Source: Rhodamnia argentea (Eukaryota; Streptophyta; Magnoliopsida; Myrtales; Myrtaceae). From it: a stretch of DNA of 64,000 nt. This document shows, in pieces, positions 1 through 64,000 of this stretch (position 1 is its first letter; each line of letters opens with the position of its first letter). Both the position numbers and the translations under genes were made by a program. The notes below the pieces were generated by a model. That model was given only the letters and a program-made list of their open reading frames with translations. It did no database searches and was not told the origin of the DNA. Location of the stretch: NCBI RefSeq assembly GCF_020921035.1, contig NC_063152.1, positions 1,928,001-1,992,000 of the forward strand, given 5' to 3'.

Positions 1-799
1 TGTAAAATACTTCACAAAATCCTTCTTAATCAGATTATCACATGATATCATACCACTTTTATTCATAAATTTCTTCTAGCAACATGAGATAATCTATTAC
101 GACCCAAGGAAGATGACTCAAACATATAAATGGAAAAAAAAAAGTTTCATTCTTACTTATCTGTCAAGATTGCAAGTACTTGATACAGCTAATGTCTCCA
201 TCTCCAATATAATAACACCTTCATGTTGTTGGGAAAGTTTGATTAATGATGAACATATGAGCAATAATTTATAGTTTTTGAATGCTTTGATGACCGATGA
301 CGGTCACCGTCCCGAGGTATTATTGTCCTTACAATTGTTGCTTCTTGTTTAAAACAAATATACCTCTAGGACATACACTAAAACTACAGAGAAACGAGTT
401 CAATAATTACTCAATTTCCCTCTCAAAATTTCACCTTGAATGTGTTGTTAAACTTGTGTTAGAAAAGAGAGGAAGATGTTGTGAAAAGGAGAGAGTATAA
501 AGAAGAGAAAGTTGTTATTGTTTTGAACAATGTGTGATTTGATCCTATTTATAAACAATCAGACAGCAAATTTCTTGGGAATAGATACCTTATCGAAATC
601 ATCACAACTTTTTATGAACAACCATCACTTCTTTTCATGTCCAATCCAATCTCCTCTTAATTATTTATAGATAACAAACTATTTTAACAAAAAAGAATCG
701 CCAAAATGCAATGTTTAAGAGGACATGAAGAGAGATTGAAAGTTTTGGCTTTGCAACCAAGTAAAAAATGACTTGAGATTCATACGACGAGTTTATCTC

Positions 800-862
<63 letters not shown>

Positions 863-1583
863 TTTTGAACTAATTGAAGAAGTGCATGGTAGATTAACTC
901 ATGCCAACTCGGTGCATAAGAAAACTACATCAATTGTTATAAGTTACCCATATGATGGCCAAAAAATCAAATGATTTTGCATAATTTTGAAATGGTTAGA
1001 TAAAATTACACATAAAATACCTACACCTTCATCGCGGAATAAGCGACTTATGTGTGTTTGGAGTTGGTTTTTACAACTGAACCGTTCTGCATGTCGATCA
1101 TCTAAAGGCGAAGTGGTAAAGTATGTCTCACACCGGCAATAGACCTAGTAAAATTCCATGTAGTGTATGGGCCACGAGTACAACTTTCTTATGAGAGACC
1201 AACACATGAGTGTAGTTAGCTAAGTTGTGGTTATAAAAGTAGTCAAGCCTCTTATCTTAGTCGTGATATTATTTCGGCTCTTGTGATTAGGAAATCGATA
1301 CTGCACAAAAGTCAGCGGCTTCCTCCATAAAATAATGAAAGTCAACGTCTGTTTTGCATCAAGGTTGTTGTGGACACACATAGATAAATCTTCAACACAA
1401 AAATTGCAGGCATGAATGATTGCTGGACATGGCAATCACTACCTTAAGCCAAAGGGTCAACAAGAGTTAGATTCTCTGCGGACATGTCGCTCACGTTCTT
1501 CTTAATCCACTCCTTTAAAGCGATCTCTCCAATCTGCGGAGTCATCTTCATCACCATCACAAGAAAACTACGAAATTATTGAG
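1..1583. other. Intergenic, upstream of first gene
   Basis: I recognise no gene here. The stretch is AT-rich with scattered stop codons and holds one long TA microsatellite. Bases from about 1450 to 1583 become less AT-rich and lie directly before the start codon of the first gene, so they probably include its promoter and 5' leader. I did not find a convincing TATA box. Confidence 0.5.
802..860. repeat. (TA)n microsatellite
   Basis: An uninterrupted run of about 29 TA dinucleotides in intergenic DNA. Such runs are prone to length polymorphism and can extrude cruciforms. Confidence 0.95.
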
Positions 1584-2714
1584 ATGGATCCCTTCGACGC
1601 CGGCAATCATGGCAACCTCGAGCTGGCTGGGAAAGAGAGAGACAGCCCACGCCACGAAAAGCAAATCGCTGTCGACCCGATTTCCCTACAGCGAGAGCTG
1701 GCCTTCTTCGGGTCGAAACCTTTGCCAGCCATCAAGACGGGCGGTTGGCACGGCCTTCTACCCCCGCTCTCGCCTGCCAAGAGCAAGTTCCTAAGCTACA
1801 GCCTCCCGAACTCAACCACATCGTCGCCACGCTTCCCTTCCGTTAGCAATCTGCTGAAGAGGAACAAGAAGTGGATGCGGCATGAAAGCCGGGCGCATAC
1901 TCCTCCTCAGCTGGATTTCGACCATCTCGTGACGCTCAGCCCGTACCTCGCGATGCAACAAGAGATGAGGAGCTTCAGGAGGAGTAAGTCGTGCGGCGAA
2001 GGAAGAGCGATCCCGCCCTCCGTAGACTTTGATCTTCTGGCAACCAAAGCTAAAGCTGCTGGCACTGCCACTAGCCCTAGCGACAGTAGCTGTACCAGTG
2101 ATAGTAGCGAGAGCGAATGTCGCCAAGAAGTGAACCTGAAGAAGAACAACTTCCCCGGAACGGCGAGCGACGAAGACGGGGACGGTAAGAGGGAGAAGGA
2201 AAGCCGGCAGGAGGAGTTCAAATGCGGGGCGCTGTGCTTGTTCCTTCCAGGGTTTGGCAAGGCCAAGCCTATCAAATCGAAGAAGGGTTCATCCCAAGCA
2301 GCGGAGAACAGCTTCGTGATCTCCAGGACTGTCTCATTGGAGAAATTCGAATGTGGATCGTGGGCTTCCCCTGCCATCGACGCGAACGAAATCATCATCC
2401 ATGGAGGCGGAGCTGGAGCTGGAATCGGAAACTCCGCCAACCACCTCTACTTTGATCTGCCGCTCGAGATGATCCGGAGCAGCACGAACGACACGCATTC
2501 TCCCGTGACCGCGGCCTTCATCTTCGAAAAGGAGAGGAAAGGCGTCCTGAAGAAGAACGGCTCGGCGAGGAAGTCGCATGAGTCCTCCCGGCACGTCCGC
2601 TTCTCCACGTCTTCGCCAGGTTCGCACCCGGCCTCGCCGACCTCTTGCATCACGCCCCGCCTGCGCAAGGCGAGGGAGGACTTCAACGCCTTCCTAGAAG
2701 CACAGAGCGCTTGA
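1584..2714 (+). CDS. Uncharacterised plant-specific protein, 376 aa, single exon
   Basis: A single uninterrupted frame of 376 codons from ATG to TGA, with clearly higher GC than its surroundings. I do not recognise a catalytic domain. The sequence is rich in Ser, Lys and charged residues. The block with most family character is around residues 210-225 (CGALCLFLPGFGKAKP), followed by a basic stretch. A second block near 300-325 contains PLEMIR and ends in a KKGVLKK-like basic patch, and the C-terminus has SPxSPxxCITPRLRKAREDFNAFLEA. Short proline-directed serine motifs (SPAK, SPGS, SPTS) suggest phosphorylation. This layout resembles uncharacterised plant proteins of the Arabidopsis At1g16500/At1g79160 kind; that name is from memory and is a guess. 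No signal peptide or membrane segment is visible, so a soluble cytosolic or nuclear protein is most likely. Confidence 0.75.
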   Translation: MDPFDAGNHGNLELAGKERDSPRHEKQIAVDPISLQRELAFFGSKPLPAIKTGGWHGLLPPLSPAKSKFLSYSLPNSTTSSPRFPSVSNLLKRNKKWMRHESRAHTPPQLDFDHLVTLSPYLAMQQEMRSFRRSKSCGEGRAIPPSVDFDLLATKAKAAGTATSPSDSSCTSDSSESECRQEVNLKKNNFPGTASDEDGDGKREKESRQEEFKCGALCLFLPGFGKAKPIKSKKGSSQAAENSFVISRTVSLEKFECGSWASPAIDANEIIIHGGGAGAGIGNSANHLYFDLPLEMIRSSTNDTHSPVTAAFIFEKERKGVLKKNGSARKSHESSRHVRFSTSSPGSHPASPTSCITPRLRKAREDFNAFLEAQSA

Positions 2715-3000
2715 AAATTTATCATCAGTTCCTCCAGTTGAACGACAAAGGAGAGACCTTCTGGCTCTAAAGCAGATCCCATCAAACGGACGCATGAATT
2801 GGAAGCATCTCCTTGATTTTGGGTGTGTTGGGCCGACGTGTACATTGGGCCCTCTTTTTGGGCCCAGAAAGCTTTTGTTATGCAACTCCAACATTGCATC
2901 TTTAGGCCCAAAGCCCATGCTGGCCTGTCAATCCTTTCGTTACGAATACGAGACGAAAGAGCGATTCGATTGGAAGGGTTTCGGAGCGGTGGACTGGAGT

Positions 3001-3182
3001 GGCTCCGTTTGTTTTGCGAAAAATAAACTATTTGCAAAATATTTTTTATCGGTATCGCTTAAAAAAATAAATGAATAAAAAATATTTTTACCGTCAACGA
3101 CGATATTTAGACATGAATTCTTGACAATGATGAAACCTTTTAATTTCAAAAATTAATTATATTTCGCGAAATAAACGTAGCC
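3001..3182. mobile_element. Short inverted-repeat (MITE-like) element, about 182 bp
   Basis: The ends are imperfect inverted copies: GGCTCCGTTTGTTTTGCG at the left and CGCGAAATAAACGTAGCC at the right. The interior is AT-rich and non-coding. I could not define a target-site duplication, so the superfamily is left open; the termini look hAT-like. Confidence 0.45.
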
Positions 3183-4782
3183 GACAATTATTAAGTGGAC
3201 TTATTATTTTTTTTTTAGTATTGAACCAAACACGGTTGTGGAAGTAGTGTTATGCCCCATCAATCCGGAAAAAAAAAAAAACAAAGAAACTACTCGAATC
3301 CCTAATCCGACCCGAGATAGTTTTTTCACATAGGGTCGCCCGGCTCGCTCAATCAACATGATCCGTTTGATTTGAAGTCGAGGAGGGCGCATTTCTAGTT
3401 CCGGTCCTCTTAATTTCAGGGATTCCCAATTCCCTACCCTGAACTTGTTGAATTTGCAACCTGACCCCTCAACCCTCATTTTTTTTTTTTTTTTTTTTGC
3501 TTTTGGGTACCGAATTAGACGATTTGGTTTTGCTTTCTCTTCCTATACAAATCAAACGAGTCACGTGGTTTGGACCGTGGACTCTGGCTGTGGGAACAGA
3601 GCGGCACTCCCCGTTGATTAGGATGTGACCAAAGCGTGTCCTCTTTGCGTGCGAGAGCTGGACATGTTAATTCTCAGCTCGCGCCCCACGTCATGGATCC
3701 CCATTATTTTAGGATAAATATTTTTCAAATTATTCATGTTTCGTGAAACAAAATAGAATAATTTGATAAAAAAGAAGAAGAAGAAGAACAAAACGAAATA
3801 ATTGAAGCGGCTCTTTCTCTATGCAAGTAAGGGAGCGAAGAGCTCAAAACATTGAATCTCGATGATGGAAAAGCCAAAAGAGACGACGAATACGAAATAT
3901 TCACCACCCCTCCTGAACTTCAAATGTGAAATCGTTCCCGGGTCTTGTACATACCGCCCCTTCACACTATGAGAGAGTTTTTTCTGCCTTCCTCTGCAAT
4001 TCTCATTGGAAACCTAACTGTGGATAGGATTTTATATTACCCTTCAATTCGAATTAGCAAAAGCAATGTCTCATTGTTGGAGCGTGGTTAACGACCGGAA
4101 AATACATGGGTCTCGTTCCACGTTGAGCGGGCGGGCGGGAGTTCTAGGAGAGCCATCCCGGCGAGGGTCTCAAGGGGGTGGTGCCCCCTTAGATACCAGA
4201 GATATTTTATAGTTTAAATTCATATTTTTTCATTAGTAGTTTGGATTTGGACTCATGAATATGTATCGCTATATATACTCTTTTTCGCTTGTAATTGAGT
4301 GATGCAACGAGAAATGCAATGTGTTAATTATAGTGGAATTAACTGCTGGACATAGCCTTAATTTTAGCATAAATCAAAATAAAATTTCGTGTTTCGATTT
4401 CTTATTCTCGCTTTACGTTTTACTTCGATTTGATCGTGCATCGAATCTTGACACTTCTTCCATATGGAAAGAGTGCCTCGGGTCGACTTTTTTCCGTTGA
4501 ATCCCAAAGAAAGAAGAAAATGTCGTGAGGTAAGGAAGGTTCTCTCCGGAGGATGAGAACCAATTATGTAGCAATTGAAAAGAAAAAATCAAAAGCGGAG
4601 GCGCTCCTAATTTTCACATTTGGAAGACCAGGCTGGTCTTTTGGAATTTTAGACGCTCATTATTCTAATCCATTCCCAACGGCGGTCGGCCAGCTCAACA
4701 CGTCAAAACGTAGGAGCAAACCCGCCGACAAAAAGAGCTCCCAAATTGCCCTGATCGTTCTCAGTTTTGAATATCTATGTTT

Positions 4783-5370
4783 GGGTTAATATCACGAAAA
4801 ATTTCAAATGGATACATATGTGACAAATTTATCTTAAATTATTTATATATTTACAAAAAAAACTCCAAACTAATATGGATATGCCAAATATGATCCTAAA
4901 TTATTTTTTTTACCACAAAAAATCTCAAACTGCAAATTCAAGTCCAATTTAATTTTTTGACCACAAAAAATCACAAACCGATACATTTATCACAAATTTA
5001 CCATCCATTATTTTTTCATTAAATATTATCATCAAATTCTTGATTTGAATGATACGTGACAATTGACAGGTATACCAATTTGGGATTTTTATCCTCAGTT
5101 TATCATAAGTATATTAATTTGAAATTTTTCGGAACATTCACCCAACTTATCAAAAACTAACGAAAGGTAAATTTATCATAAATGTATCAATTTAAATTTT
5201 TTTTATGACAAAAACGCTAATTTGATATAAATTTATCATGATCAAAAAATTTAATTTACGATAAATTTATCACATATATATCAATTTAAAATTTTATTGT
5301 GCAAGAAAAAAATAACTTAAAATAAATTTAACATATATGCACTAGTTCTGAATTTTCCGTGATGTAAACC
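4783..5370. mobile_element. MULE-like non-autonomous inverted-repeat element
   Basis: The left end (GGGTTAATATCACGAAAAAT) and the reverse complement of the right end (GGTTTACATCACGGAAAATT) match imperfectly. The similarity continues inwards for more than 60 bp, with repeated 'TATGTGACAAATTTATC'-like phrases. The interior is AT-rich and non-coding. It belongs to the same family as the element at 38545-39002, where a 9-bp duplication is visible. Confidence 0.6.
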
Positions 5371-6165
5371 GTTGATGTTATACACGGACGAAGAGAAAAA
5401 CAGAAAGGGATGGCCAATTTCTTCCAACGCCATCACATGGGATTCCGATCATGATTACAGATCCGAAAGGGACGTCTCGCCAACCTCACCCTCCACTTTC
5501 TTCCTTTCCTTTTGAGGCGTGGGTGGGGTTGATGTCAAACAAGAGCCGCCCTACATCCGTTCATCCCCAGATGCCACCACCCCTCCACCGCAAAACACCG
5601 TCCCAAGACGGTGGTCCCGTCCGGTGAGCTCCAAAACGGTCGTAAGAAGCACACGGGGTCCCCTTAAGAAAATGCCCCCGGCCTCGGGCTCGTCAAAGAT
5701 GCCCGGAAAAACAAAAAGGGTTTAAAGAAAGACAGAGGGAGAGAAGGTGAGGTGGAAAGCAGCAGCGCCAGCGGGAGGGAGCCACCTTGGTCCGGTCAAT
5801 CATGCCTGCCAGCCGCCGTGGTCCCGCCGGACCGGCAGGCCAATCAACAGCCCACAACCGTCCATCCAATCTCAAAAGAATGGGACTCTTCTCTTTACTT
5901 TATATATATAAAGTAGTATTGTAATATGCAAAAGAATCTCTCTAATCTAATCTACTCTCTCTTTAAGGGAGGGTTAAACCCAGAAAGAAAAAGGGAAGAA
6001 AGAATTAAGGAAAGTAAACATGAATCATGAGCCCCACCCGCCCCAACCCCTGTATAAAGATTCTCTACCCACCACCGCACAGACACTATAATACAAAAGG
6101 CACAAAGGGGGTAAAGAAAGACAGCAACCAAAATGATTGTTAATAATCACAACAGGGGGGAGCTG

Positions 6166-8778
6166 TCATTGCCGGGTCCTCTGCAGCCGGTCGCCGATCG
6201 TTTTGAGCTCGAATCTCTTCACGGCGCCCGCGGCGTCCCTCAGCGTGGTGTCCAGCACGTAGGGGACCTTGTCGAAGGTGAGGTCCGTGGAGTTCACCAG
6301 GTTCCGGCAGGGCTCGCGGCGCTCCGCGATGGTGCCGTGGTAGTGAAAGTACTTGATCCGGTGCTCAGTCTTGTGGTTGGTCCTGCCCCTGAGGTTCTGG
6401 GACATGTGCACCCCGGTCGCGTACACGCTGCGCGGCTGCACCGCGTACTTCCGGTCCCTCCGGATCCCCCTCTTCACGTCCCTGTACACCAGCTTCTCGA
6501 ACCCCCATTTCCTGCTCACCATCATCACAGGGCAAAACCCAATATTAACAGTCCGGTCTCAGCTCTGTTTCAAGGCATTGTTTTGTGCGCAGGACAAACC
6601 ACATTGGCTGTCCAATGTCCAACATTAACCCCAATCATTCAGCAAAAAAGACACACAAATACAGGTGTTCTAATTCATTAATTAAAGCTAAAGTGAACAA
6701 ATGACTAATGTAATTAGGCTTTCGTCCTCGTCCACTTCTGATTCCTACTTAGTAATGAGCACTGTGGAGGAAAAACAGAGTTGTCAACCGAGATGCGATT
6801 TACCCACCAACACCATCACCTAACAGAGCCGGAGATTGCGTCGACAGTCACCTCCCGTGGTCTCTTTTCGACGCAAATATTAAAGGACAGTATCATGAAC
6901 AAGCGGACGAATGCGATGTACTAATTTACAAATGCATAATGTCCCAATCGACCCAATAAGAAACATTAACTTGCGAACAAAGCTCGAAAACACCCACTCA
7001 CTTCCAGTTGCCCCAACACGATGAAGAGAAGACAAGAATCTAAAACTCCAAACGCATATGTCACATAACATCTTCCATGTAACCACAAAACTGCACCTAT
7101 CACTCAACCACCCCGACCCCTAAAGCGCGTTTGATTCATCATTGTTTAATCGACGCATTCGCGAGGATCGAGCCCATCTTGAATCGGACACATGACTTTT
7201 CGCTTTTCCTCAGACTAGCTACACGGCAATGCCCTTCATGAATTCTCCGTGATATTGTTGAATTCTTGGTTCAATTCAATCCACATTTACAATCGGCCCT
7301 GGAATAAACCCAGTTTAGCTTGATCCCTCCAATCTAATCTAAGCTTTTGCCCAGATGGGGAAATCCTTCCCATCTCTCTGTTTAGAATTAAGGGGCGGTT
7401 GTGTTTCGGCTGAACGTGAATGTCTCACTCTTGAAAATTTGTATGCACCACTTGCAGACATTTTCAATATGATGAAGGAACTCGATTAACCAATTTCATG
7501 CGCAGACATATGAACATAGAAAAGCCTAAACAAGGGGGCACGCATAAAAAAAAGAAGTACCTGTAAGTCCTGCCGGCGCCGGCCTCATCGACGAAACAGA
7601 GCTTGTTGCTCATCGGCATCTGCTCGATGGTGAACTGCGTGTAGCCGGACAGAGAATCGAGCACCGACCTGAGCGTGTTCTTGGGCGGCACGTAGATGAA
7701 CTCGTCCACGTCGAAGAAGAACATCCACTTGGTCGCGAACTTGTACCTGTGCAGGCAGTCATTCACCACCATGAACTGGTTGTGGTAGTACCCGTCGAAC
7801 CTCTCCTGGTCCCTGACGTCCTGCAATGTCACGTACCCGAGCTCCATCCACGGCCGCAACACCGCGAGGACCTCCTCCTGTATCCCGCCGGCGTCGTGGA
7901 TCACGAAATGCGACTTGCCACCGAAGAGCCTCACGTGGTAGGCCATCCACTCCCTCACTCGCTGAGGACTCAGATTCCCGTACAGCGGCGACCCGCAGTA
8001 GAGGAAATCGTACTTGGGCTGTGAGCTGAAGATGGACAGGTCCAAGCTCCCGGGAGGCTCGGCAAGGACTTCGATGGTGTCGGTGAAGTTGAAGTTGTGG
8101 TCGCTGCCGCCGGAGGTGGAGGCGAGGAGGAGCAGCTTGCCGCCGGAGTTGTCGGGGTTGACGACGGGGTCGGGGAAGGTGCAGTTGACGACGACGACGG
8201 TGTAAACGCGGCCGTAGCCCCAGTCGGGGAGGATCTTGTAAGCAACGGCGGTGGAGACGGCGGTGGAGTTGGAGTTGGGGTGGGGGACCCAACGGCATTG
8301 GTAAGAAGGCTTGGCGTAGACGTGGAGGGGCTTGGAAGCGAGGCCGACGACGGCGAAGGTGTTCAGGCCGCCTCGGTAGGAGCCCATGGTGATGAAGTTG
8401 TAGGCGGCAGAGCCGTAGGGGTTGAAGGCCCGCTTGACGACGCCGCCCTCGAGGACCCGCTCTCGATCCGCATCGGGGGGTGGCGGGGGCTGAGAGAGAG
8501 GCTGAGGAGCAGCGGCCGGGGGGGGAGGAGGAGGGGAGGGACGGAGTGGGGGGAGGGACGGAGATGGGAGGGGAGATGCGGGAGATGCAGAGGCGGAGAT
8601 CGGAGGAGGAGAGGGAGAAGCGAGGGGGGAGGAACTGGAGGAGGGTGGCGATGGAGCAGAGGACCAAGAGGGCGGTGAGGAGGATCTTGAGCTCGGTGGC
8701 GCAGTTCCAGACGACACCGACGAACATCTTCCTATCAGCACCGGCTCCTCTCTCCCCCTTGTCTCCGTCCTTCCCCAT
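6166..8778 (-). CDS. Pectic beta-1,4-galactan synthase (GALS), GT92 family; exon 1 carries a frameshift
   Basis: Golgi type II glycosyltransferase that extends beta-1,4-galactan side chains of rhamnogalacturonan I. Exon 1 is 8778-7561 and exon 2 is 6511-6166, joined by a 1049-bp GT-AG intron that splits an Arg codon (TY-R-KWGFEKL). A short cytoplasmic N-terminus is followed by a membrane anchor at about residues 30-50 (KILLTALLVLCSIATLL) and a Pro/Ser-rich stem. The GT92 (DUF23) domain follows, with LYGNLSPQRVREWMAYHVR, HDAGGIQEEV, ERFDGYYHNQFMVVNDC, the DxD-type FFFDVDEFIYVP, QFTIEQMPMS, and in exon 2 KYAVQPRSVYATGVHMS and the terminal TIGDRLQRTRQ. Odd point: the anchor and the GT92 domain lie in frames offset by one base. 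A G8 run at 8518-8525 (C8 on the coding strand) is where reading it as seven bases restores a continuous 520-residue protein, close to the family length of about 500. Whether this is a sequence error or a real null allele cannot be told here. Confidence 0.9.
6512..7560 (-). other. GALS intron 1
   Basis: Single intron of the galactan synthase gene. The donor is ACAG|GTACTT and the acceptor is GAGCAG|G. The interior holds no coding sequence that I can support. Confidence 0.85.
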
Positions 8779-8935
8779 TCGGGCTTCTGTCGACGGTGCC
8801 GACGACGGCTCCGGACGGCTCTCAGCTGGTTCAAGCTCGCCGTGTGCTGGTGGTGGAGAGAGCGAGACAGCGGAGAGACGGTGGCGAGAAGAAGAAGAAG
8901 AAGAAGAAGGGGAAAATCAGAAAATAGGAAGAGAG
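8779..8935 (-). promoter_or_regulatory. GALS 5' leader with (GAA)n tract
   Basis: Directly upstream of the GALS start codon the + strand reads GAAGAAGAAGAAGAAG at about 8888-8911. It would be a CTT-rich pyrimidine tract in the transcript leader. Purine/pyrimidine microsatellites of this kind lie close to several start codons in this window. Confidence 0.4.
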
Positions 8936-10189
8936 GGAGGAAAGTTGTACGGCAAGAGTGACGAGATGGAATGCCAACTTAAATGCAAAATGCAACCCAA
9001 CTCCACTTCTCTCTCGCTTTTAATTTTCCAAAAGACGTAATGCCCACACAAACATAATTACTCAAAAACTTACTCACTTTTTTTCCGACCAAACAAAAAA
9101 AAAAAAAATCTTATTTAATTTTTAAGCATGAGTAATTTTGATTAATTACTCGACACGTTTTTGATTAAAAGAAAACTTACTGGACATGTTCTATCGATTT
9201 AAACCCAATTCAAAACACTTAAAAACTCTTTTTATTTTGCAAAATAATAAATAATTATATAAACACTTGAACGGATAAAAAAATTCTTTATCGTTTACGA
9301 AAATATTTAAATATATTTAAGTAAATGAAATATTTTTTTACTTATTAATTATTTCAAACGATATAAATAATTATATATCAAATCATTTTTATTTCTCACT
9401 AAATAACTCAAGCTAATTCGAAGAGTTATTTGTGGTGCGGAGTAGAGAGGGCCAAAGGCGGACAACCACCCCAATTGACCTAGTAGTCCAAGGCCTTACT
9501 CTACTTGGGATTCTCTTAGTCACAAGTTCAGTTCCTGCTCATCAAAAATTCAATCTTATTCCACCGACACTCTAGTTTAATGACGGAGCGGCTCTTCCTC
9601 TACCGAGCTATAGCTATGGTTCAAATAGAGTGTGTGTTAAAAACGTAAAGCGGTCTGTGTAATAATATGTGAAGATCGTTGATGTCGAGTGTCCCAATAA
9701 ATGATGCCAAGAGGAGGGCGAACTCGCTCATGAATTGATCCTATGGTATCGCCTAGAAAATTTTGTTTTCGCGGATCGTCCCTCACCGATCTTTTTTTCT
9801 CGTTAAGAGAAAAAAAAAAAAAAAAGGAAGGAAGGAAGGAAGGGGGAGGCATTATGGGGATTAGGTTTGAGAGCAGAAAACGACGCCGGACTCCTGTCTC
9901 CTGTCTCCTTGGGGACGGTGAGTGGGGAAGTGGGCCCCACCTACACACCTCCGTGGTCCCCACCGGCTTCAATCATAGCCCCCATGGACATCGCTGTCTC
10001 TCCTCGTAACACGTAGTAGCCCCGCTGGCCGCCACGTGGACGGGGCTCGCATATTATTTGATTCTTTCGCAATTATTATTATAACGGGAATGAGGAGGAC
10101 AAACGTTTGATTGTGTTACGGGGTATACGAGGGCACGTCAACGTGAATTGATCCGACCATTCCGCCACACGCTAATAATTGTCAAACGT

Positions 10190-10625
10190 TTTACATGAAA
10201 AGTTTAGGCTTAATCCCATGAAAAGAATTCAATTTTAAATGCAATCTCGATTATATTACGAATTCTTAATCCCAAACCCACATCGCGTCCAAAAATCGTC
10301 ACTGATTTTTTCTACAATAGCACCATGAAATAGCACATAGAAAAGCTAACAACTTCCGTTCCTTCAAAATCATTAGTGTTTGGATCAATGAAAACACTCA
10401 AGTCTCCGATAATTTTACTTTCGTATGGGATAACGATAGTCTTTCGGTGCTCATGATTTTTAAAAAATTAATGACGATTTTTGGATATGGAGCAGATCTA
10501 GAATTAGAGTGAAAGTTGGTGATTCTTTTAAATAAAAAAAAAATTAGTGACGGAATTGGGATTGGAGTTAAATTTGGGCTTTTTATTTTAGGAAATTAGG
10601 CGGAAAAGTTTAATTCCATGACTAG
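10190..10625. mobile_element. Inverted-repeat MITE-like element
   Basis: The left arm contains CCAAAAATCGTCACTGATTTTTT (about 10289-10311), and its imperfect inverse, AAAAAATTAATGACGATTTTTGG, lies at about 10460-10485. The outer arms (CATGAAAAGTTTAGGCTTAAT on the left, AAGTTTAATTCCATG on the right) are also inversely related. No coding content. Exact ends are uncertain. Confidence 0.5.
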
Positions 10626-11547
10626 GGTTTGATCAGATGGGACATCGATTTCAACCTTATGCACAGCACACTTCGTCGGCGGATGTTTTTTTTTTTTTTT
10701 TCTGCTCTTTTCGTGCGTCACTTGCCTTTGTGGCTGTCTCCCTCACACGGTTCGGATCAATCGGGAGTTCGATGATGTCAGGAGTCGTGTCTATTAAATG
10801 CGAAAAGGATAATTCCCAAAAATACCCCTGTGCAAAAAATGGAGGCGTTTAGCCAAAGTTGGCATTTCTGATGTACTTCAGTCCAAGTTTGAGCATTTTC
10901 GAATAACCACTTCACGGGATCGATGGATTTTTTTTTTATCCTTCCAACTTAGCCGTTGCGAAGCTATTTAAATTTTAATTTAATTATCATCCTCGCTATC
11001 CTGAGCAGATCTGACAGGTGTCCCGCGACATCGGCGGCGAGCTCGGATTGAACTACTCTTGAGGCAGATCCGACAGTAGCAACCCTTGTCTAAGATTGGG
11101 TAACCTCAGATACTGAGTCCCGAAGTTTCTCGTCTGGAGACTAACCTAATTTTTCTTTCTTTCTTTTTTTTTTTGGCAAAAACCCTTTAATTTAAAGTTG
11201 CTTTTTTCCTCATGCTTTCCCAACCGCACCGTTAGGTCCGGAGCAAACTAAGGATGGTGCCATGTTAAGAGTAGAAAGGAGAAGAGTTGTGCACGTAGGT
11301 TCCATGCTGCACATGTCCAAGGCGGGGTAGAAAAGCAGAGCACTGCATATGCAATCCAGCGGATCCTCTGCTTTCCCCTGTTTATTTGGGCGACTTGCCC
11401 ACACTCCAATTTGGCTGTCCTCCTTCGCTTTCGTTTCAATTTTCCACACTGTAACACGGGGAGGAATGTGCTGACGGTCGTTGACTATGCTCCTTCCTAG
11501 GATTCGCGAACAAGCAAGTTCATGTTCAGAAGCAATCTCCATCCGTG

Positions 11548-11550
<3 letters not shown>

Positions 11551-11632
<82 letters not shown>
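11551..11632. repeat. (AT)n microsatellite, 82 bp
   Basis: An uninterrupted run of about 41 AT dinucleotides, the longest simple repeat in the window. Confidence 0.97.
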
Positions 11633-11635
<3 letters not shown>

Positions 11636-12198
11636 GAACAACGTTTGAAAAAGAGCAGTCATCCAACACCCGTTGCTAACGTAAAAGGTACACCTCCCCC
11701 CTTCCCTGGTGTAAACTCAACTGCTTCTTCAATTATCGGGAAAACGACGTCAACGGTGCTTAAATTTTCGGTTCGATGTGCGATTATCACCTCTAAATTT
11801 TTAATTTATTCAATTTGGTTCTTTACCTATAGTAAAATGTACGGTGTCGATCCTGAATTTTTAGTTTGTTCAATGTGATTCATGAATTTCGATATAATAT
11901 TTAACGTGGTCCATGAAATTTTAAGTATTTACATATAATTTAGGAATTGCATTGAGCGTTTGCTGATAGTTTGGGAGCCACATTAAATAAATTAAAAGTT
12001 TAGGTGTTATATTACATATTAAATCAAAATTCAACTATCATTTATGCTATTGTTTGCTAAAACAAGAACGGCCTCTTGCATCAAGGATGTGAATGAAGGC
12101 TCCACTTTTGTGACAACCTCTATGTCCCGAAGAATTTCTGTCGAGACAAAAAATTGAGGGGCCAACTTATTGTTAGAGAAAAGGGTAAAAGGATACAT

Positions 12199-13018
12199 GG
12201 AGTATTAATATTTGTGTACGGTACTCATTTTAGTGCTAATATTTTTTTTATCACTTAACTATCAAATCGGAGAAAAAAATGATTACCTAAGTGCTAATTT
12301 CGACCAAAAACTATCACTTAAGTGCAAATTCCAATGAAACAAGACACGTAACATTTTTTTATTAATTTTTTAATATTACGTGTCAATTTTTTTAAAAAAT
12401 CAACCCACGTGGATGCCATGTAGGGGTCCACACAGCATCCACGTGGATTGTTCAGCTTAAAAATAGTTAAATTTTTTTAAAAAAATTAAAATTCAACAGA
12501 AAAATAGCCTCAAAAATAAAAAATAAAAAAATGAAGTAGAAGTTGCAGTGGCGAGGGCTTACAGCCCTCACCACCATCGCCCACCATCACTACCAATAGC
12601 TGGAGAGGGGTGGGGGATGGCGCCGGGGGGCGGGTGGGGTCACCGAGCCCCACGACCCCATCAAGGCCTCGCAAACTCATAGGGAGGTCGAGCCTAGCGA
12701 GGCCTCGGCAATCCCCCTCGGCCATCCCCCGCCCATCGCCCCAGTGATGGTGGGCCGCCGGCAATGAGGGCTTCCAAGCCCTAGCCGCTACAAGTTTTCT
12801 TTTTTAGTTTATTTAGCTTATTTTTTAGTTTTTTAACTTTTTTTAACTTTCGATTTTTTTTATTGCTGACTCGGCTGCTCTAGCGAGCCACACGGACAAA
12901 ACTCACTAGAGCCGACACTTAAATAACCGTTTTTAAAAAAAAATTGGTACTTAAGTGATCAAAAAAAATATTGACACTAAAGTAAGTGCCATATATAAAT
13001 ATTGACATTCTTAGTGTC
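12199..13018. mobile_element. MULE-like element with GC-rich core
   Basis: The left arm (phrases TTTAGTGCTAATATTTTTTT and ATCACTTAACTATC) pairs with the right arm, whose reverse complement reads TTTAGTGTCAATATTTTTTT and ATCACTTAAGTACC. The imperfect inverted repeat is roughly 100 bp long. Between the AT-rich arms lies a GC-rich core at about 12540-12780 with an open minus-strand frame (12764-12510) that resembles no family I know. AT-rich long inverted repeats around a GC-rich, genic-looking core is the Pack-MULE layout. Confidence 0.6.
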
Positions 13019-14858
13019 TAATTGCTTGGAGAAAAGCTACATGGAAAATCTGCAGACGATGCTGAAAACTGAAATAAGTAGGACAAAGTCACAAAGTAGA
13101 AGTATACGCACGTATTTATTTATGTATTTGTGGTGTGTGTACAGATTTGGCTTACTTCCAAGCTTCATGGATGATTGAGGACTGAAGTTCTATGATTTAA
13201 ATTTCATGTCACGTGTTTTTAATTATCGCCAACTGCAGTTAGATTGGAATTATTGTCTTTATTCACCCTTTTTTTTTTCACGCTGGAACACTAGACATTA
13301 TGAAGTAGTAAATTTGTATTTGTACAAGGTTTGTGCGGTACTAGACTCGATTCATTGATATTGCATTATGGTCTTTTATTGGGGTCACAGCTTATTTGGG
13401 GATGATGTTTTTCCGAGTTATTCAGCGGTTGTTAAAATTTTATGATTTCACAATCCGCTTTTATGGAATCCTCAATGATTGTTGAGTTTAGTTTGCTTGT
13501 CTAAAATTGGAAAAAAAAAAAAAAAAAAGAGAAAGAAATTGGCAAATTCTCGGATACTTGAAACTTCCTCAAAATCTATAAGGTAGATTCCGGATTCTAA
13601 GATATGGCGAGTAGGTTTCAAATTCTAAAAAATGAAAAACATGTTTCGACAGATAGGTTGGGAAAGGAAATCCCCTCCTCAATCCTATTGCATCTTCCTA
13701 GTTTCTGTACTTTTTCAGCTGAGCAAGGCGGCTTCTCTTTTGTCCCAGCACTCCGTTCTCGTGCTGCACCCCACCATCTCTCAGATTCCATCCCCCTGAA
13801 AGGGTGTGGGGTCTTGGTTCAGCTGATGACATTGCCATTATGGACTTGCTTTTCACAGTTCATATCCCCCCCAACTCTCTTGATTCTTCATTCAACCATG
13901 CCAACTATTGATCCCTATCCTCAAGCTATACAAACCGCGTCCCGAGAGTCGAAACCTACGTCTGTCGATAGTTTAATGAACGAACGAACGAACGAACGAA
14001 CAAAGTGACCGGTTCAGTTTAGTGGGTCTCCCCCAAAAAAATTCCTGCTGAATTGGGCTCCAACCACACCCCACCCGCAAACAGGCAGAAGACAGTAATG
14101 TGCTCTATATCTGAAAGAATCAGGGAATTGCAGCACCCCCTGGATGCTTCATACATATTGTTCGTCTCGAAACCTAGTATTATCTCATTCGTTTCGCGCA
14201 TTTCCTGTGGCTTCTGCTTGATGGAGAAGGTGGTATAGCAGTTCTGCCCTTTTCTTTAAGGTCACTGATTTTGGGTCACCTCCTTTTAAGATGGGCTCAA
14301 GCTAGACAAAATGTTACCTCTCCAAAAGTGATGCTTGAAAGCAATTGCCACATTGAGATTTCTTCGAATCGGGATCGCGGTGGATAGCCGCCTGGCATAT
14401 GAGCACGATCTGATCTTTTTCTTCTTTGCAGTTGCTGCATCTTCAGCGTATGATGAATGAATCGATAACAACATGAATGTATCGCGTCCGGACTACAAAG
14501 TACTGGTTTCCAACATATCTACTTCAGTACGTTGCATTGCAATGTTACTTCACATTACATGGTTTCATAATGCCCAACTGCCAAACACGATAATAACCAC
14601 TCTCTTTAAGGAGGGAAAAAACAGAACAGCAAATCGACTGTCATTTAACTGATTAAGCTCCGAGGGAATTGAACAGAACAGGTGCAATGCAGGTCCACTC
14701 CAACCGGTCATCTTCTTTGCTTCCTCTTCTGCCGCTCGCTCGGTGTGATGATCATGCATTACTATACACACTCAGGTTGCTCCACCTTTGTCGGGGTCCT
14801 TCCAATGCCTTCTTCTTTCCTAGTATCTATGGCTGCATGAGGAGTTGATGTTTTGTGA

Positions 14859-16450
14859 TCAGTGGCACTGGAGTAGGAGGCGTCGTGGGCAAGAAATCAA
14901 GTGATCGTTGACGAGGCCAGCGGCTTGCATGAATGAGTGCATGATGGTCGGGCCGACGTATCTGAACCCTCTTCTCACCATGTCTTTGCTCATCATCTCC
15001 GACTTTGATGTCTTCACTGGTATCCTCTGGCATGTCCTGTACTCCGTGATGATCGGCTTGTGATTCACAAACCCCCACAAATACTTGTTGAAAGATCCGT
15101 ATTCCGTCCTCACCTGTCATCCCATGCGGACAACATGCATATGAAATGAGGAGCTAATAGGCGAATACTTGTATTGCACCCATCAACTAAAGAACCCTAA
15201 TGGGAAATGGAATGCGGAGCGAAAAAGTGCGAGGTTATCGAGCAATGGAGGACTTTAACGTGTTATTACCTCGAGAATTCGCTTGGAGTTGTCGACGGCT
15301 CCCCGAATTTGGCTCAACTCTAGGCCGTGGAGACTACTCAGTGATGTTATTTTCTTTTCAGAGTATTGGGCCACAATTTCTGCATCATATCCTGAGAAAG
15401 CTTCCCTGAAAAGTGAAGGTCCCAATTGCCGATTTAAGCATATATCTCCAGAACAGATCCCACATAAAGTAGATCTCAGCAATTTCGCATTACCTCAGCA
15501 CTTGACGTTTCTTCAAGACCGAAGTCCAGTCTGATCCTACTTGAGCTCCACTCAGTACCAACAACTCGAACAGGTTTCTGCACGTTGCAATCTGATTCAG
15601 GGTCTAAGCATCTGACGGGGTGCACGCGCAAACAGACACTCAGGAAAGAGGCAGAGTGAGGGAGGGAGATACTACCTGTCATCATGCACGGGCACTCCCC
15701 ATTCTTGATCATGGTAAGCGACATAGATAGGATCTGCGCAGGCAACACCAGGGGCGAAACGACATATCAGCACTTACTCCAGATAAGTTATAAAGCTATA
15801 CAAGGAGCCAGGTTTCTTTCGAGAGCTTTTTCTATACCTGAGCTAGCTGTAATGAAGCTACATCTTTTCTCCTCGCGGTTGGCAACAGCTAGAGCGGAAG
15901 AGGGGTTGAGTGGAACAACTTTGCCCCCGCGCTTGAAAGGCTTAACTCTTCCGTAATGGGCAATCTTCAGCTTCCTCTGCTCCTGCAACGATGCAATCTG
16001 TTCTTTCCTAGCAGCTGCGATGCTACCAGGCAACAATGTGTCAGGACTAGGAGGCAGTGCTTGACCGACTGATTTCTTCGTCGACCTGGTCGTGAATTGC
16101 GCAGCAAAAACCTTGTCAGGACTGGACGTGGCAAAAGATGCAGTTGTTGGATCATTTCCTCTTTTCAAAGTTGAGATTCTTGGCATTTTTTTCTTAGGAG
16201 AAATTGGAGGGGTCAATGCTGGCTTAGCATGATCAGCAGGAGCAAGACGAAGAGCACTAGGGTCATGTGGTGAATCAGCTGTGGAGTTGGGTAGTTGCGG
16301 AGGGGATCTCGGGGGCAGCGACTTCTTGGCAAGCGAATTACGTCGCTCGGGAGAGGGAATTTGGTTGCAAAGGTTCTGCTGGAGGACAGGACGCCCGTCG
16401 CTCCGTGCAATAGCCGGGGCCTGGTGGACTCTGGTCTTGAAGGAGCACAT
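14859..16450 (-). CDS. DNA-3-methyladenine glycosylase I (plant TAG family)
   Basis: Base-excision repair enzyme that hydrolyses the N-glycosidic bond of 3-methyladenine. Five exons with GT-AG junctions: 16450-15838, 15733-15676, 15577-15494, 15405-15270 and 15113-14859. They total 1146 bp, or 381 residues, and every phase agrees. Residues 1-197 form a basic, Ser/Pro-rich N-terminal extension typical of the plant members (SPKKK, then GSIAAARKEQIASLQ near 140-155). The glycosylase domain follows: KRCSFITASSDPIYVAYHDQ, then EWGVPVHDDRNLFELLVLSG, ending in GPTIMHSFMQAAGLVNDHLI and SCPRR. In the bacterial TAG family the Glu of the HDxEWG motif binds the base. The Cys of KRC, the His of YHD, and the His and Cys of HLISC correspond to the zinc ligands. 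All are present, so it looks intact. The first Met is chosen because MCSFKTRV matches the usual plant start, as far as I recall. Confidence 0.92.
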
Positions 16451-19400
16451 TCTGTTAGTTCTTGCCTTTCAGGTTCGGAATGCAAGGAGGGACTGAATGG
16501 AAGAGGCTATAGGAAGGGGCTTAATGAGGGGTTTAGGAGGAGTTGATGTGCTTTTATAAACGTAGATTATAACTGCAGGGACAGGTTTGGACAAGTAGGA
16601 ACATGGTAGGGAAGAAGGGACGTCACATCTTCTTCGAGAGTTCGACCTAAGGATACACCTCTTGCGCCCAAAAAGAAAAATATCCGGTAGGGCAATGTTA
16701 TGGAAGACGGGGTTGGACATGGCCAATCACGGTCAAGAGGAGGATGACGAAAACGGGCCTACAATCGCCTTTGCCCTCATGGAGAGTGGAATCTGAGGGC
16801 GTGTTTGATGAGCTTTTGTGAAGGGGGCAGCGTGATGGTGGTGGTGCCAGTGCCAGCTCTGAGTTTGACCCTCTTTCTACACTAAGTGAAGTGTACAGCA
16901 TGCCAATTCCTAATCCAAAGTTGGGCCATGAACTTCATTTTTCTTGCTTGGACAACTCCAAGCAAGACAGAGACAAGTCGTTTTGCTTTGCCTGCTCCTT
17001 CTTACTCTTGTCTGTGCTGGCACTACAATCTGTTCAACACATTAACAGCTGTTCAGACAATTAAGCAGTGGAACCTCGAATTTTTTTTTTTTTTTTTAGG
17101 GGGGTTGGTGCAGTTTGTCAAAAAAAAAAAAAAAAAAAACCGAAAAGGGGCAATAAAAAGAAGTTGCTCAACTAATCAAATAGAACCAACTCCAGCAGTT
17201 GTACATGGACAAGTTGATCAGATGACCAGTGGGAAGTGCTTCCTGGAGCTGACAACTTTCTGGTCCCTAGGATTGGGGGAGGTTGCTATGGGGGACCAAA
17301 TTCAGAATCGGGGATCAGATGATGGTGCAACTTTGTCATGACTCATCAGGACCATGCTCATCATCCAGGATTCATCGTTCATTGCCCGAGGGTTGGCTGC
17401 CTATATGGTTCAGTGTGTTCCTTATCAATGTGAAATAGAAACATGAACTGTATGAAGCCCGCATTTACACGCTTTTAGGTGTGGTTTCCAACCGCACTCT
17501 GCAGTGGGTCCAACAGGAACTTTTCCAGTTCATTCAACAGGGTTAGTGCCATTTCTATCTGTATTCTACGAAAAGCTATGATAAGTTCTCGAAATTTAGA
17601 TCCTCACTCTGAAAAAAAACGGTAGATTCCTAAGCAAGAGTCGTAACTTATTTCGTGCTCTGGAAATTTTCCGTGCATCGCAGTTTGTAGTAGTTTGATG
17701 CGTGTGAAGATGCGCATAGTTTCCTACTTTAATCATTTGGAAAACCAGCAGATCGTGGGATGCCGGCCTTTTTAGCGGCAGCAATCATTGTCATATGATA
17801 AGCTTTGCGATCAGCGATGCAAAGACACAGCACATGACAATAATAATGGTGTGTTGGAGTCTGGGGTGGTCACGGCGATGCATCTTTCCTTGTCTTGGAG
17901 TTGCCCACTGCTTGATGATTTATGAGCCAGTTGGCCCCTTTGCTCATTCATCCAACTTTATGGACAAGCCCACATGCATCTTTCCACAACTTCATCTGCT
18001 AAAAGTGATAGCAATTTGGAGCTCGTTTGGTTTATCCTCCTTATCTTCATGTGTTTTTAGCTTGACGATCAACTTCGATCTTATACATATAAATGATCTC
18101 CTTTATACACCAAGCTGCCTTACATCGTCGAAATAACATCATGTTGGGCAAGTTACTCTCTTCTGACGTCCCAAGTTGAAGACGGTATTGCATATAATAT
18201 GCTTTGCTAGGTCTGATTTTGCATTCCATGGTTCGTGACTCGGAGATTAATGTATACAAGTACGTGCAAACAATCTGCGTTTTTCAGTTACTTGAAGAAA
18301 CCAAGCATCTATCTATCCATCCATCTGTCTACGTATATCTCATCAATTTCAATTTAGCTGTTCCTGTTCTAAAGTTATGTTCCTCAGCTACTTTTGGTAT
18401 TTATGTCTCTGGTGGCCGAGGATTAAGATTGCACCCATCTTTGGGATGTTCCAACAGAAAAATTATTTTTGCTCAGAGCCCTGTGCACAGTCCAAAATTC
18501 ATTAGCCCTACATTATATTCGCGACTTGTCCATCGTCTGCATGGAATTTGTCGACGGCCCCTCCTGCAAAATGCTGCAAGTATTGCTTCATGATTTGGCA
18601 AAACAGAATTTGCCTGATAAACTCATCACATAAACCAGACAAAAAATGCAATGGCCAAATCTCACAAAAACAGGTCACCTCGGAAAAGAAATTGCCAGAG
18701 CAATATCCGAGCGTCTGTACTGTCATTTTGCAATGATGATTGCTGTGAAATCTAACCATCAATATGTATTTGAATGCTCCTACCCTCCAAGTTTTGATCA
18801 TGACTTCATTGTTCTGCCTCGCTGAATTCCCGCCTTTATGCAACGCCAAACTATCTTCGACTCAAGTGATTTACGTAAATTAATATGAAAAAATTGTTGT
18901 CACTCATGATGGATCTCATCTGTAATAACAAAAATTGGATAGTACATGAATTTATTTGGCAGTAAATGACAATTGAAAGCCCACCAGATTAGACGAATAT
19001 GAACTGTGACAGAGATACATCGTATAAGCTTTGCCAAATTATCATCTACATTAAATATGCTCAATCTATGGTCTCAAAATCTACCATAGTTTCATCAGTT
19101 TTAAGCCAAAAAGTGTTCAACATCGCCGAAACATTGGTATGAACAAGCCTATCATACAAAAGGACCCAAAAGCAGCACTGGTATAAACACAAAGAATCTT
19201 CCAAGGGTAAAATTTCAATCGAAAACTTAATACTTGAGACATTTTTCTCATTATTCGATTTGAGAACCTCACGGTAAGGAAAGAGAAACGGTGAAACTAA
19301 GCTCAACAACTGATGGTCTACTTGATTACAGGTGATCCTCCACACTAATCCTTGTGGACCGTAATATCTTGTAGCACTGTTGCTATTGTATGGGGGCCCA

Positions 19401-20126
19401 ATAATTCAACAACAGAACTAACAGTACACTGATGCTTTGGCTGCAACTGGCGGAATTTGAATTACATCATATGGATACTAAGATTAGAGGCGGCATAATT
19501 GCAACCGAAACAGCTGAACAGAATCCCAAACAAGAGAATGGACAGAATTTTCTCAAAAACTGTAAAGCCACAGCAAGTAGAACAATTTTGCCACTGGTAT
19601 AGGTCAAGTTTCATTCCTTTGGACAAGCCCTTAAAAGTTCACATTGCCATCAGCTTACAAAAGACACAACAGTCCAACAAGAACAGGCTTCGGAGATCAC
19701 TGTTGCAGTAAAATAAATTGATATTAGATCTTGGAGCAAGTATTTGTGCCGACCACAATCTACCTTTTCTTTCAGGTGAAAAAAAACAACAGTCTTCCCT
19801 GACTATTGACATGCGTTCTTCCTATTTTGGACAGATAATCATCCAATCTGATGACTGAAGGTAATTCTCTCAAACTCGTTATCAAGGGATAAATTGCTGA
19901 TTTTGCTAAGTAGCCTAGCTCATTGAAACAATATACACCGCCCATTACATCCAAATGTCAAGTGAGTTCCAATCCTAAAGTCAGCATGTATAAAGATTAG
20001 TACCTTCTGCATCCAAAAAAATCCACTCGGATATTCATCAATTACGTCTCCTGATTCAACCTTCATTGAGGTTACTGGCACGAATTGAGACGGTCCTCTG
20101 AAGCAAGAACTCGATCAACACACCTT
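16451..20126. other. Intergenic region between the TAG glycosylase and RING genes
   Basis: About 3.7 kb with no gene that I can support. The two flanking genes share the minus strand, so the left part is the promoter side of the TAG glycosylase gene and the right part the 3' flank of the RING gene. It holds a T-run and A-run pair at about 17080-17140, which could pair as a small hairpin. The short open frames here (for example 16886-17341 and 17795-18136) show no family features. Confidence 0.45.
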
Positions 20127-23100
20127 CTATGAACCTGTGTATGCCCTCACAACATCCACTATAGGAGCTCGACATATTGGACATTTTCCGCTGCTCCATT
20201 GCAGTTCGTGGGCACACTTGAGACAGGTGCACATGTGCCCACATCTGAATGGCATGTCGATAAATTACGCGGGGTTAGCTGTAAAATCTCCGACCCTATA
20301 TGGAAGTTACAAAGGGGAGCAAAGAGGAGGAGCAACTAAGATAATCTGATAAAAGATTAGTACCTGTAAAGTAGCGAGTCCACTTGCTTCTCATAGCAGA
20401 TGCAACAATTCCCTTTTCTTAGTATTTTGTCTCCAGACCTTGCTGCATCACCGCGAGCTGCAACAATTGATTGAAACTCGTTCATGAGACATATTCGGAA
20501 AGAGAACAATACCAAATCCGACAGTGTCGTGTGTATATTCAACATAAGATCAGATCAAGTGTTTCTCCTGCACTGAATTACACCACTTGGAGAGTACATT
20601 GCAGCTACCCATTTCGGGCAAGAAAATCATGTTACTCCACTAATTGGCAACAGACTGGTTTTGTCAACTCACCAGAACTCATCTCCTGTTTCATGGAGTC
20701 TTGCAATGTCACCTGCATCTCCATGCAGCTTTTTATTGATTTCCTGAGCTCAGACATCTCACGTTGGAGTTGCCTCATTTGTCCTCTCAGATCAATTATA
20801 AGTTCCATTTCCTGCAATCCCAATAGTATGATGTTCATTGAGCACAGATATAAGAAGCACACAACTCATCAGATGGAAGGATTACGGCATAAAAGACTCA
20901 CCATTGAAAGGTTATCCATACAGGCAGAATGCGGCTGAGGATCCTGGTAGTAAGAATGTGATGGTGGAGGTTGATCGGATGACGTAGAAGCGACTTGTTC
21001 ATGGTCGTCGTTCATTTCATTATCATTGAAACTCCAAGATCTCAGAGATTGAGAAGGCATATAGAATGAAGATGTGGTCTGATCAAAATAATCGCTTGCT
21101 TCATGGTACTGATGTCCAATTAGGCTTCCTTCCTCCTCATCTTCCTCTTCCTCCTCGTGCCCTTCCACTTCTTCGTCATCGTCCATTTCTTCGTCATTCT
21201 CGTCTTCATGGCCATTACCGTTATCCTCCTCATCCTCAATAATATATCCTCGTTCGTCTCCATCTGGTGCGTCCCCCTCTTCCTCCTCTTCTTCTTGTTG
21301 TTCCAGTTCTTCATGCTCTCCATCCCCTTGTCGGTTGCCAATTGGATGTTCATGGCCTTGTAACAAGGATGACATTAATTGTTCCACTCTCTCTTGACTG
21401 CTTAAATCATCTTGCTCTTCTTCTTGGTGACCTGATGGTTGGGTTTGTCTTTGTAAGTGAGACGTCATCAAATTGTCCATTCTCTCCCGGAAGTCACTAG
21501 ACAAGAAACTGGATACTCTGCCCCTGAACCATTGATTCAACAGATCAAACTTGTGCCTCGCAAAATTTTGCAGACAAAATTCATATTTATCGTTGATTAA
21601 CCTCCGCAAAAAAAGGTGCAATTTACTCTCTCATCCTATACGAGTTCAGAAGGACAGCAGCAACCATTCATGGGGCATCAAGAAAGGCACAGAAGACGAT
21701 ATTCTTCAGGGAAGAGGTCCTATAGTTTCTAGTCACATGCTTTCTGTAGTGCAAGTGCGAGACAATATATGTTATATGCAATGCAGCAATCAATGAACCG
21801 TCGTATATTTTCTATTTGGCTCTTCTCAAATGTCTAATGCATAGTCTGTATTGCTTGTCAATAAGGCTTATCTTTCATTATCCATCCAATCCACGGGTTG
21901 TAATGCAATTCAAATATCTTAAGAAGCAAGTTTGGCCTTGTGAAAATGGCAAAAATCAGGTTGCGTTGCACATAATAAAGGGAGTAAAAGGAGTCCTAAT
22001 GGTGTACCTCTCGATGAGTTGGCGGATTTCCTCATTTACCGAGTTTGTTCCGAGCATCTCTCTGTACCATTCTTGCCTCCGGTCCTCCCAATAACTTCGC
22101 GGACGACATATATCGCTGAACCAGTCATACCTGCCTCCACGTTCTCTGTACCATTCTTCCTCTTCGTTAGCATTATTGGTGTCCTGTTCCTCCGTAATCT
22201 CATCTTCATACCAGACACTCAAAGTTGCTAATGCATCTGTTGCTGCATGTGGTTGAACATTGTTTCTGTTGCAACTCTCCAAACTTGTACTTTGACTTAC
22301 GATGCTCGGAGGTGGAGTTGCCTCTTCATCTAGAGATGATAACGCATCTGTCGGTTGTTGTAATTCAAGATTGTTGCCATTTCTAGCATCAGAGCTTGTG
22401 CCTTGGGGCATGACATCCGAAGTTGGACTGGCCACTTCATGAAGAGGCGAGAACACAGCAGTCGTTTGTTGTATTTCAAGATTGCCGTTGCTACTCTCGA
22501 CTCTTCTATTATCTTCGCGAAAGACGGTCGACGCTTGACTTGCCTGTTCATGAGCTCTGGATGCTTCTAATTGATGGTTGCGGTTGCTACTCTTGACCCT
22601 TCTATTATCTTCATAAATGACGGTCGAAGCATGACTTGCCTGTTCATGGAGAGCTCTGGACGCTTCGGTCGGTTGTTCTAATTCAAGGTTGCTGTTGCTA
22701 CTCCCAAGGCTTGCACAATCTTCATATATGGCGTTCGAAGTTGGATTAGCCTCACAACGAAGATCTTCGATAGGGCATGCTGATGAAGAAATTGGGGGAG
22801 TACACGAGTGCTCGATTGTACTAGCATTATCTTCCTGATGGGGACTATTCTGACGCTGCGTGTTTGTAGCACAGGAGTTCTTCAATGGTGGGTTCTGAGG
22901 AGAGCTTCTTGGCTCAACTGGGTGATTCTGATCTCCCTGGTCATGCTCCATGGCCGTGCTGAATCTTTCCCTGTTTCATTCGAGATTCCAGGTCAATCCA
23001 AACAGAATAATATCCTAAAGCATGTTAGAAATCATTTTGGCACATCCAGAACCAGGATGTCCTAATCTTTAGCCGTGCCTAGCGGCCGGACCTAGTAACG

Positions 23101-24610
23101 TACGGCAAATGCTCATATAGAAGCTTGCCGGATTATTTTTTAGCTCACTTTCCCTTCTGTACCAAAGTACAAGATTATTGTTAGGAATCTGACAGAAGAA
23201 GGCTTTCTACAGGCTATACCTGAGATGCATGATAGCTGAACTATTATGAGGTGACGAATTCCCTCCAGAGGCTCCCGAAACGAGGCGCTGTTGATCACGG
23301 TCCGCCATGCCGCGTTGCAACAATCTGAGCTTGAGCATTGACTGTGCATACAATTAGAATTCCGATGAATCAACAGATTAATGCCAATTTCGGGAGACCA
23401 GACAGAGATGAAACATGTGACCATGCTCCCCTTTTCTGTTACTTCCGGCCAGGAGTATAAGGATTGCACATGACTTAGAAGGATGAATTATTTGGATTCT
23501 TACCTGAATGCGGCCTTTGTGCGAGAACTGAGAAACAGTTCGGCGCTCGGATAAGGAGTCCAGCTCCCTATGCCGGTCGCGCTCCATTTGCATGAGCAAG
23601 TCGGAAAAGGCTTGTCGCCCTCTTATCCTCGGCGAACTCACAACTGGCACAAATCCCCTCTGCGTCTCCATGTGGTCCGATACAGATGGCGATCCGCTGC
23701 TCCCACTCGTGTCATGATCATTGTCGGAAGTAGTCAATCTCCGGATGATATCAGCCACTCTAACCTTCTGTTTCTGCCCTGCTCCTCCTCCTCCTCCTAT
23801 TCCTGCACTATCTGCTATAGATGATGATGAAGAAGGAGGAGGAGACGGGTCCTCTGAAGCAACCATCCTATCGCACAATTCCGAGTCACATACCCTCGAT
23901 GAATCTTCCACATTTGCGGAAGCATTAGATTTAGGACTCCTGCTGCAACCGGCCAACACAGAAGAAGATGAATTGCTGCTGCTGCCGCTGCCGCCGCCGC
24001 CGCTGATATGGTTAACGTTATTGTGGGTGATGTTGATGGTAATATTGATGTTATTATTCCTGTTGATGCTCGTTGACCGATTAAGCCTGGCCTCCCACAT
24101 CTGCACAAGAGAAGAAGCTCCTCCTCCAACCCCCGAATTATTGTTACCGGTCTCCGATTGGGATTGGGATTTCGGCATACAAGAACAAGAAGGAGAAGAA
24201 GGAGAAGGTGTCTCCATCATGGAAGACACCATATCTCCAGCTTGTTGAGGTGCCCATCGATCGAAACCCCGAGTTTGCCTTGGCGTTAGCGGCGATGACG
24301 ACGACGATGACAATTCCTGTCCGTCTCTGTCTCTGTCAATGCCATTCGAGCCGCGCAAAGGTCTTAACTTGGCGCGATCGGTCCTGTTGTTGGTGTTGGT
24401 GCTGGTGCTGTCGTTGTCGTTGTTGTTGGTGACGATGGGCTTGTGAGAAGAAGCATTGTCATCGGGGAGGCACGTGTGGAGGTGATCTCTGACCAAGTCC
24501 TTGATGTTCTTGCGGAAGTCTCTGTTACATCCGTCTCTCCGGTTGTGATCCCTCAAGACGCAACCGAACGGAGACGAAGCCGCCGCGATCTCTACTTGAG
24601 AAGACGCCAT
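20127..24610 (-). CDS. RING-type (C3HC4) E3 ubiquitin ligase-like protein, about 1054 aa
   Basis: Seven exons: 24610-23504, 23341-23220, 22970-22008, 21523-20902, 20811-20673, 20457-20364 and 20244-20127. All junctions are GT-AG and the phases agree (3165 bp). The start is the ATG giving [21 protein letters not shown]. Domains in order: a Ser/Asn/Gly-rich disordered N-terminus with RVADIIRRL and [20 protein letters not shown] near 275-355; a conserved RxR-rich segment ([19 protein letters not shown]) in exon 2; imperfect '[15 protein letters not shown]' repeats in exon 3 ending in EEIRQLIER; an extremely acidic Glu/Asp tract in exon 4 (about 805-860); a coiled coil in exon 5 ([18 protein letters not shown]); and a C-terminal RING from about 1000 ([20 protein letters not shown], then [12 protein letters not shown], then CPICRAPI). 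The RING ligand spacing is intact, so E2 binding is expected. The architecture resembles Arabidopsis At2g27950; the substrate is unknown. Confidence 0.88.
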
Positions 24611-25200
24611 CAATTCCCACCCCCTCTATAGACTCCCAGCCAAAAAAAAAAAAAAGTTCAAGAAATCAAGATCACAAATTTGAGGTGAGAGAACCCATTG
24701 GAGCAAAATGGGTGGAGAGATTGACAAAGGAATCAATCAATCTCACGAGAATCCGTCTGACTATTCCAAATCTTCTTTTTTAGGATTCCCATTTTTTTTT
24801 TCTTCCTGGTCCTTCGTTTGACGAGTTCCTCCAGACCAAAATTACGAGGAGAGAGAGAGGGAGAGGGGCAACGACTAACTACTTTGACGACACCCTATAA
24901 CCCATCAAGCTATCTTTAAAGAGGCGCTTTAAAATCGTCAGCCAACTCTCATTCAAAACCTCATTTCGATCCCCGCTTTCTCAGCCTATAATTCTGCCTC
25001 CCGTTTAACAGCTCGAGAGATCGAGAGAGAGAGAGAGAGATTTTGCTTGGAACGTGAAGAGGCCAAGGACCGGGCAGAGGCAACAGAACACGAAACAGAG
25101 TGAAACAGAGCAACCAAAAAATCAAGGGAGGGACGGACGTTGGTTCTGGTTTTTTTTTTTCCCCCTTCCTGAGCCGTTGCAAAGCGTACGAGCTTAGGCC
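24611..25200 (-). promoter_or_regulatory. 5' leader and proximal promoter of the RING gene
   Basis: Upstream of the RING start codon on the minus strand. It contains A/T runs at 24642-24655 and 24791-24801, a GAGAGAGAGAGAGG tract near 24848-24862 and a second GA run at about 25018-25042. On the coding strand both read as CT repeats, a common feature of plant 5' leaders. No TATA box can be assigned with confidence. Confidence 0.35.
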
Positions 25201-26834
25201 CCCCCTTCTTATTGAGCTCAGTTTCTAGATGGGAATCCTCAAAGGTCGCCCAAAAATAGACCCGCTTTTAAGAGCCTCCTCTCCCCTGCCTCCCTCCGTT
25301 TCATCGTTTGCCTCATTTGCTCCTTCCCAATTTCTTCCCATCTCTGACTTCTGACCGGATTTGAGCTGGGGCGCCTTTAATTGCGCTGCCCGTTTTCACT
25401 TCACCTCTCTTGATTCTGATTAGTTTCCTTAATCTTGCTTTGACCGGTCCACCTGTCGAGTTTTCGGCACCCCCCCAAAGAACTTCTTAACCCCGCATGC
25501 CTAAAACGAAGTTCGTCCCCATCTTCTTGGCACGTGCCCAATTCCCTCCCTCTTGGTTTTAAGAGGAATGAAGTTTTGGGGTTGATCATTAAAGAACAGA
25601 GAGATTGATTCTAATTGTGTACGTCCAATGAATCCACCGCTAGCTTAGCTGACCGCAAGTTTGGTTATTGTAACGGCCTTGGGTCCCACGCGCTTCCGCT
25701 GCGCCACTTTACAAGATATTATCCGCTTTGGACACACAGTCCTCACGGTTTTGTTCCTCCGAGCGTCGCCCATACAACGCCCGGAAAACGCGTCTTGCAA
25801 ATCTAAGGGCACCCAAGCCTTATAAAGCCTTCCCAAGACCTCCTCCTAGGCAATATAGGACTAGGGATGTCATAGTTATGATATGATATAAGTGCGGCAA
25901 AATTTATATTAATAACAGCTTCGCGTGGGAATGTTGGTAGGAGTTCACGTAAGCAATGGGGGGTCGAGAAATTGAGATCGTGATGCGACGAGAAATTCCT
26001 TTTCGGTAACCACCTTATTGTTCTTGAATTTTTTTTTATTTTTACCATAATATAAGCGATTGGCCAGGTCACTACTAAGCCCGTTAGATTCACTAGGTTA
26101 TGACACATTTAGAATGCTAAATGCAATTGCTTAAAGTTTAAGCAAGTTCAACGATCTTGTTGTGACTGTCACCGCCTTGCAAGGTTGAGTAATTTCTCCA
26201 ACCTCCGTCGGTGCCTACGAAATTGATGGTACAAGAAGAGGGACATCGTAGTTGGAAAATGCTATTCGGACAAAGTAAATGGACGTATGCAACAAGCATA
26301 AATATTGAAAATATGGTCTAATCTCGAAAGAGATGGCATAATAGTTCCGTTAATACTTTTTTTTAAAACCTGTATCATCTAAAATTGTAGGGTAGAACTT
26401 TGAACTCACCAATATGGATTTAGATAATGTTTCGAAAATTTGTGATTAAAATTTATCGCTTCAAGACATTCTTGATCCAAGTAGAAAATTCGTGAATGAA
26501 GATTGTAATTTCACTTTTTCGGTCTCCAAATTTTTATAATATGTAAAACTTTCGATTAATCAATCATGAAGGGAGGTTGGACAAAAAAAAAAAAAAAATC
26601 ATGTACCCGAAGTATTTTGATCTTCAAGCCATGTTAGCAAAATAGCAAGTTGGATCTCTTAACCTATTACGATGGTTTTTTCTTTTTCTAGGATCAAATT
26701 GAATTTTGCAGTAAACTAGTGGGGTAGAAATCGAAATTTCGAAAAATTGTGGAGCATTCTTTTGGGCCGGACACTGCGAGTAGCTCTTGAAGCTCAAACC
26801 AGGTGATCTACAGAAGAGAGAGAGAGAGAGGGAG
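25201..26834. other. Intergenic region between the RING gene and the 81-residue gene
   Basis: The RING gene and the next gene are divergent, so this 1.6 kb plus the leader above is a shared promoter interval, interrupted by a solo LTR at 25669-25874. Beyond the LTR the DNA is AT-rich with no coding frame that I can support. A run of A lies at 26584-26598. Confidence 0.45.
25669..25874 (-). mobile_element. Solo LTR, 206 bp, TRIM-like
   Basis: Begins TGTAACGGCC and ends GATGTCATA on the + strand, and is flanked on both sides by the same 5 bp, GTTAT (25664-25668 and 25875-25879). Internal phrases such as 'GATATTATCCGCTTTGGAC', 'CTCACGGTTTT' and 'AAACGCGTCTTGCAA' are those of a short LTR family seen widely in eudicot genomes (recognised from memory). 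The terminal dinucleotide on one side has decayed (TA in place of CA). No second LTR or internal domain is present, so it is a solo LTR left by recombination. Confidence 0.7.
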
Positions 26835-27924
26835 ATGGCGTGGAGCGCGACGATGGTTGGAGCTCTGCTGGGGCTGGGCACGCAGATGTACTCCAACGCT
26901 CTCCGCAAACTCCCTTACATGCGCCGTATGTCGAACTCTAATTGCTCCTATCCCCCCTCCTTTGAACCCTAACTTGTGCATGATTCCGTGATTTCAATCC
27001 TTAATCTCCCTTCCCGTTCCTCTTCGTTTCGCTCCTGTGAGCGTCGGGTTAAAGCTTTTTTTTTTTTTCGGTTGTGTGGTGCTGGGGCGTGTTTGTTTCG
27101 AAGCTCAGATCCGTGGGAACATGTGATTGGGATGGGTCTCGGGGCGGTGTTCGTGAACCAGCTGGTGAAATGGGACGCTAAGCTCCAGGAAGATCTCGAC
27201 AAGATGCTTGAGAAGGCCAAGGCTGCCAATGAGCGCCGCTACTTCGGTATATCTCTCTCTCTATCTCTCTCCTTCTTGGCACCCTTTTGCGTTTCTAAGT
27301 TGTTGCGCTCGTTGATTCTATTGCCTCGTTAATCTTGAGTTCATGACTGTAATTGGCGGTCCCGGGGAATTTCTATCTCTAGATTAAAGCTCAAATTTTT
27401 CGATTGTTGTTCTGATCGGACCTGGGCTTGCAGCAAACGTTGTATTTTAATCTTCTTGTTCTCGTTCGGCATTGCATTCTAGCTACTCCGTCACTGGTTT
27501 GTATTGCTCAACTGAGAAACGGGTCCCAAGTTCCATGTGCTCGAGGCAGAAGCAATGTACAGACTTCTTTATCACGACTATTCATGAAATTCGTGCTGAA
27601 CAATTTCCTCAGTGCTCCTGAGTATGTGGGATTGTCTTCACCCTGGGTACCGTGTCTATGTGTACCTGAGGAGCGGACTTGTTTTGAAGGGCTGTTTTCG
27701 TGGAAGGGGATATCCTTCCACGGCCGAGCTGCATTGATTTATTGGCATCATTTGCAACTCGTCACTTAAATGAAATCCGTTTTGATGGAAAAATGAAATG
27801 AGAAGCTATCTTGACTGAGGAGTTTGTGGAAATAGAGTACATTGGCTAAAGTAATGAAGAGTATAGCTGAAAGGTAGTATACTGACTCTACTGTCATGTA
27901 TTTGCAGATGAAGATGATGAGTAG
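26835..27924 (+). CDS. Conserved small plant protein, 81 aa, three exons
   Basis: Exons 26835-26925, 27109-27246 and 27908-27924, with GT-AG junctions that split His (C|AT) and Asp (G|AT) codons, giving 81 residues that end in RRYFDEDDE. Residues 4-20 (SATMVGALLGLGTQMYS) and 36-48 (IGMGLGAVFVNQL) are small-residue-rich and glycine-patterned, so one or two membrane segments are possible. The C-terminal half is an amphipathic, charged helix (KLQEDLDKMLEKAKAANERR). I believe this is a conserved plant family. Its size and layout suggest a small mitochondrial inner-membrane subunit, and a complex I accessory subunit (At1g67785-like) is one candidate, but that is a guess. A GA-rich leader lies just before the ATG. 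Confidence 0.8.
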
Positions 27925-30557
27925 TAGCATTTCGTCTTTCTGTCTGAACCGTGGCCTTCAACCTTTTACATGGTGGGATGCAGACACAACTTGCTTGCAT
28001 ACTGTGCCGTTCGAGTTTCAAGCATGCTTTTCTATGTGAATTGCATAAGCAGACGTCAAGCATTGCAGTGATAATTTTTTAAGAGGCTTGCTTTTTTGTG
28101 ATATTAGTGTAATGTGTTTGGGGCCTCTTTCTGTTGGGCTTTGGGACTAGGTGGAATATCATACTTGCATTTTTAATAATTCTATAACAGGTAAGGCACG
28201 GTTTTCTTTGAATTGACTTAAGAGGGCATAACTGTGTGTAGAGGAAGTATTCTAAACTGGTGAACCAGCAGGTTGCTCTTACACTAGATGCTAGATATCC
28301 CAGTAGCTGAATGATCCTAGTGGACAATGATGGTTGCCTCATTGTTTTTCCACATTTGTCGATAAATTAGGACTTCCAATGGTCTCTTAGGAGTGTTGTG
28401 GAGAATGGGTGGAGAATTTGTGCTGGTTCTTGGTTATTTGGCATCTGAAACTTGGTCAGAATTCTAATATTGCTACATATTTTCTAATTGACGCATTCCA
28501 CTACAGTTGAAACTTTGCAACATATGGGGGAACCTCAGATAAATAGTGCCCAATTCAATGCAAGCTTACTGCCATCATTTAGCTGTTTTAACCCTCCCAA
28601 CAGTTTTGTGAAACCTTGTTCTGCATTGAAGGTTTTCAATAAACTTCAGCTTGAATGTTCTCATGGCTTAGTTGACTTTCGTAAAATGATCATGATGACT
28701 GATGATTTGCTTGAGATTTTCTTCAAGTTCTCAGCTGTTAGCTTAAGAATTCAAGAACTATCTGGGTAATTTGTCATAAAGCAGATCCGGTGTTCTGTGT
28801 ATTATGATGAGTCTCATTTGGTCATGTAACGACTAGTCTCCAAAGTCATATAACTGTAAATGCTGAAAACTACAGTTCCGTTGCTTTATGGTAGCTTCTC
28901 ATTAACTCCCATGGTATCCTCATTATCTCCCTGTGATGAGTCTCTTTTTCAGTCACATCGTTGACAGGTTTCAAAGTCTGATAAGTATGCATGCAGAGAA
29001 TGACGATTTGTTGTGAGGCTTTAATGTAATCACAGACTGGTAGAATGCATAAATTGCTGATGGAGTTTTGGATCCTGAGCTGCAGTCAGTCAGGATCATA
29101 ATCATGCAAGTATTATTCAGGGTCACAATTGTAGGCAGAACCATAGTTCCATATTGTTTTCGTTCCAAGCTAGATTGTTAAGGTCGGGATCCTACTTTGG
29201 ATCAATGAGTGCGTCCGAAGGATCAGGTCGTAGTATCGGTTTGAGGATCCTAAGGTCTTTGTACAATAATCTTGATGTCATTTGAAATGTACAGCCTGCG
29301 ACACCGTGTGAGTTTCGAACCGAATTGACTCACGGTACGGATGTTATGAACCTTTTCTTCACTTAAGGTTGGGACCCTACAAAGATCCCAACAAACCAAG
29401 TTTCCAAGATCCAATTGCGTCTCTCACTTTCTATCACAAGAATGTATGATGCTACGGGAGGACTATACCATAAAGACTAAATTGAGTAAGTTGATGTGGG
29501 GACAGAGCACCTAGTGACCCTGGGAAGGGCTATTGCATGAAGATGCCCTTTTGTGACTGACTTAATATGGAGTGTCACATGTAGAACCGGGATGAATCAC
29601 CTATGAGATTTTCCTTCCTTCGTGTCACTTCCAAAACGGAAAACTGAAATCGTGCTTAGCCATCTCTTACCTCTTGACCACCTAGGTGCCATGCTGGTTA
29701 AGTTCGCTAGCGTTTGATGACGCTCTTAAGATGCGAATACTTGGATGTTGAGATAGAAGTCGAATGATGTAAATAGTGGCTCGGTATCGTTTATCCCATT
29801 TTCTGAGCCGATAGATCTACTTCTACTAAATGTATGTCTTCCATCTGGGAAAGTCTCTCTCCTTGTGTGCCTGCGCGCTCGTTCTCATGCAATGAGCTAG
29901 TTGCTAGTTGGTGAGAATATTCGGATTTCATATAGCAATGGCGCCTCCAAATTTCTCAATCGACTAACTTTGAAATTTGACTTATTGGATAATGTCGAAC
30001 TCCAAATTTCCAGTTCAATTAGGCACTTCATTCATATTTTGACTGAGTAACACACAGGCTACTCAAATTTGATGTCAAGATCAAAGTGACCGAGTTATAA
30101 TGGATTAAGAACAAATCTCGCTTAGCAAACCAAAGAAACAAAGGTGTCGGTCATTTCTTCTTTTTCCCTTGTTCATGGGAAGTCCATAGTTTGCCCTAAG
30201 ATTTTTTTTGGGGCAAGGCCTTTGGGAGGAGCGGTGCGAATCTTTTTGTAAAGACAAAGGTGGTCGTATATGCTTGTGTCTATTCCAACACGACACCCTT
30301 CTCCTTTGACATCTTTGTATTTGTCACCATCCCCAATCCCATCGTCTTTCTGCCCTCGTTAGGTTTAATGCCTTCATGTCAAACAAAAAAGAGACGACAA
30401 ACACCCCTTTTGCTCTTTTCTTAGCTTTGTCTTCTTCATCTTCCCCAGCACCATACCAAACTTCTTCCCCCCCTCTCTCTCTCTTTCTCATTCGGTGAAG
30501 TCAATGGAACGGTTCTAGGGTTTCTTCTGCTGAAAGAGTGTGTAGGCTCATATTCAG
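27925..30557. other. Intergenic region upstream of the CLE gene
   Basis: About 2.6 kb without a supportable gene. Bases 27925 to about 28100 are the probable 3' untranslated region of the preceding gene. From about 30290 the sequence is pyrimidine-rich, with a CTCTCTCTCTCT run at about 30472-30485. This is likely the leader of the CLE gene. Confidence 0.45.
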
Positions 30558-30905
30558 ATGGCTAGCGAAGGCTCAGAGTCTCCCAGCGTTTCATGCTTAA
30601 CCCTTTTGCTCGTCCTGCTCGCTATGATTCCGAGCATTGCCACGCTGGCTGACCAGGAGCGAAGAAGCATCCCGCCGCCACGAGCTCCTCCGACCACGAT
30701 GGCAGAATCGAACGGCATGCAGCTCGAGAGGGGCGACTCAAGCACGTTACCAGCAAGTACCAGGAGCAGCTGTTTCAAGCATGGGTGTGGGCGCCAGGGA
30801 CAGGAAGTTCGAAGCCACCAGTTACCGGTTCGGCCATGGAAAGAGGATATGTTCGAAGCCGGGGCGCATGAAGTTCCCAGCGGTCCCAACCCTATTTCAA
30901 ATTAA
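30558..30905 (+). CDS. CLE41/CLE44-type precursor of TDIF peptide
   Basis: Single-exon prepropeptide of 115 residues. The last 12 codons (30867-30902) encode HEVPSGPNPISN, identical to the TDIF peptide shared by Arabidopsis CLE41 and CLE44. TDIF is made in phloem, is hydroxylated on two prolines, and is perceived by the receptor kinase PXY/TDR in the cambium, where it promotes stem-cell division and blocks xylem differentiation. The N-terminus has a secretory signal with hydrophobic core CLTLLLVLLAMIPSIATLA at about residues 13-31. The middle part is variable, as is usual for CLE proteins. The peptide sits at the extreme C-terminus directly before TAA, and the preceding FEAGA matches the usual acidic/small residue lead-in. 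The middle carries two Cys (SCFKHGCG, about residues 71-76) that I do not associate with this family. Confidence 0.93.
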   Translation: MASEGSESPSVSCLTLLLVLLAMIPSIATLADQERRSIPPPRAPPTTMAESNGMQLERGDSSTLPASTRSSCFKHGCGRQGQEVRSHQLPVRPWKEDMFEAGAHEVPSGPNPISN

Positions 30906-32453
30906 CCCCCGCCAACCCATTTGTAGGTACATAGAATCCTTTTTCGTTTCGCTGAACGGTCGGTGCACCGATACGTTTGTCCCTCTCCTTCACGATATTA
31001 TTTCATATGTACGCTTGTGTGTTTTGCTCTTTCGACTGGTTAAGGCTCCTTAGAACTGAGACACCTCCATTGTTCGCCATAGAGTTTCGTAAGTCGACGT
31101 TCGGCAAATGGAGATGGAATCATTCGGTCATCTATACACGCTCGAGAGTAGAGATGATCATCGGACAGGCGAGCGAGCGAGCGAACTTTGCCGCATCGCT
31201 CATGCATTTCAACTCGGGTCGGGAGAATAGAGCTTCATCCACGTAAAACTCATCTGTAATACCAACATCTAAGTGAACTGGATTAGCTCGGTGATTAATG
31301 AAGTAGATTAGGCGGGTGAATGATTCCGAAATGCATCTTGGGGGTTTGGATTTTCCTTTTGTTCTTTTGTTACGCTTTTTGGCACAGACGAGACTGAATG
31401 CAATGATGAAAGAAGAAAAAGCAAAAGGGCTCGAGACCAGACCAGAGAGACTCGTTGTTTTGCGTGCTAAAGTCAGATGGGTCCTCCTCGCATTGCATCC
31501 CACCAAGCTCGCAAATTGCTCTCCTCCGTTTTGTGCATTGGTGTAACTTAACAGGGCGAAACGAAATAAGTATCATTTAAGTGAAAGTTGGCACTTTTCA
31601 AACAATAATTGGTGAAATGAAGGCGATGGTAAAAAAAAAAAATGGTAAAATTGATAAATGACGAGAGTCGTTTTTTTGTCAAAGATAAGAGAAGTTGGTA
31701 ATTAAATTTGAAAAAAGGAAGATGATGAAAGATGGGTAACTAACTCGGGTAACTTAGCCGGATAAAAAATTGGTGACTATTCCGATTGGGGTTAGTAGTT
31801 CCTGCCTGCAAAGAGTAGGTAAATTTAATGGATAGCTAAGTAAGGCAAATAAAAAGTTGGTAACTCGATAGAAAAGTTGGTGAATTTGAAGGAAAAAATC
31901 AAGTAAACATCGGTACATAGCTCGAATGTGACTTGATAAATCAAAGCTAATTGGTAACCTAATAAAAGAGAACTAGTAAGTCATTGATAAATTGAAGACA
32001 TCCGTAAAGAAACGAATAAAAGTAGTCGAACAGCAATTCAATTAAAATAGTCAAACGAACGATCCGGTAAATAATTCAAATGAAAATTAACTAGTAATTT
32101 AATCAAACCAAAGTTGGTAAGTCGCTCAAATTAATATTGGTCCATTCATATACAACGGCAAGAAACATAAATACGATTTAGTAAAAAGTGCGAAAAGCTG
32201 ATAATTTGTAAACTTTAAAAAAAACTAGTAATTTAATATAAATTATCGGTAAGTTACCAATAAGATACCAAAAAATAAGGTGACTGGCAATTTTCTTCCA
32301 TAACAGTTTTTTTTTCGCATTTCAGAAATATACGAGCACGAAGTAGAATCATCCACCCGACAATGGCACATGACTTAGAGTTAAAGCAAGGACACTTGAT
32401 TGCAAATAATGCAAGGTAAGCTGGCAACCTCACATAAAAATCACTTGATAATT
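30906..32453. other. Intergenic region downstream of the CLE gene
   Basis: No supportable gene. Bases 31650-32300 are AT-rich, with repeated GTTGGTAA/ACTAGTAATTTAAT-like phrases at irregular spacing, suggesting an old degenerate tandem repeat or transposon interior. The left boundary of the long inverted-repeat element follows at about 32454. Confidence 0.4.
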
Positions 32454-33042
32454 GGAACAATTGCCAAAAGAGTCTTAAACTTGTTGCAATTGTGCCAATT
32501 CAGTCATAAACTTTTTTTTTTATCAATTCAGTCTTAAACCTTTTACAATTGTGTCAATTTAGTCCTTCTGGTCAATTTTGACCGATAATCGCCAACCTTC
32601 CGGCGACATTATATTTTAGTATATTATTTTCAAATTTTTTATTTTCTTTTTCTTTTTCTATCTTCCATCTTCTTCCTTTAGTTGATCACCGCCGATGACC
32701 AGCTAAAGGGAATAACTAGCTACCGATGTCAACCTCGCCGGCCCAAATCCGGCGAGGGCAACCTTGATGTTTGATGCACAATGAATTGACATGGACAAAG
32801 GAAGCCATGGGAGGTGCTCTAAGAAGAAGGACCTGGATCTTGATCTTCAAGTCTAGTGACTCGCCCCGCCGAAGGATCATGACCTTCTCCATCATGAGGC
32901 CGGAGGATCTCACCCGCTTGAGGTCGTCAAAGCTAGACCTCGAGGAAATCGACGAGTTTGAATAGGAGTTCCCATAGTTGCGGGTCCTCCAACAAGGGAA
33001 AGATGCGGGAGAGACTTGAATCCTTTGGATCAAGTAATTTTG

Positions 33043-34882
33043 TGTGATGACCTTATCATCAAAGCTCCAATGTCCCGGGGCATCGTTCGACACTAATTAC
33101 AAACTCTAATTTAATCTTATATTAGATAGTATTATTAGAGGGCGCATGCGGAAGCTTAACAAATTAGAAACAAGCAGCGAACATACATCAAATATAAATG
33201 TATGCATAAAAGGAAAATGGCAGGCATGCCTAAAGGGATGGCCTTAGTTGGGTTCACTAATCCGTATAACATATACATGGGCAAGACACACAAATTACAT
33301 AGGCAATGATGTCTGATGTTATAATAGATAACCTCTTAATTATATTATCTTCTTTATATATACAAATATGAAAATACATTGGGAGGATTACAATAGAAAA
33401 TGTCTACTCCGAAATACCATCCAAGATAGCCATTGTGGTGCTCCGATTCCATCGTCCATGTCCACTACTTCTCAAATGAAAAGCTTATATGAAAAAGGGT
33501 TAAATTATCGAGAATGAGCCGAAGCTTAGCAAGTAAAACGTCTAATTAGACAGTTAGGCCCTCCATGTATCATCCATTCAAGCACAGCTCACAAGCAAAG
33601 AATTAATGGGATACCAATCAGAAACGACCACGGAACATAATCACGAAGGGATTACAAGGCAATCGGGAGTCCATTAAACAAAACAAACATGCAAACATAA
33701 ACTCTATTTAACCTTTCCGCCAACCTCAAGGCCGAACTTCCCTCTTTGAAATCCCATGTTAAATCATGAAGTTCCTCTACCAATCGAGACGATCGACTCA
33801 TGTATTCCGCTTTTCCAAGACCTTGAAATATCAACTCAAGCAATGGATTGTACTTACAACCTCACCTTCTAAAGTTCACACCCAACCCAACACAACACCG
33901 CAAGACCCACTTTGGCTCTTCTCAAATCAACAACAACCCAAATGATCTACCCTCACACTCAACTCACCCATGACTCAAGAATACTAAATCAAGCGACGGA
34001 TTCGGCAATTAACCGCCAATTTCACTCTTAAGGCCGAATTTCCACCATTGGATTCCGAGTTTAATTCACTTCAAATTGACGATGAACAAGATAATCGGTG
34101 CTTAGATTCCAATTGCCCATAGTCCAAAGGTGCTAACTCAAACAACGGATTGTTCATACAAAGGCATTACCCTTTCCATGCAAGCAGAATTCCCTCACAA
34201 AATATCCATTTTCGAAACCACACAAATCGCCAAAACAAATGACCATTCGACAGGCTAGTGGTTAGGATAGAAGTAGTACTTGCCTGGGATTAGTTCTCGG
34301 AGAAAACAGAGCTCGAATTGCCAACAAAACGAGCGTGAACTGTCCATTCTTATTAGTGGGTCATGTAGCAAGAGGGATAGAGAAAGAGTGAAATCAACAA
34401 CAAGACGGGGGCTAAGCAAAGGCCGAGGGATGCCCGAGGATCACCAACATCGAGTTACAAGGTTGCCGGCTTGGTCGAAAGGAGGAGAACTAAGTGGATT
34501 CCAGAGAGAGAGAGAGAGAGAGCTTCGATTTTGGGGGGAGGGGGAGCTTCCACGAAAAAGAGAAAGGAAAGTGAGGGGAAGAAAGAGAGAGTGGGGGCTT
34601 AAAGAGCGTGGTGAAGAGAGTGAGGCGGTGGGGTTGGTCGATTGGGGACCTTCGCACTCTAATTTTAAACCAATTCCGCATTGGACTAGTATCGAATACT
34701 AATGCTTAACCAACTAATTCACAAATGGCCCTCATCAAATAACTGGGCCCAACTATGATGCCAAGCTTTAGAATTTAATTGCTCATCAAATAAAATCCCC
34801 CAACATCACTTTCGTTACTAAACCAGTCCGATAAGTACTAACTCACTTATTAATTCAATTAGCAAAAATTTAGGCCATCACA
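33043..34882 (-). repeat. 3' LTR of the LARD-like element
   Basis: 1840-bp LTR running from TGTGATGACC to GGCCATCACA on the + strand. It is a direct copy of 36402-38240 with numerous substitutions and small indels. It includes a GA microsatellite near 34504-34520. Confidence 0.9.
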
Positions 34883-36401
34883 ATTCTCCGCTTTTTTAAA
34901 AAAATTTATTCTTAAAATTTGGCACTTACTCCTTCTTTCAAATAAATGAGGGTACTTATTTCACCCTCAAAATTTCCATCGTCGCCTCCTCCTAAGAACT
35001 TCCATTCTCGAATTTCAATTCTTAGCTCCGCTCATCACATCTCGCAATCTTAACCATCACTCACGAATTCCACTACAAACATCTTTAGTTCGTTTTCATA
35101 ACATGCCATTCCACATGTTTGCATGTGGTTTTGTTGGTTATGGTATTTACACCACTCACACCCCACCACGACACTTTTGGGTTGTTGGCCGCCTAGTTCG
35201 TATGAGTCTCATCTCATTTTAAGGCTACCTTAATCACACAGCAGGGCCCTCTCGGACTCACATTCGAAGGCACACAAACAATTGACTTTCACCAATTCCC
35301 ACCAAGCATTCAAGACATTTTCATATCCATGGCACTATCCATTCGTCCTTTCATCCACTCGCCATGTAATGCCATGCATGTTCAAAAAGCTTTACATTTT
35401 GGAAAGATAATGCTACTTTCAAAACTAGTTAGACTCAAGACAATGCCTATACCCACTTTTCAATACGTTACTCGGTTCATTCCTATCCCCATCACCATCT
35501 TCGAACTTTGGTAGGAGCCGTACCTTACCTAGTCCTCTCTGGCCGGGCGTCACTCCTTGCCCTCATCGGACCATGTCATTATAAACCTACCAGCTTTCAC
35601 TTAGTTCGTCCCCAAGTCAGGTACCTACTAAGAAAATCTCATTCGACATGTCTTATACCATATCTCATTACGGTTTGTAGGCATTACATACGACTTGTCT
35701 CATACCAAGCCGACAGTTTATCAAGTTTGATTATATATGATGCATGCATATTAGTCAAATTTCATTTTATAATGCATGAATACGCTCACATCACTTATCA
35801 TTCATTGATCGTCACTTAAACCAACTCTAAAACCATTAGCAATCATTAACATCAAAGATCAAATGCCCATGTTCAATCTATAAACCCCTTGTTTGGTCGC
35901 TGTCAATTCAAAATCAAGATCATAAAATCAAACACGCCCTTGTCCAAAATCAATCACTGAACCTCAAAGTATAACCACAAGTTCAAGCCAAAATTTTATG
36001 AACACCGTTCGCTTCCTTACGAATATTATGTCATCATTCAGGGCCATCAATATAATCGATAACTAAAACCCTCAAGTTACGACACAAATTCAAGCATATA
36101 GTCCACAAATACCAATCCACCAAACTCCACATATCAACCTATCAATAAGTCATTTCCGTTTCAACTTATCATCTAATCCACCTGTCGATCACTATACTAT
36201 ACCCTCAAATAGCCATAAAGATTATCAAATCCTAAGCAATGATCGACTAACTTTTATCTAATAAGTAGCCTAAGCTACTATCTATCTCTCGACAAATATA
36301 AACACATGCACTTATAGTTTTAAACCCGTATATGCCTACCATACACTTCATCCACTAGCGCACCTTATCACTCCACTGGCCCGCTCCGATACCAAATAAA
36401 T
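34883..36401 (-). other. Non-coding interior of the LARD-like element
   Basis: 1519 bp between the LTRs, with no open frame showing retroelement protein motifs in any frame that I could read. It holds the polypurine tract at the left edge and the primer-binding site at the right edge (36383-36394). Confidence 0.75.
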
Positions 36402-37845
36402 TGTGACGACCTTATCATCGGAGTTCCGATGTCTTAGAGGGTCGTTCGACACTAATTACGAGCTCTTATTTAATCTTATATTATATAGTAATATTAGAAG
36501 GCGCATGCGAAGGCTTAGGAAACTAGAAACAAGCAGCAACTATATATCAAATACAAGTGCATACATAAAAAGAAAATGGCAAGCACGCCTAAAGGATATG
36601 GCCTTAGGAGGGTTCACTAATCCGTATAACATGCATGTAGACAACACACACAAATCATACGGGCGATGGTGTTTAATATTGTATTAAATAACCTGTTAAT
36701 TACATTATCTTTTTTATACAAACAAATACAAAAATACACTAGGAGGATTACGAAAAAAAATGTTTACTCCGGAATACCATCCATTATCGCTATTGCTGTG
36801 CTCCGATTCTATCATCCATGTCCACTACTTCTCAAATAAAAAGTTTATCCGAAAAAGTGTTAAATCAACGGAAATGAGCCGAAGCTCAACAAGTAAAACG
36901 TTTAACTAAATGCATCATCCATTCAAGCACAGCTCACAAGCAAAGAATTAACAAGATACTGACCAGAAACCACCACGAACATAAGCACGAAGGGATCACA
37001 AGGCAATTAGAAATCCATTAAACAAAACAAACACGCAAACATAAACCCCGTTTAACATTTCCGCCAATCTCAAGGCCGAACTTCCCCATTTGAAATCCCA
37101 CTTCAAATCGTCAAGTTCCTCTAACAATTGAGACAATTAACTCCCGTATTCCGCTTTCCCAAGACCTCGAGATATCAACTCAAGTAATGGATCGTACTTA
37201 CAACCTCACCTTCCAAAGTCCACGTTCAACCCAACACTTCAAGACCCACTTTGGTTCCTCTCAAATCAACGACAACCCAAACGATCCACCCTCATTTTCA
37301 GCTCATTCATGACTCAAGGATACTAAATCAAACAATAGATTCGGCAATTAACCCCCAATTCCATGCTTAAGGCCAAGTTCCCACACTTGGATTCCGAGTT
37401 CAATTCACTTTAAATCAACGACAAACACGATGATCAACGCTTAGATTCCAACTACCCATAGTCCAAAGGCGTTAACTTAATCAACGGATCGTTCGTACAA
37501 GGGCGTTACCCTTTCCATGCAAGCACAATTCCCTCACACAATATCCTTTTTCGATACCACACAAATCACCAAAAAAAAAAACGACTATTGGATGGGTTAG
37601 TGGTTAGGATAGAAGTAATACTTGCCTGGGATTGATTCTTAGAGAAAAAAGAGCTCGAATCACCCACGAAATGAGTGTGAACCGTCCGTTTTTCTTGGTG
37701 GGTCGCGCGGCAAGAGGGGTAGAGAAAGAACGAAATCAACACCAAGACAGGGCTAAGCAAAAGCCGAGGGACGCTCGAGGATCACCAACATCAAGTTACA
37801 AGGTCGCCGGCGTTGTTAGGAAGAGGAGGACTTGGCAAATTTTAC

Positions 37846-37891
<46 letters not shown>

Positions 37892-38240
37892 TTGGCGGGA
37901 GGTGCTTCCACGAAAAAGAGAGAGAAAGTGAGGGGAGGAGAGAGAGTGCGGGCTTAAATAGAGGGGCGAGGGGAGGGAGGCAGTGGGGTTGGTCGGTTGG
38001 GGACCTTCGCGCTCTAATTCCGAACCAATTCCGTGTCGGACCGGTATCGAAAACTAACGCTTAACCAAGTAATTCACAAATGGTCCTCATAAAAAAAAAA
38101 CCATGCCCAACTACGGCGTCAAGCTTTAGAATTTAATCGCTTATCAAATGAAATTCCCCAACATCACTTTCGTTACTAAACCAATCCAATAAGTACTAAT
38201 CCGCTCATTAATTCAATTGATGGAAATTTAGGCCATCACA
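36402..38240 (-). repeat. 5' LTR of the LARD-like element
   Basis: 1839-bp LTR running from TGTGACGACC to GGCCATCACA on the + strand. It carries a long (GA)n run at about 37847-37888 where the partner LTR has a shorter one, so the repeat has expanded or contracted since insertion. Confidence 0.9.
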
Positions 38241-38544
38241 TTTTGAGGCCACAACACGTCGGTCGCCATGGTTTCAACTCCAGTTTTGGAAAGGGGAAGG
38301 GAAAAAAAAGAGAAAAAGTGAAAAGAAAAACAAGGAATACGACAATAAAAAATTTAAACAATATCAAAATATTATGTTGCCGGACGTTCGGCCCCAATCG
38401 GCCAAAATTGATCGGATAAAATGAATTGGCACAACCGCAAAAGATTTAGAATTGAATTAGGAAAAAAAGGTTTGGGAATGATTTGACACGATTACAATAA
38501 GTTTAGGATTTTTTTTGTTAATTTTCCTATTATAATTCCCAAAA

Positions 38545-39002
38545 TGGTTAATACCACGGAAAATTCTAAACTAGTACACCCGTGACAAATTTACCCAAAA
38601 CTATTTGTTAATCACAAAACATCACAAATTGATGCACTTATGACAAATTTACCTCAAACTGGTATAATCGTGATAAATTAACTCTTCATTAGTTTTCGTT
38701 AAATTTAACCGTCAAATTGCTGAGTTGGATGACACATGACAGTTATAAGTGTACCGGTTTAGGATTTTCACCCTCCACTTATTACTAGTGTATCAATTTG
38801 GAATTTTTCGTTGTATTAACCCAATTTAACGAAGGGTAAATTTGTCACATGTGTACCAATTTAGGATTTTTGTGATAAAAAAAATTATTTTATGGTAAAC
38901 TTGTCACATGTGTAGTGGTTTAGGATTTTTTATGGTAAAAAAAATAATTTGTGATAAATTTATCATATGTGTACTGTTTGAAATTTTTTGTAGTATTAAT
39001 CC
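38545..39002. mobile_element. MULE-like non-autonomous element with 9-bp target copies
   Basis: Termini TGGTTAATACCACGG and the inverse AGTATTAATCC. The flanks are TTCCCAAAA (38536-38544) and TTCCTAAAA (39003-39011), 8 of 9 matching. The interior is AT-rich with repeated 'GTGACAAATTTACC' and 'GTGTACCAATTTAGGATTTTT' phrases and no coding frame. Same family as 4783-5370. It sits only about 17 bp beyond the right arm of the Pack-MULE-like element. Confidence 0.7.
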
Positions 39003-40103
39003 TTCCTAAAAATGGGCCTTGCATGTCTGGTTGTGCCACTAGGGTTGAGCCTTTGCTTTTATCTTGGAATGACCTTGAAAAATGATGGGAGCCCAGTCAT
39101 ACTCCAGCAGCCCAAGTCATCGATTAGGGTCAATCAATTGAGAGGCCCCTTTGCCTCTCACTGCCTTGCATTTCCTTTTCCTCCCTAAGCAAGTATTTCA
39201 AGGATACTATGATATGATGTTCCATGAACTCAGTAAATATAAATTGAACTTTGTCGGTTGGATCTGGTGGGATTCATGACGGACGCGACTACTTTCAATG
39301 GTCCAGATTCGAGTTAGTACACATGTTATACCCATATAATGAATTCTCAGTATATTGCGGTTTATAAATTATTGTAAGGTTGCATGAAATCTACAGAAAT
39401 AGAGAGACTTGTTCATCAAAGATGGATAATGTGTTATGTGAACCCTAATTTTCTTGATAGTTTGAGTTAGCTAAATTTTATCTTTTGCACGCCAAAACAG
39501 GGTATCCGGCGTGGACAAGCTATCAATCGCCACGAGTTACTAACTGCACTTAGTACTTGACGGAGCAAGGCATCTTGTCTTATTTGTACGTCCAAGGACC
39601 AAAGATAGCATGGCATTTTCAGAAACCAAACCCCTCTCACTTCTCGACTAACTCAATGTTGGTGAGATTTATGAACTTGCACATGCTCTTTCGGCGAACC
39701 AAATGGTGGCCAGGATGATAGCTAGCTCGTAGTAGCTGCGTATATGGTGACTAATGACGATGCTGAGGCTAATTCGATGATCAATCGATGAAAGTAAAAA
39801 TATATTTCGTTCATGGAGACCATAATTCACGTTGATTAATTACTCAAATGGTAAGGTAGTAGGTTTCCCGACACGACTCATCTAAGTCACGGATAAGTTC
39901 GTACTGACAAAACTCTAGAGAATGTGATACTGTCTAGAGCCAACTTGAATACGCCTTGAGAGATGGAGATAGAGATCATCACCAGCTGAATTGGGAGCTG
40001 CGACTGTACTAGATCAATGAGCTAAACAACATGTCAATATAACAAGTTCTGGAAAGAATGTATGTAATCCAAACAAAATGTACAAGAGTTTAAGAAGTGA
40101 CCC
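39003..40103. other. Intergenic region downstream of the MYB gene
   Basis: No supportable gene. The part next to 40104 is the probable 3' untranslated region of the MYB gene on the minus strand. The rest is AT-rich single-copy-looking DNA. Confidence 0.4.
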
Positions 40104-41289
40104 CTAGCAATTCCATGCAAGTTGGTCTATGGGGCTCAAATTATAATACATTCCACCTGCAGCCACTCCCACCGACGATCGGTCCATGAAATCAAAATCA
40201 AAGCTAGAATCGATGGCCGCGGTGCTCATGAAATCGCAGTTGTCGCTTTCCACCCCTAATTTCCCATTTTTCTCATTGTCCGGGGTGAGTCCAGGAGGCT
40301 GTTGCTGCACCTGCACTTGCGAGGCGTCTTCATGCCTAGGCCCTGCCAATACAGCATTTGCCTCAAGGCCACAATCCCAGAGGCAACTCTCCTCCTCATT
40401 CCCCAATAACCCGGTTGACAACGAGTTCAACAGAGAAGAGAAAGACGACGACGACCTGCCCGCAGCTGCTGAATCCACCATCACATATGGAGAAGCAGCA
40501 CTAGGGTTTTGTTGGTGGTATTCAAATGACACTAAGTTTGAGCTTGTTGAAGAAGTTGCATGCAACATTGGGGGAAAAAGACCAGTACCATTAGGAGTAG
40601 TGGCCTGATCAGGACAAGGAACAGAAGGCAATGTGACAAAGGGTATTTTCACATCCATGGAACAATTGCTTGTACTAGTGCCCGTGCTCATGTGGAAAAT
40701 GGACGATGAATTGGCCTTCTGAAATGGAGTGGCACTATTGTTGGAGGAATTGACATTGCCGCCATTGCTGTTTTTGAGAGACGAGGTGGAGGAGAGGAGG
40801 TTGTGGGTGTTGGGGTCAAGGCCCTGAGCGAGGAGCTTCTTCTTGATGCAAGAGTTCCAAAAGTTCTTGACCTCATTGTCGGTCCGACCGGGCAAGTGCT
40901 TGGCTATCTGAGACCACCTGTTGCCGAGAATCCGGTGCACGTCGATGATGGTCCTCTCTTCTTGGGCGGAGAACGAACCCCTTTTCAGGTCAGGCCTCAG
41001 GTAGTTTATCCACCTCAATCTGCAGCTCTTCCCACATCTCTGCAACCCTGCTTTGCCATATATTAGACTATTAATTGCAGCAGAAGAGCAAAGAAGAAGG
41101 CTAAACACTAAAGAGAAAAGGGAAAGATGCAGAGGTCCAGATGGTATCGATCATCATGCCTGCTAGCTTAGGGACAGAGCTCCAACTGCCGTGACCGTGA
41201 GTGGTGATGAACCGCACGAGCTTCTCGTCTTCTTCAGGAGACCACAGCCCTCTCTTCACCTTCTGTTTGGTGCAGCAGTGGTGACCCAT
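40104..41289 (-). CDS. R2R3-MYB transcription factor
   Basis: Nuclear DNA-binding regulator of 357 residues. Exon 1 is 41289-41160 ([20 protein letters not shown] to PKLAG) and exon 2 is 41047-40104. R2 spans about residues 14-65 with its three Trp (LWSPEED, SWSSVP, LRWINYL). R3 spans about 67-116 with a Phe in place of the first Trp (GSFSAQEE), as is usual, then [20 protein letters not shown] and FWNSC. The [12 protein letters not shown] segment and a Ser/Asn-rich, acidic C-terminus follow, ending DQLAWNC. The MGHH start and the R3 sequence place it near the MYB26/MYB61/MYB86 group, several of which act in secondary wall formation; I cannot choose between them. The usual second MYB intron in R3 is absent. 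The 112-bp intron has a GC donor (GCAG|GCATGA) and normal AG acceptor. Confidence 0.9.
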
Positions 41290-41493
41290 CTATCGATCCT
41301 TCTCTCTTCTCCTCCTCCTCCGCCGCTGCCTTCCCCCTTCTACATAACGACACTCAGGTTCAGGTGATCAACCTGGAGTGTGAACTGGTGGGTGGGGTTT
41401 CTTATATTTTCCTCCAGTTTTATCAGGGAAAGTGGACCTTGGCACAAAACCTTATAAAAATGTTTGCTCAAAACAAGGCTTTTCTTTTCGTGT

Positions 41494-41546
<53 letters not shown>

Positions 41547-43554
41547 TGCTGGAAATATTAAACTTAGGGTATACTCATGACTCAGGAGAGGACCACTGTC
41601 TGATCTCTCTCAGTTGAGTGTTTTTCACTTTGTTTCTTTGAGAGTAGAGTTCCTGTACTGTTCCCACAATGTTCAATCACCCTCCGTTGTTAAATGTTGG
41701 ACGTGTTCTAACTGCATTAACTTGATTTTAGACTTTCTACCCTTGACTTTCCAGTGGCCGGTTGTCTTTTTTTTCTCCTTTTGTCTGAATGTCTTTGCCA
41801 CTGTTCTTTCATGCCTATGCTTAGCTTAGCTAGGAGCTTAATTCTTTTCTTTTACACCCGCCCATCTAATCTCCCTTCTACTAAAGCCCCATAACAAAGC
41901 TAGCTGTATAATGCCCAGCTTCAATAAGCATCCTCGCTTCATTCATTTTTAGGATTATCAAAACCCATTTTTGATCTACATCATAACTTGCCAAAAAAAG
42001 GAATCTATCTATTACATATCGCTTTACCCACCTATCTCTTATCACCCTTCAAATATACCGCTGAATGCACATCACGTTTCCATATGCACTCTGTAATTAC
42101 AATTAAAACCCCCTCTCCCTCGAATCCGATCATCTCCGGGCATAACTCGGCCCCGCCGCCCAAGCACCGCCTCAACCTCCGACACTGATGTCGATGCCTC
42201 CCCCACGACTCGTTGAAAAGACGAGAGTACATGACTATAGAGCATGGTAACAGGTCCCCTTGCTCCAAATCCTCATCTATCTTGTAGAATAACATGTCAT
42301 AATGATGGGTTAAGATTATAATTTGGGGGAAGACCTAATCTTGATATGAAGAAAGGTCCCATCATTTTGCTGCCTGCCTCCAAATTTGACAGACAGAAAA
42401 GGAGCATCTATCCCAAGCCCCTCTCTGTCTCTGTCTCTGTCTCTGCACCTTACACAAGTATTTGCATTAAACAATAAGAATTAATGAGGAATTAGCAAAC
42501 AGATCCATACTTAGTTTACTCAACCGTTGCTTCATGTGTCATTTTCTTGGTGTGGAAGAAGATTGAGATGATTGGGTTAATCCGCTTTCCAATGATCTTG
42601 CCCCCCCTTTCTCTTTTCCTTTCCTTCCTTCTTTGCTGTGGGAGAGGTACTTATCATATAGAATTCCACTCCGGAGGAAATCACGTAGAAAAGCAACCAC
42701 CCTATTAATAAATCTCGATTTTGACTTCCCTTGTCAGATATCATTACTCTCATTTTTTTGACCCTTCTCCTCCCTCCCTGACGTGTTCTATTTGGTTCAC
42801 ACGTGTCAAATGTTGCTGACTTGTCTCTCTGCTGTCTTTTTTTATATCCCTCGTTGCATTATAAGGACAGGCTGAATTGAAATATGCATGGCCGAACATG
42901 CTTTCACCCAAACAAGGAAATCATGCATTGAAGCGTGATATGTCTCTTCAGGGGGCAATATTAATAGGTGAAAATAAATATTCGGGTCATTAAAATTGAT
43001 TTGCCAAATGACGTGATAGATTCTTAGTGGAGGATGAATACGTGGATCATCGCCAAACAATTGTCGCCTTTGGACAGACTTAAAGGGAACAGAGAATATA
43101 ACGATTTTGATTCTAAATTATGGATTTAAATTCAATTTTAAACCTTTTAATTGAATCAATGTTATCCTAAACCTTGAAGTGAAAGTGCAACCTAATCCTC
43201 CTCGCCAAGTGTCACATGAAATTGCTAATGTGGTAGTCTAATCATCGCCCACCATCCTACATGCCATGACCGGTGATCTAACGTGAACAACTTTACTCAA
43301 AACAATGCCATATTGCTTATTTTGGCTGCTAATGAGCCGAGGGGTTGATTGAGACACATTTCACTACTTCAGGGTGTCAATGAAGTATTTACCAAAATAC
43401 TAGGCGAGCGAGTGAAGTATCTCATAAAAGTGTATCTAGAGATGAGCTTTGCAAGAATGAGCTAACATGTTGATTTAGAATATATCCAAACATAATATCT
43501 TCAATTCTTGTTGCTAATTCAAGGGTGAGTCCAATTATAGAATTTAACAACTTA
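41290..43554. other. Upstream region of the MYB gene
   Basis: 2.3 kb with no second gene. A long (GA)n run at 41499-41544 lies about 210 bp before the MYB start (CT on the coding strand). A short CTCTGT hexamer repeat lies at about 42421-42446. A degenerate piece at about 43100-43240 ('TAAACCTTTTAATTGAATCAAT') resembles the terminal repeats of the neighbouring MULE-like family. Confidence 0.45.
41499..41544. repeat. (GA)n microsatellite in the MYB upstream leader
   Basis: About 23 GA units, read as CT repeats on the MYB coding strand, in the interval where the 5' leader or core promoter should lie. Confidence 0.9.
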
Positions 43555-44011
43555 TGGGAAAAGTACCAAAAAAGTTATAAATCTATTGCATTTGTGTCAA
43601 TTCAATATAAACCTTTCAATTATGCCATTTGAATTTTAAACCCTTTGACAATTTACCAATGTAGTTCGTCTAGCCAATTTTGATTGAAAATCACTAACAT
43701 GAATACCATTCTTCCTACATGGTATGCCGGCTCTAACGTAGACATTTTTTTATTTTTATTTTTTGAATTTTTATTACTTTTGAATTTTTTTTTTCTTTTC
43801 TTTCCATTCTTTTTTTTTCCCAACTGTGGGTCGGCGAGGTGGCCGTCCAACCATATCCAACCATAGGCAAGGTAGCAGTTTTTGGCCAAAATTGGCCGGA
43901 TAAATTATGTTAGCAAATCATCAAAATGTTTAGAAATCAATTGGTACAATTAAAATGTTCAGAATTTAATTGGCACAAGTATAGGTTTAGCACATTTATG
44001 GTACTTTTCTG
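43555..44011. mobile_element. MULE-like element, 457 bp, 9-bp target copies
   Basis: Starts TGGGAAAAGTACCA and ends TGGTACTTTTCTG, an imperfect inverted repeat that continues inwards for about 100 bp (for example TCTATTGCATTTGTGTCAAT against the right arm). The flanks are AACAACTTA (43546-43554) and AACAACATA (44012-44020), 8 of 9 matching. It belongs to the same terminal-repeat family as the Pack-MULE-like element at 32454-38527 and the one at 46750. A small GC-rich core (GTGGGTCGGCGAGGTGGCCG) lies at about 43826-43845. Confidence 0.75.
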
Positions 44012-46749
44012 AACAACATAATATTTATAGTGAAAAGGACCAATCGATATAATTAATTAGATGGCTTATAAGTGAGTTACTTGATGCTGTTTGGTCCACT
44101 TAGGTAAGTGAACCAGTTGGACTTTGGGCTCTTTCCTAGAAACTTCGCTATTCGACTTTTGGGGCACATCCCAACGAAACTAAAGGTCGAAAACGAATTG
44201 CGATGAGATCAATGCTTCATACCCTTGAAATGTCTGAGCCTCAATATAACGAGGACATATTCACTAGCAAACCCTCTACGGTATGTACCACAAGGTAAAG
44301 AAGCGAAAGATAGTTGATTGTAGGTCATCAATGGTTGCGCTTCACGATGAGTGAAGATTGACTAAGGTGATAAAATGGCGAGAACGATTCCCCAATATCT
44401 TATAGATTCGGATTGTTCTCTTTCTGCCTTGCCGACAGTGGCATGATCATACCTTCAAACCCTTTTTCATGGTTGAAAAGCGGAAAAACCACATCGATTG
44501 TGCATTCCCCACTTGAGAAGCTATGCACCGTGAATCACTCATTCATTCCCCTCTCCCATTTTGCTTCCTCTCTCCCTTGGGCTCAACCCTGAAAAGAAGA
44601 TGTTAAGATTAGACGCACAAATATAACAAAATAGAAAATAAAGGCGAAAAAAAAATAAATCAAAGTATAAGTTTTATCTTGATTCCCTTAAATTAGGCCA
44701 CATGCAGCAGTAAATTTCACTATAATTAGGACAACGTACTTTTCTATATAGACGACACAAGAAAATCCTAAGAGCCGAGAAAGCCCTAGATCACCCAATA
44801 GTTATTCACAGATGTAAACCCAAACTAGCAATAATAGACAGACTCAAACTATAAAACCATGTGATGGCCTGGGGGCGTTGCCCCCTACAATCCCCCGCAA
44901 GGTCGGCGTGATCCTGGTGTTGAAGTTTGTTTGTAGAACAAACAAAAAGTGTTCTTTTCCAATCTCACATAAGATGAAAAGAAGAGTGCAAGTCTCTTTA
45001 TTAGTTAGAAGGCTACTATAATCTTTCCAAATGAATAAATGGGCAAGTGCGCTATATCTCATTATACCCACATGCGGTTGTACGAATAATTGCGCGGTTT
45101 TGGCACTAATCAACAATCGTTTGATTTTTTATTTTTTTAAATTAAACTAAAAATAAACTATTGATTCCTAATGAAACAGTGCAATTGTTCACGTAGGAGT
45201 TACAGTTATTTTTATTAATTTTTTTCAATTATAATTAATTATTTACGCCAAGACGAAGTTTTTGGACAATGAAGAGTTGTGTCTAAATAAAAAAAATTTC
45301 GGACAACGGAAAGTTGTATCCGAATTAATCGTTCTTTAGACACAAAGAGGTGTGTCCGAAATTAACTATTCTTTGGACACGAATAGTTGTGTTGGAATGA
45401 CAATTTTTGGGACATGAAAAGTTGTCTTCTTTCAATTATTATATATTGAGTGACTCTGTTCATTTTTAGAATTTTTTTAACTTCTATTTTCGTTTTTTCA
45501 AAATGATACACAACTATTGTTTTCAATTGTTTCCCTTGAAAAATCCTGAAGAATTATCAAAATTAATATTTGCTATTCTCACTAAGACTTTGTTATATCC
45601 TAGAGGATATTTGCCTGAAATTATTAACAACTTTGTGGGGCAAATAAATTCTTAAAGAAAGTGTTATCACGGCTCAATATCCTATTCCATTTCATCTCAT
45701 TCCTGACGTTATTATCCAACACCTTGTGCTTACCTATCAATAGGGAGTATGAACCACACCCCAATAGAAGAAAAGAAGCTTCTCCTCTCTACGGTTCGAT
45801 CTTGATAGAAAAAGGGAAATTATTCTCTAGGGTTATCGAGTCTAGGGTTTTCATAAAATATAGAGATATGCTTTTCGTACGTGATGGCGTTACTTGTTTT
45901 ACCACAAAGATAACTTTGTCGCCTTAGAGCGGGTTTGGGTTACTCACTCGGTGCAGCCAAAGGAAAATGGAGCAGCAAGAAAGACCTACAAAACTGTATT
46001 ATATGAGCCTGTCTCTTTCGTTGATGACTAATGTATGATGATTTTTCGTGGCTATTGACATTTCCATGTTTCACGTTTCCATCCAAATAGACATCTGATT
46101 CACAAAGGTCATGCTTAATATTCTGGTGAACTAACTAATCTCGGTGCAATAAGATAATGATAATGATACAAAGGCATGCTCAGTAGGGTTCGTAGAAAGG
46201 GATTGGAAGGCTCTTGTTAATGACCGGTTTGATAAGTTAACTTCACAATTCCAATTTCGTATAAGAACGAAAAGTTTGGCCGGTATTCGAAGGTGAAAAG
46301 CATACCGAGTAGTCGTTTTTTTTTTTTAAACAAACGCCGGGTTTACTAAACATTGATCAACGGCATTAATTTGCCGAGGAAGTGTCAGATTGTTATCGAC
46401 TGTTGAAGATGACCCACTTCAAGTCCGACCCACCACTTAATTAGTCGACTGTTTGCATAACAAGTCTTTAGTAAACGTACCATCGCTCTTTTTCTAATTT
46501 CGTAACAAGACTCGTCCACATAATCGGTTCGCTGTTCGACTAAAAAAAAACCGGATCGATCATTGATATTATTTATTATGTTATTAAAATAAATCAAGTG
46601 GACCTATTCTAGTACCCAACGAGTGTACATCACTTGGTAGATAAACCTTGTATACGGGTCTTCATAAATCTGGCATTATTTTTAACCATTTATGTGAAGA
46701 AAGATTTTCTCTTCTATGACGAGAAAGTCCGCCTTATGTAGCTAAGTAC
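44012..46749. other. Transposon-derived intergenic region
   Basis: No supportable gene. Bases 44600-44900 (phrases 'AAACCCAAACTAGCAATA', 'CTCAAACTATAAAA' and a GGGGGCGTTGCCCCC inverted repeat) and 45735-45770 ('GGGAGTATGAACCACACCCC') are related to parts of the duplicated segment at 57.4-57.7 kb. They look like remnants of one LTR family. Confidence 0.4.
45250..45435. repeat. Degenerate array of short palindromic repeats
   Basis: Four to five imperfect units of roughly 45 bp. Each carries a GGACA...TGTCC-type inverted repeat (for example CGGACAACGGAAAGTTGTATCC, then TTAGACACAAAGAGGTGTGT, then TTGGACACGAATAGTTGTGT). The units could each fold into a short hairpin. Confidence 0.55.
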
Positions 46750-47990
46750 GGGAAAAGTATAAGAAAAGTGCTAAATCTATTGCTTTTGCGTTAATTTAAT
46801 GCTCAATCTTTTAATGATATTAATTTAATCCTAAACCTTTTGACATATAGCCAATTTAGTCCTTCCGGCTAATTTTGACTAGATATTGCTAACGATGGGG
46901 TGAGCATGAGCCGGGTGGGTAGGTTATGGACCTAAACCCTAAATCGACCCCATTATAAGCGGTTCTAAATTTTTGGAACTTGGAACCTACATGTTTGTTC
47001 TAGAGCCTGTTTTGAATCTATCCCTTTTATCCGTCCTGTTCCAAGGTCTATCCAAGAATCTATTTTCCTTTTATTTATTTCATTTTTTCTAGCAAAATTA
47101 TATGAGTAGCAATGAAACGATTCAAAATAAAATATGAATAATAAAACTCACTATTCACTAAAAGCAATAATCCCTATTATGAGCAATAAAAATTACAATC
47201 CACCAAAACAAAGGATGTGAGGCAAGCGAGATTAGGTTTTTTTTCAACAATTGTTAAAAATCGGTTCCAAAATCAGTCCGGCTCATAAGTACTTGAAATT
47301 GAGAATCGGCCCTGTTCCAACCGACTCCCAAAATTTAGAACCGGTTCCCGAACCTATTTTTCGGGTGGTCCGATCCAAGTTCCGGGTGAACTCGGTCCAG
47401 TTGCACACCCCTAAGCGACGTATACAATAGATGACCTACGTGGCACAATCGACACCGACGTGGAGCATTTTGATAAATATTTTAATCCTTTTGGATTATT
47501 TATTTATTTATTTATTTATTTTTTCAAGTTCCTCTGGTGCCCGGCGAGGCGTTGCCCAAAGTGACGGTGGCCCTCGTCGGCATGTGGCGAACGTTGGCCG
47601 GACCGGCTCTCACCCAAGCCAGGGCGGTCTCGCCCGGCGTCGATTGGGCCCGGCAAGGCAAACCCTCACCCAATCCAGGGTGGCCTCGTCCAGCATTGCA
47701 CTAGCCCGGGCGACACCCTACGAGGTCACTTTGACTTTGGCAACACCGGCAAGGCCAACCTTCGCCGACCACCGGAGGAACCCGAAAAGAAAGAAATAAT
47801 AAAAAGTAATAATAAAATAAAAATTATTAAAATATTATTGAAAAATGTCAATATATGTGTCGACCAGTGCCACGTAGACCTTCTAGCGTCCAAGTCAGCA
47901 ATATCTAGCCAAAATTGATCGAAAGAACTAAATTGGCTTTAGGCAAAGGTTTAGAATTAAATTGACGCCAATACAATAGGTTTAGTACTC
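46750..47990. mobile_element. MULE-like element with GC-rich core and nested hAT-like insert
   Basis: The left arm from 46750 (GGGAAAAGTATAAGAAAAGTG, then TTTTGACTAGATATTGCTAAC) pairs with the right arm ending near 47990 (reverse complement AGTACTAAACCTATTGTATT, then TTTTGGCTAGATATTGCTGAC) over about 180 bp. A GC-rich core with CCGGCGAGGC and CTCGCCCGGC lies at about 47535-47780. A second element appears to have inserted just inside the left arm (see 46899-47412). No clear target duplication was found for the outer element. Confidence 0.65.
46899..47412. mobile_element. hAT-like insert nested in MULE-like element
   Basis: Starts GGGGTGAGCATGAGCCGGG and ends TTGCACACCCCTA. It shares interior phrases such as GGGTGGTCCGA and CGGTTCC with the 59718-60534 element and lies exactly between the left arm and the core of the outer element. 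I could not find a clean 8-bp target duplication. Confidence 0.5.
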
Positions 47991-50799
47991 TCTAGCCTAT
48001 TATTATAAACCCTTTTAGTTCTAACCACATAATCTAAGTTCAAAAAATGAACCAAAGCTTGGCCTAAAGATGATATTGTTTGAATTACAACCTGTTTGCT
48101 ACCTATTATAGTGTTTGCTTGCAATAATAGCTATTGCACGCATCCCCCATCGTAGTACCCAACTATCTATCATAGTCTTCTTGTTATTGCTTTTTTTAAA
48201 AATGCCGATGTCATTGCCCGGTTGTAATAGCTATTCCCGAAATAACTAAAGTTTTATTATAATTATTTTGACTCAATCACCTATTCTAGGATTAATGAAT
48301 AAACCATCAAATAATAGGTAAATAATTGACGTAATAATAACTATGTTACCTTCATAAATACATAGTTATTTATTTCACTAGACGTTACTCACAATGTAAT
48401 AATTAGCATAGTATTATTTGCTCTCTATTAAGTACAATTATCAATAATTTAATAACTTGATATTATATTATTCATAATAAGATGATTGTCGTGATTAGTG
48501 ATTATATTAATTTATGTCGAAGTGTGATTCAATTATTTTTTCAATCATACTGATAATTATGTGGTAAATAGTTTTTTTAAACATAACCATAAATTATGCG
48601 ATTAACATGTAACCATAAAATTATTTAAAAGAATAATAGATAGAATACCAAGGATATTGCACTCATGATTGGCTATGAAATTGATGATTACTATAAATAT
48701 AAAATTTGATGTGATCACATGTTATGTGCGAAATGTTATCTCCACTTGGACCAAGACATAGCTTTTACTTGTTCGAATAAAAATTAAGGTAAAGTCTTAT
48801 TTACATACTTCATATAACAAATTGTAAAAAACCAATTTGCAAACGGCATTAAACTCATGGATCATGGTTAACTATTAGAATAATAATCATCATAGTCCCT
48901 TTTAATAATATTTGGGCTTTGCTTGCATGACAGTTTTTGGGTCACTATTAGATAAACAAGCGGTTGCAAGCCACAAATTCTTAAAGGAATGGATCTCATA
49001 ATAATTTATAATTATTTCTTATTTATTTTTTTGGAGCCCAAAACAAACCCCGTTATTTTCACCATAGATTAAAGACAGTTGCTTAATCCTTTCTCTTAAT
49101 AATTCATAAAATTCTGATGCTGGCTTCCCTGGTTTCTTCCTCTTGCGTGATCGTCGCCAAAGTCGTGCCACGACTGCCTATCGACGGAGACCCGAAGGGG
49201 ACGAGAGAACAGAGAAAACCTCTAGAAGCAGAGAGCCCTCCAAGTTTCGTAACGCAGCCGCAGCCGCCACTCTAAGATTAGTAGGAAGACGACTTATCAA
49301 CTGGGTTGAAACTTGAGGACCATCCATCCATCAATGGCGTACGATCAAAGGCGACGGGCCAGTGGAGACGACGCTCGGTCAAAGTATTATATAACAAAGG
49401 GAAAACCCTAGTCTGTATTCTTTGCATACTGAATGAAAAAGAAAACCGAAAATCCAGATAATCATGACTTCATGAGTCATGAGCCCGTCTCTCTGTATAT
49501 ATAAATCTTGAAGTGTGGATCTGCTTAATAACTTGTGCACTCCATCGTCGAATCTTTTCTATCAAATGGGTTCGAAGCGCAAGAAACAACCATCCATTCG
49601 TTTGGCATCCCCCCGTCGTCACCGAGAAGCTAACCGTCGCCGCAGAGGCGAGGTCGGGTTTCTGCACTTGCGGCAAGATTGGTTTCTGGGGAGAAAAATA
49701 TTGCGGACGCGTGATAGAGACGAGCTACTCTTATCTTTGGCTTCGGGTTCACTCCTTCCGGGGATCATCATCCCATTCGATCCGGAAGCTTGTCGAAGCA
49801 GCCAGGAAAATGGATGATATCCGAAACGTTGTTGAATTTTCAATAAGAGGGCGAATGCAAGAAAGTCTCTTTGCATGCCTTCTACTTCAAAGAAGTCCCA
49901 GCTGGCCTGAACAGAGACAAATATATATTCTTTGATCACTTTGGCAGCGATGGCTTCTCAGTCACGCGATCAAAACCCTTGGAAAACTTGACCGCTAATG
50001 GACCATGTCCACATCCAGCTTTTGATGTCGAAATCTACACATTGAGGCTGCCCGTCTTTTTTTTTTTTTTCCCGTCCGGTTACAATGATACAAGGACGTA
50101 AACATTAAACTCGATAAACGCAATGGATATTCGCAAGCCGTCTCGGCCGTGTGCATCGAATAAGGCTTCACTCATAAGGGGCCCCCGCATGGCCTTCTTG
50201 AATGTTATTTTTGAATGGGAAGATGGGTTTACCATGGAACTTTGGTTTTGTGAATGGTTTGACCACTCAATCGATTCCTTAGGACTAACTCAATTTTTGT
50301 TTTAGAGAGATTCGATTTTCACCATAAGTTACAAGTAGGGATAATCATATAAATGATTCATGAACTTTGATTTAATGTACAATGTGGTCCCTGAACTTTA
50401 GCTCAATACACAATATGGTATCTCAACTTTTAATTTGAGCAATATAGTATTAAAGTTCAGGGATTATTAGTGTCATTTTCCCTTGACAAGTATTAATCAA
50501 TCATGAGCTTGTCGATCTAGACTTGGCCCAACAGAAAAGCCCAATCCAAGAGCTGATCCATTGGGTTGAGCATGATTTGGTGATTGATGGGTGGGTGATA
50601 GATGGCCAAGGGATGGGCCTTGTAAATCTTGGGCTGAAGGAGGCGTATGATCCTGTGTGTTGGATCCAGTTACTAGTTTTGGTCGAATGAAGTGAAGGAA
50701 GATTGATTATTGTCCACAGAAACCAGAAAGAATTATCGAAGCCTATCCATACACTTCCAGTTCGAGCTCCGGTTCCGGTCCTTCTTGCTCGGCGGGTTA
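47991..50799. other. Intergenic region upstream of FKBP13
   Basis: Bases 48000-49050 are very AT-rich with no coding potential. Bases 49100-49940 are less AT-rich and have overlapping open frames in both directions, none with family features. Bases 50350-50500 hold degenerate 'TTCATGAACTTTGATTTAAT'-like transposon debris. The last 100 bases are the probable FKBP13 leader. Confidence 0.4.
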
Positions 50800-51789
50800 A
50801 TGGCAATAAGCAGCTGTTCCTGTTCGCTGCCATTGTGGCCGGGGCATTTCGATCCTGGGAACGTCGCGAAGGCTAGAACTGATTTATCATTCGTCGTCAG
50901 AAACAATGCGGATAAACCCAGGAACTGCACGGTCGAGCCTAGGCCGGACTTGTTGAGCACCACGACCGGACGAAGAGGAGCTATCGGGATGGGGTTAGGC
51001 CTCGTAAAGCTCGTTGCCTGGCAATCCTGGGTTTCAGGAGCAGCGGAGACGGCGCCGTGCGAGCTGACAGTGGCGCCTTCGGGGCTCGCCTACTGCGACA
51101 AAGTGGTGGGCACCGGGCCTGAGGCTGTCAAAGGACAGCTCATTAAGGTTACGACTCTCAAGACTTAGATTTCACTCTTTCCTTTGGCTTTCTCATTTCC
51201 TTTGGAGTAAAGAACATGTGTAGAAACAAGGAAAGCATTTGCAGGCGCATTATGTCGGGAAATTGGAGAACGGGAAGGTGTTCGACAGCAGCTACAATCG
51301 CGGCAAGCCTCTCACTTTCAAAGTCGGGGTCGGCGAGGTACTCCCTTTATCCCTTTCCGGCCTCTCTCGAGTTCGGTGAGGGACCGATTCTCAATTCAGA
51401 ATCACCTAAACTAGCTTGTACTATTGTGTGGGAACTTGGTGTAGGTGATCAAAGGGTGGGATGAAGGCATTTTAGGTGGGGATGGAGTGCCGCCAATGCT
51501 TGCTGGTATGAAACTCCATTTGATCTGATGATCAAACACGTTCCTCCACATCTGTCTAAACACCGCCTAATCACAGGGGGAAAACGGATTTTGAAGCTGC
51601 CTCCGGAGCTCGGCTACGGCATGAGAGGAGCCGGCTGCAAAGGAGGTAACCTCCATTGATCCATGACAAACCCCATCATCATCAGAAATGAGCTATGTGC
51701 TTAGCTAAATTCCTGGTGGCGCAGGATCATGTGTCATTCCGCCGCAGTCTGTGCTCTTGTTCGACGTCGAGTTCATCGGCAAGGCTTGA
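50800..51789 (+). CDS. FKBP13-type peptidyl-prolyl cis-trans isomerase, thylakoid lumen
   Basis: Immunophilin catalysing Xaa-Pro isomerisation in the chloroplast lumen. Five exons (50800-51147, 51245-51337, 51445-51505, 51577-51645, 51725-51789) with GT-AG junctions and matching phases give 211 residues. MAISSCSCSLPL was chosen as the start because it opens a typical Ser-rich stromal transit peptide. GRRGAIGMGLGLVKLV (about residues 60-75), a twin arginine followed by a hydrophobic stretch, matches a Tat lumenal signal. It is followed by SGAAETAPCE, near which cleavage is expected. The FK506-binding fold follows: KAHYVGKLENGKVFDSSYNR, VIKGWDEGILGG, LKLPPELGYGMRGAGCKGGS and LLFDVEFIGKA. Cysteine pairs spaced 12 (PCELTVAPSGLAYC) and 5 (GCKGGSC) apart reproduce the two regulatory disulfides of Arabidopsis FKBP13. 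In Arabidopsis the protein binds the Rieske precursor. Confidence 0.95.
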
Positions 51790-52791
51790 TGAGGCGCATG
51801 CATCACCGGAAGTTATCACAAACACAGAGGGGTGTGGAGATTTTTTCTTGACATGTAAATTGGGATCTAGGAGTGATGCCATGCCAGTTTCTGTAAAGGC
51901 TCTTCTATGGTCTTGCTTCACTTCATGTTCATACACCCGAACTCTTCATGTCTTACATCTGCAGACTCGAGAACATAAGTAATTGTCATTGGCATTATTT
52001 GATGCTTGCACAATACAGTACACTTCACTGAACAACAAGATGGTGCAAATGAAAACCAGGACTGCCCAGATGCACTCATAGCGTGTAAAACGCCCCGAAA
52101 AGGCCGAAATACCCGAAGAACAAAAGCAAAACTATACCGCTCAGAGGGGGACGATCGAAACGAAATGGAGAAACCGGTCCACATTTGCAAGTCACTCCGT
52201 TAGTCCGGAGTTCAAGACCCGATAGTATCGAAATGGGAAATCTCAACGTACTGTCATTATGATGTTAAAGTCGTTGAATCTTTGCTTAATGTGCAATGAC
52301 ATTGGGGCAGGGTACAAACATCACATTTACCCTGCCACAGAAAAATCAGAATTAGAATTCAAATTACTTATTCCCAACGCGCTCGTTTGTACGTGCTTGA
52401 ATGTTCGAAACTGTCCTAATAAGTTTGTACAAATGATAAGATAAAAAAGTGGCATAATGACAATGAAGCCCTTCTCATAAATTGTAAAAGACCAGATTGG
52501 AAAGAGAAAGGTTGGGTATCAAATAAACAACGGTCTTCCCACCTAAAATATGTGGTATAAATATGCGATTTTGGCGAATTCCTGAGGTAATTTGCAAAAA
52601 AAGGAAAAGTACATGGTGTCAAATAGAATTATATTGTAATTGTGGAGGCGAAAATGTAATTTTGTCAAAGTAGTCAGCTGCAAGATGAAAACTCATAAAG
52701 CCGCCTCGCTTCCTGTTCGGTGCCTCCTTCCTCGGACGCAGAACAAAACCCTAGCTCTCCAGTGCCTCTCGTCTTCGTGGAGGTTCTTGTC

Positions 52792-52831
<40 letters not shown>
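51790..52831. other. Intergenic region between FKBP13 and the LLP gene
   Basis: The first part is the FKBP13 3' untranslated region. I recognise no gene in the remainder. The last 40 bases are the GA-rich leader of the LLP gene. Confidence 0.5.
52793..52830 (+). repeat. (GA)n leader immediately before the LLP start codon
   Basis: About 18 GA units end one base before the TATGGCG that opens the LLP reading frame. A purine repeat this close to a start codon keeps the leader unstructured and will vary in length between alleles. Confidence 0.9.
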
Positions 52832-52832
<1 letters not shown>

Positions 52833-54290
52833 TGGCGAAGTCTATGAGATCGAAGAAATTGAAGAGGTTGAGAGCTATCCGGAGGGAGATCGTCGAGCCC
52901 TTCTACGACAAGAAGGACGCCGCGAAGCTCGCCGCTCAGGAAGCTGCTCTCGCCGCTCCGAAGGTCCCCGTCCCCGCTCTCCCCAGCTCCAGTTCCAATT
53001 CCATGGAGGTCGCCGCCGCCGCCTTCAACGGTTCCATGGGTATATGCTCTCTGCTTCTCCTTTTGTTTCATCTTTTGTCATTGTTGGATTCTGAGCGCAG
53101 CTACGTTGTCGTTCGGTGGTAACTGTTACCTTGTCATGTGTCGTTATGTCCATGAGTTCAAGTGGTTAGTTTAAGATCTTTCAGATGTTTGGTTTGGTGG
53201 TTTTTGGAGGTTGTGACTTCAATACTTGTAGCTTGTATAGTGAATATTGGAGAAACAAGTTCGAAGTAGCTTCCAATTCGTCTGCTGAATCACACATTGT
53301 TATATGTTGTGATGGAATTTGATTGCAAAATGGGTGATTGAATTCGCGATGAAGACGTCAATGCTGAATCATACTGATGCAGCTGCGAGATCATCTCCTA
53401 GACTTGAATAACATGTGAATTGGGATGTGTCACTTGCCTAAGGGATTATGCAGAGATTTCAGTAATTCGGTCACAGCTTGCCACCCCTGCTTTACTCATA
53501 TCAAGCTTTAGGAAAGTAGAATAGCCCGATGCTACTGTAGTGTGCAACCGTGAATACACATGATGATTGAGGAGGGGAGTTCGCTCGTGCTGAAAGAGCC
53601 TTGCAGTGTTTTCCATTTCTCACAGCACGCACTTCTGCTTTACTTCCTCCTCCTATGCATGCCAATGACCTGTTCTGACTGACTCTGTTACTAGGAAATG
53701 AAGGAAAGCTATCAGATTTTAGCTGGACAAATCTGTTCTTGTTTCTTATTAGAAAGTCGGTGACTAAAAGATCGGTGGAGCAAGTCAATCTTATTAAGCT
53801 ACTTCCTGCGTTGTGAATTACTGTGTTCTGCTTTTCACAAATAATTTCTTTCGACTTCTAGCTAAATTGCTCCAGGTTTTGATTAGAACTTCTGCGTGCA
53901 ACGTAACAATTTTTGTTTTTGCATGCAATTGGCCTGATTTGCCAGCTCAAACATACTTAGGAATTGACAAATGATAGGATCCTCAAAGAATGGAAATAAG
54001 TCTTAAGCTCTGAGACTGGAAGAATTAATTTTGTTTTCACCTGGTTGGAACGAGATAATAAGTTGCCTTTGCCGTTTTAGTATCAACTCTCTGCTGTAGC
54101 TTTTTCCGTGGTGGTTAGATTGTCTGAATGATTTGGTGCTTGAACAGATATAGAAATGGCTGATGGCAATCAAAGCAAGAGTTCCTTGAAGCCAGCTGGT
54201 GGTGTAGGGAAGAAATCCAAGAGGAAATTCAAGGTGGGTAAAAACAAGCGCCACGGTAAGGGAAAGTTCAGGAGAAAGCGCAACATTTGA
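52832..54290 (+). CDS. LLP-like small basic protein (DUF2423)
   Basis: Two exons, 52832-53039 and 54148-54290, joined by a 1108-bp GT-AG intron that splits an Asp codon, give 116 residues. The N-terminal block MAKSMRSKKLKRLRAIRRE is the hallmark of the DUF2423/LLP family, small nucleolar proteins present across eukaryotes. It is followed by IVEPFYDKKDAAKLAAQEAA, a variable Ser/Ala/Pro linker, an acidic IEMADG, and a strongly basic tail (KKSKRKFKVGKNKRHGKGK) that should act as a nuclear or nucleolar signal. Nucleic-acid binding or ribosome-assembly work is inferred from the animal and yeast relatives. An AATAAAA polyadenylation-like signal lies at about 54305, 15 bases after the stop. Confidence 0.88.
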
Positions 54291-54409
54291 GCACCCTTTG
54301 GAGTAATAAAATGTCCCTACTCAAAATCTTTCTTGGCTGACTGGACCTGGGATAAGCTTCTACATCCAAGGATGAGGTTTACTTAATGCTTAGTTCGTAT
54401 GTTTTTAAC

Positions 54410-54629
54410 AATCTAGTAATAGTGTGCAAGAAGTTTGGTGGGGCAAGTGTCACGGTTCATGTTATTCAACCAGAATGCGATTTTGTTCCTAGTACTTGCA
54501 GAGTTTTTAGTTGGAATGATGAATCCCGAAGGAGAAATTCCGTCTGTTGCAATTGCTGTGGGTTGGTATTCTTCTAAAGAAACTGGCATACGATCCCTTG
54601 TACATATAATTGCAGTGTCACCATCTAAG
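54410..54629. repeat. Duplicated segment S, copy 1
   Basis: About 220 bp downstream of the LLP gene that recurs in direct orientation at 58547-58768 with small differences (for example GTGCAAGAAGTTTGGTGGGG and AAGAAACTGGCATACGATCC in both). It may be part of the LLP 3' untranslated region. The short open frames across it are not preserved between copies. Confidence 0.8.
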
Positions 54630-55139
54630 TAGCACGGACACCCGACATGACATTTCGATACGTCACTTCTCAAAATGTAAAGAATTTTGACACATTGGGG
54701 CACGTTGTATATTAAATGTAGATTTTTATATAAAAATGATAAATTATCATGTGTATAAAAAATATCAAGCATTGAGTTTTTTTTTCCTTCTATTAAGAAT
54801 TCGCAATTAGGTTTTTTTGGGACTGATGGGTATATTAATTTTGTGATGGTTGGATATAGTAGATTTATTATTGATTGGGTATATTAATTTTGGGGTGGTT
54901 GGATATATAACTTAAGAATGAGTTAAGCGATGATATAATAAGTTTTGTCCTACTCTGTATTTGGCAGCTGTCTAGGATAGGATAAAAGGTGAATATAGAG
55001 GGATATAATTAGGATAAAAAAATTCCAGAGAAGTGGGTGGGATAGATCAGAATAGGATTTCTCAATAGAGTAAACACGAGAAGAATTGGTTTTTTCTCAC
55101 ATCACCGCCTCTCCTTCGCGTTGGGCCACTGTGTTCGGT
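54630..55139. other. Unassigned AT-rich spacer
   Basis: Nothing recognisable beyond AT-rich DNA between duplicated segment S and the inverted-repeat element that follows. Confidence 0.4.
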
Positions 55140-56256
55140 GGGGGTGTCAAAGTCGAATCGAAATGCCGAACCAAATCGCTAATTGAATCGAATCGAAAAT
55201 TTTGTACATTTCGGTTACGTTCGATTTTCGATTCGCGTAATGAAAAATAACCATTCTTTCTTTTTCAATTTGGATTATTTTGGTTTGGTTCGGTTAATCG
55301 AATCGCGATCAGAAACATCTTCTTTCTACTTAATATTAGCCATTTGGAAAAAAATAATAATTTTTTTTACTTTTCCTTCTTTTTTTTTTTTTTTTGCCCT
55401 ATTTTGGTGCAAAGGGCTAGGGGCCGCCGACCACACTGAATGAGGTCCGGTGGCCGGCGACCCTCGCCAGCCATGGGTGAGGGGTCGCAGCCCCTCGCTA
55501 AAGTTGAGATGATTAGAGATAAGACTAAACCAGAAACAAGGAATGCTCGTGAGAGACAGAGAGCGAAGGAGTGGCCTTCTTCTTCTTTTGAGCAACAAGA
55601 GAGCTCGACAGGTCTTCTTTCACAGAGAACAGAGAGCCCACAAAAGGAGGGGGCTCATTCTTCAGTCCATCCTTCGTCCAGTCTAGAGAGAGCAAAAATA
55701 GTCGAGAGAAAAAGAGGGAGCAGCGTGAGCAGGGGATGTGGTCATGGGATCTGCTTCTTTTTAAAAGAACGTGGGTTTAAATGGACAAAAAAAGGAAAAG
55801 GAGTTGAGAAGAGAGAACCAAAAGAAGAAAAAACAATGAGAAGTAGAACTGAGATTTCACAGGGGGAGAGCTCGAGAGGGAATAAAGAAGGACGTCAAAA
55901 TAGAACTGTGATTCGGACAAAATAGAGATGGCTCTGGCTCGTGGATGATTGATCAATCGGTGGGAGATTGAAGAAATCACGATCTTGCTTTGGGATGTGT
56001 GAAGATGAATTAAAATTGGAGGCGACAAAGGGCTTTTCAAAGTGCATTTAGCAGATGCAACAGTAACAACGCTTGAAACAAAAAAGAAAAAAATGGAAAG
56101 AAAAACCGAAAAATCGAATTGATCCGAACCAAACTGAATTTTCGGTTCGGTTCATATTCAAATTGGTTTGCAATTCGGTTCGGCTTAGCTAGTTATTCTA
56201 ACGTTCGATTCGGTTCGATTTTTTTGAAAAATCGAACCGAACCGTTGACACCCCTA
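55140..56256. mobile_element. Inverted-repeat element with GGGGTGTCAA termini
   Basis: The left arm (GGGGTGTCAAAGTCGAATCG) and the right arm (its reverse complement reads GGGGTGTCAACGGTTCGG) match imperfectly over about 150 bp of CGAATCGAA/TTCGGTTCG-rich DNA. Inside is a GC-rich core at about 55415-55500 (GGCCGGCGACCCTCGCCAGC) and a GA-rich stretch with open frames that resemble no known protein. Same family as 59537-60789. Confidence 0.7.
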
Positions 56257-56960
56257 GTTTTCGGGCACCTCTCTAGAGGGGGAGGCCTCTCCTTCGGCGA
56301 CGGCGGCGACGGTCAAGTGTGGCAACTTCTCTCGCGACGCTAAGCTGGGGTCTCTAGATGCAAAATTGGGTATCTCCATAGCCTTATTGTTTAATTGATT
56401 GTTTGGAATGATATATGATCACGGCCCTCGTTCTTTAACTGCTTGAATGTTTTCAATATTCGAAAGGAATTTCTACATATTATAAAGAATTCATGATTGA
56501 TCATTGACTTTCAAAATGGGTCTCAACATTCGAGAGGGCTCTCTTGGACAACCTGCATGAGTGCATCTTCGACATGCGAAAATAGGCCGAATAATTAGAT
56601 TGTTCAGCACTTATTTACTCAATCAATAAGATAATGAGCAAGGCCATTGGTTATTTTCAAAGGATTTGACTCCAAATCAAGATCACCAATTCTATGGAGC
56701 CCGCTCCGTAGAAATTTTGTCCGAATTCAAATGACACATACCTTTGCTTAACAATAACTCACTCGTAAGAACTCGTTATTGAATAATTTTTAAAGCATAT
56801 TAATGTTTCAGCAAAATAGGGTCGCATCTTGTCTCTACTTATCCAAGGTATCTTAATAGCATGTTAAGATGCGGGACTCGCGTGTCGCTGGTCACGTGTT
56901 GGGCTTTTGACACTTGTTGACCGCGTGTCGGAAAGTATTACGTGTAGGATCTGTTAATAG
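56257..56960. other. Unassigned spacer before duplicated segment T
   Basis: No gene and no repeat that I can define. AT-rich single-copy-looking DNA. Confidence 0.4.
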
Positions 56961-58468
56961 GTATATCGCATGTCGTGTGTAGGGGACCTACAAATCTCTA
57001 GGGCTCATGGTGAATGTAATTTCTGACGAGAAGACTGCTGTCAAGATTTGACTGAGCATTGTTTGGGCCACTGTGATAAAGAACATCGAACGTCCCCCAC
57101 TTTTCACTAGGACTAGGAGGGAGGCCCATCAGCATATAGAATTTGCCTCTAGTGGGGCTGTCTCCTGTGACTTCAGCAGACAGTGTTTCGTGGGCCTAAA
57201 ATCCATGACGGGTACGAACTTGAAGTTTCGATTGGGGCATCCATTTGACCAATCCGGCCTCATCAATGGGATATCATTTTGGATTTTGAATCCCTCGCCG
57301 ATGGCTTGTGGCAGCAAGCAAAGGCAAATATCAGCCCGCCATGGGAAGACCATTTACATTAGCAAGGAGCTTTTTATGTCTTCATGCTGTTTCAAAATCA
57401 TATGAATCCGATCCAACGCGGCCTATGTAAAGATTCGGTGCACAATCACAATGAAAGAAATCGTGAAAGCGAGAAAAAGAAATCGAGAAACAAAGTTTTA
57501 TCCTGATTCGCTATAATTGGCCTTCTCTGTAGCTATTTATGAACCCAAACCTAAACTACCAATGGAAAAAATATGAGCTCAAACTATAAAAGTCATTAAT
57601 GTTCAAGAGTGATGCCCCATGAACCCACGTGCTTTCCTGTTGATGGGGAGTATGAACTATGCCCTAACAAGCTACGGATCATGCTTAGATTTAACCCATC
57701 TACACGTAATTCGAACCATCAAGAAGATTATGTCAAGATAATGAGTCCTTTGTTCCACATCGAAAGCTACGGATCATGCTTAGATTTAACTCATCTACAC
57801 GTAATTCGAACTATCAAGAAGACTATGTCAAGACAATGAGTCCTTTGTTCCACATCGAACCGTGTCGTCCGTCTTACGCTCTTACTCTTCTCACAAATCT
57901 TCTAACTATCAAGAAGACTATGTCAAGACAATGAGTTCTTTGTTCCACATCGAACCGCGTCGTCCTTCTTACGCTCTTACTCTTCTCACAAATCTCCACG
58001 CACGAACGATCGCTAACTTTGATCGAGAAAGGTCATCCAAAAAGTCTTGATTGACCAAGTAAAACTTGGCAAAGACTGGTTGACGTCAACTTGTCATGAA
58101 GCACCGTGTGGTTCAGAACCCTTCCCACACGCCCTGAGTCTTTGCCGCCCCCAACACGCACGACGAAGACCGACTCCTTTGGAGTCTCGCCTTTGTACAG
58201 CATTTCCAAGTCAACTCAATAAATGACTTAAACCCTACCTTGAAAGAGAGGGTTGACTTGACTTCTAGCTGCCCTGCAATGGCCTGCCCAAATCAGATTC
58301 CAAGTGGGTGCGATCTGTTTGCTCTGAAAGTGCACTCTCAACCTGAAAATATCCCCTCCATATCATGCTGCTATTTTGGTTCACCCTTTCTCAATCTCAC
58401 GTGTAATTTGGGTTAGAAAGTGTAAATTGATTAGGTTTGAAGAGGTGGACGGAGCGGGAAAAGTATAA
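56961..58468. repeat. Duplicated segment T, copy 1
   Basis: About 1.5 kb that recurs in direct orientation at 59402-59536 plus 60790-62055. The match runs from 'AGGGGACC' and 'CTCTAGGGCTC' through GACTGAGCATTGTTTGGGCC, ACTTCAGCAGACAGTGTTTC and TCCAAGTCAACTCAATAAAT to GAGCGGGAAAAGTATAAA. This copy contains an extra internal tandem unit (about 57668-57762 repeated from 57763). It carries no gene that I recognise; parts resemble an LTR remnant also seen near 44.6-45.8 kb. Confidence 0.85.
57668..57960. repeat. Short tandem array inside segment T
   Basis: Units of about 95 bp starting GCTACGGATCATGCTTAGAT and ending TCCTTTGTTCCACATCGAA. Two near-complete units are followed by partial ones that keep only the AACTATCAAGAAGACTATG to CACATCGAACCG part. 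The number of units differs from the second copy of segment T. Confidence 0.7.
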
Positions 58469-58546
58469 AAAAAAAAAATCAATTAATAAAAGGCTTGATG
58501 AGGTGCATGATTTAGCATAGAATTCATATATCACATGCAAGAAAAT

Positions 58547-58768
58547 CCAGTAATAGTGTGCAAGAAGTTTGGTGGGGCAAGTGTTCCTGTTATGTAACCA
58601 GAATGAAATTTTGTTCCTAGTACTTGCAGAGTTTTTGTTAGAATGATGAATCCTGAAGGAGAAATGAGAATTTCTACGTCTGTTCCAATTGCTGTTGGTT
58701 GGTATTCTTCTAAAGAAACTGGCATACGATCCCCTGTACATATAATTGCAGTTTCACCATCTGTTACT
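58547..58768. repeat. Duplicated segment S, copy 2
   Basis: Direct copy of 54410-54629 lying between the two copies of segment T. The S-T order is therefore repeated, which indicates a tandem duplication and not two independent events. Confidence 0.8.
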
Positions 58769-59401
58769 AGGGCCTCGTTTGGTTCAGCATTGCAAATGAG
58801 CAATGGGACTCTAAAGTCCCTTGGCCAAATGCAAATGATGTTTGGTTCATTTTTTGGCTCACTTTGGGGAGATGCAATTACATTTCAAATGCTCTCCAAA
58901 GTCATTTAGCCCAAAATACCTTTAGAGGTACTTTAGACTAAAGGATTTTTGCAAAATGCAACTAATTTTTTTTTAATTTTAATTTTGTCACCGCCGCCGC
59001 CCACCGCCATCGCCTATCGGCCGCCATCATCGGTGGCCGCCGCCGATCGCTGCCGTTGGTCGCCGCCGCGCCGCCCATTGCCGCCGGTCGCCGGCCACCA
59101 CCACTAGTCGCCGATCGCCGGTTGTCACCGCCGCCACCGATTGCCGATCGCCGCCGGTGTCGGCCGCTTCGGGTTGCCGCCACCGCCGGCCAACAATCGC
59201 CACTGTCTTTTTTTCAAAAAGAAAAAATATTTTACAAAATTCATTTTTCACCAAACAACATTTACGTCAAAGTTGCTTTCCAAATATGTTTTTTAAATAT
59301 ATTTTACCAAACACTACTTGAATTTTGAAAAAGACTTTTAGCCCAAAGATATTTGCATTTTCTCAACGTCCATTGGCCAAATGCTGAATCAAACAGGGCC
59401 T
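58769..59401. mobile_element. MITE-like element, GGGCCTCGTTTGG termini
   Basis: Left end GGGCCTCGTTTGGTTCAGCAT. The reverse complement of the right end is AGGCCCTGTTTGATTCAGCAT, and a further inverted match lies inside (CCAAATGC / GCATTTGG). The middle holds a CCG/CCGCCG-rich low-complexity stretch (58988-59200). These termini are typical of PIF/Harbinger (Tourist-type) elements, but I could not confirm a 3-bp target copy. It lies exactly between segment S and segment T of the second duplicate. Confidence 0.6.
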
Positions 59402-59536
59402 GGGTATATAGCATTTCGTGTTTAGGGGACCCATAAATCTCTAGGGCTCTTGATGGAATACTGCTTATCAAAATTTGACTGAGCATTGTTTGGGCCACTG
59501 TGATAAAAGAACATCGTACGACTCCTGCTTTTCATT
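59402..59536. repeat. Segment T, copy 2, left part
   Basis: Matches 56961 to about 57105 of copy 1. It is interrupted after CTTTTCATT by the 59537-60789 element. Confidence 0.75.
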
Positions 59537-60789
59537 AGGGGTGTTAAAATCAAACTGAAAAACTGAACCGCGAACCGAACTAAGTTAAAAATTTGTGCAT
59601 TTGAGTTCAGTTCAGTAAGTTAAAAAAATTAAAAGAAAGTTTTTATCCCTTCAGGTAATTAAACAATAATCATTCTTTTGTTTTTGTTCGGTTTGATTCG
59701 ATTCGGTTGATCAAATGTAGGGGTGATCGGTTCCCGGTCCGGTCTAATTCTCCTCAAGAACCGAGAACCGGACCGATGGTCCCGGTTCTCAATTTTTTGG
59801 AATCGGGAATCGGACCACGGGTCCGGTTCGGTTCTCGGGCGGTTCCATTGGACCGGAGACATGCAAAAAAAAAAAAAAATGCACCATTCCCGCATGCAGC
59901 ACACGAGCTTTGCCGGCTATTTGGACGAGTACACTTTGTATGAATGGTTTAGTTCCTGCTGGACTCTTTGTAAGTATTATTTGCAGGATAAGTTGATGTT
60001 CTCTATCCTTTACAGCAGCTTCATTAAGTGGGTCGTCTGAAGCTTTTGATTGACAAATGGAAGCATCCATCATGCTTTACCATGACTGATTGTGGAGAGA
60101 TGAGTTACTTCATTGTTGGCGTACACAGAGATTTGTTTGAATTAGATTTTGTTCATGTGTGATACGAGAATCCCTTGCTACTCCATAGGATTATTCTTTC
60201 AGTTGTCTTAGTGCCTCAAACATAGCACAAGGTTGTGAAATCTGCTGCAGACCATCTTCATTATGTTTGCTTTGCGTTTTATTGGTTTGTTTATTTCCCA
60301 AACCTTCTTTGTCTGGGGTCCAAAGGTCAGCTTCAAGTTTTCCCTTGATGATATACACCGAACTTAAACTAAAAAAATTCAATCGGTCCGGTCCGGTCCT
60401 AGAGGATCCTAGAACCGGGAACTGGACCGCTCCCTCTAGAACCGGGAACCGGACCACCGGTCGCGGTCCGATTCGGGCGGTCCCGATCCGATTTGGGCAA
60501 TCCTGGTCCGGGTGGTCCGATTTGCTCACCCCTAATCAAATGCATTAAAAATTCTCAAAATAACCATCTTTTTATTTTATTTATTTTTTCTTTTTTAGGG
60601 CAAACTGGCAAAGGGCCCAACCCTCAGCCAATGTCGGCTCCACCGGATTTGAACCAAAAAAGAAAAAAAAAAGAGAAAGAAAAAATCAAAATCAAATTGA
60701 ACCGTGGTTCAATTTGAGTTTATCTCTTAATATTTTAGGTTGGTTTAATTTTAAAAAAATCAAATTGAACTGAACCATTAACACTCTTT
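59537..60789. mobile_element. Inverted-repeat element, GGGGTGTT termini, inserted into segment T
   Basis: Starts AGGGGTGTTAAAATCAAACTG. The right end, reverse complemented, starts AAAGAGTGTTAATGGTTCAG. The flanks CTTTTCATT (59528-59536) and CTTTTCACC (60790-60798) share 7 of 9 bases, and copy 1 of segment T shows the uninterrupted site CTTTTCACTAG near 57100. Same family as 55140-56256. A hAT-like element has inserted inside it. Confidence 0.75.
59718..60534. mobile_element. Nested non-autonomous hAT-like element, 817 bp
   Basis: Begins TAGGGGTGATCGG and ends GCTCACCCCTA, flanked by identical 8-bp copies ATCAAATG (59710-59717 and 60535-60542). The 8-bp duplication and TAGGGG termini are those of the hAT superfamily. 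Subterminal regions are rich in GGTTCCCGGTCC/GGACCGG phrases in both orientations. No transposase is present. Confidence 0.85.
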
Positions 60790-62055
60790 CTTTTCACCAT
60801 GACTAGGAGGCGGCCCATCAGCATATAGGATTTCACTCTATTGGGGCTGTCTTCTGTGACTTCAGCAGACAGTGTTTCGTGGGCCTAAAATCCATGAAGG
60901 GTACGAACTTGAAGCTTTGATTGGGGCAGCCATTTGACCAATCCAGCCTCGTCAATGGATATCATTTTGGGTGTTGAATCCTACACCGATGGCTTGTGAT
61001 AGCAAGCAATGGCAAATATAAGCCCGCCATGGGAAGACCATTTACATTAGCAAGGAGCTTTATGTCTTCATGCTGTTTCAAAATCATATGAATCCAATCC
61101 AAACGCGGCCTATGCAAGGACTCGACGCACAATCACAACAAAAGAAATCGTGAAAGCGAGAAACAAAGTTTTATCCTGATTTGCCTTAAACTAAGGCTAC
61201 CTCCAATGGAGGATTACATTATAATTAGACTTCTTTGTAGCTATTTATGAACCCAAACCCAAGCTACCAATGAAAAAAATATGGGCTCAAACTATAAAAG
61301 TCATTGATGTTCAAGGGCGCTGCCCGATGAACCCATGTGCTTTCCCGTCGATGGGGAGTATGAACTATGCCCTAACAAGCTACCAATCATGCTTAGATTT
61401 AACCCATCTACACGTAATTTGAATTATCAAGAAGACTATGTCAAGACAATGAGTCCTTTGTTCCACATCGAACCGTGTCATCCGTCTTACGCTCTATGTC
61501 AAGACAATGAGTCCTTTGTTCCACATCGAACCGCGTCGTCCGTCTTACGCTCTTACTCTTCTCACAAATCTCCACGCACGAACGATCGCTAACTTTGATC
61601 GAGAAAGGTCGTCCAAAAAGTCTTGATTGACCGAGTAAAACTTGGCAAAGACTGGTCGACGTCAACTTGTCATGAAGCACCGTGTGGTTCAGAACCCTTC
61701 CCACACGCCCTGAGTCTTTGCCGCCGCCAACACGCACGGCGAAGACCGACTCCTTTGGAGTCTCGCCTTTGTACAGCATTTCCAAGTCAACTCAATAAAT
61801 GACTTAAACCCTACCTTGAAAGAGAGGGTTGACTTGACTTCTAGCTGCCCTGCAATGGCCTTCCCAAATCAGATTCCAAGTGGGTGCGATCTGTTTGCAC
61901 TGAAAGTGCACTCTCAACCTGAAAATATCCCCTCCATATCATGCTGCTATTTTGGTTCACCCTTTCTCAATCTCACGTGTAATTTGGGTTAGGAAGTGTA
62001 AATTGATTAGGTTTGAAGAGGTGGGCGGAGCGGGAAAAGTATAAAAAAAAAAAAT
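60790..62055. repeat. Segment T, copy 2, right part
   Basis: Continues the match to copy 1 (about 57095-58468), including GACTAGGAGG, the CACTCTCAACCTGAAAATATC block and the end at GAGCGGGAAAAGTATAAA. It lacks the first 95-bp tandem unit of copy 1 and is otherwise colinear. Confidence 0.85.
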
Positions 62056-62260
62056 GAAGTCATAAATCTATTTCATTGGTGTCAATTCGGTCCTAAACCT
62101 TTCAACCGAACCGATTTAGTCTACCCAACAAATTTAGGCAGGAAATCGCTGACGAAAATGCCGGTTGTCTCTCGTGGCACGGCCGGCATTGACGTGTATA
62201 ATTTTTAAAATATTTTTTTTTCTTTTCAATGAAATAAGTTTAGGATTTTTTTTTTTTTTT
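62032..62260. mobile_element. Partial MULE-like element
   Basis: From GGGAAAAGTATAAAAAAAAA at 62032 the sequence follows the left arm of the 43555/46750 family (AAATCTATTTCATTGGTGTC, then TCGGTCCTAAACCTTTCAAC, then a CCGGCATTGACGTG core). A short inverse piece, AATAAGTTTAGGATTTTT, lies at about 62233. In copy 1 of the duplication only the first 25 bases are present. Confidence 0.5.
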
Positions 62261-64000
62261 GTGGGTGGAGCAATGTGAGCGGTCCATGGGGGTTGGAGTT
62301 GTCATGAGCGCGCCCTTTCACTTTGCTTTCAACCAAGTGGGAGTCGTCTTCGAAACTTCCGTGACGCGATGTTGAACGATAAGGCGTGAATCCATCCCCC
62401 TGGTGCTACTGCTACGAACTTGCTTCGCTTGGACTAATCTTTCCCCCGGGCAGGATCGGAGAAAACTGGGGAAGAGGGAAGGACCAACGTCAGCCTTAGC
62501 CTTAGCCTTTGATTGATCAGCAATTCTAGATGGGGCTGGCGTGAATCTTATGAACCGGGGAAAAGGGAGGGCGGGATAAAGCAAGGCGAAAGCCAAGTGG
62601 GACGACTTCGTGACCGAAAATCCTAAAATTTATTACGGAATTGCAACCGAGTTTCGAAAATTTTCAATAAGTGCAATCAAAATCCTAAAATTCGTCAAGT
62701 TGATGTCTTGTTAGCATTTTCCGTTTGTTAAATTTGGATGAAGTTAATGGAATGACTTTGATTGTAATTTCATGATAATTTTTAGGACTTAATTGTGTTT
62801 TTCAAAAGTTTTAGGGCTCAATTATAATTTCGTGATAAGTTTTAGTATTTTCGGTTCAGTTACGGTTAGTTTTAATATGTAAAGATAAGCCAAAATGAAA
62901 AGGTAGTTTGGTCTTTCTTTTTACAAAGAATACAAGCCCAGCGATTTTTTTACCACGTAAACTCTAACTCTCTCTCTCTCTCTCTTCTTGAAGAATCTAG
63001 TGTTTTTTTTTTTTAAGTGTTGTCAACATTCTACCATGCATGGAATCCACCCCCCGTTTTCCTTCTTGGATGAAGTTTTTCCTATCGGAAATATTTTCAA
63101 AAAATCTTAAACTTATCGCATTTTTTGACAAAATAGTTTGGTAAATTTGTCTCTAAACATTTTATTTTTTGCAAAAATTAATTTATAGTAAATCTTTGGA
63201 TACTTTGCTTTTCAATTGAATCCATTTAGAATCTAGATTTTTTTTCTTTTTTTCTACCATGCATGAATCCACAGCGTTTTCCTTCTTACAAATTTTCCTA
63301 TGGAAATTTTTTCAAAAATTTAACCCTTGCTATGGACATTTTAATTTTGTCAATTGAACTTTAAATTTCTAGATACTTTGCCAATTGAATCCATTCGGAT
63401 AATTTTTTTCGAAAATAGTCGACGTGAACGTGGATGTCGGATGTCCCACAACCGGCGGTAATGTAGACAATTTTTATAATTTTTTTTTTAAATTCAAGTT
63501 TTTCTTCTTCTTTTTACTTTTTTTTTTCTTTCGGGGTGATTGGCCGACCCTCGTTCAGTGGCCGAGATCTGCGAAGGGGGATCTTCGAAGTACCAAATTA
63601 CGAAGAAAACTCAATAAAATGGAAGGGGGGATCTTCGAATTGCCGAGAGGGGTTTATCGTTCAATCCAAAAGCAGTAAATCCTATCGCGGATCCCACGCT
63701 AATTGCAAGATTGATTTCATTTTTTTTTTTAACGTTTTCCGTAATATGAAGGAACTCCATTTATGTTACGACACTTTATGCTACCGGCAGAATAACCCAA
63801 AGTAGCAGTCAGAGATAGGGAATAGGTTGATTTTTCTTTTTTATAAATAAAGCAGAGACTAATTTTTGTAGGATAAATTAATATTTCCACGCGTAAAATG
63901 GGCTAGCAATAAAGGGCACGATGACAACACCTTATATAATTTCTTTCTCGGAGCAGAAATCTGTTTGGTTACGCAACTTCATTTTTCTACTTCTAGGGCA
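62261..64000. other. Terminal intergenic region
   Basis: No gene that I can support. A minus-strand open frame at 62596-62318 is GC-richer than its surroundings and could be a captured exon, but it matches no family I know. Bases 62940-63010 have CT and T runs. Bases 63085-63480 again show phrases of the MULE-like arms ('TCTTAAACTTATCGCATTT', 'GGCGGTAATGTAGACAATTT') with a small GC-rich core at about 63536-63580, so another degenerate element may lie here. Confidence 0.4.

Follow-up and report, generated by a model that had tools for sequence, protein, structure and literature searches.

A host-gene fragment in a probable Mutator-like element of Rhodamnia argentea, split by a LARD-like LTR retrotransposon

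A window of 64,000 nucleotides (G000:C3:1928001-1992000) was analysed as a whole against the genome it comes from, which was searched over 346.7 Mb in 74 contigs. At 32454-38527 of the window a minus-strand gene fragment lies between the arms of an element resembling Mutator-like elements (MULEs), and an LTR element that occupies 33043-38240 divides it in two (Table 1). Including the LTR insertion the whole element spans roughly 6.07 kb, with GG termini at 32454 and 38527. Inverted pairing of 32448-32729 with 38256-38533 resulted in 196 identical positions out of 272 aligned and a score of 96, while 300 dinucleotide shuffles gave a mean of 17.8 (sd 2.6) and a maximum of 27.5. Arms of about 200 bp enclosing the fragment had been described in the first-pass annotation, which also called for their alignment; the pairing confirms them at approximately 230 bp, and the GG termini coincide with the ends then assigned to the element. 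The terminal inverted repeats of MULEs are long, at about 100 bp or more, and the length of the arms found here is in keeping with this. Their identity of 72% is below the 75% TIR identity that is applied to MULEs as a criterion in PMC3903597. The candidate target duplication of the element matches at 7 out of 9 positions, with the right copy one base off the terminus.

Table 1. Positions of the features that make up the locus, in coordinates of the window.
Feature	Position	Strand	Basis or remark
Candidate MULE target duplication, decayed	32445..32453 TTGATAATT; partner 38529-38537 ATTATAATT	.	7/9
Left terminal inverted repeat of MULE-like element	32454..32680	+	Likeness to right side reaches ~32729
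Filler between captured gene part and left arm	32682..32829	-	Single genome match
Captured fragment, second part: NYLIQ...ILRRGESLDLKIKIQ	32830..33042	-	38-codon in-frame deletion vs parent
TSD TTTTG of LTR element, left copy	33038..33042	.	5/5 vs right copy
3' LTR in element orientation	33043..34882	-	LTR alignment
Internal region of LTR element	34883..36401	-	1519 bp
5' LTR in element orientation	36402..38240	-	LTR alignment
TSD TTTTG of LTR element, right copy	38241..38245	.	5/5 vs left copy
Captured fragment, first part: ~20 bp parental 5' leader, ATG (A at 38269), MATDVLWPQ	38246..38289	-	
Right terminal inverted repeat of MULE-like element	38307..38527	-	Arm alignment

The LTR element is on the minus strand, measures 5198 bp and has TG...CA ends. 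Between its LTRs of 1840 and 1839 bp the identity is 84.9% (1798 ungapped sites; K2P 0.174), or 81.3% by BLAST over 1868 columns with gaps counted. TTTTG stands once on each side, as expected from the perfect 5-bp copies that had been reported for an LTR element inside the fragment. A purine-rich tract adjoins the 3' LTR at the 34883 end of the internal region, and TGGTATCGGAGC was placed near 36401, at the inner end of the 5' LTR, by means of a search pattern taken from the window itself; we take this sequence to resemble a primer-binding site for initiator tRNA-Met. A search for a tRNA gene at window positions 30000-42000 found none. Stop-to-stop frames on the sense strand of the internal region did not exceed 52 aa. 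LARDs are a non-autonomous type of LTR retrotransposon with long LTRs and a length of more than 4 kb, without coding capacity. All structural features of such an element are present (LTRs, TG...CA ends, target duplication, primer-binding-like site and purine tract), and with a total of 5198 bp and a maximum frame of 52 aa the size and, going by frame lengths, the lack of coding capacity agree as well. The earlier designation as LARD-like therefore holds with regard to size and the absence of a long frame, but the internal part is short. At least 55 genome matches to the internal part and at least 51 to the LTR were obtained, own copies included, with 40 of 181 and 40 of 159 candidates scored, respectively. 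The LTR element is old and non-coding.

Removal of the LTR element together with one TTTTG joins the two parts of the fragment in a frame of 116 codons, in which MATDVLWPQ is followed by NYLIQ and ILRRGESLD is included. The end of this frame crosses the filler and reaches a stop at 32716. In its present state the frame has 13 codons (MATDVLWPQNVMA) and stops inside the LTR, a point absent from the first-pass annotation. The second half of the fragment, oriented like the 3' LTR, lies downstream of it; a 125-codon frame spans the junction between the two, but its start is GTG. A scan of the fragment itself against Pfam families returned no match, comparison with the PDB returned two weak ones (E 0.093 and 0.58), and no occurrence of the string LRRGESLD was found in the literature searched. 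For the filler no second match was found in the genome search, and its likeness to the parent described below was no better than chance, being equalled by 19% of 300 shuffles.

A six-frame search of the genome with the joined protein resulted in seven matches, all seven candidates having been scored. One was the window, two were pieces of G000:C6:2610026-2610658, one was a second copy of the fragment and three were weak matches on C1. The first of these loci on contig 6 is the parent. Its frame of 210 codons is unbroken from ATG to stop, and residues 168-187 match the PNRC motif PF15365 (E 5.3e-8, 33 bits, cut-off 21). The fragment in the window corresponds to the first 116 codons of the parent minus a 38-codon in-frame deletion, at 85.4% identity over 219 aligned sites; its homology begins roughly 20 bp upstream of the ATG and the PNRC end is absent from it. 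No bracketing pair was found when the window arms were aligned to 8 kb around the parent. An arm-like stretch roughly 2.2 kb beyond the gene scored 37.5, compared with at most 29.4 in 20 shuffles. What the element carries is part of a host gene, and the parent copy is located elsewhere and not in a MULE. A longer homologue free of flanking inverted repeats had been proposed as the test of the capture reading, and a longer one with no bracketing pair of these arms in the 8 kb around it was found; introns, which it was also expected to have, are absent from its coding sequence, which is one unbroken frame. Among the three weak matches on C1 (L005, L006 and L007), only L006 resembles a distant relative of the parent, as judged by eye. 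From approximately 1501 (G000:C1:23789131) it has a stop codon within the match (...GLMMGKVVILQRGEPLD...) and is possibly a pseudogene.

The second copy lies at C6:1956376, on the contig that also holds the parent and about 0.65 Mb away from it. It contains the corresponding 5' part, in which two TAG codons stand in frame, has no LTR element and is flanked on both sides by arm-like sequence, the arms having been judged without shuffle control; by eye, approximately 35 bp of its left end are missing. The window copy, this copy and the parent align without gaps across the LTR insertion point. The minus-strand fragment starting MATDVLWPQ and the restoration of its frame on excision of the LTR element and one TTTTG, both claimed at the outset, accordingly stand, the junction being gap-free against parent and sister copy alike. 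The 5' capture boundary agrees between the two copies to within a few bases, at approximately 20 bp upstream of the parental start codon, and neither copy reaches the PNRC part of the parent.

The arms are members of a repeated family. For the left arm at least 43 genome matches were obtained, its own included, with 40 scored out of 3839 first-look candidates, and the matches listed are spread over eleven numbered contigs. Twenty loci were cut out, one of which was the window. From the other 19 (L016-L034), six one-armed loci, four with a truncated end and L032, identical with L020, were left out, and 10 two-ended elements from 8 loci made up the set in which target duplications were evaluated, the MULE criterion applied being a target site duplication of 8-11 bp directly at the termini. 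Duplications of 9-10 bp (score of 3 or more; 7/9 or better) were observed in 8 of the 10, with none in L017 and L024, and not one of 90 mismatched flank pairs scored as well as those of the members. An earlier choice of ends, often on internal subrepeats of the arms, had given 4 of 15 pairs at that score as against 7 of 210 mismatched. With ends that are long and inverted and duplications of 9-10 bp, the family fits Mutator-like elements. The Pack-MULE-like reading that had been put forward for the locus is in this way supported by the parent elsewhere, by the repeated family of arms and by the duplications of its members. Scoring of 150 out of 474 candidates gave at least 150 genome matches to the MULE transposase domain PF10551, and no match to the arms was found at 30 transposase loci over about 3 kb each; a MULE transposase presumably served as the mover.

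Other repeats were observed in the window. A short element of approximately 455 bp at 43556-44011 has inverted ends from the same arm family, a stretch of about 1.26 kb with arm-family ends at 46750-48006 is possibly a degraded element, and a lone arm-family end is found near 62041. Adjoining the MULE, a separate inverted-repeat element with internal direct repeats of approximately 59 bp occupies 38534-39010, and sequence related to it is present at 4783-5373. A dispersed duplication links 57100-58490 with 60790-62066; it consists of two blocks that overlap, at 84-92% identity.

These results very probably reflect acquisition of a host gene's 5' end by a non-autonomous MULE, the making of at least two copies and the subsequent insertion of the LARD-like element at this locus. 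The acquiring element would have been a member of the repeated family, and the acquired piece would have comprised about 20 bp of leader and up to 116 codons of the gene for the PNRC-motif protein. One of the copies would then have come to lie here and one on contig 6, and the non-coding retrotransposon would have entered the captured coding sequence of the window copy, duplicating TTTTG. The second copy at C6:1956376 fits a captured sequence that moves and multiplies with its element. A native gene at this position, broken by the LTR retrotransposon and surrounded by inverted repeats through coincidence, would agree with a joined frame that starts with ATG and stays open for 116 codons. It is at odds with the unbroken 210-codon parent elsewhere, with the missing PNRC end, with another copy that shares the 5' cut and is flanked by arm-like sequence at either end, and with arms that belong to a repeated family; once the parent and the second copy had been found this explanation was rejected, and its probability is very low.

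That one MULE family captured this 5' end twice, independently, would go well with 3' capture ends that differ between the copies, with the mere 7 of 165 sites at which both copies agree against the parent, and with the arms at C6:1956376 not being among the closest arm matches listed (40 scored of 3839 candidates). The common 5' boundary and orientation speak against this, as do the non-parental fillers of the two copies, whose alignment is equalled in score by 5 of 1000 shuffles, and we regard separate captures as a minor possibility. Since boundary and orientation are the same and the fillers similar, derivation of both copies from one shared capture event is the simplest reading of the data. 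The capture preceded the LTR insertion, as follows from the nesting and from the presence of a captured copy without the LTR element in the same genome. An order of capture, LTR insertion and only then MULE insertion, in which the MULE moved here with the LTR element inside it, conflicts with nothing in the local sequence, and the total of about 6.07 kb is within the MULE size range, most candidate coding-MULEs of PMC3903597 being 2 to 10 kb. It is nevertheless improbable, and the MULE duplication looks more decayed (7/9) than that of the LTR element (5/5), a comparison of very few bases. The MULE was likely already at the C3 site when the LTR element arrived, but this is the simplest reading only, as joint transfer of the MULE and an LTR element already inside it would give the same result. 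Of the sequence of events initially read from the locus, capture before LTR insertion is retained, while insertion of the MULE at this site before the LTR element is not strictly given by the data. Changes confined to the window copy (17 of 165 sites) are in loose agreement with the LTR K2P of 0.174, or about 0.087 per LTR, and with so little sequence the divergences of fragment and LTRs are not separable in time.

The captured piece is a dead gene fragment. Selection on it was considered and rejected: over 165 sites, the changes found in the window copy alone comprise 8 synonymous ones and 9 that alter the amino acid, the proportions expected under neutrality being approximately 31% and 67% if an excess of transitions is assumed, and these counts provide no evidence for constraint because the sites are so few. 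The pairwise dN/dS was 0.31, a figure that includes the parent's own constraint. Transcription of the fragment copies, starting in a TIR or in the LTR that precedes the second half and shares its orientation, with an effect of the RNA, for example as small RNA, on the PNRC-motif parent is highly improbable.

The locus offers a clean worked example of gene capture in which one genome contains the donor along with an interrupted copy and one that lacks the LTR element, and the repeated MULE-like family constitutes a candidate set for screening further captures. The general picture of gene capture is left unchanged. No paper treating Pack-MULEs together with Myrtaceae was found in the literature searched, and four papers mention both Pack-MULEs and Eucalyptus, each of them once. 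For tomato, rice, maize and Arabidopsis, PMC3310237 describes Pack-MULEs that have parents and occur in several copies, and the window element resembles those in its long inverted ends, in a piece of a host gene with the parent elsewhere and in the existence of more than one copy. It differs from them in that only two copies were found here, that its own target duplication is decayed and that the mobilising transposase is presumed. The retrotransposon is similar to LARDs in its 1.84 kb LTRs, its total of more than 4 kb, the lack of a long sense-strand frame and its dispersed relatives, and dissimilar in an internal region of only 1519 bp. LTR insertions nested in MULEs occur commonly, and PMC3903597 gives nested insertions for more than one third of 530 maize and 476 rice candidate coding-MULEs. 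Unlike those MULEs, which have transposase sequence aboard, the window MULE carries a gene fragment; an LTR retrotransposon nested inside a MULE is common to both. The locus is probably a Pack-MULE in which an LTR retrotransposon is nested, and events of this kind are well known.
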